From Plantactinospora sp. BC1 (GTDB taxonomy: Bacteria; Actinomycetota; Actinomycetes; Mycobacteriales; Micromonosporaceae), in contig NZ_CP028158.1 of assembly GCF_003030345.1 (NCBI RefSeq), positions 6,324,001-6,388,000 of the forward strand: a stretch of 64,000 bases of DNA, in the 5' to 3' direction. The translations under genes and the position numbers were made by a program. The notes below the pieces were generated by a model that was not told the DNA's origin, did no database searches, and was given only the letters and a program-made list of their open reading frames with translations. Shown here piece after piece: positions 1 through 64,000 of the stretch (the first letter of the stretch is position 1; each line of letters opens with the position of its first letter).

Positions 1-653
1 ATGAAGAGTTCGGGGTAGACCTGCCACACCTCCTCCTCGTTCGGGATGGGCAGGAAGAACCGGTCGAAGTACTCGTGGCAGAACACCTGGAACGTGGCCT
101 GCATCTTGGTGAAGGCCGCGATCAGGTACTGCTCCAGCTGCGCGGTCTGTAGGTTGCCCTGCGCCCGGGCCGCCAACGCGACCGGTCCGAGCGAGACGAG
201 CAGCACCCCGAGGTCGCGCATCGCCGCGAAGTTGAAGTTCTGCCCGACCACGTCGTAGCGGACGTTGATGGCGGTGACGCAGGCGGTGGCGTCCTGCGCG
301 AACCGCTGCTTGAGGCTCATCGAGAAGTCCTGGCTCTCGACGAACTCCAGCATGGCGTGCTCGGTGCAGCCCCGGACCTCGGCGACGGTCAGCGCGTCCA
401 TGTGGTTCTTGATCGCCTGCTCGGAGCGGCGGACCTCACTGATCATCAGCGTCACCGCCTGATCCAGGGTCAACCCGCCGCTCTTGGAGTCGTTGTAGAA
501 GGAGTACGCGGCATAGGCGAACTGTGCCACCTGGATGATCGTCCCCGGGTCCACCGCCTGCGCGGGACGCGGGGCGACCGGTACCGCCAGCCCGGTGGCC
601 GCCACCGCGGCGACCAGTCCCCGGGTCGCCACCTTCCTCAGCCTGGCCCTCAT
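1..653 (-). CDS. Secreted protein of unknown function (partial, C-terminus beyond window)
   Basis: This reading frame enters at the start codon and runs off the left window edge, so only about 217 N-terminal residues are visible. The N-terminus (MRARLRKVATRGLV) is a positively charged Sec signal peptide ending near a PAQA site, after which the chain is helical and without a recognised domain. It resembles the upstream neighbour in start (both MRARL), signal peptide and the first mature residues (repeated Phe/Ala, then SG-LT-Q), so the two look like tandem paralogues. I chose ATG at 653 over ATG at 656 because a GGAGGAG sequence sits 7 nt upstream and the paralogue also begins MRARL. The neighbour's stop overlaps the alternative ATG (TGATG), so translation is probably coupled. 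Function unknown. Confidence 0.75.
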   Translation of the reverse strand, partial: MRARLRKVATRGLVAAVAATGLAVPVAPRPAQAVDPGTIIQVAQFAYAAYSFYNDSKSGGLTLDQAVTLMISEVRRSEQAIKNHMDALTVAEVRGCTEHAMLEFVESQDFSMSLKQRFAQDATACVTAINVRYDVVGQNFNFAAMRDLGVLLVSLGPVALAARAQGNLQTAQLEQYLIAAFTKMQATFQVFCHEYFDRFFLPIPNEEEVWQVYPELF

Positions 654-655
654 CA

Positions 656-1432
656 TCAGACTCCTCCGTCGGTCATCCGTTGCAGCGTGTCTCTGGCCAG
701 CTCCCAGCTCGTACCGGCGCCGGCCGCGGCCTCGACCGTCGCCGTGGTCCACGGCCCCTCCCGCCACTCGCCGTTGACCTGGTAGTCCTGGAAGGTGCGC
801 GGGCCGTGCGGGGTCGAGCACTCGTACACCACGTGATAGATCGACGGATGCCAGTCCATGTCGCCCTCCCGGGAGACACACCTCGGCTTGAGCCGGTCGA
901 CGATCGCCTGCATCGCCGCCCGGTAGTTCGGCATGTAGGTGGCCGTACCGAGCCCGGCGGCGATCCGCGCCTCCAGTCCGACGGAATAGAGCGAATAGAT
1001 GGCGAAGCCGAGGTGATCGGCCTCGACCGGGGATTCGACGGCGTCGAAGACGCTCTTGGCCTGACGCGCGTGCAGGGCGACCTCCAGCGCGTAGTCCAGC
1101 AACGCGTCCTCGGTGAGCAGGGGCAGGGACGGGACCTCCAGGATCGCGTGCTCGGCCGCGCCGACCCACGGTGCCGCGGCGACCGCGTCCAGATGCGAGA
1201 GGATGGCGTCCTCGGCCTCGCCGACCGCCCCGACGAACTCCTGTAGCGCCTGGAAGATCTGCTGCTCGGTCAGTTCGCCGGAACGGGCGTCCAGGAACAG
1301 GCTGAAGGCGATCCGACCCACCTTCCGGATCTCGTCGATACCGACGGCCTGTGCCGGCGTGGCCGTACCGGGCAGGGTCACCACCACCGCCAGCGCCGCC
1401 ACGGCGATGCCGCGTAACAATCTGGCTCTCAC
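656..1432 (-). CDS. Secreted protein of unknown function, paralogue of its downstream neighbour
   Basis: The 258-residue product starts with a typical signal peptide (MRARLLRGIAVAALAVV, cleavage near ATPAQA) and continues as a mostly helical exported protein. No catalytic motif was recognised. Two cysteines in the C-terminal half could form a disulfide. GTG at 1432 is preferred to TTG at 1435 because GGAGGGAGA lies 6 nt upstream of the GTG, and because the downstream paralogue also starts with MRARL. The stop codon touches the next start, so the pair is a two-gene operon. The shared start and similar N-terminal mature region suggest a local gene duplication; this is inference from eye-level similarity only. 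Confidence 0.75.
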   Translation of the reverse strand: MRARLLRGIAVAALAVVVTLPGTATPAQAVGIDEIRKVGRIAFSLFLDARSGELTEQQIFQALQEFVGAVGEAEDAILSHLDAVAAAPWVGAAEHAILEVPSLPLLTEDALLDYALEVALHARQAKSVFDAVESPVEADHLGFAIYSLYSVGLEARIAAGLGTATYMPNYRAAMQAIVDRLKPRCVSREGDMDWHPSIYHVVYECSTPHGPRTFQDYQVNGEWREGPWTTATVEAAAGAGTSWELARDTLQRMTDGGV

Positions 1433-1772
1433 CAAGGTTCTCCCTCCGCTGTGGCCGCGACCGGGGCCAGACCCGTCGATGCGGCACTGATTCCGGAGTC
1501 ACCCTGCCAAGCACGACTGGACAACGACTGGACGCGACACCGAAGAGACCAGTACCTCTCCGGTCGCCTTCCGGAGAACCACGTCGGACGTTCGGCCGGA
1601 CGCCGATGACCGGACGATTCCGCTACGGTGTGCCGCACACTGATTCGTCGACCAGGACGGCACATTCTCTCCGCGTTCAGACCCAACCTGATCCGATCTT
1701 GATTGACGTCGATAGCATCGATGTCGCGGTGATCGCCGTGGTCCTGTCCTGCCGTTTCGTGGAGAGAGGAAC
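1433..1772. other. Divergent intergenic region
   Basis: These 340 bases separate the minus-strand secreted pair from a plus-strand membrane protein gene. They must hold both promoters. I see ribosome-binding sites at each edge (GGAGGGAGA read on the minus strand near 1440, GAGAGAGGAAC just before 1773) but no convincing -35/-10 pair, hairpin or small gene. Confidence 0.5.
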
Positions 1773-2537
1773 ATGGGGCGTATCAGGCTCCGCTTCGCTT
1801 CCGTCCGCTTCGCCCTCGGCGCCGCGCTGCTGTCGGTCAGCGCAGGAGTCGCCCGACTCGAAACCACCTCGTCCGCCGCGTCCTCGGCGCTCTTCGCGGC
1901 CGGCCTGATGACGCTGGCGACCGGGGTGGCCAGCATCGAGTCCCGGTCCGTCGTCGTGCACGACCGATGGGACTACGGGCGGATCCACAGGGCACTGGAA
2001 AAGGCGCCGGAGGATGCCGTCATCCGGATCCAGCAGACCTGGTTCCCCGAGGAGAACTTCGTCGCCGCACTCTGCAATCTCTACCTACAGCAGCACAAAC
2101 GGTTCGCCCTGCGGGTACTGCTGATGGACCCGGGCGAGGAACGGGATCCGCCGCCGGACCTGCTCGCCGCGCGGGTACGGCTGCGTGGCATCTCGGCCAC
2201 GGCGAGCGCGGAAAAGATCAGGTCCACGATGGCCGATCTGGTGCGGTTGAAGCAGATGGTGCACGACGACCAGAGCGGGCTGCCGGGATCAGGTCGACGG
2301 GCCGGTGAAGTCGATCTGGAGATCCGGCTCTACGATTTTCTGCCCTTCGGACCCATTTACCAGATCGGTGACGAGGTCATGTTCGTCGGCTTCTACGTGA
2401 ACCACGGGACATCGTCGGCCGGGCCGATGCTGGAGATCAGGAACAGCGGCCGTACCGCCCTGTGGCGCCAGTTCGCGCAGAATTTCGACTACGGCTGGCG
2501 GGCCTCGCAGGCGCGGCGCCACCATCCGGCACCGTGA
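1773..2537 (+). CDS. Membrane-anchored protein with PLD-like C-terminal domain
   Basis: This is a 254-residue protein. Two hydrophobic segments (about residues 10-26 and 34-53) form an N-terminal hairpin. The rest is predicted cytosolic. The C-terminal part carries a pattern (VDLEIRLYDFLPFGPIYQIG, then MFVGFYVNHGTS-GPML and a LW-F---FDYGW end) that I associate with phospholipase-D-fold domains lacking the catalytic HKD motif. That family assignment is tentative. Such domains often act as sensor or effector modules rather than lipases. The ATG is preceded by GAGAGAGGAA, a good ribosome-binding site. The gene stands alone between a divergent secreted pair and a GlxA-type regulator, so context gives no role. 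Confidence 0.7.
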   Translation: MGRIRLRFASVRFALGAALLSVSAGVARLETTSSAASSALFAAGLMTLATGVASIESRSVVVHDRWDYGRIHRALEKAPEDAVIRIQQTWFPEENFVAALCNLYLQQHKRFALRVLLMDPGEERDPPPDLLAARVRLRGISATASAEKIRSTMADLVRLKQMVHDDQSGLPGSGRRAGEVDLEIRLYDFLPFGPIYQIGDEVMFVGFYVNHGTSSAGPMLEIRNSGRTALWRQFAQNFDYGWRASQARRHHPAP

Positions 2538-2618
2538 ACCGGCCGCGTTTCGGCGGCGTCGTCCGGTAGGTGGTTCCGGTTCCCGGGGATCGTGGCCGGA
2601 TCTGTGGGCTGGCGGTCG

Positions 2619-2648
2619 TTGTCGGGCACCAGCCTGCCCGCCAATACT
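2619..2648 (+). promoter_or_regulatory. Leaderless-type promoter of the GlxA regulator
   Basis: A TTGTCG -35 (2619-2624) and AATACT -10 (2643-2648) are separated by 18 bp. The first base of the ATG at 2655 lies exactly 7 nt after the -10, where transcription would begin, and there is no Shine-Dalgarno before that ATG. Confidence 0.4.
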
Positions 2649-2654
2649 CGCCGC

Positions 2655-3674
2655 ATGAGCATTTCATCCGCCCGCGACGACGGTCATCGGGACGTGGTCG
2701 TCGCGGCCGGAGACGGTGCCGTGCTGTTGGACGTCGCCGGGCCGCTACAGGTCTTCGCGCTGGCCGGGAAGCTCGGTGCCGGCTACCGGGTCCGGCTGGC
2801 CTCCCCCGGAGGGCGGCCGGTGCAGACCCGGGAGGGTGTCCAGCTCGCCGCGCACACGGCCGTGGAGACGCTCGCCGGTCCGGTGCACATCCTGATGGTG
2901 GCGGGCTGCGACACCTCGCCGGCCGGCGGCGCGCAGGACCCGCTGGCCCGCGCGGTACGTCGTCTGCACGAGCACTGCGCGGTCGTGGCGTCGGTCTGCA
3001 TCGGCGCCTTCGTACTGGCCGAGGCGGGCCTGCTCGACGGCAGGCGGGCCACCACCCACTGGGCCTTCTGCCGCGAACTCGCCGAGCGGTACCCGGCGGT
3101 CACCGTCGAGTCCGACGGCATCTTCGTACGCGACGGCCGGGTCTTCACCGCCGCGGGCGTCACCGCCGGCATCGATCTCGCGCTGGCGCTGGTCGAACAG
3201 GACCACGGTCCCGCGCTCGCCCGTCGGGTCGCGCACTGGCTGGTGGTCTTCCTGCAACGGCCGGCCGGGCAGTCGCAGCTCTCGGTGCGCGGCCGGACCA
3301 GGCACTCGCGCCAGTCGGCGCTGCGGGTGGTGCTCGACGCGGTCGCCGAGCAGCCGGACGCGGACCACTCGCTGGACGCGATGGCCGCCCGTGCCTCGGT
3401 CAGCCCCCGCCACCTGTCGCGACTGTTCACCCAGGTGCTCGGCACCAGCCCCGGCCGGTACGTCCAGCAGATCCGGGTCGAGGCCGCCCAGCAACTCCTC
3501 GAAGCCGGCGACGACCCGGTCGAGGTGGTGGCCAAGCAGTGCGGCTTCCGCAGCGTCGAGACGATGCGGCGGGCCTTCCACAGTGTCCTCGGAACGTCCC
3601 CGACCGAATACCGCCAGCAGCTCCACCCGGGCCTCGGCCGACGGCCGCCCAGCTCGGCACCGCCGCTCGGCTGA
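2655..3674 (+). CDS. GlxA-family transcriptional regulator (DJ-1/PfpI domain plus AraC HTH)
   Basis: The 339-residue protein has an N-terminal DJ-1/PfpI-like amidotransferase-fold domain (about residues 12-180; ASVCIGAFVLAEAG is the elbow with the conserved Cys) and a C-terminal AraC/XylS double helix-turn-helix (about 225-325; LSRLFTQVLGTSPGRYVQQ and VAKQCGFRSVETMRRAF). In this family the DJ-1 domain is a ligand-sensing module, and the HTH pair usually activates neighbouring genes. The frame is open further upstream to 2592, but MSISSARDD at 2655 fits the family length and the promoter spacing. Immediately downstream and co-directional is a Tat-exported DJ-1 protein, its probable target. Family assignment is firm; the ligand is unknown. 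Confidence 0.9.
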   Translation: MSISSARDDGHRDVVVAAGDGAVLLDVAGPLQVFALAGKLGAGYRVRLASPGGRPVQTREGVQLAAHTAVETLAGPVHILMVAGCDTSPAGGAQDPLARAVRRLHEHCAVVASVCIGAFVLAEAGLLDGRRATTHWAFCRELAERYPAVTVESDGIFVRDGRVFTAAGVTAGIDLALALVEQDHGPALARRVAHWLVVFLQRPAGQSQLSVRGRTRHSRQSALRVVLDAVAEQPDADHSLDAMAARASVSPRHLSRLFTQVLGTSPGRYVQQIRVEAAQQLLEAGDDPVEVVAKQCGFRSVETMRRAFHSVLGTSPTEYRQQLHPGLGRRPPSSAPPLG

Positions 3675-3763
3675 CCGTTCCTTCCGAACGAGCACCCTCC
3701 TTCCGAACGACCACCCGACACCTTCCCCGAAGAAACCATCCGAGACAGGAGCGAGGTAGACCC

Positions 3764-4564
3764 ATGCCTGAAAACCCGAACCGGCGACAGATGCTGACCC
3801 TCGGCGCCGCACTGGCGGCGACCGGCCTCACGCTGGGCGCCGGACGACCGGCCGCCGCCGGGCAGCCCCGACCGGCCGGCGGCACCGAGGAGCCCCTCGA
3901 CATCGCGTTCCTGGTCTTCGACGGGATGGTGCCGCTCGACCTGATCGGCCCGCTGGGCGTGCTCGGTGCCACCATCCGCACGGGCGCGCGACCGGCCCGG
4001 CTGCACTTCGTCGGCCGCGACCTGGCGCCGATCCCCGGCGGTGACGGGCTGGCGTTCCTGCCCACCGCCACCTTCGACACGCTCCGCCGGCCGGATGTGC
4101 TGGTGGTCCCCGGACCCGGGCAGCCGAGCCGGCTGATGCAGGACCCCGGCATCCTGGACTACATCCGCGCGGTGCATCCGTTCACCCGGATCACGTTCGG
4201 GATCTGCACCGGGGTGCTGCTGATGGGCGCCGCCGGCATCCTGCGCGGTCGGGCGGCGACGACGTATTGGGCGTTCGCCGAGGAGCTGCCGCTGTGCGGT
4301 GCGCGGTTCAGGCGGCAACGCTGGGTCGTCGACGGCAGGATCGTGACCAGCGCCGGGATCTCCGCCGGCATGGATGCCGCGCTGGTGGTGGCGGCACGCC
4401 TGTGGGGTGAGCGGGCCGCCGGGATGGGGCAGGCGTTCCTGGAGTACGACCCCGAACCGCCGTTCGACTACGGCGACGTCGACAACCTGCCGGCCGAGGA
4501 CGAGGAGCTGCTCCGGCGTTCGTTCCTGCCGGAACGGGAGCGCGTCCGCGAGGTGCTCAGCTGA
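3764..4564 (+). CDS. Tat-exported DJ-1/PfpI family protein
   Basis: A 266-residue protein with a twin-arginine signal (NRRQMLTLGAALAATGL, then a GRPAAA cleavage region) followed by a complete DJ-1/PfpI domain (about residues 45-235). The nucleophile elbow GICTGVLLMGAAG supplies the conserved Cys, and RAATTYWAF matches isonitrile-hydratase-like members. The fold is glutamine-amidotransferase-like; most family members are hydratases, deglycases or proteases, and the substrate here cannot be read from sequence. Export of a DJ-1 domain is uncommon. GACAGGAGCGAGG precedes the ATG at 3764. It follows the GlxA regulator by 89 bp and shares its ancestral domain, suggesting a regulator-enzyme unit. 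Confidence 0.85.
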   Translation: MPENPNRRQMLTLGAALAATGLTLGAGRPAAAGQPRPAGGTEEPLDIAFLVFDGMVPLDLIGPLGVLGATIRTGARPARLHFVGRDLAPIPGGDGLAFLPTATFDTLRRPDVLVVPGPGQPSRLMQDPGILDYIRAVHPFTRITFGICTGVLLMGAAGILRGRAATTYWAFAEELPLCGARFRRQRWVVDGRIVTSAGISAGMDAALVVAARLWGERAAGMGQAFLEYDPEPPFDYGDVDNLPAEDEELLRRSFLPERERVREVLS

Positions 4565-4652
4565 TCGCCGCCCGGCTCGGCAGAGTACGTAGTGTGCCCG
4601 CCCTGCTACCCTCCGACCCGGGGAGGGCTACTGGACGCCGGGAAGTGAGAGC

Positions 4653-4727
4653 TTGAAGAACCAGGGCCAGATCGTGCTCGGCCTCTACGACCAGGTGACT
4701 CTCAATTATGGACGGTCGCCGCGATGA
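4653..4727 (+). CDS. Possible 24-residue upstream peptide coupled to the lipoprotein gene
   Basis: A TTG-initiated frame of 24 codons begins after GGGAAGTGAG and ends in a TGA that overlaps the lipoprotein ATG (ATGA). The peptide reads LKNQGQIVLGLYDQ and so on and resembles nothing I recognise. The stop-start overlap is the type used for translational coupling, so it may be a leader that licenses lipoprotein translation, or the remnant of a longer gene. It could also be chance. Confidence 0.3.
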   Translation: MKNQGQIVLGLYDQVTLNYGRSPR

Positions 4728-5224
4728 GGGTACGAGCCGCAGTCGTGGCGGTCTCCGCCGTGCTGGCGGTCCTCGCCGGCTGCGCAGGTCCCGGCGACAG
4801 GAAGGATCCCACGCTGCGGAGCCAGTCGAGAGCGGACGTCGAGGCGGCGACCCGCGCGCACCTCGGCGCCGCCACGGAGGCGATCGGCGAGGGCAGCTCG
4901 GATCCGGCGCCGTCGGTCGGACCGGCACCCTGTGACGGGTACCGCGACGACGCGGTCTTCCACGTCTCCGGGTTCAGCCACGTGACGCTGCCCGTCGAGC
5001 GCCATGCCCCGGTGCTGGAACGGCTCCGCGACGAGTGGACCGCAAAGGGGTACGAGCTGAAGAACCTCCGACTCCTGCCCGACGGCACGGGCGCCGAACT
5101 GGATTTCGTCAACCCCGCCGACGGTTTCCAGTTCTCCTGGACGACCTCCGGCGACCGGGTCTGGATCGCCCTCATCGTGCTGTCCCCATGCGTCCGCTCA
5201 CCGGACGGGAAGTACCCGGGCTGA
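4724..5224 (+). CDS. Secreted lipoprotein of unknown function
   Basis: The 166-residue product has a short signal peptide ending in a clean lipobox (LAVLAGC, Cys20), so it should be lipid-modified by Lgt and anchored on the outer face of the membrane. The mature part holds two further cysteines (PCDGY and SPCVRS) that may pair, and a central region (APVLERLRDEWTAKGYELKN) compatible with a small alpha/beta domain. No named family recognised. No Shine-Dalgarno is obvious in front of the ATG; instead a small upstream frame overlaps it by ATGA, so initiation may be coupled. Lone gene between the DJ-1 protein and the lectin-like gene. Confidence 0.75.
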   Translation: MRVRAAVVAVSAVLAVLAGCAGPGDRKDPTLRSQSRADVEAATRAHLGAATEAIGEGSSDPAPSVGPAPCDGYRDDAVFHVSGFSHVTLPVERHAPVLERLRDEWTAKGYELKNLRLLPDGTGAELDFVNPADGFQFSWTTSGDRVWIALIVLSPCVRSPDGKYPG

Positions 5225-5355
5225 CCGAGCTACCCGACTGACCGGCCGAAGCAGTGGGCCGCCATCCCCCTGCGACCACGAACGATCTGGTCCACCGGTC
5301 GCGTGTTGTGCCGGCAGGGCGGCGTGAGCCGGGCTGGCAGTGGTAGGAAGTCGGC

Positions 5356-6198
5356 ATGCCGTTGCGCCGCAGCCCCGCCCGTCCATCGTGGGCGGTCGTG
5401 CCCGGGTACCGCTTGTTCATCGCCTGCCTGGTGTCGGCGGCGATGCTGGCACCGACCGCGCCCGTCGCCGGACCGGCTTCCGCTGCGCCTCCCGCCGCGG
5501 ACGGGCGGGCGGCAGGCGTGGGGTACACGCCGGCGGACGTCGGCTTCGCCGAGGGACACGGGCTGGTCGACGGTGACCTCGCCCGCCGGCTCGACGGGAT
5601 GGTGGCCTACCTGCCCGGCAGGTCGCCGATGGTCCGGGTCGACCTGAACTGGTGGTACGTGCAGGAGTGTCGGACCTGCGGCCCGCTGTTCCTGTTCTCC
5701 TACCGGGACGCCTGCATCAGCAGCACCGATCCGGAGTGCAACTTCGGTGTGGTGGACCGGAACTTCACCGAGAAGGACATCCTGTTCCCGGATCTGCGTG
5801 CGGCACTGAGCGAGCATTGGCGGCCAGTACTGGAAAGTGGCCAGACCATGCGCCGGTGGGTCAGCATGCTCTCCGACGTGGTGGCCGGCTACCCGCACCG
5901 CTACCAGCTCTGGTTGCAGGACGACGGCAACCTCGTGCTGTACCAGCAGTACGGCCCGGCCTACTGGGCCACCGGTACCCGGGACGGCGTGGCGCTGGTG
6001 AACCGGCCCGACGGCAACCTCGTACTCCTGCGGGCCGACGGCAGCGTCGCCTGGTCGACCGGGACGAGCGGCAACGGTCCCGCCAGGCTGATCATGCAAC
6101 ACGATGGGAACCTGGTGCTCTATCGGGTCAGCGATGCCAGACCGATCTGGGCGAGCAACACGGTCCGGGCGCGGTCTCGTGTGCCGGCCGACGCGTGA
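5356..6198 (+). CDS. Secreted protein with C-terminal bulb-type (B-type) lectin repeats
   Basis: A 280-residue exported protein: long Sec signal peptide (cleavage near PASAAP, about residue 46), a central region of unknown fold with three Cys (QECRTCG and DACISS) and many aromatic residues, then a C-terminal bulb-type lectin domain (about 180-275). The domain shows three successive units built on DGNLVLY and W-T: QDDGNLVLYQQ, PDGNLVLLRA and QHDGNLVLYRV. The family signature is Q-D-N-V-Y, which in plant and bacteriocin homologues binds mannose. The first and third units keep it; the second is partial. TAGGAAG precedes the ATG. A role in binding cell-surface or environmental mannans is inference from the family. 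Confidence 0.85.
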   Translation: MPLRRSPARPSWAVVPGYRLFIACLVSAAMLAPTAPVAGPASAAPPAADGRAAGVGYTPADVGFAEGHGLVDGDLARRLDGMVAYLPGRSPMVRVDLNWWYVQECRTCGPLFLFSYRDACISSTDPECNFGVVDRNFTEKDILFPDLRAALSEHWRPVLESGQTMRRWVSMLSDVVAGYPHRYQLWLQDDGNLVLYQQYGPAYWATGTRDGVALVNRPDGNLVLLRADGSVAWSTGTSGNGPARLIMQHDGNLVLYRVSDARPIWASNTVRARSRVPADA

Positions 6199-6407
6199 TG
6201 GACGGACGCCGAGCACGAGTTCGGGAGGTCCGTCGCCGACTCGGGCAGGACGGTCCGCTGATCGTGCTCGACGACGACTGGACGCCCTCGGTGTGCACCG
6301 CCGTGCGCTACTACGAGCAGTTGCGCTCCTCGCTCGGAGTAAGGGCCGAGCGCAGCCGGCGAGCCGGGCGCGGTCCTGCGGACCGGGTCTCTCGGTCAAC
6401 TATCTAG
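6198..6407 (+). CDS. Possible small protein or gene remnant coupled to the lectin gene
   Basis: An ATG overlapping the lectin stop (TGATG) opens 69 codons. The first 45 residues look protein-like (LIVLDDDWTPSV, AVRYYEQLRSSLG). The last third is an arginine-rich translation of GC-rich hairpin DNA (perfect inverted repeats at 6331-6352 and 6371-6385). This looks like the start of a real gene cut off by a foreign or rearranged segment. No family recognised. Confidence 0.3.
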   Translation: MDGRRARVREVRRRLGQDGPLIVLDDDWTPSVCTAVRYYEQLRSSLGVRAERSRRAGRGPADRVSRSTI

Positions 6408-6526
6408 TTCCCGGCAGATAGATTCAGGCATACAGTACGAATGCCACTAAATTCGACACAAGAGCATCTTGTCTCCTGCGGGCCAATTACGAGGCGGGTG
6501 AGCCACTTCTGAAGTAGTGTTGATGT
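6408..6526. other. AT-richer junction upstream of the toxin-antitoxin pair
   Basis: The base composition drops visibly (for example TAGATTCAGG and ACTAAATTCG) compared with both sides. No gene is present. It contains the probable -10 of the antitoxin gene and marks the left side of a patch that looks acquired. Confidence 0.4.
6515..6520 (+). promoter_or_regulatory. -10 element of the toxin-antitoxin operon, leaderless spacing
   Basis: TAGTGT ends 7 nt before the GTG at 6527, the spacing at which the transcript would begin with the start codon. No Shine-Dalgarno is present before that GTG. No clear -35 was found. Confidence 0.35.
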
Positions 6527-6997
6527 GTGACTGCTGCTCCCCTGGAGTCGGTGCCCTTCTCCGAACTGTTGCGTCAGCCTGCGGAGACCACCGAGCGACT
6601 AACCCGGGCTCGCGCCGTGCGCCTACGCCGCCGCGACGCGGCCGATCTGATGCTGATGTCAGCCGACCGCGCCGAGGCCGAAGCCGAAGTCATCGATGTG
6701 ACCGCCAGGTTGCTCGCCAGCATCGCCCGCCGCGACCCCACTCTTGTTCGCGAGATGCTGCCTACCGCGCTGCCGTGGGTCCGATTTTTACCTGCCGCCG
6801 ATGCCGACGCGATGGCGGACGAATTCGTGGCCACCACCGAGGCCGCCGCAGCGATCGGCAACACTGCCGCAGTGTCACAGCTGCTGATCGAGTGGCGGCA
6901 TACCGCCGAGATCCACGCCGACCCTGACCTTCATCGAGCGCTGACCGAACAGCCGCTCTCCGACTTCGGGCCGGTACCTCGGCCGGACGAAGCGTGA
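6527..6997 (+). CDS. Antitoxin of a type II toxin-antitoxin pair (Phd-like N-terminus)
   Basis: A 156-residue protein. The N-terminal 60 residues (LLRQPAETTERLTRARAVRL then RRDAADLMLMSADRAEAEAE) follow the pattern of Phd/prevent-host-death-type antitoxins: a short strand-helix DNA-binding unit, then a helical neck. The remaining 100 residues are longer than in minimal Phd proteins and are helical. In such pairs the antitoxin binds and blocks the toxin and represses the operon. The toxin gene follows with a GTGA overlap. The GTG start has no Shine-Dalgarno but a -10 at leaderless spacing. The local base composition is lower in GC than the surroundings, consistent with horizontal transfer. Confidence 0.75.
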   Translation: MTAAPLESVPFSELLRQPAETTERLTRARAVRLRRRDAADLMLMSADRAEAEAEVIDVTARLLASIARRDPTLVREMLPTALPWVRFLPAADADAMADEFVATTEAAAAIGNTAAVSQLLIEWRHTAEIHADPDLHRALTEQPLSDFGPVPRPDEA

Positions 6998-7347
6998 GCG
7001 CAAAGCGCGGCGATCGAGCAGCGCCCCCTCCTCGCCCAAATGGCTACACCCTCCGCTTCGCGAGCAACGATGCGGCAAAGGGCTGGGAGGAGCTGTGCCG
7101 GCAAGCTGCCGCAAACACTCGCACCGCTTTCGATGCAATCGAAGTCGACCCCTGTCCCAGCCCGCCCACAAGCCGTCAACACCCACTCAAAGGCAGCCTG
7201 TCCACCGACACCTACGGAGGCAAGACGCTGCCCCAATGGCAGTATGAAGTCACTTCGGGCGGCCGGGTCTGGTACCTCGTGGACCACGAGGCCCGGACCT
7301 GTTGGATCAAATACGCAGGCACCGGCCACCCGAGAGCAACGGATTGA
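6994..7347 (+). CDS. RelE/ParE-like toxin of a type II toxin-antitoxin pair
   Basis: The 117-residue basic protein carries the core pattern of an actinobacterial RelE/ParE-like family: LRFASNDAAKGWEELC, then HPLKGSL, WQYEVTSGGRVWYLVD and a TCWIKYAGTGHP end. In the wider family the product is an mRNA interferase or gyrase poison; which applies here cannot be told. Its GTG start overlaps the antitoxin stop (GTGA), giving coupled translation with the antitoxin made first, as usual. A strong hairpin follows 66 nt downstream. The pair sits directly beside a truncated transporter gene, suggesting it arrived by insertion or recombination. Confidence 0.75.
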   Translation: MSAKRGDRAAPPPRPNGYTLRFASNDAAKGWEELCRQAAANTRTAFDAIEVDPCPSPPTSRQHPLKGSLSTDTYGGKTLPQWQYEVTSGGRVWYLVDHEARTCWIKYAGTGHPRATD

Positions 7348-7413
7348 CACCAAGGCCGTCAACCGTCCGATCACGCTACGGCTCCAGCCCGGGTCCGACC
7401 GACGGCAAGATCA

Positions 7414-7448
7414 GCCGCAGCCCGTATGGCTACCCGACGGGCTGCGGC
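7414..7448 (+). terminator. Hairpin downstream of the toxin gene
   Basis: A perfect 12-bp inverted repeat (GCCGCAGCCCGT / ACGGGCTGCGGC) with an 11-nt loop follows the toxin stop. There is no T-tract, which is normal for actinomycete terminators. Confidence 0.6.
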
Positions 7449-7530
7449 GCTGGCCGCGTCCGCCCTGCTCAGCCTGCCATCTTGTCCGGATGTTGCTATG
7501 CATGAGCTGGCCACCGTGATTTGGGATCCT

Positions 7531-7552
7531 CACCCGGTTTGAAGACCGGGTG
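7531..7552. repeat. Short perfect inverted repeat at the edge of the truncated MFS gene
   Basis: CACCCGGT and ACCGGGTG flank a 6-nt loop. It lies right at the point where the transporter sequence starts to be recognisable, so it may mark a junction or be a second terminator. Confidence 0.35.
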
Positions 7553-7559
7553 CAGGTAC

Positions 7560-8210
7560 GCGCCGCCCGGGGCCGCGCTGGCCGGGGTCGCCGCCGCGAC
7601 CGGGCTACCCGGTCGGCCCGCCGAGCCGGAGCGGCCGCTCGGGATGGTGGCGGGGCTGCGGAACCCGGCGCTGACCCGGCCGGCGGTGGTCTTCGCCGGG
7701 GTGGCGCTGGCGTCCGGCATCGTCGTCACGTTCCTGCCGTCCGTGCTGACCGACGCCCCGGCGAGCCTGATCGCGCTCGGGCTGCTCGCGCAGGCGGTCA
7801 CCGCGCCGCTGACCCGCTGGTGGGCCGGCCGGTACACCGACCGGCATCCGTTCGCCCCGCTGCTCGGCTGCGGCGTGTTCGTCGCCGCGTCGGGCGTCGC
7901 GATCCTCGCCGTGACCGGGCACCCCGTCGCGTTCGTCATCGGGATGCTGCTCTTCGGGGCCGGCTTCGGCGTCGCGCAGAACGCCAGCCTGACCAGCATG
8001 CTGCGGCAGGTGTCACCGGCCGGGTACGGGACGGTCAGCGCGGTCTGGAACCTGGCCTACGACGCCGGAATCGGCCTCGGCGCGGTCGGCTTCGGTCTCG
8101 TCGCCGCCGGTACCGGCTATCCGGCGGCGCTCGCCATCACCGTACTGGTGATGCTCTCCGCCCTCGCCGCGCTGCCGCGATCCGGACGGCTGAACCCTCA
8201 CACCAGGTAG
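7560..8210 (+). pseudogene. MFS transporter fragment (N-terminal half missing)
   Basis: About 215 residues match the C-terminal half of a major facilitator permease: a loop (GLPGRPAEPERPLGMVAGL), then about six hydrophobic segments with a central WWAGRYTDRHP loop resembling the motif-A region and the GFGVAQNASLTSML segment typical of multidrug-type MFS carriers. Normal MFS proteins have about 400 residues and twelve helices, so the first half is absent. No Shine-Dalgarno or convincing start precedes it, and the upstream 200 bases hold only hairpins and the end of the toxin operon. It is almost certainly a non-functional remnant. Its last 13 bases overlap the convergent membrane protein gene. 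Confidence 0.8.
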
Positions 8211-9262
8211 TAGCCGAGGAAGGCCACCGGGGCGGCCAGGAAGCAGATCAGGAAACCGAGCCGGGCGTACCGGGCGGGACGGCCGACGATCATCCTCGGC
8301 TTGCCCCAGATGCTGAGCGCGAGATAGCCGAGGAAGAACGCCATCGTCGGCAGTCCGGCGCAGCTCCACGAGAAGACGGCGAGGGTACCGGTGTCGAAGC
8401 CCTTGTTCTGCTGCACCTCGGCGACGGAGAGCAGCACCCAGATGACGACCATCAGGAAACCGGCACAGATCAGATAGACCGTCGTCGCCCGGGCCAGCGA
8501 CGACATCGACGGGAAGAGCGGCGCCTGCTGGGCCATCGTCTCGGTCTGCACGATCAGCACGTCGGCGCCGTCCGCCGACTGCCGGGCCAGCTCCAGCTCG
8601 CGCAGCGGGTCGACCGGCCGGGCCGGCGGCATCCCCGGACCCGCGCCGGAGACCGCGCCGGCGCCGGACGGCGACACCTCCGGGGGCAGTCGCGGACCGG
8701 GCACCGGGCCGGTCGCCGGGGTCGCCGGCAGTGCGCGCCGCGCCGGACCGGCCGGCAGTTCCGGGTACGCCGTGCCGCCCGCCGGATCCGCCCCGCTCCC
8801 CGGATCACCCGGGTAGCCCGGCGAGCCCGAGGCGGTCGGGGAACCCGATGCGGTTGAAGAACCCGATGCGCCCGGGAAACCCGGAGCGGCTGACGGGTTG
8901 CCGTGACCGGTCGGCCGGTAGACGTGCCCGGCCGGCGGTGGCGGCTCGGGCAGGTTCACCTGGTCCGGTCCGGCGTACTGGGCCGGCACGGTGGGATGCC
9001 CGGGTGACCCGGGTGGCGGATACCAGCCGGCTTGCGGGGGCGGCGGGCCGGGCATCGGCGGGGCCGTCGGGATCGACTTGCCGATCATCTGGCCGAGCGC
9101 GGTCAACCGCTGCTGCTGCACCGCGAGCCGCTGGTCGAGCCGGTCGGCGGCGGCACCCGTCGTCCCGCGCGCCTCGGCGAGCTGGGCGGCGGTCCGCTCA
9201 CCGCTGCGACGCAGCTCGTGCAGGTGCCGGGCCAGGGCCGCGTACTCGGCGAAGCTCGCCAC
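8198..9262 (-). CDS. Proline-rich membrane protein, partner of the FtsK-like ATPase
   Basis: A 354-residue protein in three parts: an N-terminal coiled-coil region (about residues 1-60, QRLAVQQQRLTALGQMIG), a long low-complexity Pro/Gly/Ser linker (about 65-220, with repeats such as TASGSP), and a C-terminal block of three membrane helices (from AGFLMVVIWVLLSV through LGYLALSIW to FLAAPVAFLGYYLV). The GTG start follows the ATPase stop after one base, so the two form an operon. The layout suggests a membrane anchor whose cytosolic coiled coil works with the ATPase; this is inference from adjacency. No named family recognised. Confidence 0.75.
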   Translation of the reverse strand: MASFAEYAALARHLHELRRSGERTAAQLAEARGTTGAAADRLDQRLAVQQQRLTALGQMIGKSIPTAPPMPGPPPPQAGWYPPPGSPGHPTVPAQYAGPDQVNLPEPPPPAGHVYRPTGHGNPSAAPGFPGASGSSTASGSPTASGSPGYPGDPGSGADPAGGTAYPELPAGPARRALPATPATGPVPGPRLPPEVSPSGAGAVSGAGPGMPPARPVDPLRELELARQSADGADVLIVQTETMAQQAPLFPSMSSLARATTVYLICAGFLMVVIWVLLSVAEVQQNKGFDTGTLAVFSWSCAGLPTMAFFLGYLALSIWGKPRMIVGRPARYARLGFLICFLAAPVAFLGYYLV

Positions 9263-9263
9263 C

Positions 9264-11816
9264 TCAGTTCCCCTCCTCGTCGTCGTGCTCGTGGCCGGCC
9301 CGGACGAACGGCACGATCAGACGTACCCGCTGGTCGTGCCGGTCGACCAGCAGCGCCCGGTTCGCCCTCGGGGTGTAGGCCAGGTCGTGCTGCCCGAGAT
9401 ACATGCCCAGCTCCGCACCGGGCACGTTCAGCGCGACCAGGCAGGCGACGTCGTCCCGGTTGCTCGACCCGCCGATGTCGTCGGAGAGCCGGCGCAGCCC
9501 ACGCCACCAGCCGAGCAGGTGCACCCCGTACGCCGGGCCCTGCCGGAGCATCGCCTGGAGGTCGTCCAGCCCGGACCGGTAGTTCTCGTCCCGGACGCCG
9601 AGCATGCCGCTGGCACCGTCCATGCCGTACCCGACCAGGAAGGTCCGGGCGGCCGGCGGCCCGTCGGCCGGCTGGGCGGCGAGCTTGCGCAGCTCCTCGC
9701 GGAGTCCGGCGGCGTCGAGCCGGTCGACGGGGTGCCCGGCCCCGGTCAGCTCGGCGATCGTCGCCTCGGCGACCTCGTCGGCGACCGCGACCAGCGGCGC
9801 GACCAGGAACCGGGCGCTGCCCGGGGTGTGCTGCCGGGCCAGGCTGACCGTGGCGGCGTGCAGCACGCTGGCCCCGACCGGCGAGGTGCCGACCACCGCC
9901 AGGTGCCGGCCCGGCGTGGCGTCCAGCGGGAAGAGCGCCGAGGTGAGGTCCACGTCGACGGTACGACCGACCAGCGCCAACGGCCGCCGTCCACCCGGGA
10001 CCAGTCCCCGGTACGTCGGATCGTCCTCGACGTGCGCCGACTCGTACCCCCGGAAGACCGCCGGTGGCCGCGAGCCCGGCTTGCGGGCCTGCCACAGCTC
10101 GTGCCGCAGCTGGGCCACCTCGGCGGCGCTGGCGTGCGCGTCGGGAAACTGCACCACGGTGTTGGCGGCGGTCAGCCCGGCGGCCGGGTTGACGATCGCC
10201 GAGCCGATCGGCAGCGCCCCGGCGGCGTCGTTGAGCGCGTCCAGCACTCCCCCGCCGCCGGGCAGGGCCACCCGGAGCGGGAACTGCCCGAAGATCGAGT
10301 CCGTCTTGCCGTAGAGCGCCTCGATCCCGGTCATGCTCTGGCTGGCCAGCACCAGGTGGATGCCGTAGGAGCGACCCTTGCGGGCCAGCTCCTCCAACAG
10401 CGAGACCGCCTCTCTCGCCACCGCGTCGTTGCCGGCGAAGAGCACGTGGAACTCGTCGATCACCGCCACGATCCTCGGCACCGGCCTGCCGGCGTCCCGG
10501 ACCAGGTCGGCCAGTTTGGTCACGCCGTGCCGCTTCAGCGCCGAGGCCCGCCGGTTCAACTCGCGGCGCAGCTCGCGGAGCACGGCGACGCCGTACTCCC
10601 GGTCGGACTCGATGCCGACCGCCCGGGCGTGCGGAATCCACGACGGGTCCCGGCCGGTCGGCACGAACTCGGTGAAGCTGACGCCCTCCTTGAAGTCGAG
10701 CAGATAGAGCGACAGCTCGTCGGGGGAGTAGCGGGCGGCGAGTCCATAGAGGACGTCGAGCAGGAAGACGGTCTTGCCGGCGCCGGTCCGACCGCCGACC
10801 AGCCAGTGCGGGGTCTGGTCGTCGAAGGCGCAGATCACCGGCTCCCGGCCGGCGCGGCCGACCACCGCGCGCAGCCCGTTGCCGGACGACTCGGCCCAGG
10901 GGCGGGCCGGCAGCAGGTCGGTGAACTCGAAACTCGACTCGCGCCGGTAGACCTCGCCGAGCCGGTCGGCCAGCGCCGCGACCGCACCGGCCGGCGGTTC
11001 GCCGTCCAGGCGTACCGGGGCGGCGAGTCCGGTGCCGTCCGAACTGAACGGATGGCCGGGCGGGTCGCCGATCCAGGCGTACCCCTGCGGGTCGAGCCGG
11101 ACGTGCGTGGTGCCGCCCAGCGGCGGCGGGGCGACCCCGATCGTCCGGGACGGATATCCGGCGGCGATCACGCAGATCCCGGCGGTCGGTCCGGCGTGGG
11201 TGAGCGCGGCGAGCCGACCGAGCTCCCGCCCCTCCGGCAGCGAGGCGGCGACCAGGAGCAGCAGTTCCGGGGTACCGGTGGTGGCCTGCTGGGCGGCCCG
11301 GGCGTGCCGTTCGGCCGCGTCGAGCACGGCGGTGATCTCCGCCTCGGTGGTGGCCGGCGGCGGCACCGCCCCGGCCTCGACCAGCACCCGCAGCGGCAGG
11401 AAGGTGGCGCCGAGCGCGGCGCTGTCCAGGGCGGACACCCGCACCGAGCCGGCCGGCGCGGCGGCGAGCAGCCGCACCACCAGGGTACGCAGCAGCGCCG
11501 CGACCCGGCTGTCCCGGGCGTCGGTGTCGATCGCCAGGTGGGTGCCGCCGCTCAGCGGTACGACCGCCGGAAAGCTTCCGTCCACGGTGCTCGCCACGCC
11601 GAGCCGCACCGGCAGCGGGCCGGCGAAGAACCGGGCCGGCTCGGGTTCGCCGCTGACCGCCTCGCCGACCCGGCGCAGCCGGGCCACGATGTCGGCGGTC
11701 TCGCCGGAGTCGGGCGGCGGCTGGAGCCGGGCCAGCGCGTGCCGGGCCGCGTCCAGATGCGCCCGGGCCTGCCGGTGGGCGGCCACCGCCCGTCCGAATG
11801 TGGCTGCGAGTCCCAC
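9264..11816 (-). CDS. FtsK/SpoIIIE-type ATPase
   Basis: The 850-residue protein has no membrane segment. Its central RecA-like motor domain carries Walker A (GGRTGAGKT, about residues 340-350), the downstream YLLDFKEGVSF strand typical of FtsK/SpoIIIE/EccC motors, and Walker B (RIVAVIDEFHVLF). About 300 residues precede it (helical start, then a SVRVSALD and TPELLLLVAAS region that looks like a degenerate P-loop fold), and about 250 residues follow. Soluble FtsK-like ATPases of this kind move DNA or protein through a membrane complex; the substrate is unknown. GTG at 11816 is preceded by a GGGGGCAGG site. The downstream gene encodes its likely membrane partner. Confidence 0.85.
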   Translation of the reverse strand: MGLAATFGRAVAAHRQARAHLDAARHALARLQPPPDSGETADIVARLRRVGEAVSGEPEPARFFAGPLPVRLGVASTVDGSFPAVVPLSGGTHLAIDTDARDSRVAALLRTLVVRLLAAAPAGSVRVSALDSAALGATFLPLRVLVEAGAVPPPATTEAEITAVLDAAERHARAAQQATTGTPELLLLVAASLPEGRELGRLAALTHAGPTAGICVIAAGYPSRTIGVAPPPLGGTTHVRLDPQGYAWIGDPPGHPFSSDGTGLAAPVRLDGEPPAGAVAALADRLGEVYRRESSFEFTDLLPARPWAESSGNGLRAVVGRAGREPVICAFDDQTPHWLVGGRTGAGKTVFLLDVLYGLAARYSPDELSLYLLDFKEGVSFTEFVPTGRDPSWIPHARAVGIESDREYGVAVLRELRRELNRRASALKRHGVTKLADLVRDAGRPVPRIVAVIDEFHVLFAGNDAVAREAVSLLEELARKGRSYGIHLVLASQSMTGIEALYGKTDSIFGQFPLRVALPGGGGVLDALNDAAGALPIGSAIVNPAAGLTAANTVVQFPDAHASAAEVAQLRHELWQARKPGSRPPAVFRGYESAHVEDDPTYRGLVPGGRRPLALVGRTVDVDLTSALFPLDATPGRHLAVVGTSPVGASVLHAATVSLARQHTPGSARFLVAPLVAVADEVAEATIAELTGAGHPVDRLDAAGLREELRKLAAQPADGPPAARTFLVGYGMDGASGMLGVRDENYRSGLDDLQAMLRQGPAYGVHLLGWWRGLRRLSDDIGGSSNRDDVACLVALNVPGAELGMYLGQHDLAYTPRANRALLVDRHDQRVRLIVPFVRAGHEHDDEEGN

Positions 11817-11851
11817 CCTGCCCCCAACCGCCGGTACGCGTAGTCACCGGA

Positions 11852-11880
11852 ACACTAACCGAAGCCGGCACGGGAACGAA
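11852..11880 (-). promoter_or_regulatory. Probable promoter of the FtsK-like operon
   Basis: Read on the minus strand, TTCGTT (11880-11875) and TAGTGT (11857-11852) are spaced by 17 bp, about 36 nt upstream of the GTG start. Confidence 0.4.
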
Positions 11881-11937
11881 CCATGCTGGCCCCGAGCCGC
11901 GTCCCGGCCCCCGGCGACCTGCGGATCCGAACCCGGC

Positions 11938-13095
11938 TCAGGTCAGCGCGGGGGTGGCGGTCAGGGCTCGGACGCGCTCGTAGAGGGCCAGATAGGACCG
12001 GGCCATCACCTCGGGGGTGAACCGCCGGGCGGCCTCGGCCCGGCAGCGGCGCGGGTCGATCCGCTCCGCGCCGAGGACGAGCGCCGCCAACTCGTCCTCG
12101 TCCTCGGTCAGCAGACCCGTCTCACCGTGCTGGATCAACTCCGGCAGGCAGCCCTGGGCCAGCCCGACGACCGGTGTGCCGAGGGCGAGGGACTCGACCA
12201 CGGCCGTACCACCGGGTTCGGCCCAACGCAGCGGAAACAGCGTCGCCCGGGCGGTGGCGACCAGGTCGTCGCGCTGCCGCCCGGCCACCGTGCCGACCCA
12301 ACGCACCCGTACCCCGTCGACGTGCGGCGCGACGTGTTCCCGCCAGAACTGGACGTCGGGGTTGGCCGCCGCCACCGGATCGTCCGCGGCGGCGGCAAGG
12401 TCGGCGGGCTGCCGGTACGGCCCGACCGGGCCGGCGAGGACCAGGTCGAACCCGGCCCGGTGGGCCAACCGGGCGGCGAGGTCCTGGCCCTTGCCCGGGT
12501 TGATCCGGCCGAGCACCAGGACGTGCCCGGCCTTGTCGACGGGGCGACGCCGGTCCGCGCCGGTGGCCAGCGGGGTGGCCAGGTGGACGTACCCGACCGA
12601 GTGGTCGCGCAGCGCCTGTGGAGCGCGGGCGAGTTGCGAGGCGGAGACGCCGTTGACGCGCACCCGGTCGGCGCCGTCGAAGTTGCCGTACAGCTCGGGG
12701 TGCTTGGCCAGGTCCCAGTGCAGGGTGTGCAGCACCGGCGGGGCGTCCGGGCCGAGCGCGGCCAGGGTGGCCAGGCCGGCCGCCTCGACGTGGTCGTGCA
12801 CCAGGTCGATGTCGTCGCGGTCCCGTAGCGTACGCACCACCGCGTGCAGGTGGCTCTGCACCACCCCGCACGCCTGGTTGTACGGCCGTTGCAGGCTGCC
12901 GAACTGGCCGTCGGCGAAGACCGCGAGCCGTTCGTCGACGGGTAGTTCACTGCTGCCGACCGTGGCCAGCACCACCCGTACGCCGAGCCGGCGCAGTTCG
13001 GGTACGAGGGTGGCGATCACGTTCTCGATCCCGCCGTACCCGTTCGGCGGCACCGGCAGCCACGGGCCGGCGTTGACCAGTACGGTGAGGCTCAT
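11938..13095 (-). CDS. Family 4 glycosyltransferase
   Basis: A 385-residue GT-B enzyme. The N-terminal domain shows the glycine-rich loop (PPNGYGGIENV). The C-terminal nucleotide-sugar domain shows VLGRINPGKGQD and the E-x7-E retaining motif (EPGGTAVVESLALGTPVV). It starts inside the last codons of the glucosyl-3-phosphoglycerate synthase gene (ATGA overlap), so the two are co-translated. GT4 enzymes beside gpgS act in glucosylglycerate-type compatible solutes or the polysaccharides primed by them; a mannosyl- or glucosyltransferase extending the GpgS product is plausible but inferred. Family assignment is firm, donor and acceptor are not known. Confidence 0.88.
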   Translation of the reverse strand: MSLTVLVNAGPWLPVPPNGYGGIENVIATLVPELRRLGVRVVLATVGSSELPVDERLAVFADGQFGSLQRPYNQACGVVQSHLHAVVRTLRDRDDIDLVHDHVEAAGLATLAALGPDAPPVLHTLHWDLAKHPELYGNFDGADRVRVNGVSASQLARAPQALRDHSVGYVHLATPLATGADRRRPVDKAGHVLVLGRINPGKGQDLAARLAHRAGFDLVLAGPVGPYRQPADLAAAADDPVAAANPDVQFWREHVAPHVDGVRVRWVGTVAGRQRDDLVATARATLFPLRWAEPGGTAVVESLALGTPVVGLAQGCLPELIQHGETGLLTEDEDELAALVLGAERIDPRRCRAEAARRFTPEVMARSYLALYERVRALTATPALT

Positions 13096-14147
13096 GCGCC
13101 GGTCACCGCCGTTCCGGCGACCGCCAGCCGGCGGGCCCGACCGCGGGCGGCCCGCATCCGCCGGGCGACGCTGGCCAGCGGTGGGCGTTCGGCCACCGAC
13201 ACGTCGGTGACCACCACCTCCCGGTCCAGGTTGGGCAGTGGCTGCTCACCGCCACGGCGGAACTGGGTGAGCGCGGCCGTCGGTGGCACCGGCTCGGTGA
13301 CCAGTCCGCGCCGGTGCAGCCGGGTCCAGACGGTGTAGAGAATCTGCGCCGACATCCGGCCCAATCCCTCGGTGTCCTGGTGCCGGTGGAACCGCTCGCC
13401 GAGGTCGACCTGGGCCAGGGCGTCCAGCCCGACCAGTTCCAGCAGGTCGATCAGCATGGCGATCTCGACGCCGTACCCGGAGACGAACGGGATCTGTTCC
13501 AGCACCTCCCGGCGGCCGGCGTACTCCCCCGCGAGCGGCTGGACGAAGCCCGCCAGTTCCGGCCAGAACATGCTGATCAGGGGCCGGGCCATCAACTCGG
13601 TGACCCGGCCGCCGCCGTCCGGCTCCACGGTGCCGCCGCCGACCAGCGGGCGGTGGTAGAAGCCCTTGACGAACGCGACGGTCGGGTCGGCGAGCAGCGG
13701 CCCGACCAGCCCGGTGACGAACCGGGGCGAGAAGCGGCGCAGGTCGGCGTCGACGAAGGCGACGATGTCGCCGGTGGCGGCGGCCAGTCCGGACCAGAGA
13801 GCGTCACCCTTGCCGTCGAGCCGGGGCAACCCCCGGGTCATCTCGTCCTGGCTCACCACCCGGGCCCCGGCGGCGGCGGCCACCGCCGCGGTCGCGTCGG
13901 TGGAGCGGGAGTCCACCACGATCAATTCGTCGATGACCGGGCTCTTCTCGACGAGGTGCCGACGCAGCGTACCGACGATGGTGCCGACGGTCGCCTCCTC
14001 GTTACGGGCCGGTAACACCACGCTGACCCGCTGTTCCCCCTTGCTCCTGAGCAGTCGCCGGCTCGTCCACTTCGACGAGTTCCCGGTACGGTACGTGGTC
14101 CACGCCTCCACCACGGGTGGAACGGTCGCTTCTGTATGCCGCCGCAC
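13092..14147 (-). CDS. gpgS: Glucosyl-3-phosphoglycerate synthase
   Basis: The 351-residue GT81 enzyme joins glucose from NDP-glucose to 3-phosphoglycerate, the first step towards glucosylglycerate and methylglucose lipopolysaccharide-type products. Diagnostic stretches are VSVVLPARNEEATVGTIV (nucleotide-sugar site), AFVDADLRRF (metal-binding D-A-D), the GFYHRP loop, and the end signature DLGERFHRHQDT. GTG at 14147 follows a GGGGGGTC stretch and gives a normal family length. Overlap with the GT4 gene by ATGA implies a coupled two-gene operon. Divergent from the Gfo/Idh gene across 219 bp. The assignment rests on strong motif agreement with characterised actinobacterial GpgS. Confidence 0.92.
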   Translation of the reverse strand: MRRHTEATVPPVVEAWTTYRTGNSSKWTSRRLLRSKGEQRVSVVLPARNEEATVGTIVGTLRRHLVEKSPVIDELIVVDSRSTDATAAVAAAAGARVVSQDEMTRGLPRLDGKGDALWSGLAAATGDIVAFVDADLRRFSPRFVTGLVGPLLADPTVAFVKGFYHRPLVGGGTVEPDGGGRVTELMARPLISMFWPELAGFVQPLAGEYAGRREVLEQIPFVSGYGVEIAMLIDLLELVGLDALAQVDLGERFHRHQDTEGLGRMSAQILYTVWTRLHRRGLVTEPVPPTAALTQFRRGGEQPLPNLDREVVVTDVSVAERPPLASVARRMRAARGRARRLAVAGTAVTGA

Positions 14148-14366
14148 GGGCAGACCCCCCCAATGTCACGATCCGCAGCACCGGGCTGAACAGTTTCCCC
14201 GGGCCGCTCGGGCAAACCCGAGATCGGCTAACAGCTTGATCTCCAAATCACGGCGTCCCCGAGGCGGCCGGGTGAACGCTTCGTTTCGCCGCCGCCGGGA
14301 GGTTTCCCGACGGCCGGGGCCGGAGAAGGCGAAGATCCGATCTGGTCGGGGATCAGGAGGTCGAGG

Positions 14367-15350
14367 ATGCAGGTCTGCCGGGTTGGGCTGATCGGTGCGG
14401 GTGGTGTGGCGCAGCGGCACGCGCGGGTACTCTCGGACTTCGACGACGTACGGATCGTCGGGGTCACCGACGTGGTGCCGGAGGCGGCCACGCGGCTGGC
14501 CGAGTCAACCCGGGCGCGGTTCTTCCCGGACGTCGACGCGCTGCTCGCGGCGGACCTGGACGCGGTCTACGTCTGCGTGCCGCCCTTCGCGCACGGTGCG
14601 GCCGAGGAGGCGGTGCTGGCCGCCGGTCCGGCCCTCTTCGTGGAGAAACCGCTCGCCCTGGACCGGGAAACCGCGCTGCGGATCAACCGACTCGTCCGCG
14701 AGCGGGGAGCCGTGACGGCGGTCGGCCACCACTGGCGCTACCTGACCGTGGTCGACGAGGCTCGGCGGATTCTCGCCGACCGGCCGGTCCGGCTGGTCGC
14801 CGGGACCTGGCTGGACAGGGTACCGCCGGTCGCCTGGTGGCCCCGGCGGGACCGGTCCGGCGGGCCGGTGGTGGAGCAGGCCGCACACGTGCTCGACCTG
14901 GCCCGGCATCTCGTCGGCGAGGTGACGGAGGTCTGGGCCGCCGGCAACGGCACACCCCCGGAGGTGGCCGACGCGGACGTCGACGGCGCGACCGCCGCCG
15001 CGCTGCGGTTCGCGACCGGCGCGGTGGGCACGCTCGGCACCACCTGCGCGCTGGGCTGGAAGCACCGGGCCGGCCTGGAGGTGTACGCCGACGGCCTGGC
15101 GCTGTCGGTCGGCGAGGACGGCCTGCTGGTGCGGGACGGCGACGGCGAGCGCCGGATCGCGGGCGACCCGGAGCAGGGCCGGAGGGACGTCGACCGGGCC
15201 TTCGTCGACGCGGTCCGGGGAATCGGCGCGGACGTCCGGGTGCCCTATTCGGAAGCGCTCCGGACCCACCTGCTGGCGCTGGCGGTCGCCGAGTCGGCCG
15301 CGACCGGAGCGCTGGTCCGGGTACCGCCGCTGGAGCCGGCGAATGTCTGA
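14367..15350 (+). CDS. Gfo/Idh/MocA family oxidoreductase
   Basis: A 327-residue NAD(P)-dependent sugar oxidoreductase. The N-terminal Rossmann fold has GLIGAGGVAQRHARVL (nucleotide-binding GxGxxA-type loop) and the family-defining EKPLALDRE segment that carries the catalytic Lys. The C-terminal sheet domain holds the substrate. ATG at 14367 has AGGAGG 8 nt upstream. The last eight bases overlap the following MDR dehydrogenase gene. Substrates in this family are inositols, aldoses and nucleotide sugars; with gpgS and a GT4 nearby, a sugar or cyclitol substrate is likely but unproven. Confidence 0.9.
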   Translation: MQVCRVGLIGAGGVAQRHARVLSDFDDVRIVGVTDVVPEAATRLAESTRARFFPDVDALLAADLDAVYVCVPPFAHGAAEEAVLAAGPALFVEKPLALDRETALRINRLVRERGAVTAVGHHWRYLTVVDEARRILADRPVRLVAGTWLDRVPPVAWWPRRDRSGGPVVEQAAHVLDLARHLVGEVTEVWAAGNGTPPEVADADVDGATAAALRFATGAVGTLGTTCALGWKHRAGLEVYADGLALSVGEDGLLVRDGDGERRIAGDPEQGRRDVDRAFVDAVRGIGADVRVPYSEALRTHLLALAVAESAATGALVRVPPLEPANV

Positions 15351-16473
15351 GCGGGACCGGAACCTGGGGGTCGACCGGAACGTGGTGGTCGACCGGAACG
15401 TGGTGGTCAGCGGTCCGCACGAGGTGGCGCTCCGCCACGAGGTGCCGGAGCCGCTGACCGACGGCACCTTCCGGGTCGAGACCCTGTTCAGCGGCGTCTC
15501 CGCCGGCACCGAGCTGAGTTACGTCAAGGGCACCAACCCCTACCTGTCGGCCACCTGGGACGGCACACTCGGGCTCTTCGTCGAAGGGGCGCCGGAGACG
15601 CCGTACCCGGTGACCCGGCTCGGTTACATGGAGGTCGGCCGGGTGACCCGCAGTCGTACCCCGGCGGTCGCCGAGGGCGCGGTGGTGGCGATGACGTATG
15701 GGCACCGGACGGGGTACCGGGGCGACCCGCTCCTCGACCGGGTGGTGCCGGTACCGGCCGAACTGGATCCGCTGCTCGGGATCTACGTGGCGCACATGGG
15801 GCCGATCTGCGCCAACGGGCTGCTGCACGCCGCCGCCGACCTGTACGGCAGCGGCGTGCGGGACCTCGGCGACGGGGTGCGGGGGCGCCGGGTGGCGGTG
15901 ACCGGGGCGGGGGTGGTGGCGCTGTTGACCGCGCTCTTCGCCCGGCGGGCCGGTGCCGCCTCGGTGGTCGTACTCGATCCGACGCCGCAGCGGAGGGCGG
16001 TGGCTGAGGCGCTCGGCCTGGAGACCCTCGACCCGACCGCCGACGATCCGGCCGTGGTGTTGAAGACGCGGTGGCGGCACGCGGTCGACGACCGGGGCGC
16101 CGATGTCGTCTTCCAGTGCCGGGGCCAGTCCTCGGCACTGCATCTGGCGCTGCGGTTGCTCCGCCCGCAGGGCACCGTCGTCGACCTCGCCTTCTATCAG
16201 GGCGGCGCCGACCTGGTACGGCTCGGCGAGGAGTTCCACCACAACGGGCTCTCGCTGCGTTGCGCGCAGATCGGCCGGGTACCGCGCGGGCTGGCCCCCA
16301 CCTGGGACCGCGACCGCCTGTCGGCGGAGACGATCGCCCTGCTCCGGGACTACGGCGACCTGATCCGCGCGCACCTGGTCTCGGCGGTGCTGCCGTTCGA
16401 CGAGGCGCCCGCGCTGCTGATGGAGCTGGCCGCCGGTCGCCGGCACGAGGTGCAGGCGGTGCTCGCCGTCTGA
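15343..16473 (+). CDS. Zinc-less medium-chain dehydrogenase (BchC-like MDR)
   Basis: A 376-residue MDR-superfamily protein with a GroES-like N-terminal domain and a Rossmann domain (VAVTGAGVVALLTALFA, then VVVLDPTPQRR). At the place where zinc alcohol dehydrogenases have the catalytic Cys (GxCGTD) it reads SGVSAGTELS, and the four-Cys structural zinc lobe is absent, so it is probably zinc-independent, like the BchC subgroup. Start at 15343 overlaps the Gfo/Idh gene, giving a two-enzyme operon. The N-terminal extension (VDRNVVVDRNVVV) comes from an 18-bp tandem repeat. The paired reductase and dehydrogenase suggest sequential redox on one sugar-like substrate; this is inference. Confidence 0.85.
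   Translation: MSERDRNLGVDRNVVVDRNVVVSGPHEVALRHEVPEPLTDGTFRVETLFSGVSAGTELSYVKGTNPYLSATWDGTLGLFVEGAPETPYPVTRLGYMEVGRVTRSRTPAVAEGAVVAMTYGHRTGYRGDPLLDRVVPVPAELDPLLGIYVAHMGPICANGLLHAAADLYGSGVRDLGDGVRGRRVAVTGAGVVALLTALFARRAGAASVVVLDPTPQRRAVAEALGLETLDPTADDPAVVLKTRWRHAVDDRGADVVFQCRGQSSALHLALRLLRPQGTVVDLAFYQGGADLVRLGEEFHHNGLSLRCAQIGRVPRGLAPTWDRDRLSAETIALLRDYGDLIRAHLVSAVLPFDEAPALLMELAAGRRHEVQAVLAV
15355..15408. repeat. Three-copy 18-bp in-frame tandem repeat
   Basis: Three consecutive units begin GACCGGAAC; the second and third are identical (GACCGGAACGTGGTGGTC), the first has three differences. The repeat stays in frame and encodes DRN(V/L)-V at the MDR dehydrogenase N-terminus, so copy number changes would not disrupt the gene. 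Confidence 0.85.
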
Positions 16474-16505
16474 GCGGGACAGCCCCGAGGCGGCCGGTGC
16501 GCGCG

Positions 16506-16604
16506 GTCAGGTCGGGCACGGGGGCAGCTCGAACCGGGGTCAGCTCGGGCACGGGGGCGGGTGGAACCGGGGTCAGCTCGGGGACGGGGCGGGTCGGAGT
16601 CAGG
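16506..16604. repeat. Three-copy 33-bp tandem repeat
   Basis: Units start GTCAGCTCGG (GTCAGGTCGG in the first) and end GAACCGGG in the first two; the third unit has diverged at its end (GGAGTCAGG). It is extremely G-rich on the plus strand. Confidence 0.75.
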
Positions 16605-16706
16605 GGTCAAGGCCGGGTCAGGGGTGTGGCCGGTCTCGGCCGGCAGGGTCTGCTGGGCGGCCTGTCGAGCTGGGTGCACGAACGGGGCACCGGCGCTGGC
16701 CGACGC

Positions 16707-16769
16707 GAACTGGCCCGCGCAAACTGCGAGCTAGCCCGCGCAAACTGCGAACTGGCCCGCGCGAACTGG
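16707..16769. repeat. Three-copy 21-bp tandem repeat
   Basis: Units at 16707-16727, 16728-16748 and 16749-16769 share a GAACTGGCCCGCGCAAACTGC-type pattern with two to three substitutions each. It lies outside any credible gene. Confidence 0.8.
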
Positions 16770-16971
16770 CCGATCGGGCCCGGTGGGCGCCCCGGCGGGG
16801 CAGCTCGACAGTCTCCGGATCAGACACTCGGACCGGCGGCCGGAGACCGGCCGCCTGATCGCCCGATCACCCGATCACGCACGGGCTGTTGACCCAGCCG
16901 GCCGCTGGGCAGATGCCGTATCGGGCGGTCAGGCTGGGCTGACCCGGACCGCCGGGAAGGGGACGTCCGGA

Positions 16972-17421
16972 CCGGAGGTCACCGCGCGGCTGGTCGAACT
17001 GGACTCCCGCAACGCCCGGGTGGCGGCCGAGGCGGCCCGCGCCGCCGGCCTGCACGGTGTCGAGGTGGTGGTCGGGGACGCCGCAGCCGTCGACCGGTAC
17101 GCCGACCTGGCACCGGCCGACCTCGTCCTGGTCTGCGGCGTCTTCGGCAACGTCACCGACGACGACGTACGCCGCACCGTCGGCTACTGCACCCAAATCT
17201 GCGCGACCGGCGGCACCGTGGTCTGGACCCGGCACCGTGGCGAACCCGACCTGGTGCCCCGGATCTGCGAGTGGTTCGCGGCGGAGGATTTCGAACTGGG
17301 CTGGCTCTCCGCCCCGGAGGCCGGCTTCGGAGTGGGTGCGCACCGGTTCACGGGCCGGCCCCGGCCGCTCGACCGGGGCGGCCGGATGTTCACCTTCGTC
17401 GACACCCGTCCACCGGGCTGA
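16972..17421 (+). pseudogene. Truncated class I SAM-dependent methyltransferase
   Basis: From EVTARLVELDSRN onward about 150 residues match the C-terminal two thirds of a class I methyltransferase (VVVGDAAAVDRYADLAPADL as the motif II/III strand, then CGVFGNVTDDDV and a GTVVWTRH strand). The first roughly 100 residues, including the glycine-rich SAM-binding motif I, are missing. Upstream DNA in the same frame is repeat-derived and encodes nothing family-like. No start with a ribosome-binding site is present. It therefore appears to be a 5'-deleted remnant, probably removed by the repeat-driven rearrangement visible just upstream. It ends at a strong terminator shared with convergent gltD. Confidence 0.75.
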
Positions 17422-17438
17422 CTCCCGGACCCCCACGA

Positions 17439-17468
17439 TGCCCGGGCGGGACGGTGCCCGCCCGGGCA
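17439..17468. terminator. Bidirectional terminator between methyltransferase remnant and gltD
   Basis: A perfect 12-bp inverted repeat (TGCCCGGGCGGG / CCCGCCCGGGCA) with a 6-nt loop sits between two convergent stop codons. Confidence 0.75.
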
Positions 17469-17481
17469 GGGGTCGGCCGGC

Positions 17482-18988
17482 TCAGCGGGCCGGGACCGCC
17501 AGCGGCTGCGCGGACGGCGCCACCGGAGCCGGGAGCTGGCTGGCTCCGCCCAGGTAGCGGTGGATCGCGGCGGCGGCGGCCCGGCCCTCGGCGATCGCCC
17601 AGACGATCAGCGAGGCACCCCGGTGCATGTCCCCGGCGACGAAGACACCCGGGGTACCGGCCTGCCACTCGGGGTCGGCGTCGATCGCGCCGCGCCGGTT
17701 GCGGGTCACGCCGAGCTGGTCGAGCAGCGGCTGCTCCTCGGTGCCCTCGAAGCCGATCGCCAGCAGTACCAGGTCGGCCGGCAGCTCCCGCTCGGTGCCG
17801 GGCAGCACGGTCAGCAGCCGCTGGCCGTCCCGCTTCGTCACGGTCACCTCGGCGATCCGGACCGCGCGTACCTGGCCGGTGCCGTCGTCGACGAACTCCT
17901 GCACCGCGACCGCGAAGACCCGCTCGCCACCCTCCTCGTGCGCCGGGTACTCGCGCAGCACCCACGGCCAGGTCGGCCACGGGTCGCGGGCCTCGTCGCG
18001 CTCGTGCGGCGGTCGCGGATAGAGGTCGAGCTGGTGTACGCCGGCCGCGCCCTGCCGGTGCGCCACCCCCAGGCAGTCGGCGGCGGTGTCGCCACCACCG
18101 ATGATCACCACGTGCCTGCCGGCGGCGTCGATCGGGGTCGACGACTCCCGCCCGTTCACGCTGGGCTGGCCGCCGGCCGCCGAGGCGACCGCGCGGTTGG
18201 CCGCGACGAGATGCTCCATCGCCTGGTGCACGCCGCGCAGCGCCCGGCCCGGGGTCGCCGGGGTGTCCCGGCCGGCGAGCGCGCCGCAGGCCAGCAGCAC
18301 CGCGTCGTGCTCGGCCCGGAGCTGCTCGGCGGTGACGTCGACGCCGACGTTCACCCCGGTGCGGAACCGCACGCCCTCGGCGGTGAGCTGGGCCAGCCGC
18401 CGGTCGATGTGCTCCTTCTCCAGCTTGAAGTCCGGGATGCCGTACCGGAGCAGGCCGCCGATCGCGTCGTCCCGCTCGTACACCGTCACCGCGTGCCCGG
18501 CCCGGACGAGCTGCTGGGCGGCGGCGAGTCCGGCCGGGCCGGAGCCGACCACCGCGACGGAGCGGCCGGTCGGCGCCGGCACCTCCTGCGGGGCCACCAG
18601 GTCCAGGTCGAAGGCGCGGTTGACGATCTCCACCTCGACCTGCTTGATGGTGACCGGAGCCCCACCGTTGATCCCGAGTACGCAGGCCGCCTCGCAGGGC
18701 GCCGGGCAGAGCCGCCCGGTGAACTCCGGGAAGTTGTTGGTGGCGTGCAGCGACTCGATCGCGGTCGCCCAGTTGCCGGTCCGGACCAGGTCGTTCCAGT
18801 CCGGGATGCGGTTGCCCAGCGGGCAGCCGTCGTGGCAGAACGGGATGCCGCAGTCCATGCACCGGGTGGCCTGGTCGCGGATCAGGCCCTCGTCGGCGCT
18901 CGGGTACACCTCGCGCCAGTCGGAGATCCGCACCGGCACCGGGCGGCGGGCCGGCAGCTTCCGGTCGTGCTTGAGGAATCCACTCGGG

Positions 18989-18996
<8 letters not shown>
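17482..18996 (-). CDS. gltD: Glutamate synthase (NADPH) small subunit
   Basis: A 504-residue flavoprotein that takes electrons from NADPH and passes them through FAD and iron-sulfur clusters to GltB for glutamate formation from glutamine and 2-oxoglutarate. Visible features: N-terminal Cys groups for the [4Fe-4S] clusters ([16 protein letters not shown] and [14 protein letters not shown]), the FAD-binding [12 protein letters not shown], and the NADPH-binding [13 protein letters not shown]. Length is normal. Its start lies 8 bases inside gltB, so the subunits are translationally coupled in the order gltB-gltD. Ends at a strong bidirectional terminator. Confidence 0.96.
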
Positions 18997-23824
<4,828 letters not shown>

Positions 23825-23961
23825 TCACGTTCAATCATTAGGTCGGGACGACGTCGGCCCTGCTGGGTCTCTCGAGTCTACGTTAGGGTCCGGCGGGGTC
23901 CACCAGGGGCGAACCGATCACAGGCAGCGGAATTGATCACATGGCCCGGGTCCCGTACGTG

Positions 23962-23967
23962 TACGCT
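23962..23967 (+). promoter_or_regulatory. -10 element of the GNAT gene, leaderless spacing
   Basis: TACGCT ends exactly 7 nt before the GTG at 23974. This supports that GTG as a leaderless start rather than the ATG at 23941. Confidence 0.35.
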
Positions 23968-23973
23968 CCCCCG

Positions 23974-24816
23974 GTGGCATCTGTACGAGACGAGCCGTTT
24001 GACCGGTTGGAACGTTTTTACGATGCGGTGCCGCGTGACGGGGCACACACGGAGGATTTCGGCGGGCTGGTGCTCTTCGTCCGCGATGGTGCGGGATGGC
24101 CATTCTACGCCCGTCCCAGGCTGGACGCCACGGAGCCGCCGTCGGCCGCCGACGTGACCGCCGTCCGCCAGCGGCAGCGGGACCTCGGCCTGCCCGAGGC
24201 GTTCGAGTGGGTACACGAGAACCACCCGGAGCTGCTCGCGGTGGCCCGGTCGGCGGGGCTGGCGGTGCTGGAGGCACCGCTGATGGTGCTCGACCCGGCC
24301 GCCCTGCCCCCGCCCGAGGAGTTCACGGCGACGCCGGTGCGGATCCTCGACCCGGCGGCGCCGACGTTCGCCGCCGACGTGGCGGCCCGGCGGGCGGTCG
24401 CGGCGGTCGGCTTCGCCGCACCCGGCACCGACGTCGGCGCGGCCGGCCCGGCAGCCCGGGACACCGCCCTGGTCGAGCTGCCGGTCGACTCGCTGGACGA
24501 GGAGCGCACCCGGACGGCCGCCGGCCGCCGGATCTCCGCCCTGGTCGAGCTGCCCGGACAGGGCGCCGTGGCCAGCGGCATGGCGCTGCGGGTCGACGAC
24601 GTCGCCGAGATCGCCGGCATCGCCACCCTGCCCACGGCCCGCCGCCGGGGCCTCGGCGCCGCGGTCACCGCCGCGCTCGCCCGCCGGCTGCTCGACGACG
24701 GTACGAGCCTGGTCTTCCTCTCCGCCGGCAGCGAGCAGATCGCCCGGGTCTACCTGCGGGTCGGCTTCCGCCGGATCGGCACCGCCTGCATCGCCGAGCC
24801 CGCTCCGGTGGGCTGA
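23974..24816 (+). CDS. GNAT-family N-acetyltransferase
   Basis: A 280-residue protein. The C-terminal half is a GNAT fold: VDDVAEIAGIATLPTARRRG then LGAAVTAALARRLL forms the acetyl-CoA-binding motif A (R-R-G-x-G/A), followed by VFLSAGSEQIARVYLRVGFRRIG (motif B with the Tyr-Arg-x-GF end). The N-terminal half is a divergent GNAT-like or substrate domain. The frame is also open to an ATG at 23941, but a -10 element at leaderless spacing and the better-looking beginning MASVRDEPFDRL favour GTG 23974. Divergent from gltB. The acetylated substrate is not predictable. Confidence 0.85.
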   Translation: MASVRDEPFDRLERFYDAVPRDGAHTEDFGGLVLFVRDGAGWPFYARPRLDATEPPSAADVTAVRQRQRDLGLPEAFEWVHENHPELLAVARSAGLAVLEAPLMVLDPAALPPPEEFTATPVRILDPAAPTFAADVAARRAVAAVGFAAPGTDVGAAGPAARDTALVELPVDSLDEERTRTAAGRRISALVELPGQGAVASGMALRVDDVAEIAGIATLPTARRRGLGAAVTAALARRLLDDGTSLVFLSAGSEQIARVYLRVGFRRIGTACIAEPAPVG

Positions 24817-24947
24817 GCCGAGGGGGTCGCGGCCGGGGGGCGGCCGAGGATACTCAAGACATCCTCAAGATCATTGCATCGCCGCACGTCAGGGATCATG
24901 ATGACCGGCAGTGCTGTCCCCCCCGACTCCTCCCCCTCGGAGTTCAC

Positions 24948-27086
24948 ATGCGAATAAGGAAACCGACGGTAGTCGTACTGTCTACATTGCTCGTGGCCAG
25001 CCTCGGCACCGTCACCGCCCCCTCGGCGGCCTTCGGCCAGCCGACCTCGGCGGTGCCGGGCACCACGGCCGCGGAGCCCAACCAGGTCACCGGACTCACC
25101 GTCACCCAGGCCGACGGGTACGCCACGGTCGCCTGGACGCCGGTCCCCGACGCCACCGACTACCAGATCGAGCGCACCCCGGTCGACGCCTCCGACACGG
25201 CCACCGGCCCGGCGGTGGTGGTCGGCGTCTGGCGGCCGAACCGTCAGATCAACAACGAGTCGCCGACCTTCGCCGACGCCGGCTTCGACCCCGGCCTGCG
25301 GTTCCAGTGGCGGGTACGGGCCCGGATCGGCACCGCCGAACAGCCGTACTCGGCACCGGTCACCGGCACCACCCGGCAGCCCTGGGGCAACCCGGCCGTC
25401 CCCGGCGAGAACCTGCGCACCCAGTGGGAGACCACCAAGGCCGCGCAGTACACCAGCGACGTCGACGAGTACGCCTACACCGCCGAGATCGACCGACTCA
25501 GCGACCGGGTACGGGTGGTGGAGATCGGCCGTACCGTGCTGAACCGGCCGATCAACATGTTCGTGATCGGCTACCCCGCACCGCCGGCCACCCCGGCGGC
25601 GGTCGCCGCGACCTCGCCGCTGGCGATCAACTGCAACGTGCACGGCAACGAGCCCGGCGACCGGGAAGCCTGCCTGGTGCTGGCCCGCAAGCTGGCGTTC
25701 GGCACCGACGCCAGGACGATCGACCTGCTCAAGCACACCACCGTGCTGATCGTGCCGACCATCAACGGCGACGGCCGGGCCGCCAACACCCGGGGCAACT
25801 CGACCGGGCAGGACCTCAACCGCGACTACTCGCTGATCCGCCAGCCGGAGACCGCGGCGTACGTGAAGATGGTCCGCGACTACCGGCCGGTGGCCGGCTA
25901 CGACGGGCACGAGTACGGCAACTCGACCGCCGGTGACCTGCCGATGCTGCCGCCCCGGCACCAGAACGTGGCCAAGCAGATCTTCGACGAGTCGATGGAC
26001 ATGATCGAGGGCCACATGTACGTCGAGGGCGCCAAGGACGGCTGGTGGGCCTGCCCGTACGGCTGCCAGGGCGGCAGCGGCGTGGGGCTGAGCGAGGAGA
26101 CCATCCTGCGCAACACCCTCGGGCTGAAGAACACCGTCAACTCGCTGCTGGAGCTGCGCAGCTCCGGCGGGGCGACCCGACCGGACGAGGGCAACTCGGC
26201 GAACAACCGGCGCCGCAAGACGTACTCGGCGCTCTGGACGTTCAGCCAGTTCCTCGACTACCACCGGACCAACCTGCCGGCGATCCAGCAGGCCCGCAGC
26301 GAGGCGATCGAGTTCCAGGCCAGCAACACCGGCCGGCTCGTCTTCCGGGGCTCCCGGCCGATCCCGCTGCACCCGGCGCCGCACCCCGGCGAGGCCGGAC
26401 CCCGGGACGACCTGCCCGTACCGGAGATGATCCTCGACAACGCGCCGTGCGCGTACAAGCTCACCGAGGAGCAGTACAACGGGGCGCGCACCGACGGCCC
26501 CGGCGGGGTCGGCGCCACCGTGGCGCAGCGGATCGCCGCGCACGGCTGGAAGGTCGTCAAGGGCAGCGACGGGTACTACGTGCCGCTGGCCCAGCCGGAG
26601 CGGGGCCTGATCCCGCTGCTGCTGGACGCCCAGGGCGCGGAGGAGCTGGTCGACGGCACCCGGGTCTACCCGACCCGTACCGGCCGGCACAACGGGCCGC
26701 TGACCATCTCCGGCTTCGCCTGCCTGTCGGACGCGACGGTGAACGGCCCGGTGACCGTCCGGCCCGGCGCCATCCTCGTCGCCACCGGCAGCACGATCAG
26801 CGGCCCGGTCAGCGCGGCCGGCGCGGCCGGCGTCTTCCTGGCCGACAGCACCGTCCGGGGCCCGGTCTCGGTCGCCGGCACCACCGGCGCCGTCTCGCTG
26901 GTCGACAACACGATCTCCGGCCCGGTCTCGCTCGCGGTGAACAACACCGACAGCGGCCCGGCCCTGGTCGCGGGCAACTCGGTGAACGGTCCGCTGAGCT
27001 GTGCGGTCAACAGCCCGGCACCGACCAACATCGAGGTGGCCAACTCGGTGAAGGGCCCGAAGGTGGGCCAGTGCGCCGCGCTGTGA
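24948..27086 (+). CDS. Secreted M14-family zinc carboxypeptidase with fibronectin-III and C-terminal repeat domain
   Basis: A 712-residue exported enzyme: signal peptide (about 1-30), one fibronectin type III domain (about 45-142), then a metallocarboxypeptidase domain. Zinc ligands are His232 and Glu235 (NVHGNE) and His321 (YDGHEYG). The LNRDY motif (Asn291-Arg292) fits substrate binding, and Glu402 in LLELRS is the probable catalytic Glu. The last 130 residues contain repeated (I/V)-x-GPVS units that suggest a small right-handed beta-helix, perhaps for cell-wall or carbohydrate attachment. GGAG precedes the ATG. A terminator hairpin follows. Extracellular peptide or peptidoglycan trimming is the family role. 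Confidence 0.88.
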   Translation: MRIRKPTVVVLSTLLVASLGTVTAPSAAFGQPTSAVPGTTAAEPNQVTGLTVTQADGYATVAWTPVPDATDYQIERTPVDASDTATGPAVVVGVWRPNRQINNESPTFADAGFDPGLRFQWRVRARIGTAEQPYSAPVTGTTRQPWGNPAVPGENLRTQWETTKAAQYTSDVDEYAYTAEIDRLSDRVRVVEIGRTVLNRPINMFVIGYPAPPATPAAVAATSPLAINCNVHGNEPGDREACLVLARKLAFGTDARTIDLLKHTTVLIVPTINGDGRAANTRGNSTGQDLNRDYSLIRQPETAAYVKMVRDYRPVAGYDGHEYGNSTAGDLPMLPPRHQNVAKQIFDESMDMIEGHMYVEGAKDGWWACPYGCQGGSGVGLSEETILRNTLGLKNTVNSLLELRSSGGATRPDEGNSANNRRRKTYSALWTFSQFLDYHRTNLPAIQQARSEAIEFQASNTGRLVFRGSRPIPLHPAPHPGEAGPRDDLPVPEMILDNAPCAYKLTEEQYNGARTDGPGGVGATVAQRIAAHGWKVVKGSDGYYVPLAQPERGLIPLLLDAQGAEELVDGTRVYPTRTGRHNGPLTISGFACLSDATVNGPVTVRPGAILVATGSTISGPVSAAGAAGVFLADSTVRGPVSVAGTTGAVSLVDNTISGPVSLAVNNTDSGPALVAGNSVNGPLSCAVNSPAPTNIEVANSVKGPKVGQCAAL

Positions 27087-27120
27087 CCCGGCCGGCGCAC
27101 CGCTGAACCAGGCACCATCC

Positions 27121-27167
27121 GCCGTACCGGTGGGTCGGGTCGTCAGGGCCCGGTCCACCGGTACGGC
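27121..27167 (+). terminator. Terminator after the M14 carboxypeptidase
   Basis: A perfect 13-bp inverted repeat (GCCGTACCGGTGG / CCACCGGTACGGC) with a 21-nt loop lies 35 nt after the stop codon. Confidence 0.65.
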
Positions 27168-27192
27168 ACCCCCGTCAGTCGTGGAGGTTGTC

Positions 27193-27903
27193 GTGTCCGA
27201 GCCGTCCATCCCAGCCTCCCCGGCCGGCGGTCCCGTCCGGCGGCAGGCTGCCCGCCGTACCCGGATCGGTCGCGGCCGGCTCCGGGCGGCGCTGGCGCTC
27301 GCCGCCACCGCGCTGCTCGCCGGCACGGCCGCCGGCTGCACCGACGACGGCCCGGACGACCGGGACGCGGCGGCGGCCGGCTCCGGGGTGACCGGTCCGC
27401 TCTGCGCGGCCCTCCCCTCCGGCACCGACCCCGGCAACCCGGACGCGCTGGCCGACCAGCCCGGCGACGTGGCGTTGCAGTGGATCCCGGTGCTGACCCG
27501 CTTCGAGGCGGCGGTCCGCGCCGCCGACCTCGCCGCCGAGCTGCGCGCCCCGGGCGGGGTGACCATCCTGGCCCCGACCGACGACGCGTTCGGGAAGAAG
27601 TTCTCCGAGGAGAACCTCGACGACCTGATGATCCACCGCCGGGACGAGCTGCGGGACCTGGTCCGGGCCCACCTGGTGGCCGGCGCCCACCCGCTGGCCG
27701 ACCTGGTCGCCGACGGCACGGTACGCACCCTCGACGGCAGCACGGTGCCGGTCAGCGCGGCCGGGCCGATGGCCCGGATCGGCGAACACGTGCAGAGCGT
27801 CTGCGCCGACTACCGGGTCGCGGGCGGCCGGATCCACATCGTCAACGGCGTACTCGGCAAGCTGCCGACCACTTTCGACCCCGACGCCGGCTCCGGGCAC
27901 TGA
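27193..27903 (+). CDS. Fasciclin-domain lipoprotein
   Basis: A 236-residue protein with an arginine-rich N-terminus, one hydrophobic segment (LRAALALAATALLAG) and a lipobox-like TAAGC at the Cys, so it is probably membrane-anchored by lipid on the outside. The mature region is a single FAS1 (fasciclin) domain: VTILAPTDDAFGKKFSEENL (H1 region) and the H2-like DYRVAGGRIHIVNGVL end. FAS1 domains mediate adhesion; several actinobacterial ones are small exported antigens. GTG at 27193 follows GGAGGTTGTC, a good ribosome-binding site. The last 30 bases belong to a 55-bp tandem duplication. Confidence 0.85.
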   Translation: MSEPSIPASPAGGPVRRQAARRTRIGRGRLRAALALAATALLAGTAAGCTDDGPDDRDAAAAGSGVTGPLCAALPSGTDPGNPDALADQPGDVALQWIPVLTRFEAAVRAADLAAELRAPGGVTILAPTDDAFGKKFSEENLDDLMIHRRDELRDLVRAHLVAGAHPLADLVADGTVRTLDGSTVPVSAAGPMARIGEHVQSVCADYRVAGGRIHIVNGVLGKLPTTFDPDAGSGH

Positions 27904-27982
27904 GCCCTCGGCCGACACCGGTTCAGGTTTCGACCCCGACGCCGGCTCCGGGCACTGAGTCCTCGGCCGACACCGGTTCAGG
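27873..27982. repeat. 55-bp tandem duplication covering the fasciclin gene 3' end
   Basis: Copy one (27873-27927) and copy two (27928-27982) differ by one base (GAGCCC versus GAGTCC). Each contains the last codons, the stop and 25 bases beyond. The second copy reaches into the end of the convergent regulator gene, so its final codons derive from the duplication. Confidence 0.9.
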
Positions 27983-30900
27983 GCGCCGGGGGCCGGTCTG
28001 CGCCCCCGCCGCCGGCCAGCACGACGTCCAGCGGCGCCTCCCGGCCGTACCGGTGTGCCGGGGCGAAGCCGCCGCCGGTGGCCTCACCTGTGCCGGTGCC
28101 GCCATCCGTGCCAGTGCTCATGCCTGTGCCTGTGCCGCCGCCCGTGCCGGTGAGCGGGCGTACCACGCCGTCCAACTGGGCGCGCAGGGCCCGCTTCGTC
28201 GCCTCGGCGTCCGCCCGCTCGCAGGCCGGCACCGGCGCCCCGATCTCCTCCCGGATCCGGTCGGCCGCGCCGAGCAGCTCCGCTCCGCGTACCGGGTCAC
28301 CGTCCAGCCGGGCCACCTCGGCCAGCGCCTCCAGCACGCTGGCGGTACGCCACCGGTCACCGACCTGGCGGTGCGCGGCGAGGCTCAGCCGCAGGTGCCG
28401 GGCGGCCCGGCCGGTACGCCCACCGCGCAGCTCGACCAGCCCGCGCAGGTTGTGCGCCCAGCCGACCCCCTCCGGGAAGCCGACCGTGGAGTACCGCCGC
28501 AGAGCCACGTCCACCAGCGACGACGCCCGGTCGATGTCGCCCCGGTACAGCGCCACCGCACCGAGGTTCATCAGCGCGCTCGCCGCCGCCAGCGGGTCAC
28601 CGAGCCGCTCGTGCCGGCGCAGGCTCGCCCAGAGCCGCGAGTCGGCCCGGTCCAGGTCACCGGCGAGCCAGGCGGTGAAGCCGCGCAACTCGGTCGTCTG
28701 CGCCTCGCCCCACTCGTCGGCGCAGTCGGCGAAGATGGCACCGGCGGTGGCCAGGTGACCGGCGGAGTCGGCGTACCGGGCCTGCTCCCGGGCCACCGAG
28801 CCGAGGATCTGCTCCACCCGCGCCTCGGCCCGGCGGTCACCGGTGACCCGGCAGGCGGCCCGGGCCAGCTCCGCGTGCCGGATCGCGGCCGGATAGTCGC
28901 AGGCCAGCATCGCCAGCATGGCCGCGCCGATCCCGGCCCGGGCCCGCAGCTCGGCCGGGGCGTCCGGATGCCGGGCCAGCGCCGTCGACAGCCAGCCGTG
29001 CCCCTCCCGGTAGTTCCCCGCCAGCCGGCAGTACATGGCGAGGGCGGCGGCCAGCCGCAGGTCACCGTGGGCGGGTCCGCCCGCACCCGCCTCGGCCAGC
29101 CAGGCCATCGCGGACCGCAGGTTCGGCTCCTCGGCGCGCAGCCGGGCCAGCCACCGGTCCCCGGCCGCGCCGCGCAGCCGGTCGTCGGCCCGCTGGGCCA
29201 GGTCCAGGCAGTAGGCCGCCAGCGCCTGCCGGGCGGCCACCTCGGCACCGGAGTCGAGCAGCCGGGCCAGCGCGTGCCGCCGGACCGGCTCCAGCATCCG
29301 GTAGCGGGTCCGGGCAGCCTCGCCCGCCTCGCCGGGGCCCTCCGGGCCGCACCGTCGCACCGGCTCGGCCGCCGCGCCCGGCTCAGTCGCCCCGCCGGGG
29401 GCGGCCGTCGCGCCCGGGTCAGTCGCCCTGCCCGGCTCGGCCGCCCCGCTCGGCTCGGTCGCCCCGCCCGACTCGGCCGCCCCGCCCGGCTCGGTCGGCT
29501 CCGGGCCCTCGGTGGGTAGCGGCTCCACCAGGGACGCCTCGACCAGCGCGGCCAGGGCGGCCGGCGCGGACGGGCCGGCCACCGCCCGGGCCGCCTCGGC
29601 GTCGAACCCGCCGGCACAGATCGAGAGCCGGTCGAAGAGCCGGCAGGCCGCCGCGTCCAGCATGGCCAGGCTCGACTCCACCGCGGCGGCGACACTCCGG
29701 TGCCGGTCCGGCGGCCTCGGGTCCGGGCTGCGCAGCAGCCGTACGTCGGTCCGCAGCCGGGCGACGATCTCGTCGACCGTCAACATCGGGGTACGCGCCG
29801 CGGCCAGCTCGATCGCCAACGGCAGCCCGTCCAGGTCGGCACAGAGCCGGACGACCGCGTCGGCACTGGCCTCGGGTACCGGCCGGCCGGTGACCTCCCG
29901 GGCCCGTTCGAGGAAGAGCCGGGTGGCCGGGTGCGCGGCCAGCGCCGCGAGGCTGTGCCCGGTGCCCACCTCGGGTACGGCGAGCGCCGGCACCCGGATC
30001 CGCGACTCGGCGGGCAGCCGCAGCGCCACCCGGCTGGTCGCCAGCACCCGCAGTCCGGGGCAGCGGGCGAGCAACCGCTGCACCAGCTCGGCACAGCCGG
30101 TGACCAGGTGTTCGCAGTTGTCCAGCACCAGCAGCGCCCGGACCGGGCCCAGGTCGGCGGCGAGCGCCTCGACCATGTCCCGCCCCAGGTCCGGTACGCC
30201 GAGCGCGGCGGCCACCGCCTGCGGTACCCGTACCGGGCTCTCCACCGGGGTCAGGTCGACGAACCAGACCGGCCCGTCGGTGCGGGCCGCCGCGACCGCG
30301 AGCGCCAGCCGGGTCTTGCCGGCCCCGCCCGTGCCGGTGAGCGTGACCAGGCGGTGCCGGTCCAGTTGCGCGGCGACGACGTCGCGCAGCTCGTCCCGGC
30401 CGACCAGGGCGGTGAGCGGGACCGGCAGTCGGGCGGCCGGACGCGGTCGGGACGCCGACGAGCCGGTGGCGACGTCCGGGGCAGGCGTCGGAGCCGGACC
30501 CGTCGCCCAGTCCTCGGGCAGCTCACCGGCGCGCACCGCCGCCGCGAGTACGCAGACCCGACCGGCCGGCTCGACGCCGGCCTGGTCCCGGAAGACCTCC
30601 CGGGCCCGCTGGTGCACCTCGGCGGCGCCCCGGCGTCCCTGGTGCAGGTACGCGGCGACGAGCAGCAGCTCCCACAGCCGTGCCCGCAGCGGATGGGCCG
30701 CCACCGCCGAGGTCAGCTCGGCGACCCCCGCCCGGGCCACCCGGGCGGCGGTCGCCCCGGCGGCCACCGTCGCCCGATCGGCGACCGGGCCACCTGCGGC
30801 GGCGTGCGCCGCCACGGCCAGCCGCAGCACGCAGGCCCAGCGGTCCTCGAAGGCGCCGATCCGGGCCTGCCGCAGCCGGCCCAGCTCCACGGCGGCCCAG

Positions 30901-31430
30901 CCGGACGGGCAGAGCCGGTACGGGTTCTGCTCGTCGGCGACCCGGCCCTCCCCGGTCGGAACCGGCGGCTCGGTCCAGACGGCCAGGGCGGCCCGGAACA
31001 GCCGGGCGGCGGCCCGCAGCTCACCGCCGGCCATCCGGCGCCGGGCCAGGTCGAGCAGCCGGCCGAACCGGCTCGCGTCGATCCGGTCGGAGGGCATCCG
31101 GAGCAGGTATCCGCCGGGTCGGACCTCCAGCGCGCCCGGTGACCCGCAGTCGGCCAGCGCGGTGGCCAGCAGCGTCGCCGCCCGGTCCAGGGGACGGGCA
31201 CCGGCCCGGGACAGCGCGTCCCGACCGGCGAGCGCGGCCAGCAACTCGGCGTCCGGGACGGGCTCGTTGGGCCGCAGCGCCAGCAGCCGGAGGAGCGCAC
31301 CGGCAGCGTCCGGCAGCGCGACCGGCCCCCGGGGACCGATCAGGCGGACCGGTCCGAGCAGTCGTACCTCGGCCGGGGTGGCGTGCCGCCGCTCCGTACA
31401 AGCCTGTTGATCAGGCACGCTGTGCCGCAA
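27978..31430 (-). CDS. AfsR/SARP-type regulator with BTAD, NB-ARC and TPR domains
   Basis: A 1150-residue regulator. The N-terminus is a winged-helix DNA-binding domain (EVRLLGPVRL onward, about 20-110), followed by a bacterial transcriptional activation domain (about 115-260), an NTPase domain of AfsR/NB-ARC type with Walker A GTGGAGKTRLALA and Walker B LLVLDNCEHL, and C-terminal tetratricopeptide repeats (about 800-1080). A linker of hexapeptide repeats (GGATEP-like) precedes the TPR part. Such proteins activate secondary-metabolism or stress genes in an ATP- and phosphorylation-dependent way. TTG at 31430 has GAGGG 7 nt upstream; GTG at 31418 is an alternative. No target cluster is adjacent. 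Confidence 0.88.
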   Translation of the reverse strand: MRHSVPDQQACTERRHATPAEVRLLGPVRLIGPRGPVALPDAAGALLRLLALRPNEPVPDAELLAALAGRDALSRAGARPLDRAATLLATALADCGSPGALEVRPGGYLLRMPSDRIDASRFGRLLDLARRRMAGGELRAAARLFRAALAVWTEPPVPTGEGRVADEQNPYRLCPSGWAAVELGRLRQARIGAFEDRWACVLRLAVAAHAAAGGPVADRATVAAGATAARVARAGVAELTSAVAAHPLRARLWELLLVAAYLHQGRRGAAEVHQRAREVFRDQAGVEPAGRVCVLAAAVRAGELPEDWATGPAPTPAPDVATGSSASRPRPAARLPVPLTALVGRDELRDVVAAQLDRHRLVTLTGTGGAGKTRLALAVAAARTDGPVWFVDLTPVESPVRVPQAVAAALGVPDLGRDMVEALAADLGPVRALLVLDNCEHLVTGCAELVQRLLARCPGLRVLATSRVALRLPAESRIRVPALAVPEVGTGHSLAALAAHPATRLFLERAREVTGRPVPEASADAVVRLCADLDGLPLAIELAAARTPMLTVDEIVARLRTDVRLLRSPDPRPPDRHRSVAAAVESSLAMLDAAACRLFDRLSICAGGFDAEAARAVAGPSAPAALAALVEASLVEPLPTEGPEPTEPGGAAESGGATEPSGAAEPGRATDPGATAAPGGATEPGAAAEPVRRCGPEGPGEAGEAARTRYRMLEPVRRHALARLLDSGAEVAARQALAAYCLDLAQRADDRLRGAAGDRWLARLRAEEPNLRSAMAWLAEAGAGGPAHGDLRLAAALAMYCRLAGNYREGHGWLSTALARHPDAPAELRARAGIGAAMLAMLACDYPAAIRHAELARAACRVTGDRRAEARVEQILGSVAREQARYADSAGHLATAGAIFADCADEWGEAQTTELRGFTAWLAGDLDRADSRLWASLRRHERLGDPLAAASALMNLGAVALYRGDIDRASSLVDVALRRYSTVGFPEGVGWAHNLRGLVELRGGRTGRAARHLRLSLAAHRQVGDRWRTASVLEALAEVARLDGDPVRGAELLGAADRIREEIGAPVPACERADAEATKRALRAQLDGVVRPLTGTGGGTGTGMSTGTDGGTGTGEATGGGFAPAHRYGREAPLDVVLAGGGGADRPPAP
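29359..29500. repeat. 18-bp tandem repeats inside the AfsR-type regulator
   Basis: About seven 18-bp units encode a run of six-residue repeats (GGAAES, GGATEP, SGAAEP, GRATDP, GATAAP, GGATEP, GAAAEP). The repeat lies in an inter-domain linker and should vary in length without loss of frame. Confidence 0.75.
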
Positions 31431-31616
31431 CTGGGAGCCCTCACCTTCGCTCCCGGGTAGTGTGCGCGACGCGGCGTCGTGCGGGGCATCCTCCCGATCG
31501 GTCGGTTAGCCGACGAACCGGAGGGTCCGGCGCGACCCGCTCGGGCAGCGGCCCCCTTCGATTCGGATGTCGACCCGTCGACCCGAGCCGGAGCCGGCAA
31601 CCGAAGATCTGCCGAC

Positions 31617-31635
31617 GGTCGGCCGCCGGCCGACC
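31617..31635 (-). terminator. Hairpin downstream of the FAD monooxygenase
   Basis: GGTCGGC and GCCGACC form a 7-bp stem with a 5-nt loop, 11 bases past the minus-strand stop codon. Confidence 0.4.
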
Positions 31636-31645
31636 CCCGGGTCGA

Positions 31646-32845
31646 TCACTCCGGTGGCCGCCACTGGGCCGCCACGCTCGCCGCGCTGCCCAGCAGCCGG
31701 GGCGTGATGGTGCCGAGGGCGGCGTCCCGGGCCCGCAGCGCCAGCCGCCCCCGGGCCTGCAACACCGCCGACATCCGCCGGGTCTGCCGGACCACGGTCA
31801 CCGTCCGGGGCCGGCGTAGCCGGTTGTACGACTCGACCGCCTCGCGCAGCGGCGCACCCGGGATCGCCTCCCGGAGCACCGAACGCAGCGTCGCGGCGTC
31901 CTCCAGGGCCAGGCAGGCGCCCTGACCCAGGTGGTGCGGCATCGCGTGCGCGGAATCGCCGATCAGCACCACCCCGCCGGTGCCGGCCGGGAAGCCGTAC
32001 GCGCGGGGCAGCGGGCGCAGCTCGCGTACCTCCTGCTGGACCAGGTCCTCCGGTTCCGTGGCGGCGAGCAGCTCGCCGATCGGCGCCGGCCAGTTCGCGA
32101 ACCAGCGGCGGAGCAGGGCGAGCTGGGTTGCCGGCGGCTCCGGCCGGGACGCCCCGGCCGCCGTCGCCACCCAGTAGATCCCGCCCCGGGTGGAGCCGCC
32201 GGAGGCGCCGCGGTCACCCAGCGAGGCCGCGACGAACCGGTAACCGGCGCCGAGCGTCTCGCCGTCCACCGGCCGGTCGGCCGGCAGCTGGGGTGCCCGG
32301 TACCACGGGATGACCGCCCGCCACGCCGCGCAGCCGGAGCTGACCACGGTGGCCTCCGGCGCCAACCGGCGGCGGACCGCGCTGTCGATGCCGTCGGCGG
32401 CGACGACCAGGTCGGCCTCGTAGCTGGCGCGCCCGTCGCCGATCACCGGCCGGTCGCCGTCGCCGACCCGGACGGTCCGGACCTCGACGCCGGTGCGGAT
32501 CTCCACCCGGTCGCCGAGGCCGGCGACCAGCGCGTCGTGCAGGTCCTCCCGGTGTACGACGACCGGCGCGCGCTCACCGAGCCCGGGGCGGGGCTGCACC
32601 AGCCAGTGCCCGTCGGGGCGCCGAACCCCGACGTCGGGCAGCGGCGTCGCGATCGCGGCCAGCCCCTCGCCGAGGCCGAGGGCGCGCAGCGCGCGTACCC
32701 CGTTGGGCCAGAGCACCAGCGCGGTGCGCTCGGCGCGTACCCGGTCGTCCCGCTCCAGCAGGGTCACCTGCCATCCGGAGCGGGCCAGTGCACCGGCGGT
32801 CGCCAGTCCGCCGATTCCGGCGCCCACCACCACGGCCGTACGCAT
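31646..32845 (-). CDS. FAD-dependent monooxygenase (PHBH/aromatic-ring hydroxylase type)
   Basis: The 399-residue flavoprotein begins with the FAD-binding motif VVVGAGIGGLATAGALARSG and LLERDD, contains the DG motif (LVVAADGIDSAVRR) and the GD motif (VVLIGDSAHAMPHHLGQGAC) of group A flavin hydroxylases. Such enzymes hydroxylate aromatic or polyketide-like substrates with NAD(P)H and oxygen. ATG at 32845 gives the family start; reading frames extending further upstream run into lgt. It is 17 bp downstream of lgt on the same strand, probably co-transcribed though functionally unrelated. The substrate is not predictable. Confidence 0.88.
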   Translation of the reverse strand: MRTAVVVGAGIGGLATAGALARSGWQVTLLERDDRVRAERTALVLWPNGVRALRALGLGEGLAAIATPLPDVGVRRPDGHWLVQPRPGLGERAPVVVHREDLHDALVAGLGDRVEIRTGVEVRTVRVGDGDRPVIGDGRASYEADLVVAADGIDSAVRRRLAPEATVVSSGCAAWRAVIPWYRAPQLPADRPVDGETLGAGYRFVAASLGDRGASGGSTRGGIYWVATAAGASRPEPPATQLALLRRWFANWPAPIGELLAATEPEDLVQQEVRELRPLPRAYGFPAGTGGVVLIGDSAHAMPHHLGQGACLALEDAATLRSVLREAIPGAPLREAVESYNRLRRPRTVTVVRQTRRMSAVLQARGRLALRARDAALGTITPRLLGSAASVAAQWRPPE

Positions 32846-32862
32846 CGGGCCGGCTCCCCCGC

Positions 32863-34146
32863 TCAACGGTCCCGGTCGGCGGTCCCCGGCGCGGCACCGG
32901 CGTCGGCGGGCTCGCCGTCCCGCGCGGCGGCCGGCTCTGCGGGGGCGGCCGACTCCACGGAGGTCTCGGACGATCCGGCCGGAGCCGGCGGCCGGGCCCC
33001 GCCGTCGCCCTCGGAGGCGTCGCGCCCCGAGTCGTCGTGTCCGGAGTCGTCGCGCCCGGCCGGGTCCGCTCCGTCCGGCTCGGCCGCTCCGTCCGGCCCC
33101 TCGGCCCCGCCCGGCTCCTCGGGCGGCGGGACCTCCCCGGTGGACTGGAAGTGCCGGAACTGCTCCTCCGTCACCACCCGGTACGCGCTCGGCGCACCGA
33201 CCGCGGCCGGCTCCCGGGAGACGTCGACCTGCGACACGTCGCTGGTGGCGGCGTCGCCCGCGCCGAGCGGGGCGGGCACGCCGCCGACCGGCACGAGGTA
33301 CTCCTGCGGCCCCCGGACCCGGAGGAAGTAGACCAGCGCGCCGAGGAAGACCAGGACGGCGGTCCAGACGTTGAGCCGGGTGCCGAGGATCTCGGTCGCC
33401 GCGTCGGTACGCATCATCTCGATCCAGAACCGGCCAGCGGTGTAACCCATCACGTAGAGCGCGAACGCCCGGCCCCGGCCGAGCTTGAGTCGCCGGTCGA
33501 GCAGCAGGACCAGGCCGGCGACGCCGACGTTCCAGAGCGCCTCGTAGAGGAAGGTCGGGTGGAAGAGCCCGGGTTCGAGGATCGGGTTGCCGCTGTCGTC
33601 GCGGAGCGCGTGCCCGGGATTGGTCGGGTCCATCCGGTGGATCTCCAGGCCCCACGGCAGCGAGGTCTGCCCGCCGAACAGCTCGTTGTTGAACCAGTTG
33701 CCGATCCGGCCGACGGCCTGGGCCAGCGGCATGCCCGGGGCGAGCGCGTCGGCGACCACGGTCAGCGGCAGGCCGAGCTGCCGCGCGGCGAGCCAGGCAC
33801 CGACGGCGCCGCCCGCGACGGCGCCCCAGATGCCGAGCCCGCCCTCCCAGATGTAGAGGGCCCTGAGCGGCTCACCGCCCTCGCCGAAGTAGGAGCCGGG
33901 TGAGGTGATCACGTGGTAGATCCGGGCGCCGACGATGCCGAACGGCACCGCCCAGACGGCGATGTCCAGCACCGCCCAGGGGGCGACGCCACGGCGGCGC
34001 AGTCGCAGCTCGGTCACCACGCAGGCGACCACGATCCCGAGCACGATGCAGAGTGCGTACGCCCGGATCGGCACCGGCCCGAGCTGCCACACGGCGGTGG
34101 CGGGGCTCGGCAGGGCCGCCTGAGGAGAGAGCGAGGCGAGGGTCAC
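32863..34146 (-). CDS. lgt: Prolipoprotein diacylglyceryl transferase
   Basis: A 427-residue multi-span membrane enzyme that moves diacylglycerol from phosphatidylglycerol to the lipobox Cys of prolipoproteins. The signature region reads AVGRIGNWFNNELFGG, with the catalytic HP-type loop earlier (GARIYHVITSP) and about seven membrane helices. Beyond the core (about residue 295) it has a 130-residue charged, Pro/Glu/Asp-rich tail that minimal Lgt proteins lack but many actinobacterial ones have. GTG at 34146 is preferred; an in-frame GTG at 34185 is possible. It follows trpA, an arrangement common in actinobacteria. Confidence 0.93.
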   Translation of the reverse strand: MTLASLSPQAALPSPATAVWQLGPVPIRAYALCIVLGIVVACVVTELRLRRRGVAPWAVLDIAVWAVPFGIVGARIYHVITSPGSYFGEGGEPLRALYIWEGGLGIWGAVAGGAVGAWLAARQLGLPLTVVADALAPGMPLAQAVGRIGNWFNNELFGGQTSLPWGLEIHRMDPTNPGHALRDDSGNPILEPGLFHPTFLYEALWNVGVAGLVLLLDRRLKLGRGRAFALYVMGYTAGRFWIEMMRTDAATEILGTRLNVWTAVLVFLGALVYFLRVRGPQEYLVPVGGVPAPLGAGDAATSDVSQVDVSREPAAVGAPSAYRVVTEEQFRHFQSTGEVPPPEEPGGAEGPDGAAEPDGADPAGRDDSGHDDSGRDASEGDGGARPPAPAGSSETSVESAAPAEPAAARDGEPADAGAAPGTADRDR

Positions 34147-34308
34147 GGGTGCACAGGCTACCGTCGCTACCCCTGCCGGCGGCACCCCGGTCCGGTTGCG
34201 TACCCCGGGCGATTCCCGCCTGCTTCGTCCCGACAGGTACGACGAACTGCCCCGTCGTCCTTTTTCGCGGTGAACTCCGCCGGCTTCCGGACCGCGCGGA
34301 TCACCCCG

Positions 34309-35136
34309 TCAGCGTCGGACGGCGCGGACGCCCTCGGCGAGTTCGGCGCTGAGCCGGCCCAGCTCGGCCAGCCCGGCCGCCTCGTCGGGAGCGTCCAGCA
34401 CGCAACGGACCAGGGCGCTGCCCACGATCACCCCGTCGGCGTACCGGCCGATCTCGGCGGCCTGATCGCCGGTGCTGACGCCGAGCCCCACCCCGACCGG
34501 CAGGGAGCTGATCGCCCGGACCCGGCCGACCAGGGTCGGTGCGGCGTCCGAGGTCTTCTCCCGGGCGCCGGTCACCCCCATCAGCGCGGTGGCGTAGACG
34601 AAGCCCCGGCAGTGTTCGAGGGTCATCGACAACCGTCGGTCGGTCGAGGAGGGCGCGACCAGGAACGTCCGGTCCAGCCCGTACGCGTCGGAGGCGGCCA
34701 GCCACTCGCCGGCCTCCTCCGGGATCAGGTCCGGGGTGATCAGGCCGGTGCCCCCGGCGGCGGCGAGGTCCCGGGCGAAGGCGTCGACGCCGTAGCGCTC
34801 GATCGGGTTCCAGTAGGTCATGGTGACCACCGGGGCCCCGGTCGCGGCGACCGCCTCGATGATCCGCAACGCGTCGCGGGTGCGTACCCCGCCGGCCAGC
34901 GCGATGTCGCTGGCCCGCTGGATGACCGGACCGTCCATCACCGGGTCGGAGTAGGGGATCTCCAGCTCGACCACGTCGACCCCGGCGTCGACCATCGCCC
35001 GCATCGCGGCGATGCTGCCGTCCACGGTCGGGAAGCCGGCCGGCATGCAGCCGACCAGCAGCGCCCGCCCCTCGGCCCGGGCCTTCTCGAAGGCGACCCC
35101 GATGCCCCGCTCGGCCGTGGTGGCCATCTCGCTCAC
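34309..35136 (-). CDS. trpA: Tryptophan synthase alpha chain
   Basis: A 275-residue TIM-barrel subunit that cleaves indole-3-glycerol phosphate to indole. The catalytic Glu and Asp lie in [19 protein letters not shown], and the phosphate-binding loop is seen near [13 protein letters not shown] and [10 protein letters not shown]. Its GTG overlaps the trpB stop (GTGA), so the two chains are made in coupled fashion, as expected for a tight alpha2-beta2 complex. Downstream lies lgt after 162 bp. Confidence 0.96.
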
Positions 35137-36353
35137 CCCTGGTCCCCGTCGAGGATGCCGAAGTACTCCCCGGCGGTGTGCACGTCCTTGTCGCCCCGGC
35201 CGGAGAGGTTGACCACGATGGTGGGCTCGCGGCCCAGCTCGGCGGTGAGCTCAGGGATGATCTTGAGCGTACCGGCGAGCGCGTGGGAACTCTCGATCGC
35301 CGGGATGATCCCCTCGGTCCGGCAGAGCAGCTGGAACGCCTCCATCGCCTCCGCATCGGTGACCGGCGCGTACCGGGCCCGCCCCGCGTCGTTGAGCCAG
35401 GCGTGTTCCGGCCCGACACCGGGATAGTCCAGCCCGGCCGAGATCGAGTGCGACTCGACCGTCTGCCCGTCGGCGTCCTGGAGCACGTAGGTGCGGGTGC
35501 CGTGCAGTACCCCCGAGGAGCCGCCGGTGATGCTCGCCGCGTGCCGCCCGGTCTCGACCCCGTCGCCGCCGGCCTCGAAGCCGTAGAGCCGCACGTCGGC
35601 GTCGGGCACGAAGGCGTGGAAGATGCCGAGCGCGTTGGAGCCGCCGCCGACGCAGGCGGTCACCGCGTCCGGCAGCGCCCCGGTCAGCTCCAGGCACTGC
35701 TGCCGGGCCTCCACCCCGATGCCCCGGACGAACTGGCGGACCATCGCCGGGAACGGGTGCGGGCCGGCGGTGGTGCCGATCAGGTAGTGCGTCCGGTCGA
35801 CATTGGCCACCCAGTCCCGCATCGCCTCGTTCATCGCGTCCTTGAGGGTGCGCGAGCCGGCGGTCACCGGGACGACGGTGGCACCGAGCATCCGCATCCG
35901 GGCGACGTTGAGGGCCTGCCGCTGGGTGTCCACCTCACCCATGTAGACCACGCACTCGAGGTCCAGGTACGCCGCCGCGGTCGCGCTGGCGACCCCGTGC
36001 TGGCCGGCACCGGTCTCGGCGATCACCCGGGGCTTGCCCATCCGCTTGGTGAGCAGCGCCTGGCCGAGCACGTTGCGGACCTTGTGCGCGCCGGTGTGGT
36101 TCAGGTCCTCCCGCTTGAGCAGCACCCGCGCCCCGACCCGGGCGGAGAGCCGCTCGGCCCGGTAGAGCAGCGACGGGATGTTGGCGTACTCGCGCAGCAG
36201 CCGGGTGAACTCGGCGGTGAACGACTCGTCGGCGAGCGCCTCCCGGTACGCCGTGTCGAGTTCGTCGAGCGCGGCGACCAGCGCCTCCGGGACGAACCGG
36301 CCGCCGTACGGGCCGAAGTGCCCGGCGAGGTCGGGCAGGGTGGGTGCGCTCAT
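35133..36353 (-). CDS. trpB: Tryptophan synthase beta chain
   Basis: A 406-residue PLP enzyme joining indole and serine to tryptophan. The Schiff-base Lys is in [15 protein letters not shown], the glutamate of [10 protein letters not shown] guides indole chemistry, and [10 protein letters not shown] binds the PLP phosphate. The N-terminal [11 protein letters not shown] start is family-typical. It follows trpC by 22 bp and overlaps trpA by 4 bp. Confidence 0.97.
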
Positions 36354-36375
36354 GCCGGCTCTCCGCTTCGCTGGC

Positions 36376-37239
36376 TCATCGGACCGGCCGGGGGGTCGCC
36401 GGGTGGTTGCCGGCGTTCACCAGTTCGGCCACCGCCTCGCGGGGACTCTTCTGGGTGACCAGCCCCTCGCCGACGAGTACGGCGTCGGCGCCCGCCGAGG
36501 CGTACCGGATCAGGTCGTGCGGGCCGCGTACCCCGGACTCGGCGATCTTGACGACGTTGTTCGGCAGGCCCGGGGCGATCCGCTCGAAGACCGACCGGTC
36601 GACCTCCAGGGTGCGCAGGTTGCGGGCGTTCACCCCGATCACCCGGGCACCCGCCTCCAGGGCGCGGTCCGCCTCCTCCTCGTCGTGCACCTCGACCAGC
36701 GCGGTCATCCCGAGCGACTCGATCCGCTCCAGGAGGCCGACCAGCACGTTCTGCTCCAGCGCGGCGACGATCAGCAGGACCAGGTCGGCACCGTGCGCCC
36801 GCGCCTCGTGCACCTGATAGCTGGAGACGACGAAGTCCTTGCGGAGCACGGGGATGTCCACCGCGGTCCGGACCGCCGCCAGGTCCTCCAGCGACCCGCC
36901 GAACCAGCGCCCCTCGGTGAGCACGCTGATGCAGCGCGCCCCACCGGCGGCATAGTCACCGGCCAGGTCGGCCGGGTCGGCGATCTCGGCGAGCTGACCC
37001 TTGGACGGCGACGAGCGCTTCACCTCGGCGATCACTCCGACGCCGGGGCGGCGCAGTGCCGCGTACGCGTCCCGGGGTGGCGCGGCCGCCGCCGCGAGTT
37101 CCTTGATCTGCTCCAGCGGCACCTGTTCCTGCCGCCGTGCGACGTCCTCGCGGACTCCGGCGAGGATCTCGTCGAGCACGTTGGCGGACGTGGCCGATCC
37201 GGCTTCGTCTCCCGCCGCGTGCGGATGCTCAGCAGTCAC
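36376..37239 (-). CDS. trpC: Indole-3-glycerol phosphate synthase
   Basis: A 287-residue TIM-barrel enzyme that closes the indole ring of the pathway. It carries [13 protein letters not shown] with the catalytic Lys and Ser-Pro-Ser pattern, [15 protein letters not shown] (second Lys) and [16 protein letters not shown] at 37239 is chosen because GGAGAGGGGAG lies 7 nt upstream; the frame is open to 37266. No trpF is seen, consistent with actinobacteria where PriA does that step. First gene of a trpC-trpB-trpA-lgt run, separated from trpE by a gene on the opposite strand. Confidence 0.95.
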
Positions 37240-37590
37240 CAACGGACTCCCCTCTCCGGGTGTCATGGGCCGATGCTAGGCGTCGCCACGGGGCGGACGC
37301 CCTCGGGGGTATGGCGTGCTTCACGAGATGGGCTGCGGCATAATGGCCGACCCTGTGAGCGGGCTATCACGCTGCGCCATCGCGGCGAACCGGGGCCCGT
37401 CCGGCTGTGACCGAGATCAAGGAAGCGACGCCCGGCACCGGAGGTTGTCCCGGATGGTGGGCCGGTACCCGGACGAACCGTTGATCCGGGGGTGACCGAC
37501 CGGAAACACCGGATGGGCACCATCAACGTCGGGCACACTGGTCGCGGGACCGCCGCCGACCAGCCGGATCGATTTCGTGCGGGGAAGACC
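37240..37590. other. Divergent intergenic region upstream of trpC
   Basis: The 351 bases hold the trpC promoter on one strand and that of the small basic-tailed protein on the other. A CATAAT hexamer at 37339 is a possible plus-strand -10, but no -35 at proper spacing was found. I saw no Trp-codon leader peptide, T-box or hairpin that would signal attenuation. Confidence 0.4.
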
Positions 37591-38061
37591 ATGAGCGCTG
37601 CGAAGCCTGACTCGACCATCGACCTGACCAGCATTCCCCGGGCCGTGCTCTCCGTCGCGGTCGGCATGGTGCACAGCGTCGAGCGGGCGGTGATCGGCGA
37701 CGCCCGGATCCGGACCGCCCGGGGCAACGCCTGGGAGGCGATCTGCGCGGACCGGGAGCGGGCGATGCGCCGGGACGAGATCCGGGCCCTGGTGGCGGCG
37801 CTCGCCGCCGCGCCGCCGGTCGTGCCCGCGACCGTCGCCGCCCCGGCTCGGCCGGCCACCGGAGAGGTCGCCGCCGGCACGCCGACACCCGCCCCGACCA
37901 CCGGCCGCCCCGTCGCCGGGCGACGCGGCTCGACCGCAGGCCGCCCCGCCGCGCCCCGCGCCTCGACCACCACCCGCTCCGCCGCCGCGCCCCGCGCCTC
38001 GACCACCGGCCGGGCCGCCGCGTCCCGCGGCTCGACCGTCGCCCGCCAGCCGGTCAGCTGA
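37591..38061 (+). CDS. Small protein with basic repetitive tail, unknown function
   Basis: A 156-residue product. The first 75 residues form a helical domain (IPRAVLSVAVGMVHSVERAV, then ARGNAWEAICADRERAMRRDE); the rest is Ala/Pro/Thr/Arg-rich with imperfect 12-residue units (PRASTT, SRGSTV). The tail resembles nucleic-acid-binding or disordered H1-like tails by composition only. ATG at 37591 follows GGGGAAG; an upstream ATG at 37492 in the same frame is possible but lacks a ribosome-binding site. It is transcribed against the trp genes and overlaps the end of the TIGR02234 gene by 8 bp. No family recognised. Confidence 0.6.
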   Translation: MSAAKPDSTIDLTSIPRAVLSVAVGMVHSVERAVIGDARIRTARGNAWEAICADRERAMRRDEIRALVAALAAAPPVVPATVAAPARPATGEVAAGTPTPAPTTGRPVAGRRGSTAGRPAAPRASTTTRSAAAPRASTTGRAAASRGSTVARQPVS

Positions 38062-38728
38062 CCGTCGGATCCTCACCCCGGTCCAGCGCGTCCCAGGCGG
38101 CCGTCGTGCGCCGGGCGTCCACCCGGCCGTCGGGGGCGGCCACCGCACTCTCCCGGCCCGCCCCGGCCGGCCGGGCCCGCTCGTAGCGGGCACCCATCAC
38201 CGGCCACCCCGCGCCCCGCACGGCCGTGAAGCCGCCGGCCGCGCCGGCCAGCAGGCCACCCAGCACGCAGAGCAGCGGCCAGCCGACACTGACCTCGCCG
38301 CCGGTGCCGAACCCGGCGTAGCCGGCACCGACCGCCACCCCGACGCCGAGCAACGCCAGCACCGCGCCGACCAGCCGGCGCCCGATCCCCCGGGTGCCGA
38401 GCACCGCTCCGGCGGCGGCCAGCCCGACCAGGGCCAGCGCCGGTAGCCAGGGCAGCAGGTCACCGCCGGTCCGGGTCACCCGTCCGGGCGGCAGCGGGGC
38501 CGGGCGGGCGGTCAGCTCGACCGACCAGGTCCGGGTCGCCGCGAAGACCGCGAGGCCGGCGCCGAGCAGGCAGAGCAGCACCGCGTACGCCAACTCCCGC
38601 CGCCCCACCGCCCGTGCCCCGCCGGCCGGTGCCGCCCCGGGCCCCGGGGACGCGTCGGCGTCGGGTGGCGCCGGGGCCGGTCCCTCGGCGGGTACCGGAG
38701 TGGCACCCATCGGTCGCTCGGGGTTCAT
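38054..38728 (-). CDS. Trp-region conserved membrane protein (TIGR02234 type)
   Basis: A 224-residue protein with four membrane helices (AYAVLLCLLGAGLAVFA, then LLPWLPALALVGLAAAGAVL, LVGAVLALLGVGVAVG and WPLLCVLGGLLAGAAGG) and disordered ends. The position straight after trpE and the ATRTW-VEL stretch after helix one identify the actinobacterial trp-operon membrane protein family. Its function is unknown. The start overlaps the trpE stop by ATGA. It ends against an opposite-strand gene. Confidence 0.85.
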   Translation of the reverse strand: MNPERPMGATPVPAEGPAPAPPDADASPGPGAAPAGGARAVGRRELAYAVLLCLLGAGLAVFAATRTWSVELTARPAPLPPGRVTRTGGDLLPWLPALALVGLAAAGAVLGTRGIGRRLVGAVLALLGVGVAVGAGYAGFGTGGEVSVGWPLLCVLGGLLAGAAGGFTAVRGAGWPVMGARYERARPAGAGRESAVAAPDGRVDARRTTAAWDALDRGEDPTVS

Positions 38729-40335
38729 CGGGCCGGCCGGAGCGTTTCCGCCGCCGCGATCGCGGCGAGTACCGCAGCCGCCTTGCTCCGGGTCTCCCGG
38801 TCCTCGGCGGCCGGATCGGAGTCGGCGACGATCCCGGCACCGGCCTGGACGTACGCCCGGCCACGGCGGATCAGCGCGGTCCGGATCGCGATCGCCATGT
38901 CCAGGTCGCCACCGAAGCCGAAGTAGCCGACCGTGCCGCCGTACAGGCCGCGACGGGTCGGCTCCAGCTCCTCGATGATCTCCATCGCGCGCACCTTCGG
39001 GGCGCCGGAGAGGGTACCGGCCGGGAAGGTGGCGGCGAGCGCGTCGAACGCCGTCCGGTCCTCCCGCAGCGTCCCGACCACGGTGGAGACGATGTGCATG
39101 ACGTGGCTGTACCGCTCGATGGTGGCGAACTCCGGCACCTCGACCGTGCCCGGCCGGCAGACCCGACCCAGGTCGTTGCGGCCCAGGTCGACCAGCATCA
39201 CGTGCTCGGCCCGCTCCTTCGGGTCGGCGAGCAGCTCGGCGGCGAGCCGGCCGTCGTCGGCCGGGCTGCCGCCCCGGGGCCGGGTGCCGGCGATCGGGTG
39301 CAGCATCGCCCGGCGCTGGCCGTCCGCGCCGGTGCTCACCTTCAGGTGCGCCTCCGGGGACGACCCGACGATGTCGAAGTCGTCGAAGCGGAGCAGGTAC
39401 ATGTACGGGCTCGGGTTGGTGGCCCGGAGCACCCGGTAGACGTCCAGCGGATCGGCCCGGGTCTCCCGCTCGAAGCGCTGGGCCAGCACGATCTGGAAGC
39501 ACTCGCCGGCCCGGATCGCCTCCTTGGCCACCTCGACCGCCTTCGGGTACTCCCCGTCGGCGGTCCGGCTGAACACCTCGCCCGGGGAGGGCCGGTCGAC
39601 GGTGGCGATCATCGGCGGGATCGGCCGGGACAGCGCGGTGGTCATCGCGTCCAGCCGGCCGACCGCCTGGTGGTACGCCGCCGTCACCTGGGCCGCCCAC
39701 TCCGGGTCCTCCCCGCCGGCACCGGCCGCCGGACCGCCGGCCGTGCCGTCCGGTGGTGCCGGCAGCAGGGCGTTCGCCACCAGGATCGCCGAGCCGTCGA
39801 AGTGGTCCAGCACGACCAGGTCGGTGGCGAGCATCATGCCCAGCTCGGGCAGGCGCAGGTCGTCCTCGGTCAGCGACGGCAGCCGCTCGAACCGGCGTAC
39901 GACGTCGTAGCCGAGGTAGCCGACCATGCCGCCGAGCAGGGGTGGCATGGGGCCCTGCCCGGCTCCGACCGGGTCGGCGGCGGCCGGGCCGGTCAGTGCC
40001 GCCACGGTGGCCCGGAGCACCGCCATCGGGTCGCCACCGGTCGGCAGCCCGGTGGGGGGCGTGCCGAGCCAGTGCGCCTGGCCGCCCCGCTCGACCAGGG
40101 TGGCGGCGCTGCGTACCCCCACGAAGGAGTAGCGCGACCAGGCGATCCCGGCCGCGCCGGCACCCTGCTCCGCCGACTCCAGCAGGAAGGTCCCCGGGCC
40201 GCCGGCCAGCTTGCGGTAGACCCCGACCGGGGTCTCCCCGTCGGCGAGCAGTCGCCGGACCACCGGCACCACCCGCCGGGTCCGGGCCAGCTCGCGGAAG
40301 GTCGCCTCGTCCGGGCTCACCGCTCCGGTGGTCAT
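38725..40335 (-). CDS. trpE: Anthranilate synthase component I
   Basis: A 536-residue enzyme converting chorismate plus ammonia to anthranilate. The N-terminal feedback site shows [11 protein letters not shown] (the LLES tryptophan-binding motif), so end-product inhibition is expected. The catalytic domain shows [37 protein letters not shown] and [16 protein letters not shown] at 40335 gives the normal start ([15 protein letters not shown]). No trpG is present in the window, so the glutaminase subunit must come from elsewhere. It lies 22 bp downstream of the hisI domain gene and overlaps the membrane protein gene. Confidence 0.96.
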
Positions 40336-40357
40336 CGGGTCACCGCCCCAGCCTCGG

Positions 40358-41713
40358 TCATGTCGCCGGTCCGGCGGAGGTCGCCCCGGTGACCGGCAGT
40401 TCGTCGGAGAAGCAGGTCCAGCTTCCGGTGTGGCAGGCCGCACCGACCTGGTCGACGCTGACCAGCAGGGCGTCGCCGTCGCAGTCCAGCGCCACGGAGC
40501 GGACGTACTGGTGGTGGCCGGAGGTGTCGCCCTTGACCCAGTATTCCCGCCGGCTGCGCGACCAGTAGGTGGCCCGACCGGTGGTGAGGGTGCGGTGCAG
40601 CGCCTCGTCGTCCATCCAGGCGACCATCAGCACGTCGCCGGTGTCGTGCGCCCGGACCACGGCGGTGACCAGTCCGTCGGGGTTGCGGCGCAGGCGCGTG
40701 GCGATCGCCGGGTCGAGGGCCGAGGGTCGCGCGGGGCCGCCGCGCGCCGGCCCGGGCGCGGTCGCCGGGGAGAGATCGGGTACGGGCATAGTTCCCGATT
40801 GTTTCGCACGCGGCGCCGGAACTGTCGACCCGTCCCCGCCGCCGCCCGCCGAAGTGGCCCGCGCCACGCCGCCCGGGGTGCCGTCCGTCCCCGGTGGGGT
40901 GGGCGTCCCGGTCCGGTCCGGGCGGACGAGTTGGTCGACGTAGCGGTCGAGCCGGCCGTCGCGCAGGGCGGCGGCGAGATCCGGCCCGACCACCCCGGCC
41001 AGTTCCTCGGCGTACGGGCGGGCCAGTGCCACGGTGCCGGCCACCAGGCGGTGCGCGGCGGAGTGCAGCCGGGGCAGGGTGTCGGGGCGCAACCCGAGGC
41101 AGCTGAGCATGTCGTCGCGGTAGCGCTCCGGTGCGACCGGCAGGTCCAGCGCGGCGGCCAGCGCGTCCCGCCGGCTGGCCACCGTGACCGTCGGGTTGGC
41201 GAGCCGGAGCACCGAGGGGCAGCGCCGGGCCAGTTCGGCGGCGGCGAGCCGGGCCTCGTACTCGGCACCGCTGGCGCAGGCGCCGCCGACCTTGCCGAGC
41301 GCGGCGACGAGTTCCTCCAGATCCGGCTCGGCGGGGCGCTGGCGGATCTCGGTGACGTCGACGGAGGACCGCCATGCGCCGTGTGCCCAGAGTAACCGTG
41401 CGGGCGCGACGACCGGCAGTCCGAAGGACCATTCGGCGGGCCGGTCGAGCCGTTCGAGCCACGATTCGACGTCCCGTACGGCGACCGACAGGTGGGTCAG
41501 CCGGTCGCCGGTCTCCACGAGGAAGGCCGGGTACGCGGCGTACGGTCCCCCGCTGACCAGGACATCGATGTCCACGTCGCTGTACGGGGTGGCGGCGCCC
41601 CGGGCATAGCTGCCGCGCAGCAGAACCCCGACGACGGGCGGGCCGGGCAGCCGGCGCAGCCGGTCCGTCCAGTCGTCGAGGAACCCGAGTTGCCGTAACG
41701 GACCGTGATCCAC
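40358..41713 (-). CDS. hisI: Nucleotidyltransferase-HisI fusion protein (phosphoribosyl-AMP cyclohydrolase)
   Basis: One uninterrupted 451-codon frame holds two domains. Residues 1-265 form a minimal nucleotidyltransferase: [20 protein letters not shown] has the GS-x(n)-DxD signature, followed by a helical substrate region. Residues about 266-315 are a Pro/Gly/Thr linker. Residues about 320-451 are HisI, the zinc/magnesium enzyme that opens the purine ring of phosphoribosyl-AMP in histidine synthesis ([44 protein letters not shown]). No stop separates the domains, so a ribosome translating the first must enter the second. An internal ATG at 40789 could also give a 143-residue HisI alone. GTG at 41713 lacks a clear ribosome-binding site. 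Confidence 0.8.
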
Positions 41714-41782
41714 GGCGTCATCGTGCCGCAGGTCCGATCATGACGCAACGCCCGATCATGCTTCGCCTGGGCGTTTCGTCCG

Positions 41783-42784
41783 TTATCTGCCGATAAATCG
41801 CATTGACTGCTCCGGATAGCGCTCGCCGGCCGCCGCCCCGACCGGTATCGCGGCGGAGAGCTGGGCCACCTGCTCGCCGGTGAGCCGCAGGTCGACGGCG
41901 GCGGCGTTCTCCTCCAGGTAACCGACCCGCTTGGTGCCGGGGATCGGCAGGATGTCGTCGCCCTGGGCGAGCAGCCAGGCCAGTGCCGCCTGGGCCGGCG
42001 TACAGCCGATCTCGGCGGCCACCGCCCGGACCCGGTCGACCAGTTCCAGGTTGGTGTCGAGGTTCTCCTCGGCGAACCGGGGCGCCCGGCTGCGGAAGTC
42101 CTCGGCACCGAGCTGTTCCCGGCTGTTGATCGTCCCGGTCAGCAGCCCCCGGCCCATCGGCGAGTACGCCACCAACGCCACGCCGAGGTCCCGGCAGGTC
42201 GCCAGCATCTCCTGCTCGACGTCCCGGCTGAACAGCGAGTACTCCATCTGCACCGCCGCCACCGGATGCACGGCGTGCGCGGCCCGCAGCGTCGCCGGGC
42301 TCACCTCGGAGAGCCCGATGAACCGCACCTTGCCGTCCACCACCAGCTCGGCCATCGCCCCGACGGTCTCCTCGATCGGGGTCTCCGGGTTGCGCCGGTG
42401 CAGGTAGTAGAGGTCGATGGTGTCGACACCGAGCCGGGCCAGCGAGGCGTCGCACGCCTGGTGGGCCCACGCCCCGGAGCTGTCGACGTACGCCCCCGGG
42501 GAGGCGGTGGTGCTCCCCTCGCCGGTGAACCGGTTGCCGAACTTGGTGGCCAGGAACACCTCGTCGCGGCGCTTGCGCAGCACCGGGCCGAGCAGTTCCT
42601 CGTTGTGCCCCCGCCCGTACATGTCGGCGGTGTCCAGGTGGTTGATCCCGAGGTCGAGGGCCCGGTGCAGGGTCCGGGTCGACTCCTCGTCGTCCCGGGT
42701 CCCGTACGCCATGCTCATCCCCATACAGCCGAGCCCGATGGCCGAGACCTCCGGTCCGATGGCACCGATCCTGCGCTTGTGCAT
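41783..42784 (-). CDS. Aldo/keto reductase
   Basis: A 333-residue TIM-barrel NADPH-dependent reductase. The tetrad is visible: Asp and Tyr in [11 protein letters not shown], Lys in FLATKFGN, His in [11 protein letters not shown]. The C-terminal [16 protein letters not shown] binds NADPH. The family reduces aldehydes and ketones; this AKR13-like subgroup ([12 protein letters not shown] start) is often named pyridoxal reductase or general aldo/keto reductase. ATG at 42784 has GGAAGC just upstream. Divergent from the ABC exporter operon. Substrate unknown. Confidence 0.92.
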
Positions 42785-42911
42785 CGCTTCCGCTCCGTCC
42801 GCCGTACGTTCCGTCCTGCCCGGTCCAGGTTTCCACCGCACCGCCGGGCGGGTCATCCGGGACCGGTACCCGCTCCCCGCCGGTCGGAAAACCGGCCGGC
42901 CCGATCGACGA

Positions 42912-42950
42912 TTGTCCGCCGGCAAGATTTCATCTAGCGTTGATTTCAAC
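42912..42950 (+). promoter_or_regulatory. Promoter with overlapping palindrome ahead of the ABC exporter operon
   Basis: TTGTCC (42912-42917) and TAGCGT (42935-42940) are spaced by 17 bp. A palindrome GTTGA-TT-TCAAC (42939-42950) overlaps the last -10 bases and the expected start of transcription. The operon ends with a TetR gene, so this is a plausible operator. Confidence 0.5.
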
Positions 42951-42977
42951 ACTTGATGAGTTTCGCAGGGAGGCATC

Positions 42978-43739
42978 ATGGAGACCGCGATCGAGGTCCG
43001 CGACCTCGTCGTGACGCGCGGGAAACGGCAGGTCCTGCACGGGATCGGCTGCACCGTCCCGCGCGGGAGCGTCACCGGGCTACTCGGCCCGAGCGGCAGC
43101 GGCAAGACCACGCTGTTGCGGGCCATCGTCGGCGTGCAGATCGTGTCCGGCGGCACCGTCACCGTGCTCGGCGAGCCGGCCGGAGCCCGTGGCCTGCGGC
43201 GACGCCTCGGATATCTGACCCAGGCACCGAGCGTCTATCCGGACCTGACCGTCCGGGAGAACACCCGCTACTTCGGCCGGCTGCACGGCGTCGGCCGGTC
43301 CGACGCCGACCGGGCGATCGCCGACGTCGGCCTGGCCGACGCGGCCGACCAGCTCGTCGGCACCCTCTCCGGCGGCCAGCGCAGCCGGGCCTCGCTGGCC
43401 TGTGCCCTGGTCGGCCGCCCCGAGGTGGTGATCCTCGACGAGCCGACGGTCGGGCAGGACCCGGTGCTCCGGGCCGAGCTGTGGCAGCGGTTCCACGCTA
43501 TGGCCGCCGAGGGGACCACGCTGCTGGTCTCCAGTCACGTGATGGACGAGGCGGCCCGGTGCGACCGGCTGCTGCTGATCCGGGAGGGCCGGCTGATCGC
43601 CGACGACACCGTCCCGGCGGTACGCGCGGCGGCCGGCACCGACGACCTGGAGGAGGCGTTCCTGCGGCTGATCAGGGCGAACGAGCTGGCCGACGGGGAC
43701 CGGTTGGCCGGCAGCGGCGATCGGAGGGCGGGACGGTGA
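42978..43739 (+). CDS. ABC transporter ATP-binding protein (DrrA type)
   Basis: A 253-residue nucleotide-binding subunit with Walker [11 protein letters not shown]-loop LTQAPS, signature LSGGQRSR, Walker [14 protein letters not shown] and switch His in VSSHVMDEA. Homology is to the DrrA/CcmA exporter ATPases of ABC-2 systems. AGGGAGG sits before the ATG. Its stop overlaps the permease start (GTGA). A TetR gene follows in the same direction, and a palindrome covers the promoter, so the operon is probably self-regulated and drug-inducible. The exported compound is unknown. Confidence 0.93.
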
Positions 43740-44491
43740 ACCTGCGGATCCTCGCCGTCACCACCGGTCGCATCCTGCGCCAACTGCGACACGACCGGCG
43801 TACCGTGGCGATGCTGCTGGTGGTGCCGGTGGTGCTGCTCACCCTGCTCTACCACATGTTCGGCGACCAGCCGGCGCCGCCGGGACAGCCGGCCGTCTTC
43901 GACCGGATCGCCCTGGTCATGCTCGGCGTCTTCCCGTTCGTGATCATGTTCCTGGTCACCAGCATCGCCATGTTGCGCGAGCGCACCTCCGGCACGCTGG
44001 AACGGCTGCTCACCACCCCGCTGGGCAAACTCGACCTGCTCTTCGGCTACGGCCTCGCGTTCGGACTGGCCGCCGCGGTCCAGGCCGGTGTCGCGGCCGG
44101 CGCGGCGTACTGGCTCTTCGACCTCTCCACCGCCGGCAACCCCGGGCTGGTGGTGCTGATCGCGGTGGTCAACGCCGTACTCGGGGTCGCGCTGGGGCTC
44201 TTCTGCAGCGCCTTCGCCCAGACCGAGTTCCAGGCCGTACAGTTCATGCCGGTCGTGGTGATCCCGCAGATCCTGCTCTGCGGCCTGTTCGTCGCCCGCG
44301 ACCAGATGGCCGGCTGGCTACAGGTGATCAGCGACGCGCTGCCCCTGTCGTACGCGGTCGAGGCGCTACAGGAGGTCGGCGCGCACGCCGAGCCGACCGG
44401 CACGATGTGGCGGGACGTGGCGGTGGTGGCCGCGGCGGTGGTGGTCGCTCTGGTGCTCGCGGCGGCCACGCTTCGGCGGCGTACCGGCTGA
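43736..44491 (+). CDS. ABC-2 type permease (DrrB type)
   Basis: A 251-residue membrane subunit with six hydrophobic segments (first VAMLLVVPVVLLTLLYHMF, last VAVVAAAVVVALVLAAATL) and the ABC-2 signature region RERTSGTLERLLTTPLGKLDLLFGY. It should dimerise and pair with the upstream ATPase to expel a small molecule. GTG at 43736 overlaps the ATPase stop and has GGAGGGCGG upstream. A very strong hairpin follows before the TetR gene. Confidence 0.92.
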   Translation: MNLRILAVTTGRILRQLRHDRRTVAMLLVVPVVLLTLLYHMFGDQPAPPGQPAVFDRIALVMLGVFPFVIMFLVTSIAMLRERTSGTLERLLTTPLGKLDLLFGYGLAFGLAAAVQAGVAAGAAYWLFDLSTAGNPGLVVLIAVVNAVLGVALGLFCSAFAQTEFQAVQFMPVVVIPQILLCGLFVARDQMAGWLQVISDALPLSYAVEALQEVGAHAEPTGTMWRDVAVVAAAVVVALVLAAATLRRRTG

Positions 44492-44495
44492 GGCG

Positions 44496-44543
44496 TCCGG
44501 CACCGGTCGGCGCCCACTGCGGGAGGCGCCGACCGGTGCCGGA
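44496..44543 (+). terminator. 19-bp perfect stem-loop between permease and TetR genes
   Basis: TCCGGCACCGGTCGGCGCC and its exact complement (44525-44543) enclose a 10-nt loop. It starts five bases after the permease stop and ends 21 bases before the TetR ATG, so it may terminate or attenuate transcription into the regulator gene. Confidence 0.65.
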
Positions 44544-44564
44544 GGAACGAGCACGAGGACGGCG

Positions 44565-45239
44565 ATGGCACGACGGAGCGGACGGCGACCGGGCAACCCC
44601 GACACCCGGGAGAGCATCCTGAGAGCCGCCCGGGAGGCGTTCGCCGAACGCGGTTTCGACCACACCTCGATCCGGGCCATCGCGACCGCCGCCGGAGTCG
44701 ACCCGGCGCTGGTCCACCACTACTTCGGCACCAAGGACCAGCTCTTCCTCGCCACCATCGACATCCCGTTCGACCCGCAGGAGCTGCTGCCGCAGATCGC
44801 CGCCGGTGGGCTCGACGGGATCGGCGAACGGCTGGTCCGGACGTTCCTGCGGGTCTGGGACTCCCCCGCCGGCACCGCCGGGGTCGCGCTGTTCCGGTCC
44901 GCGATGAACAACGAGTGGACCGCCCGGCTGCTCCGGGAGTTCCTGGAGACCCAGGTGCTGCGCCGGGCGACCGGGCTGCTCGAGATCGACCCGGCCGAGG
45001 CACCGCTGCGCTCGTCGCTGGTCGCCACCCAGATGGCCGGCATGGTCATCGTCCGGTACATCCTGCGGCTGGAGCCGCTCGCCTCGGCGCCGCCGGACGT
45101 CGTGGTCGCGGCGGTGGGGCCGACCATCCAGCGTTATCTGACCGGGGACGTCACCCGGCTCACCGCCCGGCCGGCGGATCCCGGCTCGCCGGGCGGACCG
45201 CGCCCCGGCACGCCGGGCGGGACGCGGCAGGACGGCTGA
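44565..45239 (+). CDS. TetR-family transcriptional regulator
   Basis: A 224-residue repressor. The N-terminal HTH is clear (REAFAERGFDHTSIRAIATA, then AGVDPALVHHYFGTKDQLF); the C-terminal ligand domain ends in a Pro/Gly-rich tail. GAGGACGG precedes the ATG. Located at the end of an ABC-2 exporter operon, it very likely controls that operon in response to the exported compound. The strong hairpin upstream suggests its own level is lowered relative to the transporter. It is convergent with the DUF2470 gene, 9 bp apart. Confidence 0.92.
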   Translation: MARRSGRRPGNPDTRESILRAAREAFAERGFDHTSIRAIATAAGVDPALVHHYFGTKDQLFLATIDIPFDPQELLPQIAAGGLDGIGERLVRTFLRVWDSPAGTAGVALFRSAMNNEWTARLLREFLETQVLRRATGLLEIDPAEAPLRSSLVATQMAGMVIVRYILRLEPLASAPPDVVVAAVGPTIQRYLTGDVTRLTARPADPGSPGGPRPGTPGGTRQDG

Positions 45240-45248
45240 CCCGGAGGG

Positions 45249-46061
45249 CTAGCGGTCGGACCAGACCTGGCCGGGGGTGCTGCCGAGCGGCCACTCCCGG
45301 TCCGGGCGCTGCGCCTGGTGCCGCCGCCGGCAGAGCACGGGATGCAGCAGCTCGGCCAGCTCCGCCTGGCCGGTCAGCGGGCGGGGGAAGGCGAGCCGGG
45401 CCCGGCAGCGGGTAGCGCGTCCGCCGAGGGCCACCACCATGCCGTACCGGTCGAGCCGGACCACCCGGGGCGGCGGCTCGTCCGCCCCGCCCGGCGGTAC
45501 GAGGTCGCCGAGCTGGCGCCGGAGGAAGGCGGCGATCTCCGGCCCGTGGTGGTCCGCGAGGTCGGCGAGGAGGTCCCGTTCCAGCGGGTGCAGCGGGTCC
45601 GGCTCGGCGGCGGCGTACTCGGCCGGCTCGACGTGTCGCACGGTGCCGGCACGTTCGAGCCGGATCTCGGCCGGCTCGAACCGGTGCAGCGTGAAGCCCC
45701 GGCCGACGTCCAGCAGGTCTCCGGTCGGCACCACCTCGGCGAAGTCGATGGCGGCCTGCCGCGCCTCGACCCCGGTCAGCGGCTCCGGCCAGCCGGAGAT
45801 CCAGACCCGGCCGAGCGGGGGCGCCCCGGCGGCCGGCGGCAGGTCGCGGACGTCGAGCACCAGTGCGGTGCCCCGGCCGCTCCTGCCGGGCCGGAGTGCG
45901 GCGGCCAGGTCGCTGACGATCGAGACGAGCAGCAGGATCCGGCCGGACGGGTCGGTGGCGTGCCGGACCTGGTGCGGTCCGGGCCGGTAGGCGACCTGGG
46001 CGGTGCCGGCGAGCCGACCGGCGGCCAGGGTACGGGCCACCTCCGCGGAGCTGGGCTGCAT
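45249..46061 (-). CDS. DUF2470-domain protein, predicted iron-regulated
   Basis: A 270-residue cytosolic protein. The N-terminal part (RHATDPSGRILLLVSIVSDL then GTALVLDVRDLPP and GRVWISGWPEPL) fits the split-barrel flavin/heme-binding fold of the HugZ-like pyridoxamine-oxidase superfamily. The C-terminal part (HPLERDLLADLADHHGPEI, VRLDRYGMVVAL, RCRARLAFPRPL) is DUF2470. Homologues act in heme degradation or siderophore handling. GGAGG precedes the ATG at 46061. A double IdeR-type iron box lies 16-54 bases upstream, so expression should rise when iron is short. Heme breakdown is the best guess but not shown. Confidence 0.8.
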   Translation of the reverse strand: MQPSSAEVARTLAAGRLAGTAQVAYRPGPHQVRHATDPSGRILLLVSIVSDLAAALRPGRSGRGTALVLDVRDLPPAAGAPPLGRVWISGWPEPLTGVEARQAAIDFAEVVPTGDLLDVGRGFTLHRFEPAEIRLERAGTVRHVEPAEYAAAEPDPLHPLERDLLADLADHHGPEIAAFLRRQLGDLVPPGGADEPPPRVVRLDRYGMVVALGGRATRCRARLAFPRPLTGQAELAELLHPVLCRRRHQAQRPDREWPLGSTPGQVWSDR

Positions 46062-46076
46062 GACGTCGACCTCCGG

Positions 46077-46115
46077 CGGAGTTAGCCTGTCCTTAGTAAG
46101 GGGAGGCTAACCTAT
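46077..46115 (-). promoter_or_regulatory. Tandem IdeR/DmdR1-type iron boxes
   Basis: TAAGGGGAGGCTAACCTAT (46097-46115) agrees with 15 of 19 positions of the consensus TTAGGTTAGGCTAACCTAA. A second, weaker half (46077-46095, 12 of 19 on the opposite strand) is separated by one base, so the whole is a 16-1-16 imperfect palindrome. Confidence 0.7.
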
Positions 46116-46159
46116 CGGACGGTCGGCGTCCATCTCACCGCCGGCACCGTTCGCCGCCG

Positions 46160-47950
46160 CTACCGGGTCTGCTCCAACCAGGAGGCATAGAGCAGGCCGT
46201 AGACCGACTGCGGGTCGCTGACCAGCTCCTCGTGCGGACCCCGCTGCACGATCCGGCCCCGGTCCACCACGATCACCTCGTCGGCGGCCTGCGCGGTGGA
46301 GAGCCGGTGCGCGATCGCCACCGTGGTCCGGCCCCGGGTCACCGCGTCCAGGGTGCGTTGCAGGCGTACCTCGGTGGCCGGGTCGACCGCGCTGGTCGCC
46401 TCGTCCAGCACCAGCAGGTCCGGGTCGGCCACGTACGCCCGGGCCAGCGCGACCAACTGCCGCTCGCCCACACTGAGTGCCTCGCCGCGCTCACCCACCG
46501 GCGTCGCCAGCCCGAGCGGCAGCCCCTCCACCCAGTCGCCGAGACCGAGTTCGGTGAAGGCCGACGCCAGCTCCTCGTCGGTCAGCTCCGGCCGGCCAAA
46601 CCGGACGTTCTCCGCCACCGTGGAGTCGAAGAGGAAGCCGTCCTGCGGCACCATCACCACCCGGGAGCGCAGCGAACCGAACCGGACCCGGTCCAGCCGC
46701 ACCCCGGAGAGCAGCACCGCCCCGCCGGACGGGTCCATCAGCCGGGTCAGCAGCTTCGCGAAGGTGGTCTTGCCGCTGCCGGTCTCGCCGACCACCGCCA
46801 CCCGGGTCTTGGCCGGGATGTCCACGTTGACGTCGACCAGCACCGGCGGGCCGCCCGGATAGTGGTATTCGACGTCGGCGAAGCGGATGTCGATCGGCCC
46901 GGCCGGCAGGTCGACGCCCTGCTCCCCCGGGTCCGCCACGTCCGGCGCCACGTCGAGTACGTCCAGCACCCGCCGCCAGCCCGCCACCGCGTTCTGCGCC
47001 TCGTTGAGCACCTCGGTGGCGATCTGCACCGGCTGGATGAAGAGGGTGACCAGGAAGAGGAAGGCGGTCAGCTCGCCGATGCCGAGCGAACCGTCGACAC
47101 CCAGCTTGACGCCGAGCACCACCACCCCGGCCAGGGCCAGCCCGGCGGCGATCTCGCCGGTCGAGAAGCTGATCACGCTGGTCCGGATCGCCCGCTGCTG
47201 TGCCCGGCGCTGCGCCTCGATGGTCCGGTCCAGCCGCTCGGCCGTCCGGCCGGAGACCCCGTACGCCCGGATCACCGGCGCGCCCACCACGCTCTCCGAG
47301 ACCGCCGCCAGCATCGCGCCGAGCCGCTGCCGGACCACCCCGTACGCGGCGGCGAGCCGCTTCTGGAAGACCCGGATCACCGCCACGGCGGGGACGAACG
47401 CGGCGAACACCACCAGGGTCAACTGCCAGGAGTAGACCGCCATCACCACCGTGGTCACCACCACCTGACCGAGGTTGATCAGGAGGATCACCCCGCCCCA
47501 CTGGAGGAACTGGGTGATCTGGTCCACGTCGCTGGTGACCCGGGAGACCAGCGAGCCGCGCCGCTCCGCCTGCTGGTGCAGCGTCGACAGGTCGTGCACG
47601 TGCCGGAAGGCCCGCACCCGCACCCCGGCCAGCGCCGTCTCGCTGACCGTGAAGAGCCGGCGCATCATCAGATAGCCGCAGATGGTGGTCACCACCAGCA
47701 CCGCCGCGGTCGCCGCGACCACGATGCCGACCACCCCGATGTCCGGCCCGCCCGGTGCGCGCAGCCCCCGGTCGATGCCCTGCTGGATCGCCACCGGCAC
47801 GGCGGCCCGGCCGACCATCGAGACCAGGGCCAGCGCGAGGGTGCCGGCGAGTCCGGTACGCAGTTCCGGGGAGAGCGCCAGCCCTCGCCGAAAGGTCCCC
47901 CAGGCGCTCTCCGCCCGCTCCGGTACCGCCCCGGCCGTGGTCGTACTCAC
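46160..47950 (-). CDS. ABC exporter half-transporter, subunit with degenerate signature motif
   Basis: A 596-residue protein with six N-terminal membrane helices and a C-terminal ATPase domain: Walker A GETGSGKTT, signature LSVGERQL (the usual LSGGQ is altered), Walker B LLVLDEATSAVDP with the catalytic Glu, and H-loop IAHRLST. GTG at 47950 overlaps the upstream ABC gene stop (GTGA), so the two are expressed as a pair. The asymmetric motifs fit a heterodimeric exporter of the TM287/288 or BmrCD kind. Substrate unknown: lipids, peptides and drugs are all possible. Confidence 0.92.
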   Translation of the reverse strand: MSTTTAGAVPERAESAWGTFRRGLALSPELRTGLAGTLALALVSMVGRAAVPVAIQQGIDRGLRAPGGPDIGVVGIVVAATAAVLVVTTICGYLMMRRLFTVSETALAGVRVRAFRHVHDLSTLHQQAERRGSLVSRVTSDVDQITQFLQWGGVILLINLGQVVVTTVVMAVYSWQLTLVVFAAFVPAVAVIRVFQKRLAAAYGVVRQRLGAMLAAVSESVVGAPVIRAYGVSGRTAERLDRTIEAQRRAQQRAIRTSVISFSTGEIAAGLALAGVVVLGVKLGVDGSLGIGELTAFLFLVTLFIQPVQIATEVLNEAQNAVAGWRRVLDVLDVAPDVADPGEQGVDLPAGPIDIRFADVEYHYPGGPPVLVDVNVDIPAKTRVAVVGETGSGKTTFAKLLTRLMDPSGGAVLLSGVRLDRVRFGSLRSRVVMVPQDGFLFDSTVAENVRFGRPELTDEELASAFTELGLGDWVEGLPLGLATPVGERGEALSVGERQLVALARAYVADPDLLVLDEATSAVDPATEVRLQRTLDAVTRGRTTVAIAHRLSTAQAADEVIVVDRGRIVQRGPHEELVSDPQSVYGLLYASWLEQTR

Positions 47951-49947
47951 GCGTCCACCTCTTCGCCCCGGCGGGTCGCCGGATCCTCGTACGCCCGCTC
48001 GCGTTCCCGCTCCGCCTCGGCCCGCTCGTACGCGGTTACCAGCGCCGCGTAGCCGGGCGTGGTACGCAGCAGCGTGGCGTGGGTGCCCCGGCCGACCACC
48101 CGGCCGTGCTCGACGTAGACCACCTCGTCGGCGAGCGCGATCGTCGCCCGCCGGTACGCCACCACCAGGATCGACGCCCCCGGTCCCGGCGGGCTGTCGG
48201 CGTCGGTCGACTCCGACCGCCCGCCGCGCAGCGCGGCCAGGATCGCCGCCTCCACCCTCGGGTCGACCGCGCTGGTGGCGTCGTCCAGCACCAGCAGCCG
48301 GGGCCGGCCGGCCAGCGCCCGGGCCAGGGTGAGTCGCTGCCGCTGGCCGCCGGAGAGCGCCGCGCCGCGCTCGCCGACCAGGGTGTCCAGGGCCTCGGGC
48401 AGCGCCGCCACGAAGCCGTCCGCCTCGGCCAGCCGCAGCGCCGCCCAGACGTCGTCGTCGGTGATGCCGTCCCGGCCGAGGGTGATGTTCTCCCGGATGG
48501 TGTCGTCGAAGACGAACGGCACCTGGGCGACCAGCGCGGTGTTGCCGGCGAGCGAGGCGGCGGTGAGGGAGCGCAGGTCGACCCCGTCCAGGGTCACCGT
48601 GCCGGCGTCCGGGTCGACCAGCCGTACCGCGAGGGAGACGATCGTCGACTTGCCGGAGCCGGTGGGCCCGACCAGCGCCACGGTGCGGCCGGCCGGAACG
48701 GTGAACGAGACGTCGTGCAGCACCGGTACCGGCCCGGCCGGCGTCGGCTCGGCGGGTGCCGGTCCGGTCGGCGGTGCCACCCCGACGGGCCTCGCCGCGG
48801 TTTCCGGTTCCTCGATGGCGAGGCCCGGTTCGGCGGGGGCGGTCGGCGGCGGGGGTTCGGCGGGGGCGTACCCGAAGGTGACCCGGTCGAAGACGAGGGT
48901 GGCCGGACGGCCGTCCCGGCGGTCCAGCGTGGTGTCGCCGTACGGCATCTGGCCGGTGGCGGTGAGCACGGTCTGCAACCGGTCCCAGCCGGCGACGCTG
49001 CGCGGCAGTTCGGCGAGGACCCAGCCGATCGCCCGGACCGGGAAGGCCAGCACGGTGAAGAGGAACGCCACGCTGACCAGTTCGGTGATGGTGACCGCAC
49101 CCTGGCTCAACCGGGCGGCGCCGACCAGCAGCACCGCCAGGGTGCCGAGGCTGGGCAGGGTCTCCAGCATCGGGTCGAAGACGCCCCGGAGCCGACCGAC
49201 CGAGATCAGCGCGTCCCGCAGCTCACCGGCCTGGGCGGCGAACCGGGTCGTCTCCCGGGCCTCCTGGCCCATGGTCTTGACCACCAGCGCGCCGTCGAAA
49301 CTCTCGTGGGCGATCGCGCTGACCTCGGCGCGCATCTGCTGCGCGCGGGCCTGCCGGGGCGCCATGCGTCGGGAGTAGACGACGTTCAGGGCGAAGAGCG
49401 CGGGGAAGATCGCCACGCCGACCAGCGCGAGTACCCAGTCGGTGAAGAAGAGCGAGCCCATCGCCGCGACCAGCATCACCAGGGTGCCGACCGCGAACGG
49501 CAGCGGCGCGATCGGGAACCAGGCGGCCTCCACGTCGGAGTTGGCGTTGGAGAGCAGGGTGCCGGTGGCGTGCCGGTGGTGCCAGGAGAGCGGCAGCTCC
49601 AGGTAGCGGCGGGTGATCCGGCGCCGGTAGCTGGCCTGCAATCGGTACTGCATGAAGCCGGCGCCGAGCCGGCGACCGAACATTCCCAGTACCCGGCCGA
49701 GGCTGACCGCGAGCAGCGCACCGGCGCCGAGCAGTACCGCGGCCAGGTCGACCCGGCCGGTCTCCAGCGACGGCACCACCACGTCGCCGACGACGGCGCC
49801 GACCACGTACGCGCTCGCGATGATCAACAGGCTGTAGAGAACGCTGCCGCCGACCGCCACCGCGAAGATCCGTGGCTCGTCGCGGATCGCGTAGCCGAGG
49901 ACCCTGATCCCCCGCACGAGTATGTCCCGGCTTGTCTTGCCCGCCAC
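47947..49947 (-). CDS. ABC exporter half-transporter, subunit with Asp in place of catalytic Glu
   Basis: A 666-residue protein: six membrane helices, then an ATPase domain preceded by a Pro/Ala/Glu linker (APAEPPPPTAPAEP). Walker A is GPTGSGKST, the signature is a canonical LSGGQRQR, but the Walker B continuation is LLVLDDATSAVDP, with Asp where hydrolysing sites have Glu. Together with the altered signature of its partner this makes one degenerate and one active ATP site, the hallmark of heterodimeric ABC exporters. GTG at 49947 follows GGGGGAGA. A TAAGGAT -10 is seen upstream on the minus strand. Confidence 0.92.
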   Translation of the reverse strand: MAGKTSRDILVRGIRVLGYAIRDEPRIFAVAVGGSVLYSLLIIASAYVVGAVVGDVVVPSLETGRVDLAAVLLGAGALLAVSLGRVLGMFGRRLGAGFMQYRLQASYRRRITRRYLELPLSWHHRHATGTLLSNANSDVEAAWFPIAPLPFAVGTLVMLVAAMGSLFFTDWVLALVGVAIFPALFALNVVYSRRMAPRQARAQQMRAEVSAIAHESFDGALVVKTMGQEARETTRFAAQAGELRDALISVGRLRGVFDPMLETLPSLGTLAVLLVGAARLSQGAVTITELVSVAFLFTVLAFPVRAIGWVLAELPRSVAGWDRLQTVLTATGQMPYGDTTLDRRDGRPATLVFDRVTFGYAPAEPPPPTAPAEPGLAIEEPETAARPVGVAPPTGPAPAEPTPAGPVPVLHDVSFTVPAGRTVALVGPTGSGKSTIVSLAVRLVDPDAGTVTLDGVDLRSLTAASLAGNTALVAQVPFVFDDTIRENITLGRDGITDDDVWAALRLAEADGFVAALPEALDTLVGERGAALSGGQRQRLTLARALAGRPRLLVLDDATSAVDPRVEAAILAALRGGRSESTDADSPPGPGASILVVAYRRATIALADEVVYVEHGRVVGRGTHATLLRTTPGYAALVTAYERAEAERERERAYEDPATRRGEEVDA

Positions 49948-50140
49948 GCTCTCCCCCGCCGTAAGCCTCTTGCGTCCAGCTCATCCTTACTGATCAGGCG
50001 CGGGCTTGACGAACCGATTGGCCGGGGTGATACCGACTCGGCCCTGATTGTGTCTGCTGTCACAACCTGTTCCCCGGTGCCGGACCGCGCGCGCAACGGA
50101 TACGAACCGGCGGTGGCACACCGGTCGGCCGGATCGGGAT

Positions 50141-50146
50141 TACGAT
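50141..50146 (+). promoter_or_regulatory. -10 element of the TIGR03085 gene, leaderless spacing
   Basis: TACGAT ends exactly 7 nt before the ATG at 50153, which has no Shine-Dalgarno. The -35 region is weak. Confidence 0.4.
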
Positions 50147-50152
50147 CAAGAC

Positions 50153-50782
50153 ATGCCCCGCTACGCGGACACGGAGCGACAGTCGCTGGCCGATCTCCTC
50201 CTGGCGATCGGGCCGGACGGACCGACGATCATCCCCGAGTGGGCCGCGAAAGACCTCGCCGCCCACCTGGTGGTCCGGGAACGCCGCCCGGACGCGGCGG
50301 CCGGCCTGCTCCTCCCGCCGTTGCGGGCGCACGGGACACGGGTCCAGGCGGCGATGGCCGGCCGGCCCTACCCGGCCCTGGTCGAGCTGGTCCGGCGCCC
50401 GCCCCGGTGGAGCCCGCTGGCGCTGCCGCCGATCGACGAGCTGGCGAACCTGGTCGAGTACTTCGTGCACCACGAGGACGTCCGGCGGGCCCGGCCCGAC
50501 TGGCAGCCCCGGGAGCTTCCGGCCGGGCAGCGGGCCGCGCTCTGGAAGCGCATCCCGGCGATGGCCCGGATGTCGCTGCGCCGGTTTCCGGCCGCCCTGC
50601 TGATCCAGGCGCCGGAGCACGGCGAGACCACCGCCGGGGCCGGCGGCGAGCAGCTCCGGATGGTCGGGTCCCCCGGCGAGCTGATGATGTTCCTGTTCGG
50701 CCGGCAGCGCGCCGCCCGGGTGCAACTGGTCGGTCCGACCGCGCTCACCGAGCGGTTACGTACCGCGAAACTCGGGATCTGA
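50153..50782 (+). CDS. TIGR03085-family metal-binding protein (mycothiol-dependent DinB-like)
   Basis: A 209-residue protein matching the actinobacterial TIGR03085 family from its first residues (RYADTERQSLADLLLAIGPD), with the metal-site helix DLAAHLVVRERRPDAA and the second His pair in YFVHHEDVRRA. Members share the four-helix DinB/maleylpyruvate-isomerase fold that binds a metal and probably mycothiol, the actinobacterial thiol; no reaction is known for this subfamily. ATG at 50153 is leaderless by promoter spacing, although the frame is open to 50048. The terpene synthase gene starts 23 bp downstream and is probably co-transcribed. Confidence 0.85.
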   Translation: MPRYADTERQSLADLLLAIGPDGPTIIPEWAAKDLAAHLVVRERRPDAAAGLLLPPLRAHGTRVQAAMAGRPYPALVELVRRPPRWSPLALPPIDELANLVEYFVHHEDVRRARPDWQPRELPAGQRAALWKRIPAMARMSLRRFPAALLIQAPEHGETTAGAGGEQLRMVGSPGELMMFLFGRQRAARVQLVGPTALTERLRTAKLGI

Positions 50783-50805
50783 ACCAGGAACCCGCCGTCC
50801 TGCCG

Positions 50806-51759
50806 ATGCGCGCCCTCGCCCTGGCGTGGCTGACCCGGCCACCCTTCCCGGAACGGGTCAGCGCGCACGTCGGGCAGGTGGGGCCGCAGTCCACCCGGTG
50901 GGCCAGCGAACTCGGCCTGGTCGGCAGCCCCGCCGCGGCCCGCCGGCTGGACCGGGCGAACGCGGCCGAGCTGGCCGGCCGGACCTGCCCGGACGCCCGG
51001 CCCGAGCAGCTCCGGCTGCTCGCCGACCTGTTCAGCTGGCTCTTCACCTTCGACGACCGCTGCGACGACGACGGCCTGGGCGACGACCCGGCCCGGCTCG
51101 CCCCGGTCGTCGGGCAGCTGCTCGACGTCCTCGACCTGCGCGGCGGGCCGGCCTCGCCGGGCTCGACCGCCGTCGCCGGCCCGACCGCCGCCGGCCTGCA
51201 CGACCTCTGCCGACGGGTACGCGCACACGGCCCGCCCCGGCTGCTGCTCCGGTTCGCCGCCCAGATGCGGGACTACCTGCTGGCGCTGCTCTGGGAGGCG
51301 GCCAACCGGGAGCGGGACCGGGTACCCGCGGTCGCCGAGTACCTCCAGATGCGCCGGCACACCGGTGCGGTACGCCCCAGCTTCACCCTGACCGACCTGG
51401 CGTACGGCGGACTGGCCGAGGCGATCTGCCGGGCCGACCTGGAGGCGTCCCACCTGGACGACCTCGCCGCCGACCTGGTCTGCTGGTGCAACGACGTCTT
51501 CTCGTACGCCAAGGAGCGCCGGCAGGGCCGGGACGGGCACAACCTGATCGTCGTACTCGCCCGGGAGGCGGGGCGGGAGGAGCGGGCCGGACTCCTCGAC
51601 GCGGCCCACCGGTTCAACGCCGGGCTGCGGGCGTACCTGAGGTTGGAGTCGGCGCTGCTGGCCGGCGGCGACCCCGACACCCTGCGGTTCGTCACCGCCC
51701 GCCGGGCCTGGATCCGGGGCAGTTACGACTGGTCCCTGGGCGCGGGCCGCTACCACTGA
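50806..51759 (+). CDS. Class I terpene synthase
   Basis: A 317-residue enzyme with both metal-binding motifs of bacterial terpene cyclases: the Asp-rich DDRCD (Asp83-Asp87, in TFDDRCDDDG) and the NSE triad NDVFSYAKE (Asn229, Ser233, Glu237). The effector-type Arg-His (RRHTGA) and the C-terminal Arg-Tyr pair (GRYH) are also present. It should ionise a prenyl diphosphate (most often farnesyl) and cyclise it; the product cannot be told from sequence. ATG at 50806 gives a normal length although the frame is open upstream. No prenyl-diphosphate synthase or P450 is adjacent; it follows the TIGR03085 gene directly. Confidence 0.88.
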   Translation: MRALALAWLTRPPFPERVSAHVGQVGPQSTRWASELGLVGSPAAARRLDRANAAELAGRTCPDARPEQLRLLADLFSWLFTFDDRCDDDGLGDDPARLAPVVGQLLDVLDLRGGPASPGSTAVAGPTAAGLHDLCRRVRAHGPPRLLLRFAAQMRDYLLALLWEAANRERDRVPAVAEYLQMRRHTGAVRPSFTLTDLAYGGLAEAICRADLEASHLDDLAADLVCWCNDVFSYAKERRQGRDGHNLIVVLAREAGREERAGLLDAAHRFNAGLRAYLRLESALLAGGDPDTLRFVTARRAWIRGSYDWSLGAGRYH

Positions 51760-51802
51760 ACCGACCCCCGTGGCGTGGCCGGCGCGCCCCCGACCGGCCG
51801 GG

Positions 51803-52294
51803 TCAGTCGTCGTCGCCGTGCGCCTTCCAGGTCGGCACCGGCCCGCCGCCGACGCACTCGACCTCGACCTCGATCCGCCCGCCCGAGCCGTGGAAGGTCA
51901 CCTCGGCGTCGTCGTCCGGACCGCGCTCGACCTCGCCGACCCGGTAACCCTGGGCCGGCGTCCAGGCGCTCAGCCAGACCTGCCGGCCGGCGCACTCGGC
52001 CAGCACCGTACCCCCGGGGGTGGAGACCAGCCGGCGCGAGTCGTCGGCGCCGGCCGGCGGCGCGGCGGAGAGGGTCGGGAAGGGGCTGGCGGTGCCGCCG
52101 GAGGGCGCCGCGCTCGGGGCGGCCGGCGGCGGGGTGGCGGCCAGCGCCCGGGCCACCTCGGCCGGGCTGCGCACCTCACCCGCCGGCCCGGTCAGCCCGG
52201 CTCCGATCACCTGTACGGCGGCCAGCCCGGTCCCGGTCGCGACCAGCGCGGCGAGCAGCCAGCCGGCCAGGGCGAGCAGGGTACGTCGACGCAT
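51803..52294 (-). CDS. Membrane-anchored exported protein of unknown function
   Basis: A 163-residue protein with an N-terminal hydrophobic segment (LALAGWLLAALVATGTGLAA, signal anchor), a Pro/Ala/Ser-rich spacer and a compact C-terminal domain with two Cys (AECAGRQVWL and EVECVGGG) likely joined by a disulfide, rich in beta-strands. No family recognised. Its stop is convergent with the terpene synthase across 43 bp containing a GGCCGG/CCGGCC stem. Stand-alone on its strand. Confidence 0.65.
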   Translation of the reverse strand: MRRRTLLALAGWLLAALVATGTGLAAVQVIGAGLTGPAGEVRSPAEVARALAATPPPAAPSAAPSGGTASPFPTLSAAPPAGADDSRRLVSTPGGTVLAECAGRQVWLSAWTPAQGYRVGEVERGPDDDAEVTFHGSGGRIEVEVECVGGGPVPTWKAHGDDD

Positions 52295-52383
52295 CCTCCG
52301 ATGATGCCCGCTCGGCCGTTAAGGCCGGTGCCGACGGACCCTAAGGAACCGTTAACGGCCCGCCCCGGCGCATCCTCGACCCG

Positions 52384-53223
52384 CTAGCCGTCGACCTCGG
52401 TGAAGAACCCGCGCAGGGCGTCGGCGACCAGCGCGGGCGCCGTGGCGGTCACGAAGTGCGACTGCCCGGCCCAGACCACCCGGCGCAGTCGCGGGATCGC
52501 CGCCGCGAGCGCGTCCATCGCGCTCGGCATCGGTTCCCAGGTGTCGGCGCCCTGCATCAGCAGGGTCGGCAGGCCGATCGAGGACCAGCGGGCGACGTCC
52601 GTGCTGTCGGTCGCCAGCGCTTCGAGGTCGTGCAGCCAGCCGACCGCCGACCGGCGCGCCTCGGCCGGGTCGGGCTCGCGGTCACCTGCCGCCGCGGCGA
52701 ACGCCCGGACCACCTCCGCCGGGACCCGGGTCACCTCGTTCAACACCGCCGCCATCGCCACCGCGTCGTCCCGGTCGAAGGCGGCACGGTACCGGTCGAG
52801 CAGCGGCACCAGCTCCGACCCCGCCGCGAAGAGCGGTGGCTCGAAGAGCGCGAGCGAGCGGAACCGGGTCGGCTCGGTCGAGGCGGCGTGCAGGGCCAGG
52901 GTCGCCCCGTAGGAGGCGCCGACCAGATGAACCCGCCGGCCCGACGACGCGTACGCCGCCTCGGCCACCGCGACCAGGTCGGTGACCTCGTCCTTGAAGG
53001 ACTTGACCGCCGGTGGGACGTCGCTGGGACCGTAACCGCGCCGGGCCGGCAGCCACAGCTCGTGGTCGTCGGCGAGCAGCTCGGCGACGCCGGCCCAGGA
53101 GTGCAGCCCGCCTCCCGAGCCGTGCACCAGGATCACCGGGTCGCCGGAACCCGTCCTGCGGACCACCAGTCGGGTGCCGTCCGGCGAGTCGACCTCCTGG
53201 TCGTGGCTGTCATGACTCGGCAT
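52384..53223 (-). CDS. Alpha/beta hydrolase
   Basis: A 279-residue hydrolase: oxyanion loop VILVHGSGGGLHSW, nucleophile elbow LVGASYGATLAL (Ser), acidic residue near MQGADTWEP and catalytic His in AGQSHFVTATAP. ATG at 53223 is chosen since GGAGGAG lies 7 nt upstream; a GTG two codons earlier sits too close to it. The start lies inside the end of the upstream TetR gene, so the pair is co-translated and the hydrolase is probably under that repressor. Ester or lactone substrate; the physiological one is unknown. Confidence 0.9.
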   Translation of the reverse strand: MPSHDSHDQEVDSPDGTRLVVRRTGSGDPVILVHGSGGGLHSWAGVAELLADDHELWLPARRGYGPSDVPPAVKSFKDEVTDLVAVAEAAYASSGRRVHLVGASYGATLALHAASTEPTRFRSLALFEPPLFAAGSELVPLLDRYRAAFDRDDAVAMAAVLNEVTRVPAEVVRAFAAAAGDREPDPAEARRSAVGWLHDLEALATDSTDVARWSSIGLPTLLMQGADTWEPMPSAMDALAAAIPRLRRVVWAGQSHFVTATAPALVADALRGFFTEVDG

Positions 53224-53806
53224 TTCCACTCTCCTCCGTTTCGGTCGGCCAGTTGCTCAGCGTCGTGTGCATCGCGTCGAGGATGTGGCGCCAGGACGCG
53301 TCGACGTCGCGGGGATGACCGAACCCGTCGGCGCTCTCCAGCGTCGCGAAGCCGTGCAGGGTGCTGCGGACGAAACGCAGGGCGTCGGTCAGCCTCGGTT
53401 CGGCCAGCCCGTACCCGCGCAGCATCGCGTAGCTCAACTCGATCATGCGCAGGTGTCCGGCCGAGTTAGCGCCGACCTCGGCCGGCAGCGGCAGTTGGGT
53501 CGCGGCGTACTGCCCGGGGTGGGCCACCGCGAACGCCCGGTACGCGTCGGCGAAGCCGAGCAGCGCCTCCCGGCCGCCCCGTCCGGCCACGGCGAGGCCG
53601 AGCCGGTCGGCGAAGGTGGCCGCCGCCCGCACCGCCACCTGCTCGATCAGGGCGTCCCGGCCGCGCACGTGCGCGTAGAGCGCGGCGTCGGAGACCCCGA
53701 AGTGCCGGGCGACCGCCGCCACGGTCAACCGGGAGAGTCCCACCTCGTCCGCCAGCTCGGCGGCGACGCCCGAGACCCGCTCACTCGTCAGACCCTGGCG
53801 CGGCAT
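53210..53806 (-). CDS. TetR-family regulator with WHG-type C-terminal domain
   Basis: A 198-residue repressor with an N-terminal HTH (LADEVGLSRLTVAAVARHFG, then VSDAALYAHVRGRDALIEQ) and a C-terminal domain of the WHG class (RFVRSTLHGFATLESADGFG). GAAAGG precedes the ATG. The hydrolase gene overlaps its end by 14 bp. An inverted TAAG/CTTA element lies between its -10 and its start codon, so it probably represses its own two-gene operon. It is divergent from the response regulator. Confidence 0.9.
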   Translation of the reverse strand: MPRQGLTSERVSGVAAELADEVGLSRLTVAAVARHFGVSDAALYAHVRGRDALIEQVAVRAAATFADRLGLAVAGRGGREALLGFADAYRAFAVAHPGQYAATQLPLPAEVGANSAGHLRMIELSYAMLRGYGLAEPRLTDALRFVRSTLHGFATLESADGFGHPRDVDASWRHILDAMHTTLSNWPTETEESGNAES

Positions 53807-53822
53807 ACCGACCTTTCACCTT

Positions 53823-53854
53823 CTAAGCAAAAACTTAATGACCCTAAGATAGTA
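53823..53854 (-). promoter_or_regulatory. Probable promoter and operator of the TetR-hydrolase operon
   Basis: On the minus strand TACTAT (53854-53849) is a good -10. Just downstream is an imperfect palindrome, CTAAG-CAAAAA-CTTAA on the plus strand (53823-53838), 17 bases ahead of the TetR start, a typical autoregulator position. Confidence 0.45.
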
Positions 53855-53937
53855 GCGCGTTCCGTGCGCCGGCCGGTCGGAGGGGCCGGTCGGCGGCCGG
53901 GCCGCCGCCAACCGGGTGCCGGAGGCCATTTCCGGGT

Positions 53938-53943
53938 TACCGT
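53938..53943 (+). promoter_or_regulatory. -10 element of the response regulator gene, leaderless spacing
   Basis: TACCGT ends exactly 7 nt before the GTG at 53950; no Shine-Dalgarno precedes that start. Confidence 0.35.
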
Positions 53944-53949
53944 GCCGGT

Positions 53950-54642
53950 GTGGCTCGCCTACTGCTGATCGAGGACGACCCGGCCATCCGTACCCCGCTG
54001 CTGCACGCGCTGCGCGACCGGGGACACGCGGTAGCCGCCGTGCAGTCCGCGATGACCGGGCTGCAACGGGTCCTCGACGACCGGCCCGACCTCGTCGTAC
54101 TCGACCTCGGCCTGCCCGACCTGGACGGGTTGGAGCTGCTCCGGATGCTCCGGGCGGTGAACAGCACACCGGTGATCATCGCCACCGCCCGGGACGAGGA
54201 GGCCGAGATCATCCGAGGGCTGGACGCCGGCGCCGACGACTACGTGGTGAAGCCCTTCACCGCCGCCCAGCTCGACGCGCGGATCCGGGCGGTACTGCGG
54301 CGCGGCACCGGCCCGGCCGACGGCCCGGCGGCGCTGGCCGTCGGCGAGCTGCGGGTCGATCCGGCGGGCCGGCAGGCGACCCTGGCCGGGACACCCCTCG
54401 AACTGACCCCCCGGGAGTTCGACCTGCTGCACTATCTGGCCGCCCGGGCCGGTCGGGTGGTGAGCAAGCGGGAACTGCTGACCGAGGTGTGGCAGCTGCC
54501 CTACGGCGGCGCCGACAAGACGGTGGACGTACACCTGTCGTGGCTGCGCCGCAAGCTCGGCGAGACCGCGCAACAGCCGCGCTACCTGCACACGGTGCGC
54601 GGGGTGGGGGTCCGGCTCGACGTACCCGGGACCCGGCCGTGA
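53950..54642 (+). CDS. OmpR/PhoB-family response regulator
   Basis: A 230-residue regulator with a receiver domain (acidic Asp9-Asp10, phospho-acceptor Asp52 in VVLDLGLPD, Thr79, Lys101 in VVKPF) and a C-terminal winged-helix domain (LTPREFDLLHYLAARAG, then VDVHLSWLRRKLGE and HTVRGVGVRL). It should bind direct repeats when phosphorylated by the histidine kinase encoded next. The kinase start overlaps the stop (GTGA). Signal and targets are unknown, but the small exported PepSY protein just downstream is a common target or modulator of such systems. Confidence 0.95.
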   Translation: MARLLLIEDDPAIRTPLLHALRDRGHAVAAVQSAMTGLQRVLDDRPDLVVLDLGLPDLDGLELLRMLRAVNSTPVIIATARDEEAEIIRGLDAGADDYVVKPFTAAQLDARIRAVLRRGTGPADGPAALAVGELRVDPAGRQATLAGTPLELTPREFDLLHYLAARAGRVVSKRELLTEVWQLPYGGADKTVDVHLSWLRRKLGETAQQPRYLHTVRGVGVRLDVPGTRP

Positions 54643-55979
54643 GGCGCCGGCTCACCCTGCTGGTCGCGGCCACCACCGGCCTGGTGCTGCTGGCCTTCCT
54701 GGTCCCGCTCGCGGTGCTGCTGCGCGGCGTCGCCGCGGACCGGGCGGTGGTGGCCGCCACCGCCGACGTGCAGGCGCTGGTCCCGCTGGTGGGGACCACC
54801 GGCCCGGACGGGCTGCGGCTCGCCGCCGAGCAGGTCGGGGCCGCGGCCGACCGGCCGGTCACGGTCTTCCTCCCCGACGGCGCGGTCCTCGGCGACGGCG
54901 CGCCCCGGACCGACGGCGTCGAGCTGGCCGCCCGGGGCGAGAGCCTCACCGTCGCGGGCGAGGAGGGCCGGGAGATCCTGGTCGCCGTGCAGGGCCGCCC
55001 GGACGGTACGGCGGTGATCCGCACCTTCGTCTCCGAGGAGGAGCTGACCCACGGCGTCTACCGCTCCTGGCTGGTGCTGGCCGGGCTCGGGGTGGCGCTG
55101 CTGCTGCTCGGCCTCGCCGTCGCCGACCGGCTGGCCCGGTCGCTGACCGCCCCGATCGCCGAGCTGTCGGCGGTCTCGCACCGGCTGGCCGGCGCCGAGC
55201 TGACCGCCCGGGCCACCCCCTCCGGCCCGGCGGAGCTGCGGGCGGTGGCCGGTGCGCTCAACCATCTCGCCACCCGGATCCAGGAGTTGCTGCGCGACGA
55301 ACGCGAGCAGCTCGCCGACCTGTCGCACCGGCTCCGTACCCCGTTGACGTCGCTGCGGCTGGAGTCCGAGTCACTGGCCGACCCCCGGGAGGCGGCCCGG
55401 ATCACCGAGCGGGTGGACGCGGTGGAGCGGGCGGTAACCGGGCTGATCCGGCAGGCCCGGCGGCGGGGCACCGACACCGGTACCGAACCGGTCTGCGACG
55501 CCACGGCGGTGGTCCGGGACCGGGTGGCGTTCTGGACCGTACTGGCCGAGGACACCGGGCGGGCCGTCGGGCTCGACCTGGCCGACCGGCCGCTGCCGGT
55601 ACGGCTGCCCGCCGACGAACTGGCGGCGGTGCTGGACGCCCTGCTCGGCAACGTCTTCGCACACACCCCGGACGGGACCGGTTTCACCGTCGCGCTGGCG
55701 CCCCGCCCCGGCGGAGGTGCGCTGCTGACCGTCGCCGACAGCGGCCCCGGACTGCCACCGGCCCTGGTCGGACCCGTCCCCGCCGGGCTGGTGGAGCGTG
55801 GGGCGAGCGCCGCCGGCTCGACCGGGCTGGGCCTGGACATCGCCCGCCGGGCGGCCCGGGCCAGCGGCGGCCGGTTCGAGTTGTCGGAGGCCGACGGTGG
55901 CGGGGCGCGGGTCGCGGTCACCCTCGGACCGCCGCTGGCCACCAGCGGGTCGCCGTCCGCCCTCTTTACCGAGGCTTAG
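54639..55979 (+). CDS. Sensor histidine kinase
   Basis: A 446-residue membrane kinase: helix one (LVLLAFLVPLAVLLRG), an extracytoplasmic sensor of about 110 residues, helix two (LVLAGLGVALLLLGLAV), a HAMP linker (LTAPIAELSAVSHRLA), HisKA with phospho-acceptor His230 (LSHRLRTPLTSL), and an HATPase domain with N-box LLGNVFAHTP and G-box DSGPGLPPAL. GTG at 54639 overlaps the response regulator stop. The cognate pair and the PepSY gene 91 bp downstream form a conserved-looking trio. Confidence 0.94.
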   Translation: MRRRLTLLVAATTGLVLLAFLVPLAVLLRGVAADRAVVAATADVQALVPLVGTTGPDGLRLAAEQVGAAADRPVTVFLPDGAVLGDGAPRTDGVELAARGESLTVAGEEGREILVAVQGRPDGTAVIRTFVSEEELTHGVYRSWLVLAGLGVALLLLGLAVADRLARSLTAPIAELSAVSHRLAGAELTARATPSGPAELRAVAGALNHLATRIQELLRDEREQLADLSHRLRTPLTSLRLESESLADPREAARITERVDAVERAVTGLIRQARRRGTDTGTEPVCDATAVVRDRVAFWTVLAEDTGRAVGLDLADRPLPVRLPADELAAVLDALLGNVFAHTPDGTGFTVALAPRPGGGALLTVADSGPGLPPALVGPVPAGLVERGASAAGSTGLGLDIARRAARASGGRFELSEADGGGARVAVTLGPPLATSGSPSALFTEA

Positions 55980-56070
55980 GGTTCGGACAGCGCGCCGCTA
56001 TCCCGATCCGCGCGAACCTCGGTGCCGAGAACCCCGGAACCGGGTGTTCGCGACGATGGAGGAGACTGCG

Positions 56071-56586
56071 ATGCGGCGAAAGACTCTGGTCCTGAGCGTC
56101 GGTGGCGTGCTGGCGGCAGCCGCCGTCGTCGGCACCGCGATCGGGGCCAGCGCGGCGGAGGGCGAGCGGCAGGGGTTCGGCGCCGTCGCCACCACCGCGC
56201 CCGCTGCGCCCACGCCCGGCGGCGGAGCGACGGGTACCCCCGGCGCCGGTTCGACCGCCACGCCCAGCGGTACGCCGTCGGGCGCACCGACCGGCTCTCC
56301 CGCACCGACCGGCTCGGCACCGGCCGGGTCCGTCGACTCGGCGCGGGCCGTCGAGATCGCCCTGGCCAGCGCCGGTGGCGGCCAGCTCGACGAGGTCGAG
56401 CGGGAGCAGGAACACGGGCGCGAGGTGTGGAGCGTCGAGGTCGTCAAGGACGGCTGGGAGATCGAGGTGGACGTGGACGCGGCCACCGGCGAGATCGTCA
56501 AGACCGACCGGGAGCAGGACGACGACAACGGCAAGGACGACGACCGCGACGACGAGGACGACGACAAGGACGACGACAACGACTGA
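56071..56586 (+). CDS. Exported PepSY-domain protein with acidic tail
   Basis: A 171-residue protein: signal peptide (cleavage near ASAAEG), a Thr/Pro/Gly/Ala spacer, one PepSY domain (SARAVEIALASAGGGQLDEV, then VWSVEVVKDGWEIEVDVDAATGEIVK), and a C-terminal run of Asp with a few Lys and Arg. PepSY domains bind or inhibit proteases or sense metals; the Asp tail could bind cations. TGGAGGAG precedes the ATG. It follows a two-component system and may be its target. It ends in a bidirectional terminator facing the DUF262 gene. Confidence 0.85.
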   Translation: MRRKTLVLSVGGVLAAAAVVGTAIGASAAEGERQGFGAVATTAPAAPTPGGGATGTPGAGSTATPSGTPSGAPTGSPAPTGSAPAGSVDSARAVEIALASAGGGQLDEVEREQEHGREVWSVEVVKDGWEIEVDVDAATGEIVKTDREQDDDNGKDDDRDDEDDDKDDDND

Positions 56587-56593
56587 GGCCGGT

Positions 56594-56629
56594 TCCCGGA
56601 GTAGGCGGAACCTGCCGTCTGCTCCGGGA
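56594..56629. terminator. Bidirectional terminator between PepSY and DUF262 genes
   Basis: TCCCGGAG and CTCCGGGA form a perfect 8-bp outer stem; an inner GGC/GCC pairing extends it. It separates two convergent stops. Confidence 0.55.
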
Positions 56630-56653
56630 CTACCGGAGTGCTCCCCGCTGCTG

Positions 56654-58627
56654 TCAGTCGGTGCTGGTCACCGGGAGACGCATCGTCTCGCCCGTCCATG
56701 GCACAACTGGCACCACCGGACACTGCGACAGCGTTCTCGCGTCCGCGCGTTCTCGCGCCAGCACCTCGGTCCACTGCTCAGATGTACCGACGACCATGAA
56801 GGGGCCGAACTGTACTTCGATCGCGTCCTCCAGGACGCGCACCGGTATCGTCTCTCCAGCGATCTCCACGTCCCCGTCGATGCCGTCGGCGGCCTGTGCC
56901 AATGCTGCCTCCAGCTCTGGCAGTGCGACGGCGCCGCTCCAGGTGACACCCGGTCCGCGAGCGGACAGCAGCAATCGGCCCGCCTCCCACGCGCTCTGAT
57001 ACAGCGTCATTTCCAGCGCCAGCCCGTCAATCGGGTCTGGCTGGGGACTCTGCGTGTCGACCAACCACTTGGGTCGGACGGTGTCGAGGAGGTCGGTCAT
57101 CGCCGCCGCCAGCAGGTTCCGCCGCGCCGCCAGAAATTCCGGGTACGTCGAAGACTCCCGTAGCCGTACGTCGAGTGGGACGAGGTGGGCGCGGAGTTCA
57201 GCCTCGCCCAGGCTCGAGAAGTAGGCACTCGGCGACTTGTCACTGATCTTCTTGTTCGCCTTCGCCGAGATGAAGGCGAGGTTGGCAAGGTCGTTGATGT
57301 CTGCCTTCGAGTAGGCGTCCCGCAGGGTCGCCACGGGGTGGATGTGGTGGTACTCCAGCTTCTGCGCCCCGTCCAGTCCTGGGGCAATGGCGGTGCCGTG
57401 CCACCAGTCGTGCGCCCCGTTCCGCTGGCAGGCTAGAAAGCTGAGGAAGAAGTACGGGCTCTCCCGGCTCCGCCCGGCGAGTGCGTCCGGCGTCACGACC
57501 AAGCGGGAATGAACTCCGAGGTTGCGCAGCAGGCGGCGCACCGGATCAGCGTCTCGCACCGCGGGGATGTCCTGGCCGAGCACGGTGTCGGTGGATCCGC
57601 TGTAGCGGTTGCGCACGTAGGCGGCCAGCAGCCAGTAGAGCAGCCCGTTTGCGGTGTCCTGGTCCAGCGCCTCGTCGTCCCGCTCGCCGAGATAGATCAC
57701 GATCGGAATCAACGCGACAAGCGAGGGCAGCAGGCTCGACCGGCTGACGTTCAGGTTGTGTTGCAACAGCGGAACCAGGTGTTTTAGCCCTCGCTTGACC
57801 GTCTCCCAGCCGCGTTCCAACTGCTCGTCGCTCGCTTCGACGAGCCGGGCGTGTGAGTGCGCGGAGAGCCCTCGACCAAGCACGGCCCCGGCGAACGCGC
57901 GGGAGAGGAAGACCACGTCGAGTCCGGCGTAACCCTGCTTGACCCAGTGGTCAGCCTCCGCCTCCAGCTTGGCGAGGATTCCAGACCAGCGTGCGGAGAG
58001 GGTGGCGAGCGCCAGGTCGAGGGTCTTGAGTGCCCGTCCGCTGTTGACCCGAACGAAGATGTCCGCGACGTCCTCGTAGGAGAATCCGGTCAGGATCTCC
58101 AGGTGGTACCAGTACTGCTCGATGGCCTCGATCCGCTTGAGCCGCTGGCCGAGTTCCTTGGAATCGACCTTCACCCCGGCGGCGAGCAGTTCGCTGCGCA
58201 GTTCGAGCAGGTCGTCGTGGTTGAGGATGTCGTAGACCTTTACCCAGCGCGGGTCTTTCTTCGTCGCCGCGCTCTGGTTCTGGAAGGTCTCCTTCTCGAC
58301 GTTGAAGACGATCTGCGCCTCAGGGTGGTCGTTGAAGACGCGGTGCAACGAGGTCAACCGTTGCTGGCCGTCGAGCAGGTAGAGCGGTTCCGCAGCCGGT
58401 TGCAGGGTGGGCGCGTCCGCCGCCACGTCCCGAGTCCGTGGCTTGTCGGTGGTCTTCCAGAAGAGCAGGGCTCCGGAAGGGTAGCCGCGATAGAGCGACT
58501 CGACGAACTTCGCCACCTGAGTCGGTTTCCAGACATACCCGCGCTGGATCTCGGGCAGTTTGATCTCACCACTGGAGATCTGGGAGACGAGCACGACGAC
58601 CTGTTTGCTGGTCTTGTCAACGGGCAC
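56654..58627 (-). CDS. DUF262 (GmrSD-type) protein with C-terminal HNH-like motif
   Basis: A 657-residue protein. The DUF262 domain fills the N-terminal half: IQRGYVWKP, YRGYPSGALLFW and the DGQQR motif (residues 86-90, LLDGQQRLTSL), which in GmrS, BrxU and SspE binds and hydrolyses nucleotide. A central helical domain follows. Around residues 420-460 lies EYHHIHPVATL and NLAFISAKANKKISDKSP, an HNH/DUF1524-like nuclease pattern (His-His-x-His, Asn, Asn-Lys). Relatives restrict modified phage DNA. The gene begins 6 bp after the DUF499 ATPase, so the two form an operon. The last 150 residues match nothing I know. Base composition is lower in GC than in core genes nearby. Confidence 0.85.
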   Translation of the reverse strand: MPVDKTSKQVVVLVSQISSGEIKLPEIQRGYVWKPTQVAKFVESLYRGYPSGALLFWKTTDKPRTRDVAADAPTLQPAAEPLYLLDGQQRLTSLHRVFNDHPEAQIVFNVEKETFQNQSAATKKDPRWVKVYDILNHDDLLELRSELLAAGVKVDSKELGQRLKRIEAIEQYWYHLEILTGFSYEDVADIFVRVNSGRALKTLDLALATLSARWSGILAKLEAEADHWVKQGYAGLDVVFLSRAFAGAVLGRGLSAHSHARLVEASDEQLERGWETVKRGLKHLVPLLQHNLNVSRSSLLPSLVALIPIVIYLGERDDEALDQDTANGLLYWLLAAYVRNRYSGSTDTVLGQDIPAVRDADPVRRLLRNLGVHSRLVVTPDALAGRSRESPYFFLSFLACQRNGAHDWWHGTAIAPGLDGAQKLEYHHIHPVATLRDAYSKADINDLANLAFISAKANKKISDKSPSAYFSSLGEAELRAHLVPLDVRLRESSTYPEFLAARRNLLAAAMTDLLDTVRPKWLVDTQSPQPDPIDGLALEMTLYQSAWEAGRLLLSARGPGVTWSGAVALPELEAALAQAADGIDGDVEIAGETIPVRVLEDAIEVQFGPFMVVGTSEQWTEVLARERADARTLSQCPVVPVVPWTGETMRLPVTSTD

Positions 58628-58633
58628 CGTCGG

Positions 58634-61600
58634 TCACTCCTCTTCGAAGCGGGCCTGTTCGAACTTCAGCACTCGTGCGTTCTCGGAAATCGTCCGGATC
58701 TCGTCGTCGGCGTATCCGTCCGGCTTGCGGGCGGTGATCTCGATGGTCAGTTCCAACTCGCCAGCTCGGGCGAGATGGGCGAGCACCTCGGTCTGGAGCC
58801 GGTTGAGTTCCTTGGCATAGAACTCGGTACGGGTCCGGTAGACCCCAAAGAAGTGGCTCGTCGGCTTCGGCTCGGGTGTCTCGGGTTCGGGGCGTGGCAG
58901 GCTGATCAACCCGGGACCGACGACCGTGGCGCCGGGGTCGTCTTCGGTCTTCGGGGTGGCGGCCTTCCGGGCGATCTCCTCCAGCTCTCGTTGCGCCAGC
59001 GCCCGGTCCGGGCGGACCAGCAGGGTGCTGTCGGTGATCGCCGCGAAGCTCGCCGAGCCGCCCGGGATGACGAGCCCGGTGTAGCGGCCGGTCGATTCGT
59101 CGTATCCGGTGGCGAGCGCGAAGCCTTCCCGCTCCCAGGTAACCAGGTTGAGCACGTCCTCGACGCCGTGGTCCAGCACCTGGCGGTCTCGAAGCCGGGG
59201 CAGGTAGGGATAGCGGGTGTAGTAGCCCCACAGCTCGCCGAGCGGGATGTGCCCGAGGTCCCATACCGACTTGAGCGGCCCGTCGAGCCGCATCCGGATC
59301 AGCGTCGGGGCGTGCACGATGCCGAGGGTGCCGTCGTTGACCAGCCGGGTGCTGACGCGCTCGGCCAGGGCGCTGGAGCCGTCCGCCTTGACCGCCTTGA
59401 TCACATCGGGCTTGTCGGCGGCGGGTGGCTCCGGCAACAGGGCCCAGATGTACGCCGTGCCGATGCGCAGGTCGACGGCCTGATCCGCCTCCTTGATCCG
59501 GTTGCGTGCCTGGCGTTGCTGTGCCGGGCCGAGGCCCAGTTCCTCGTGCCGGTCGCCGATCTGCCGCCAGGCCAGGTACTCCCGGCTGGCCGCCATCAGG
59601 TCCTCCATCGCCCGGGTGTCGGCGGCGAGGCAGACCAGCATGTTGCGGTGCACCCGCTGGGCGGTACCGCGCTGGGCGAGCAGTTCGGTGACGAAGGTGA
59701 CCGCGCTCGACTTGTCCTCGCCGCGCCGGTGAGTGTAGCGGGGATGCAGCACGACCAGCCGGGCGTCGTCGACGTCGGGAACGTCACCGGTGGATTCCGG
59801 CGCCGGGTGTACGGCAGCGAACTTGCCCCGGACAGTCGTCTGGCTGGCACGCAACCGCTTGATGATCTCGGCCCAGACGTCCTCCGGGTGCAGCCGCTCG
59901 GCGTAGTCCCGGGCGGTACGGGTGACGGATGGCTGGGTGTCGTACCAGTAGCGGCCCGACTCGGAGTAGAGGTAGGTCGCCCGGTCGGCGAGGACGTGCA
60001 GCGCGGATCCGAAGTTCCCGACGGTGTCGCCGGGGACGGCCGAGCCGAGCCAGATCCGCTGCTGGTCGATGCCCTTGTGTGCGCTGCGCAGAGTGGCAGC
60101 CGACCCGAGGAACATCGTCCGGGCCAGCCGGCGGGTCATCCGACGTTGCCCGAAGGTGGTCCGCTCGATGTCGATCCGCACCGGGGTCGACTCGGGGCCG
60201 TCGATGTCGGCGTCGACGACCGGCTTCCAGGAGTCTTCGAGATATTGGGTCAGCTCGGTGAGCACCGGCAGGTCTTCGAGCTGCACGTTGCCGGGCATGA
60301 TCAGCGGGGCCGGGTCGTGCGCCTGCCAGGAGGCAAAGATGATTTTGCTCATCAGCCGGAGCACCCCACGGGTCCGCTGGAAGCGGTCGAGCGTCGACCA
60401 GTCGATGTAGAGCCGGTCGAACAGCTCCGGGTGCACAGGATAGGCGGCGCGGATCCGGGCCTCGTAGGCCGGTTCGGAACAGTTGGCCGGGAATTCCAGC
60501 CGGTGGTCGGCGTAGAATTGGGTGAATCGCCGGGCCACGGCGGCGATGTGGGTCCGGGCCTCGCCGTCCGGCTCCTCGAAGAGTCGGCGCCGGACGATCT
60601 CGAACGACTCCTGCTGGGACGCGGACCGCCACTGGCTGGCGACCCGGCCCACGACGTTCTGGAGACGGGCCAGCGCGTCCTGGCCGCGCGGACCGCCCAC
60701 CTCGATGGCCGCGCCGCCGTCGTCGGCCTCCCCCCGGTCCGAGGCCGGAATGGAGATCACCAGTAGCGCGCCGGGGGTGGCCTTGACCGCCTCGGTCAGG
60801 TATTGCGCGAAGGTGAACTGCGTGTCGAAGGTGCCGGCCGGCAGCGCCCCCGGTTCGTCGGCGAGCTGGCGGGCGTAGGCGACCCACTCGTCGATCAGGA
60901 TCAGGCACGGGGAGTAGGCCGCGATCAGCATGCTGAGCGCTTCGCCCGGATTGGTGCCGGTGCGGTCGGCCTCGGCGATCTGGGTGTATGCGGGCCGGCC
61001 GCCGAGCTGCCAGGCCAGTTCGCCCCAGATGGTTTGCACCATCGTGCCGTCCGGCTTCGGCATGCCGAGGCTCGGCGAGAGATGGTCGCCGACCAGGGCG
61101 ACCCGGCGGATGTCGGCACCGAGCGCCGCCAGGTCACTGCCGGCGAGCAGTTCCTGCATGTCCTGCGGGTATGCGGTCAGCGGCTTGCCGGAGAAGGCGT
61201 GCCAGAGTGCCAGCATCGAGTGGGTCTTGCCGCCACCGAAGTTCGTCTGGAGATTGATCACCGGGTCGGCGTTGGGGTCCCTGCCGATCCGCCGGACCGC
61301 CTTGCCGAGCAGGTCTCGCAGCCCTTCCGTCAGGTAGGTGCGGCGGAAGAACTCGACCGGGTCGCCGTACTCGTCCCGGGCCTCTCCCCGGGCGACCTGG
61401 GCGAGGTCGGCGGCGAACTCGCTGGCCGAGAAGTTGCCGGTGGCCACGTCGGGATGAGGCTTGATCACCTCACGCCACGGCTTGAGCCCGCTACCGGCGA
61501 CGCCCGGCTCGACGGTGGCCTTAGCCGCCCGACCGGCGTGCTTGGCGAAAAACGCCTGCTGGTGGTCGTAAAGCATCCGGGTCAACGCCTCGGCCTGCGG

Positions 61601-61966
61601 CACCGCGCCGACCGCCTGGCAGAGCCGGACCATGCTGTCCAGCGCCCGGCTGGTGTCGTTGTCGGTAAACGCCCGCCCGTGCGCCCACGAGTTCCGGACG
61701 TCCCGCAGTTCCTGGGCGAAGCCGCGCTGGACGTGGGAGAGCTTGTCCCGGAACGGCCGCTCCTCGGTGATGACCCGCAGCCAGGTCTGCGGATCCTCCC
61801 GGTTGTAGGCGTGACTGGCGCGGTTGCCCCTCCGTTCGGCGAGTACCTCGGTCCAGTCCCGGCCCTGGTCGACCGTGGGCGCCATGATCCGTTCGACGAA
61901 CGGCGCGACCCCCTCGGTCAGCAGTTCCAGCCCACGACCCACCCGGTCCCGGTTGCTCTGCGCCAT
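58634..61966 (-). CDS. Swt1-type HEPN plus DUF499 P-loop ATPase
   Basis: A 1110-residue protein. Residues about 1-110 are a Swt1-family HEPN domain with the catalytic-type Arg-x4-His (RDVRNSWAHG, Arg91 and His96), which in active HEPN proteins cuts RNA. The DUF499 ATPase follows: Walker A NFGGGKTH (about 239-247), Walker B CLILIDEWVAYAR (about 350), and long helical C-terminal regions. DUF499 proteins recur in anti-phage gene sets with methyltransferases and helicases. Here the only partner is the DUF262 protein 6 bp downstream. GGAGGGGCG precedes the ATG at 61966. Divergent from a DddA-like deaminase gene. An abortive-infection or restriction role is inferred. Confidence 0.85.
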   Translation of the reverse strand: MAQSNRDRVGRGLELLTEGVAPFVERIMAPTVDQGRDWTEVLAERRGNRASHAYNREDPQTWLRVITEERPFRDKLSHVQRGFAQELRDVRNSWAHGRAFTDNDTSRALDSMVRLCQAVGAVPQAEALTRMLYDHQQAFFAKHAGRAAKATVEPGVAGSGLKPWREVIKPHPDVATGNFSASEFAADLAQVARGEARDEYGDPVEFFRRTYLTEGLRDLLGKAVRRIGRDPNADPVINLQTNFGGGKTHSMLALWHAFSGKPLTAYPQDMQELLAGSDLAALGADIRRVALVGDHLSPSLGMPKPDGTMVQTIWGELAWQLGGRPAYTQIAEADRTGTNPGEALSMLIAAYSPCLILIDEWVAYARQLADEPGALPAGTFDTQFTFAQYLTEAVKATPGALLVISIPASDRGEADDGGAAIEVGGPRGQDALARLQNVVGRVASQWRSASQQESFEIVRRRLFEEPDGEARTHIAAVARRFTQFYADHRLEFPANCSEPAYEARIRAAYPVHPELFDRLYIDWSTLDRFQRTRGVLRLMSKIIFASWQAHDPAPLIMPGNVQLEDLPVLTELTQYLEDSWKPVVDADIDGPESTPVRIDIERTTFGQRRMTRRLARTMFLGSAATLRSAHKGIDQQRIWLGSAVPGDTVGNFGSALHVLADRATYLYSESGRYWYDTQPSVTRTARDYAERLHPEDVWAEIIKRLRASQTTVRGKFAAVHPAPESTGDVPDVDDARLVVLHPRYTHRRGEDKSSAVTFVTELLAQRGTAQRVHRNMLVCLAADTRAMEDLMAASREYLAWRQIGDRHEELGLGPAQQRQARNRIKEADQAVDLRIGTAYIWALLPEPPAADKPDVIKAVKADGSSALAERVSTRLVNDGTLGIVHAPTLIRMRLDGPLKSVWDLGHIPLGELWGYYTRYPYLPRLRDRQVLDHGVEDVLNLVTWEREGFALATGYDESTGRYTGLVIPGGSASFAAITDSTLLVRPDRALAQRELEEIARKAATPKTEDDPGATVVGPGLISLPRPEPETPEPKPTSHFFGVYRTRTEFYAKELNRLQTEVLAHLARAGELELTIEITARKPDGYADDEIRTISENARVLKFEQARFEEE

Positions 61967-62101
61967 CAGCGAAGCGCCCCTCCCCCACCCAAAGGCGGCA
62001 AGCGTCACGGTTGCGTCGCTTACCGTACCCCTGTCGGTCGATCTCGTGTCCTGACGGACGGCCCGAAACCGTTCGAACCTTTGGCGCTCAGCCCATTGCC
62101 G

Positions 62102-62131
62102 TTGCCCGCCCCAGTAACCGTTCGATAGCGT
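62102..62131 (+). promoter_or_regulatory. Probable promoter of the deaminase-immunity operon
   Basis: TTGCCC (62102-62107) and TAGCGT (62126-62131) with 18 bp between. GGAGGG follows at 62145-62150, 6 nt before the GTG at 62157. Confidence 0.4.
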
Positions 62132-62156
62132 CTGGTAGCCGAACGGAGGGTTGTTT

Positions 62157-62918
62157 GTGAGCCTGGCGCAGGTCGCTGCCTCGCTCTCGGCGGTGCTCCT
62201 CGACATCGCCGGGCTTCGGGCACAGATCGCGGCCAACGCCAAGGCGGTAGCCGGAAGAACCGAAACCCTCGTCGCCCTGACCCAGGGCAGCCGGCATCCC
62301 TCGGTCGAACAGGCTATCCGGAACGGCGCCGCGACGCTGGAGCGGCTACGGGAGGCCGATCAACAGGCTGCCGGTGCGGTGGCGGCGATCGTGGAGTACG
62401 GGCGGGCCATCGGCATCGATCTGCCGGCGCCCGCCCAACCAGGTCCGAGTTCACCGGCCCCCCGGCCGCGACGCTCGGATCCGGAAGCGTCAGTCGAATC
62501 CACGCCCTCCGACGCGATTGCCGCGATCGGGCGAAGCCTTCCGGTTCGGGCCAGCGCACGGGACCGCACCACCGGGATGTTCGCCGGTGAACTCATTGTC
62601 AGCGGCGAAGATCCTGCGACGGTAGCCGACCTTCGCCCGCTCCCTGGTGGCGGATGGCCGGACTCCGTCATCAGCCACGTGGAGAGCCATGTCGCGGCAC
62701 GGATGCGTCGGCAGAACCTGTCAGAGGGCGAAGTCGTACTCAACAACATCACCTGCGGTAACCGCGGATTCGACGCCGACTGGCCCGCGACCTGCGAACG
62801 CTATATTCGCGACCTGTTGCCGGCCGGATCCCGGCTGACCGTCTGGGCGACGCCGGACGGCGGCGCGACCTGGTGGACGCGGACCTACCGAGGTACGGGT
62901 GAGAGGATAAAGAAGTGA
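62157..62918 (+). CDS. DddA-like (SCP1.201 family) nucleic-acid deaminase, free-standing
   Basis: A 253-residue protein. Residues 1-85 form a helical coiled-coil-like N-terminus without signal peptide, 90-120 a linker, and about 125-240 a cytidine-deaminase-fold toxin domain. Zinc and catalytic residues are His174 and Glu176 (SHVESHVAARMR), Cys200 (NNITCGN) and Cys213 (ATCERY); the two Cys are 12 residues apart, wider than in DddA. The LLPAGSRLTVW strand is family-typical. DddA itself deaminates cytosine in double-stranded DNA; other members act on single strands. GGAGGG sits 6 nt before GTG 62157. The Imm1-type gene overlaps by GTGA, so the toxin is always made with its antidote. No type VI or VII trafficking domain is visible. 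Confidence 0.82.
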   Translation: MSLAQVAASLSAVLLDIAGLRAQIAANAKAVAGRTETLVALTQGSRHPSVEQAIRNGAATLERLREADQQAAGAVAAIVEYGRAIGIDLPAPAQPGPSSPAPRPRRSDPEASVESTPSDAIAAIGRSLPVRASARDRTTGMFAGELIVSGEDPATVADLRPLPGGGWPDSVISHVESHVAARMRRQNLSEGEVVLNNITCGNRGFDADWPATCERYIRDLLPAGSRLTVWATPDGGATWWTRTYRGTGERIKK

Positions 62919-63307
62919 CATACCGGGTCAGTTACGACATGGACGAAGAGACTCTGCCCGATGCCGAGGCTGTTTCCGCCTTCTTCGACAAACGGGCACA
63001 CCGGATCGCCCCGCACGGCCGCCGAGCGAACACGTACTGGATCGGCCCGGCCGGCGGCGAGGACGTTCTGCGGGTGGACCTGGACTACGACGCGGGCCGC
63101 GCGGCACTGCGCTGGCTCCCCGACAACAGCCACGGCGTGGAACTGGGGCCGGGTGCCCCCATCGTGGTCCTCGAATCCTCCGATCATCCGCCGGTCACCA
63201 TCCCCGGCAACCTGGCTCGGGTCTCGATCGACCTGGCCCGTGCGGCCGTCGCCGCCTACATCCGGACCGGGCAACGTCCATCCACCGTCGCGTGGTCCGC
63301 CGGCTGA
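62915..63307 (+). CDS. Imm1-family immunity protein
   Basis: A 130-residue acidic protein with the Imm1 pattern: EAVSAFFDKR helix, DVLRVDLDYDAGRAALRWL strands, a central VTIPGNLARVSI and the conserved C-terminal AAVAAYIRTGQRPSTVAW. Imm1 proteins neutralise deaminase-type toxins, and this one begins inside the stop codon of the deaminase gene (GTGA), the expected toxin-immunity arrangement. It is followed by a 7-bp stem terminator. The match is by pattern and context; direct binding is inferred. Confidence 0.85.
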   Translation: MTYRVSYDMDEETLPDAEAVSAFFDKRAHRIAPHGRRANTYWIGPAGGEDVLRVDLDYDAGRAALRWLPDNSHGVELGPGAPIVVLESSDHPPVTIPGNLARVSIDLARAAVAAYIRTGQRPSTVAWSAG

Positions 63308-63344
63308 CCGGCAACAGCAGAATGGCCTTCGCCGGCAGCGGGAC

Positions 63345-63362
63345 CGCCAGGCGAGCCTGGCG
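63345..63362. terminator. Terminator hairpin between Imm1 gene and convergent small gene
   Basis: CGCCAGG-CGAG-CCTGGCG is a perfect 7-bp stem with a four-base loop between two convergent stops. A weaker stem (GAGTC / GACTC) follows. Confidence 0.55.
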
Positions 63363-63385
63363 ACTCCACCCGAGTCGCGGGTGAC

Positions 63386-63664
63386 TCATGGATTGGTATT
63401 TCGGAGACAGGCACCGGGGTGGCCGTCCCGGGCGTCGCATCGGCCACCTGCCGGAAGCAGCCGATCGCAATAGACCCGACGGCGTACGTCCTGGGCGTCC
63501 TCGGCCGAGACGGTGATCTCGCCGACATCCACCAGGCCGAGGAAGGCCAGCGAGTCGGCCAGGCAGGCCGCCAGGTCGGCGGCGGCCTCGATGTCGGATA
63601 CGACAACCGGCAGGTGGATGACGTGCCGACCCGACACGTCAGCCACCCGGTCACCGTCGTTCAT
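63386..63664 (-). CDS. Small protein of unknown function, partner of DivIVA-like gene
   Basis: A 92-residue product (start MNDGDRVADVSGR). The body forms an alternating strand-helix pattern (HVIHLPVVVSDIEAAADLAA) and ends with two Cys (VYCDRLL, GRCDARDGHPGAC makes three in all) that could bind a metal. ATG at 63664 overlaps the upstream gene's stop by ATGA, so the two are coupled. No family recognised. Confidence 0.65.
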   Translation of the reverse strand: MNDGDRVADVSGRHVIHLPVVVSDIEAAADLAACLADSLAFLGLVDVGEITVSAEDAQDVRRRVYCDRLLPAGGRCDARDGHPGACLRNTNP

Positions 63665-63975
63665 CGCCGCTCCGCGCGATGGCGGCCGGACGAGTTCCGG
63701 CTCTGCCACTGCCGAAGGTGCACCTTGAGCCGTTCGTTCTCGGTGCGGACCATTGCCAACTCGTCCTGGAGCGCTGTCAGGGTCTCCGCCAGCGCGGTGA
63801 GGAAGAGCCGCACCTCCGACGGTCGGTACCCACGCCGGCCAAACGGCGTGAGTGGGAAGGTCGCTGTCCGGATCTGGCCGGGGATCGGCGGGGGGTGGAC
63901 GCCGCCGCCGTAGAGCGTGCCGCTCGGCCGAGCCTCGGCGGGCGTGCGCCGTGCTCGCCGACCGTAGTCGCTCAT
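63661..63975 (-). CDS. DivIVA-domain-like coiled-coil protein
   Basis: A 104-residue protein. After a basic, Pro/Gly-rich start, FPLTPFGRRGYRPSEVRLFL matches the DivIVA N-terminal membrane-curvature motif (F-x4-x-GY-x3-V), followed by a coiled coil (LTALQDELAMVRTENERLKV). Full DivIVA proteins are longer; this is a short variant of the kind found beside mobile or conflict genes in actinobacteria. GAGGGG precedes the ATG. Its ATGA could also hold the stop of a further upstream gene beyond the window. Confidence 0.75.
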   Translation of the reverse strand: MSDYGRRARRTPAEARPSGTLYGGGVHPPPIPGQIRTATFPLTPFGRRGYRPSEVRLFLTALAETLTALQDELAMVRTENERLKVHLRQWQSRNSSGRHRAERR

Positions 63976-64000
63976 TGGGTTGACCCCTCGCCGATGAGGG

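Follow-up and report, generated by a model that had tools for sequence, protein, structure and literature searches.

The stretch of DNA analysed here (the window, 64,000 nucleotides) corresponds to positions 6324001–6388000 of the genome of Plantactinospora sp. BC1, a single contig of 8,333,965 bases. Two reading frames, both open and intact, lie near its right end on the minus strand; one (58634–61966) encodes an AAA+ ATPase of 1110 residues, in which an HEPN domain of the Swt1 type is fused to DUF499, and the other (56654–58627, GTG start) encodes a DUF262 protein of 657 residues belonging to the GmrSD family. The gap of 6 bp between the two genes and the near flanks, closed by a convergent PepSY gene to the left of the DUF262 gene and by a divergent gene to the right of the ATPase gene, are as described in an earlier sequence-only reading, which took the pair for a possible minimal two-gene abortive defence system.

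Judged from its profile matches, the ATPase is the HmaC protein of an Hma system. The PADLOC model of HmaC matches it with 867.3 bits, aligning residues 161–1109 with positions 3–941 of the 941 in the model, whereas the generic DUF499 model of PADLOC reaches 119.7 bits, far below this score, and no BrxC model was among the PADLOC matches of the protein at E-values up to 1. The Pfam domain HEPN_Swt1 covers residues 11–120 (61607–61936, minus strand; 97.1 bits against a cut-off of 27.5, E-value 1e-27), and DUF499 covers residues 306–806 (75.9 bits against a cut-off of 23). Arg91 and His96, which lie within the HEPN domain, are kept in 25 of the 27 aligned HmaC proteins, that of the window among them; the other two have a gap at these positions, one (L010) being cut by a contig end and one (L077) containing an internal stop. 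The G-G-G-K of the Walker A region (NFGGGKTHS, residues 242–250; 61217–61243, minus strand) is invariant throughout this alignment (27/27), in which the following Thr248 is replaced by Ser in five proteins, and the Walker B Asp-Glu is likewise kept in 27/27.

The DUF262 protein carries the Pfam domain GmrSD_N at residues 13–210 (87 bits against a cut-off of 33.2), with a DGQQR motif (residues 86–90; 58358–58372, minus strand) that is identical in all 16 aligned proteins, the window protein counted. Its best PADLOC model is HEC-05 (HEC, Hma-embedded candidate), which scores 138.5 bits and aligns residues 117–515 with profile positions 177–594 of 600, as compared with 15.1 bits for the SspE model. 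BrxU, to which HEC-05 corresponds according to a 2024 paper (PMC11411939), is also matched directly, with E-values of 5.7e-13 for the single sequence (phmmer, entry 7p9k) and 3.6e-23 for the profile. A moderately confident structural model (mean pLDDT 72.2; below 50 for residues 1–36 and 47–96) matched BrxU (7p9m) in Foldseek with an E-value of 1.8e-8 over 596 columns, at a whole-chain TM score of only 0.29–0.33; the third match was the C-terminal domain of SspE (E-value 0.047). Further downstream, the stretch HHIHP (residues 427–431; 57335–57349, minus strand), HNH-like by eye, resembles the DHIYP motif described for BrxU (PMC8565348), and His427, His428, Pro431 and Asn449 are invariant in 16/16 proteins, with Asn458 being Asn in 14/16. 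In the HMMER alignment with BrxU, HHIHP and DHIYP do not fall in register. Pfam GmrSD_C gave no match at E-values up to 1, and when the protein was compared by profile with four DUF262 proteins from Hma loci, of which the first bears GmrSD_C, only the DUF262 half was aligned, to about residue 228. For the C-terminal extension, neither a Pfam domain nor a convincing structural match in the PDB was found. The DUF262 half is the strongest part of the match to BrxU, the nuclease half being less secure and weakly supported, and it is from the motif and the HEC-05 profile match that we infer a putative HNH-type nuclease in the C-terminal stretch, where Type IV enzymes of the BrxU/GmrSD kind have a His-Me (HNH) nuclease of the DUF1524 family. 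Of the domain assignments made in the sequence-only reading, the Swt1-type HEPN with Arg91 and His96, the DUF499 motor, and the GmrSD-type DUF262 domain with DGQQR are borne out by these results, and the HNH assignment is backed by the motif and HEC-05, but not by GmrSD_C.

The search of the strain's own genome revealed the remaining core genes of an Hma system beyond the right edge of the window, on the same strand as HmaC. HmaB, a DUF1156 methylase of 942 residues (6390912–6393740; 1045.5 bits, DUF1156 domain 109.9 bits), lies 2.9 kb past the edge, and HmaA, an SNF2 helicase of 1149 residues (6394748–6398197; 1320.1 bits) with SNF2, Helicase_C and C-terminal NOV_C (residues 1029–1110) domains, is situated 6.7 kb outside it. 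HmaA, HmaB, HmaC and the DUF262 gene, all open at full length, therefore follow one another on a common strand in the A-B-C order usual for Hma. The earlier statement that no methylase or helicase accompanies the pair came from the place at which the window ends, and the pair seemed isolated because of this edge and of the 4.9 kb of mostly opposite-strand genes that separate HmaB from HmaC; HmaA and HmaB are 1.0 kb apart, with an RNase H-fold gene between them. With other genes in both gaps, the three core genes are not adjacent as one operon here, and, the locus being interrupted by opposite-strand genes, HmaC and the DUF262 gene presumably have a promoter of their own; about 185 bp separate HmaC from the divergent toxin-like gene. 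On its plus strand, the gap between HmaB and HmaC contains a gene encoding a DddA-like double-stranded DNA deaminase toxin domain (62151–62918, start codon uncertain; PF14428, 65.2 bits against a cut-off of 25) and an adjoining gene for an Imm1 immunity protein (62915–63307; PF14430, 28.8 bits against 22.4), together with a gene whose helix-turn-helix matches fall slightly under the cut-offs and an APH gene of the phosphotransferase family; the minus strand has one small gene there, whose DivIVA match is weak and under the cut-off. That a deaminase/immunity pair is nested within an Hma locus is a small point of interest in itself.

The limits of the segment were defined by comparing five sister genomes at this site; another genome, G336, in which the left-flank gene had no match at 1e-60, was left out. 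In two sister species (G335 and G332), the left flank (PepSY, to about 56,580) and the right flank (from about 74,280, both positions in window coordinates) are about 0.1–0.2 kb apart at most, so that the block from the DUF262 gene to HmaA, about 17.7 kb, is a discrete segment. A third species (G333) is without the block plus a further 1.3 kb, so the block is missing in three sister species altogether. No tRNA gene that might serve as an attachment site was found in the stretches inspected for this purpose (L062, L063, L092 and L097).

Related HmaC loci were surveyed at 54 sites, 26 from the family and GTDB contigs and 28 from 394 genomes drawn evenly across the class; presence counts apply within the stretches fetched around HmaC, mostly 20 kb, and the threshold for HmaB was 1e-30 for the 26 loci and 1e-20 for the 28. 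Dropped from the counts were L011, a Catenuloplanes japonicus record that duplicates the contig of L069 (G097:C49), being identical to it over the overlap and making Micromonosporaceae the probable family, and L090, L091 and G301 (the last not fetched), whose matches are DUF499 proteins only 31–32% identical; L006 and L010, and L067 and L068, have a few sequence stretches in common, yet were counted apart, and genome G354 contributes two loci, L102 and L105. HmaB is present in 49/54 loci (24/26 and 25/28) and HmaA in 45/54 (21/26 and 24/28), the latter including two weak cases (L098, 157 bits, after HmaC; L101, 257 bits, short frame) and two in which HmaA is on the opposite strand (L070 and L105). 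Four of the five loci without HmaB (L002, L010, L111 and L123) are at contig ends, and the fifth (L122, genome G359) is the one real solitary HmaC, with no HmaA, HmaB or DUF262 gene in the fetched 20 kb, of which 13.5 kb are upstream; HmaA is lacking in these five and in L007, L009 (contig end), L075 and L121. In relatives, too, the core genes may be set apart by one to several kb (e.g., L110, L120, and L004–L006).

A DUF262 gene adjoins HmaC in 12 of the 54 loci (9/26 and 3/28), before HmaC in nine and after it in three (G107, G065 and G048), and was not found in the fetched stretch of the other 42. HmaB is present in 11 of the 12, and the twelfth (L002) is truncated by a contig end; HmaC and DUF262 therefore stand alone in none of the loci with enough upstream sequence for a judgement. 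The three genomes with DUF262 after HmaC are also the closest relatives of the window locus (57–58% identity for HmaC, 59–60% for the DUF262 protein) and show HmaA-HmaB-HmaC-DUF262 contiguously on one strand, HmaA of G065 being cut by a contig end. A fifth gene, HEC-07/NsnC-like, follows DUF262 in all three; it was not found in the own genome by a search in which an empty answer is no proof of absence. In the search for co-occurrence of exactly two genes, which the sequence-only reading had proposed, DUF262 beside HmaC without HmaB was encountered only in the contig-cut L002. The survey comes close to what that reading had named as evidence against itself, extra same-strand genes in every homologous operon, the solitary HmaC of L122 being without DUF262 as well.

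The DUF262 subfamily of the window is not confined to Hma loci. Among 354 genomes of the family, 15 relatives at 50–60% identity were found, of which three are those in the Hma loci of G107, G065 and G048 and 12 are at non-Hma loci, in genomes that gave no HmaC match at an E-value of 1e-30. Seven of these 12 (L080–L086) lie divergently beside genes for BrxC, PglZ and BrxHI, next to a PDC-S02 gene, the gene names having been assigned by PADLOC on L081 and by BLASTP to L081 for the other six. That one subfamily is used by Hma and BREX loci alike accords with the published view of these enzymes as complements to modification-based defences, which they extend to phages whose DNA is modified. It also provides an actinobacterial case of BrxU-like DUF262 proteins of a single subfamily that accompany Hma in one set of genomes and BREX in another.

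The system identified here is of a known kind. Hma has been defined in the 2021 PADLOC paper as a system of helicase, methylase and ATPase (PMC8565338), and is already described as an anti-phage system and a relative of BREX; a recent analysis places it as the Type-1 DUF499-centred BREX-related systems, with HEPN-fused ATPases in 1370 taxa (PMC12839542), and the association of HEPN-DUF499 with restriction-like operons has been known since 2013 (PMC3710099). The present locus agrees with these systems in the three core genes, their strand and order, the fusion of HEPN to the DUF499 ATPase, the DUF1156 methylase, and the SNF2 helicase with C-terminal NOV_C, and differs from the usual Hma arrangement in the 4.9 kb and 1.0 kb of intervening genes. 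The DUF262 protein resembles BrxU/HEC-05 in its DGQQR motif, its HNH-like motif and its place beside Hma or BREX genes, in contrast to which it has HHIHP instead of DHIYP and no Pfam GmrSD_C match; the likeness of the locus to BREX lies in the BREX-associated members of this subfamily in seven other genomes, whereas the ATPase itself matches HmaC and not BrxC. BrxU, a Type IV enzyme, complements BREX through cleavage of modified DNA (PMC8565348), GmrSD-type enzymes are counted among the backup effectors of BREX (PMC12839542), GmrSD-like genes embedded in Hma clusters are described as acting independently (PMC11411939), and antiviral activity has been reported for some Hma-embedded candidates (PMC12988326).

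The analysis establishes the identity of the four genes, their order on a common strand, the conservation of their motifs and their position within a single block of the chromosome, and it is highly likely that HmaC and DUF262 form the downstream half of a single Hma (Type-1 BREX-related) locus to which a GmrSD/BrxU-like enzyme is attached. The locus is real and intact and, by family membership and published work on its relatives, very probably anti-phage in role, so that the defence function assumed in the sequence-only reading is retained, while a false lead toward a new minimal system is removed. For Type-1 BREX-related systems it has been proposed that the methylase self-marks, the ATPase scans and the helicase-nuclease destroys, with a last-resort suicide role for HEPN (PMC12839542). 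As to the mark itself, HmaB is called an m5C enzyme in one paper and an N6-adenine enzyme in another. By analogy, HmaB would mark the host DNA, HmaC would assemble as an AAA+ protein on unmarked invading DNA, and HmaA would translocate on this DNA and cut it, the HEPN domain of HmaC serving as a reserve RNase by which the cell is arrested. The DUF262 enzyme would act on its own, with NTP hydrolysis at DGQQR and cleavage of phage DNA that bears modified bases, and the locus would thereby cover both unmodified and modified phages.

The adjacency of HmaC and DUF262, 6 bp apart between closed near flanks and with HmaB 4.9 kb off, is what speaks for a stand-alone two-gene abortive system, in which DUF262 would sense the phage and the HEPN-ATPase would kill the cell. 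We reject this reading as very improbable, since HmaA and HmaB are present in the same block of the own genome and in most of the 54 relatives; the near-constant company of HmaB where DUF262 adjoins HmaC, the 42 HmaC loci with no DUF262 gene found in the stretch fetched, and the 12 family genomes with the DUF262 subfamily and no HmaC match at 1e-30 also argue against it. The closeness of DUF262 to HmaC would also fit its being an integral effector of the Hma locus, not an independent Type IV enzyme, that would sense methylation by HmaB or the state of HmaC in the manner of SspE, described as a DUF262-DUF1524 protein that is coupled to a modification system, its partners being the SspABCD phosphorothioation genes, and senses phosphorothioates. 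The third Foldseek match is in line with such a role, but the SspE model scores far below HEC-05, and the window subfamily is distant from the GmrSD_C-bearing DUF262 protein of the Hma locus L012. The variable place and presence of DUF262 and the distance between its subfamilies fit an interchangeable add-on, and we regard an integral effector as unlikely.

In another and very improbable reading, HmaC and the BrxU-like enzyme, cut off from HmaAB by other genes and under a shared promoter, would have become an arm with its own control: detection of modified phage DNA by the Type IV enzyme would trigger the HEPN-ATPase, with HmaAB acting against unmodified DNA and the deaminase/Imm1 pair forming a third layer. 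The opposite-strand genes within the locus, and the occurrence of only fragments of the block in two sister species, could also indicate an island that is decaying, broken by insertions and inactive in the strain. Since all four reading frames run uninterrupted over their full length, the HmaC and DUF262 motifs that were inspected are intact, and Hma loci with gaps between the core genes also occur in relatives, we consider decay quite improbable. One of the two sister species (G334) retains pieces that match residues 1–144 of HmaA (75–92% identical), Imm1 (91.5%) and neighbours. In the other (G337), the site is occupied by 5.8 kb that consist mostly of other DNA but include the final 23 residues of DUF262 (83% identity) and a short HmaC-like piece at 46%, a value that is low for the genus, so that this piece may stem from a different Hma copy. 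The block may be older than the split of some sister species and have been lost piecewise, or it may have been gained more than once. Elsewhere in its genome, G335, one of the species in which the flanks are joined, carries an HmaC that is 39% identical to that of the window.

The DUF262 protein (56654–58627, minus strand) is predicted to carry an alpha/beta extension at its C-terminus (about residues 530–630), modeled with pLDDT values mostly of 80–90, for which comparison with Pfam and the PDB returned no Pfam match and no clear PDB match. A gene of the same DUF262 subfamily, paired with a PDC-S02 gene, also occurs in seven family genomes at loci (L080–L086) containing BrxC, PglZ, and BrxHI genes, from which the pair is divergently oriented.

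HmaC stands alone at one locus of a relative (L122; G359:C200:5500-25400), both HmaA and HmaB being absent from the 13.5 kb upstream of it. Nested between HmaB and HmaC in the Hma locus of the window's own genome, and on the opposite strand to both, are the genes for a DddA-like double-stranded DNA deaminase and an Imm1 immunity protein (62151–63307); in one sister genome (G334), Imm1 is retained with 91.5% identity, and the toxin-like deaminase protein is represented by its C-terminal part only (62% identity). Between HmaA and HmaB lies an RNase H-fold gene (L062:13931-14743, plus strand; PF00075, 42.7 bits).
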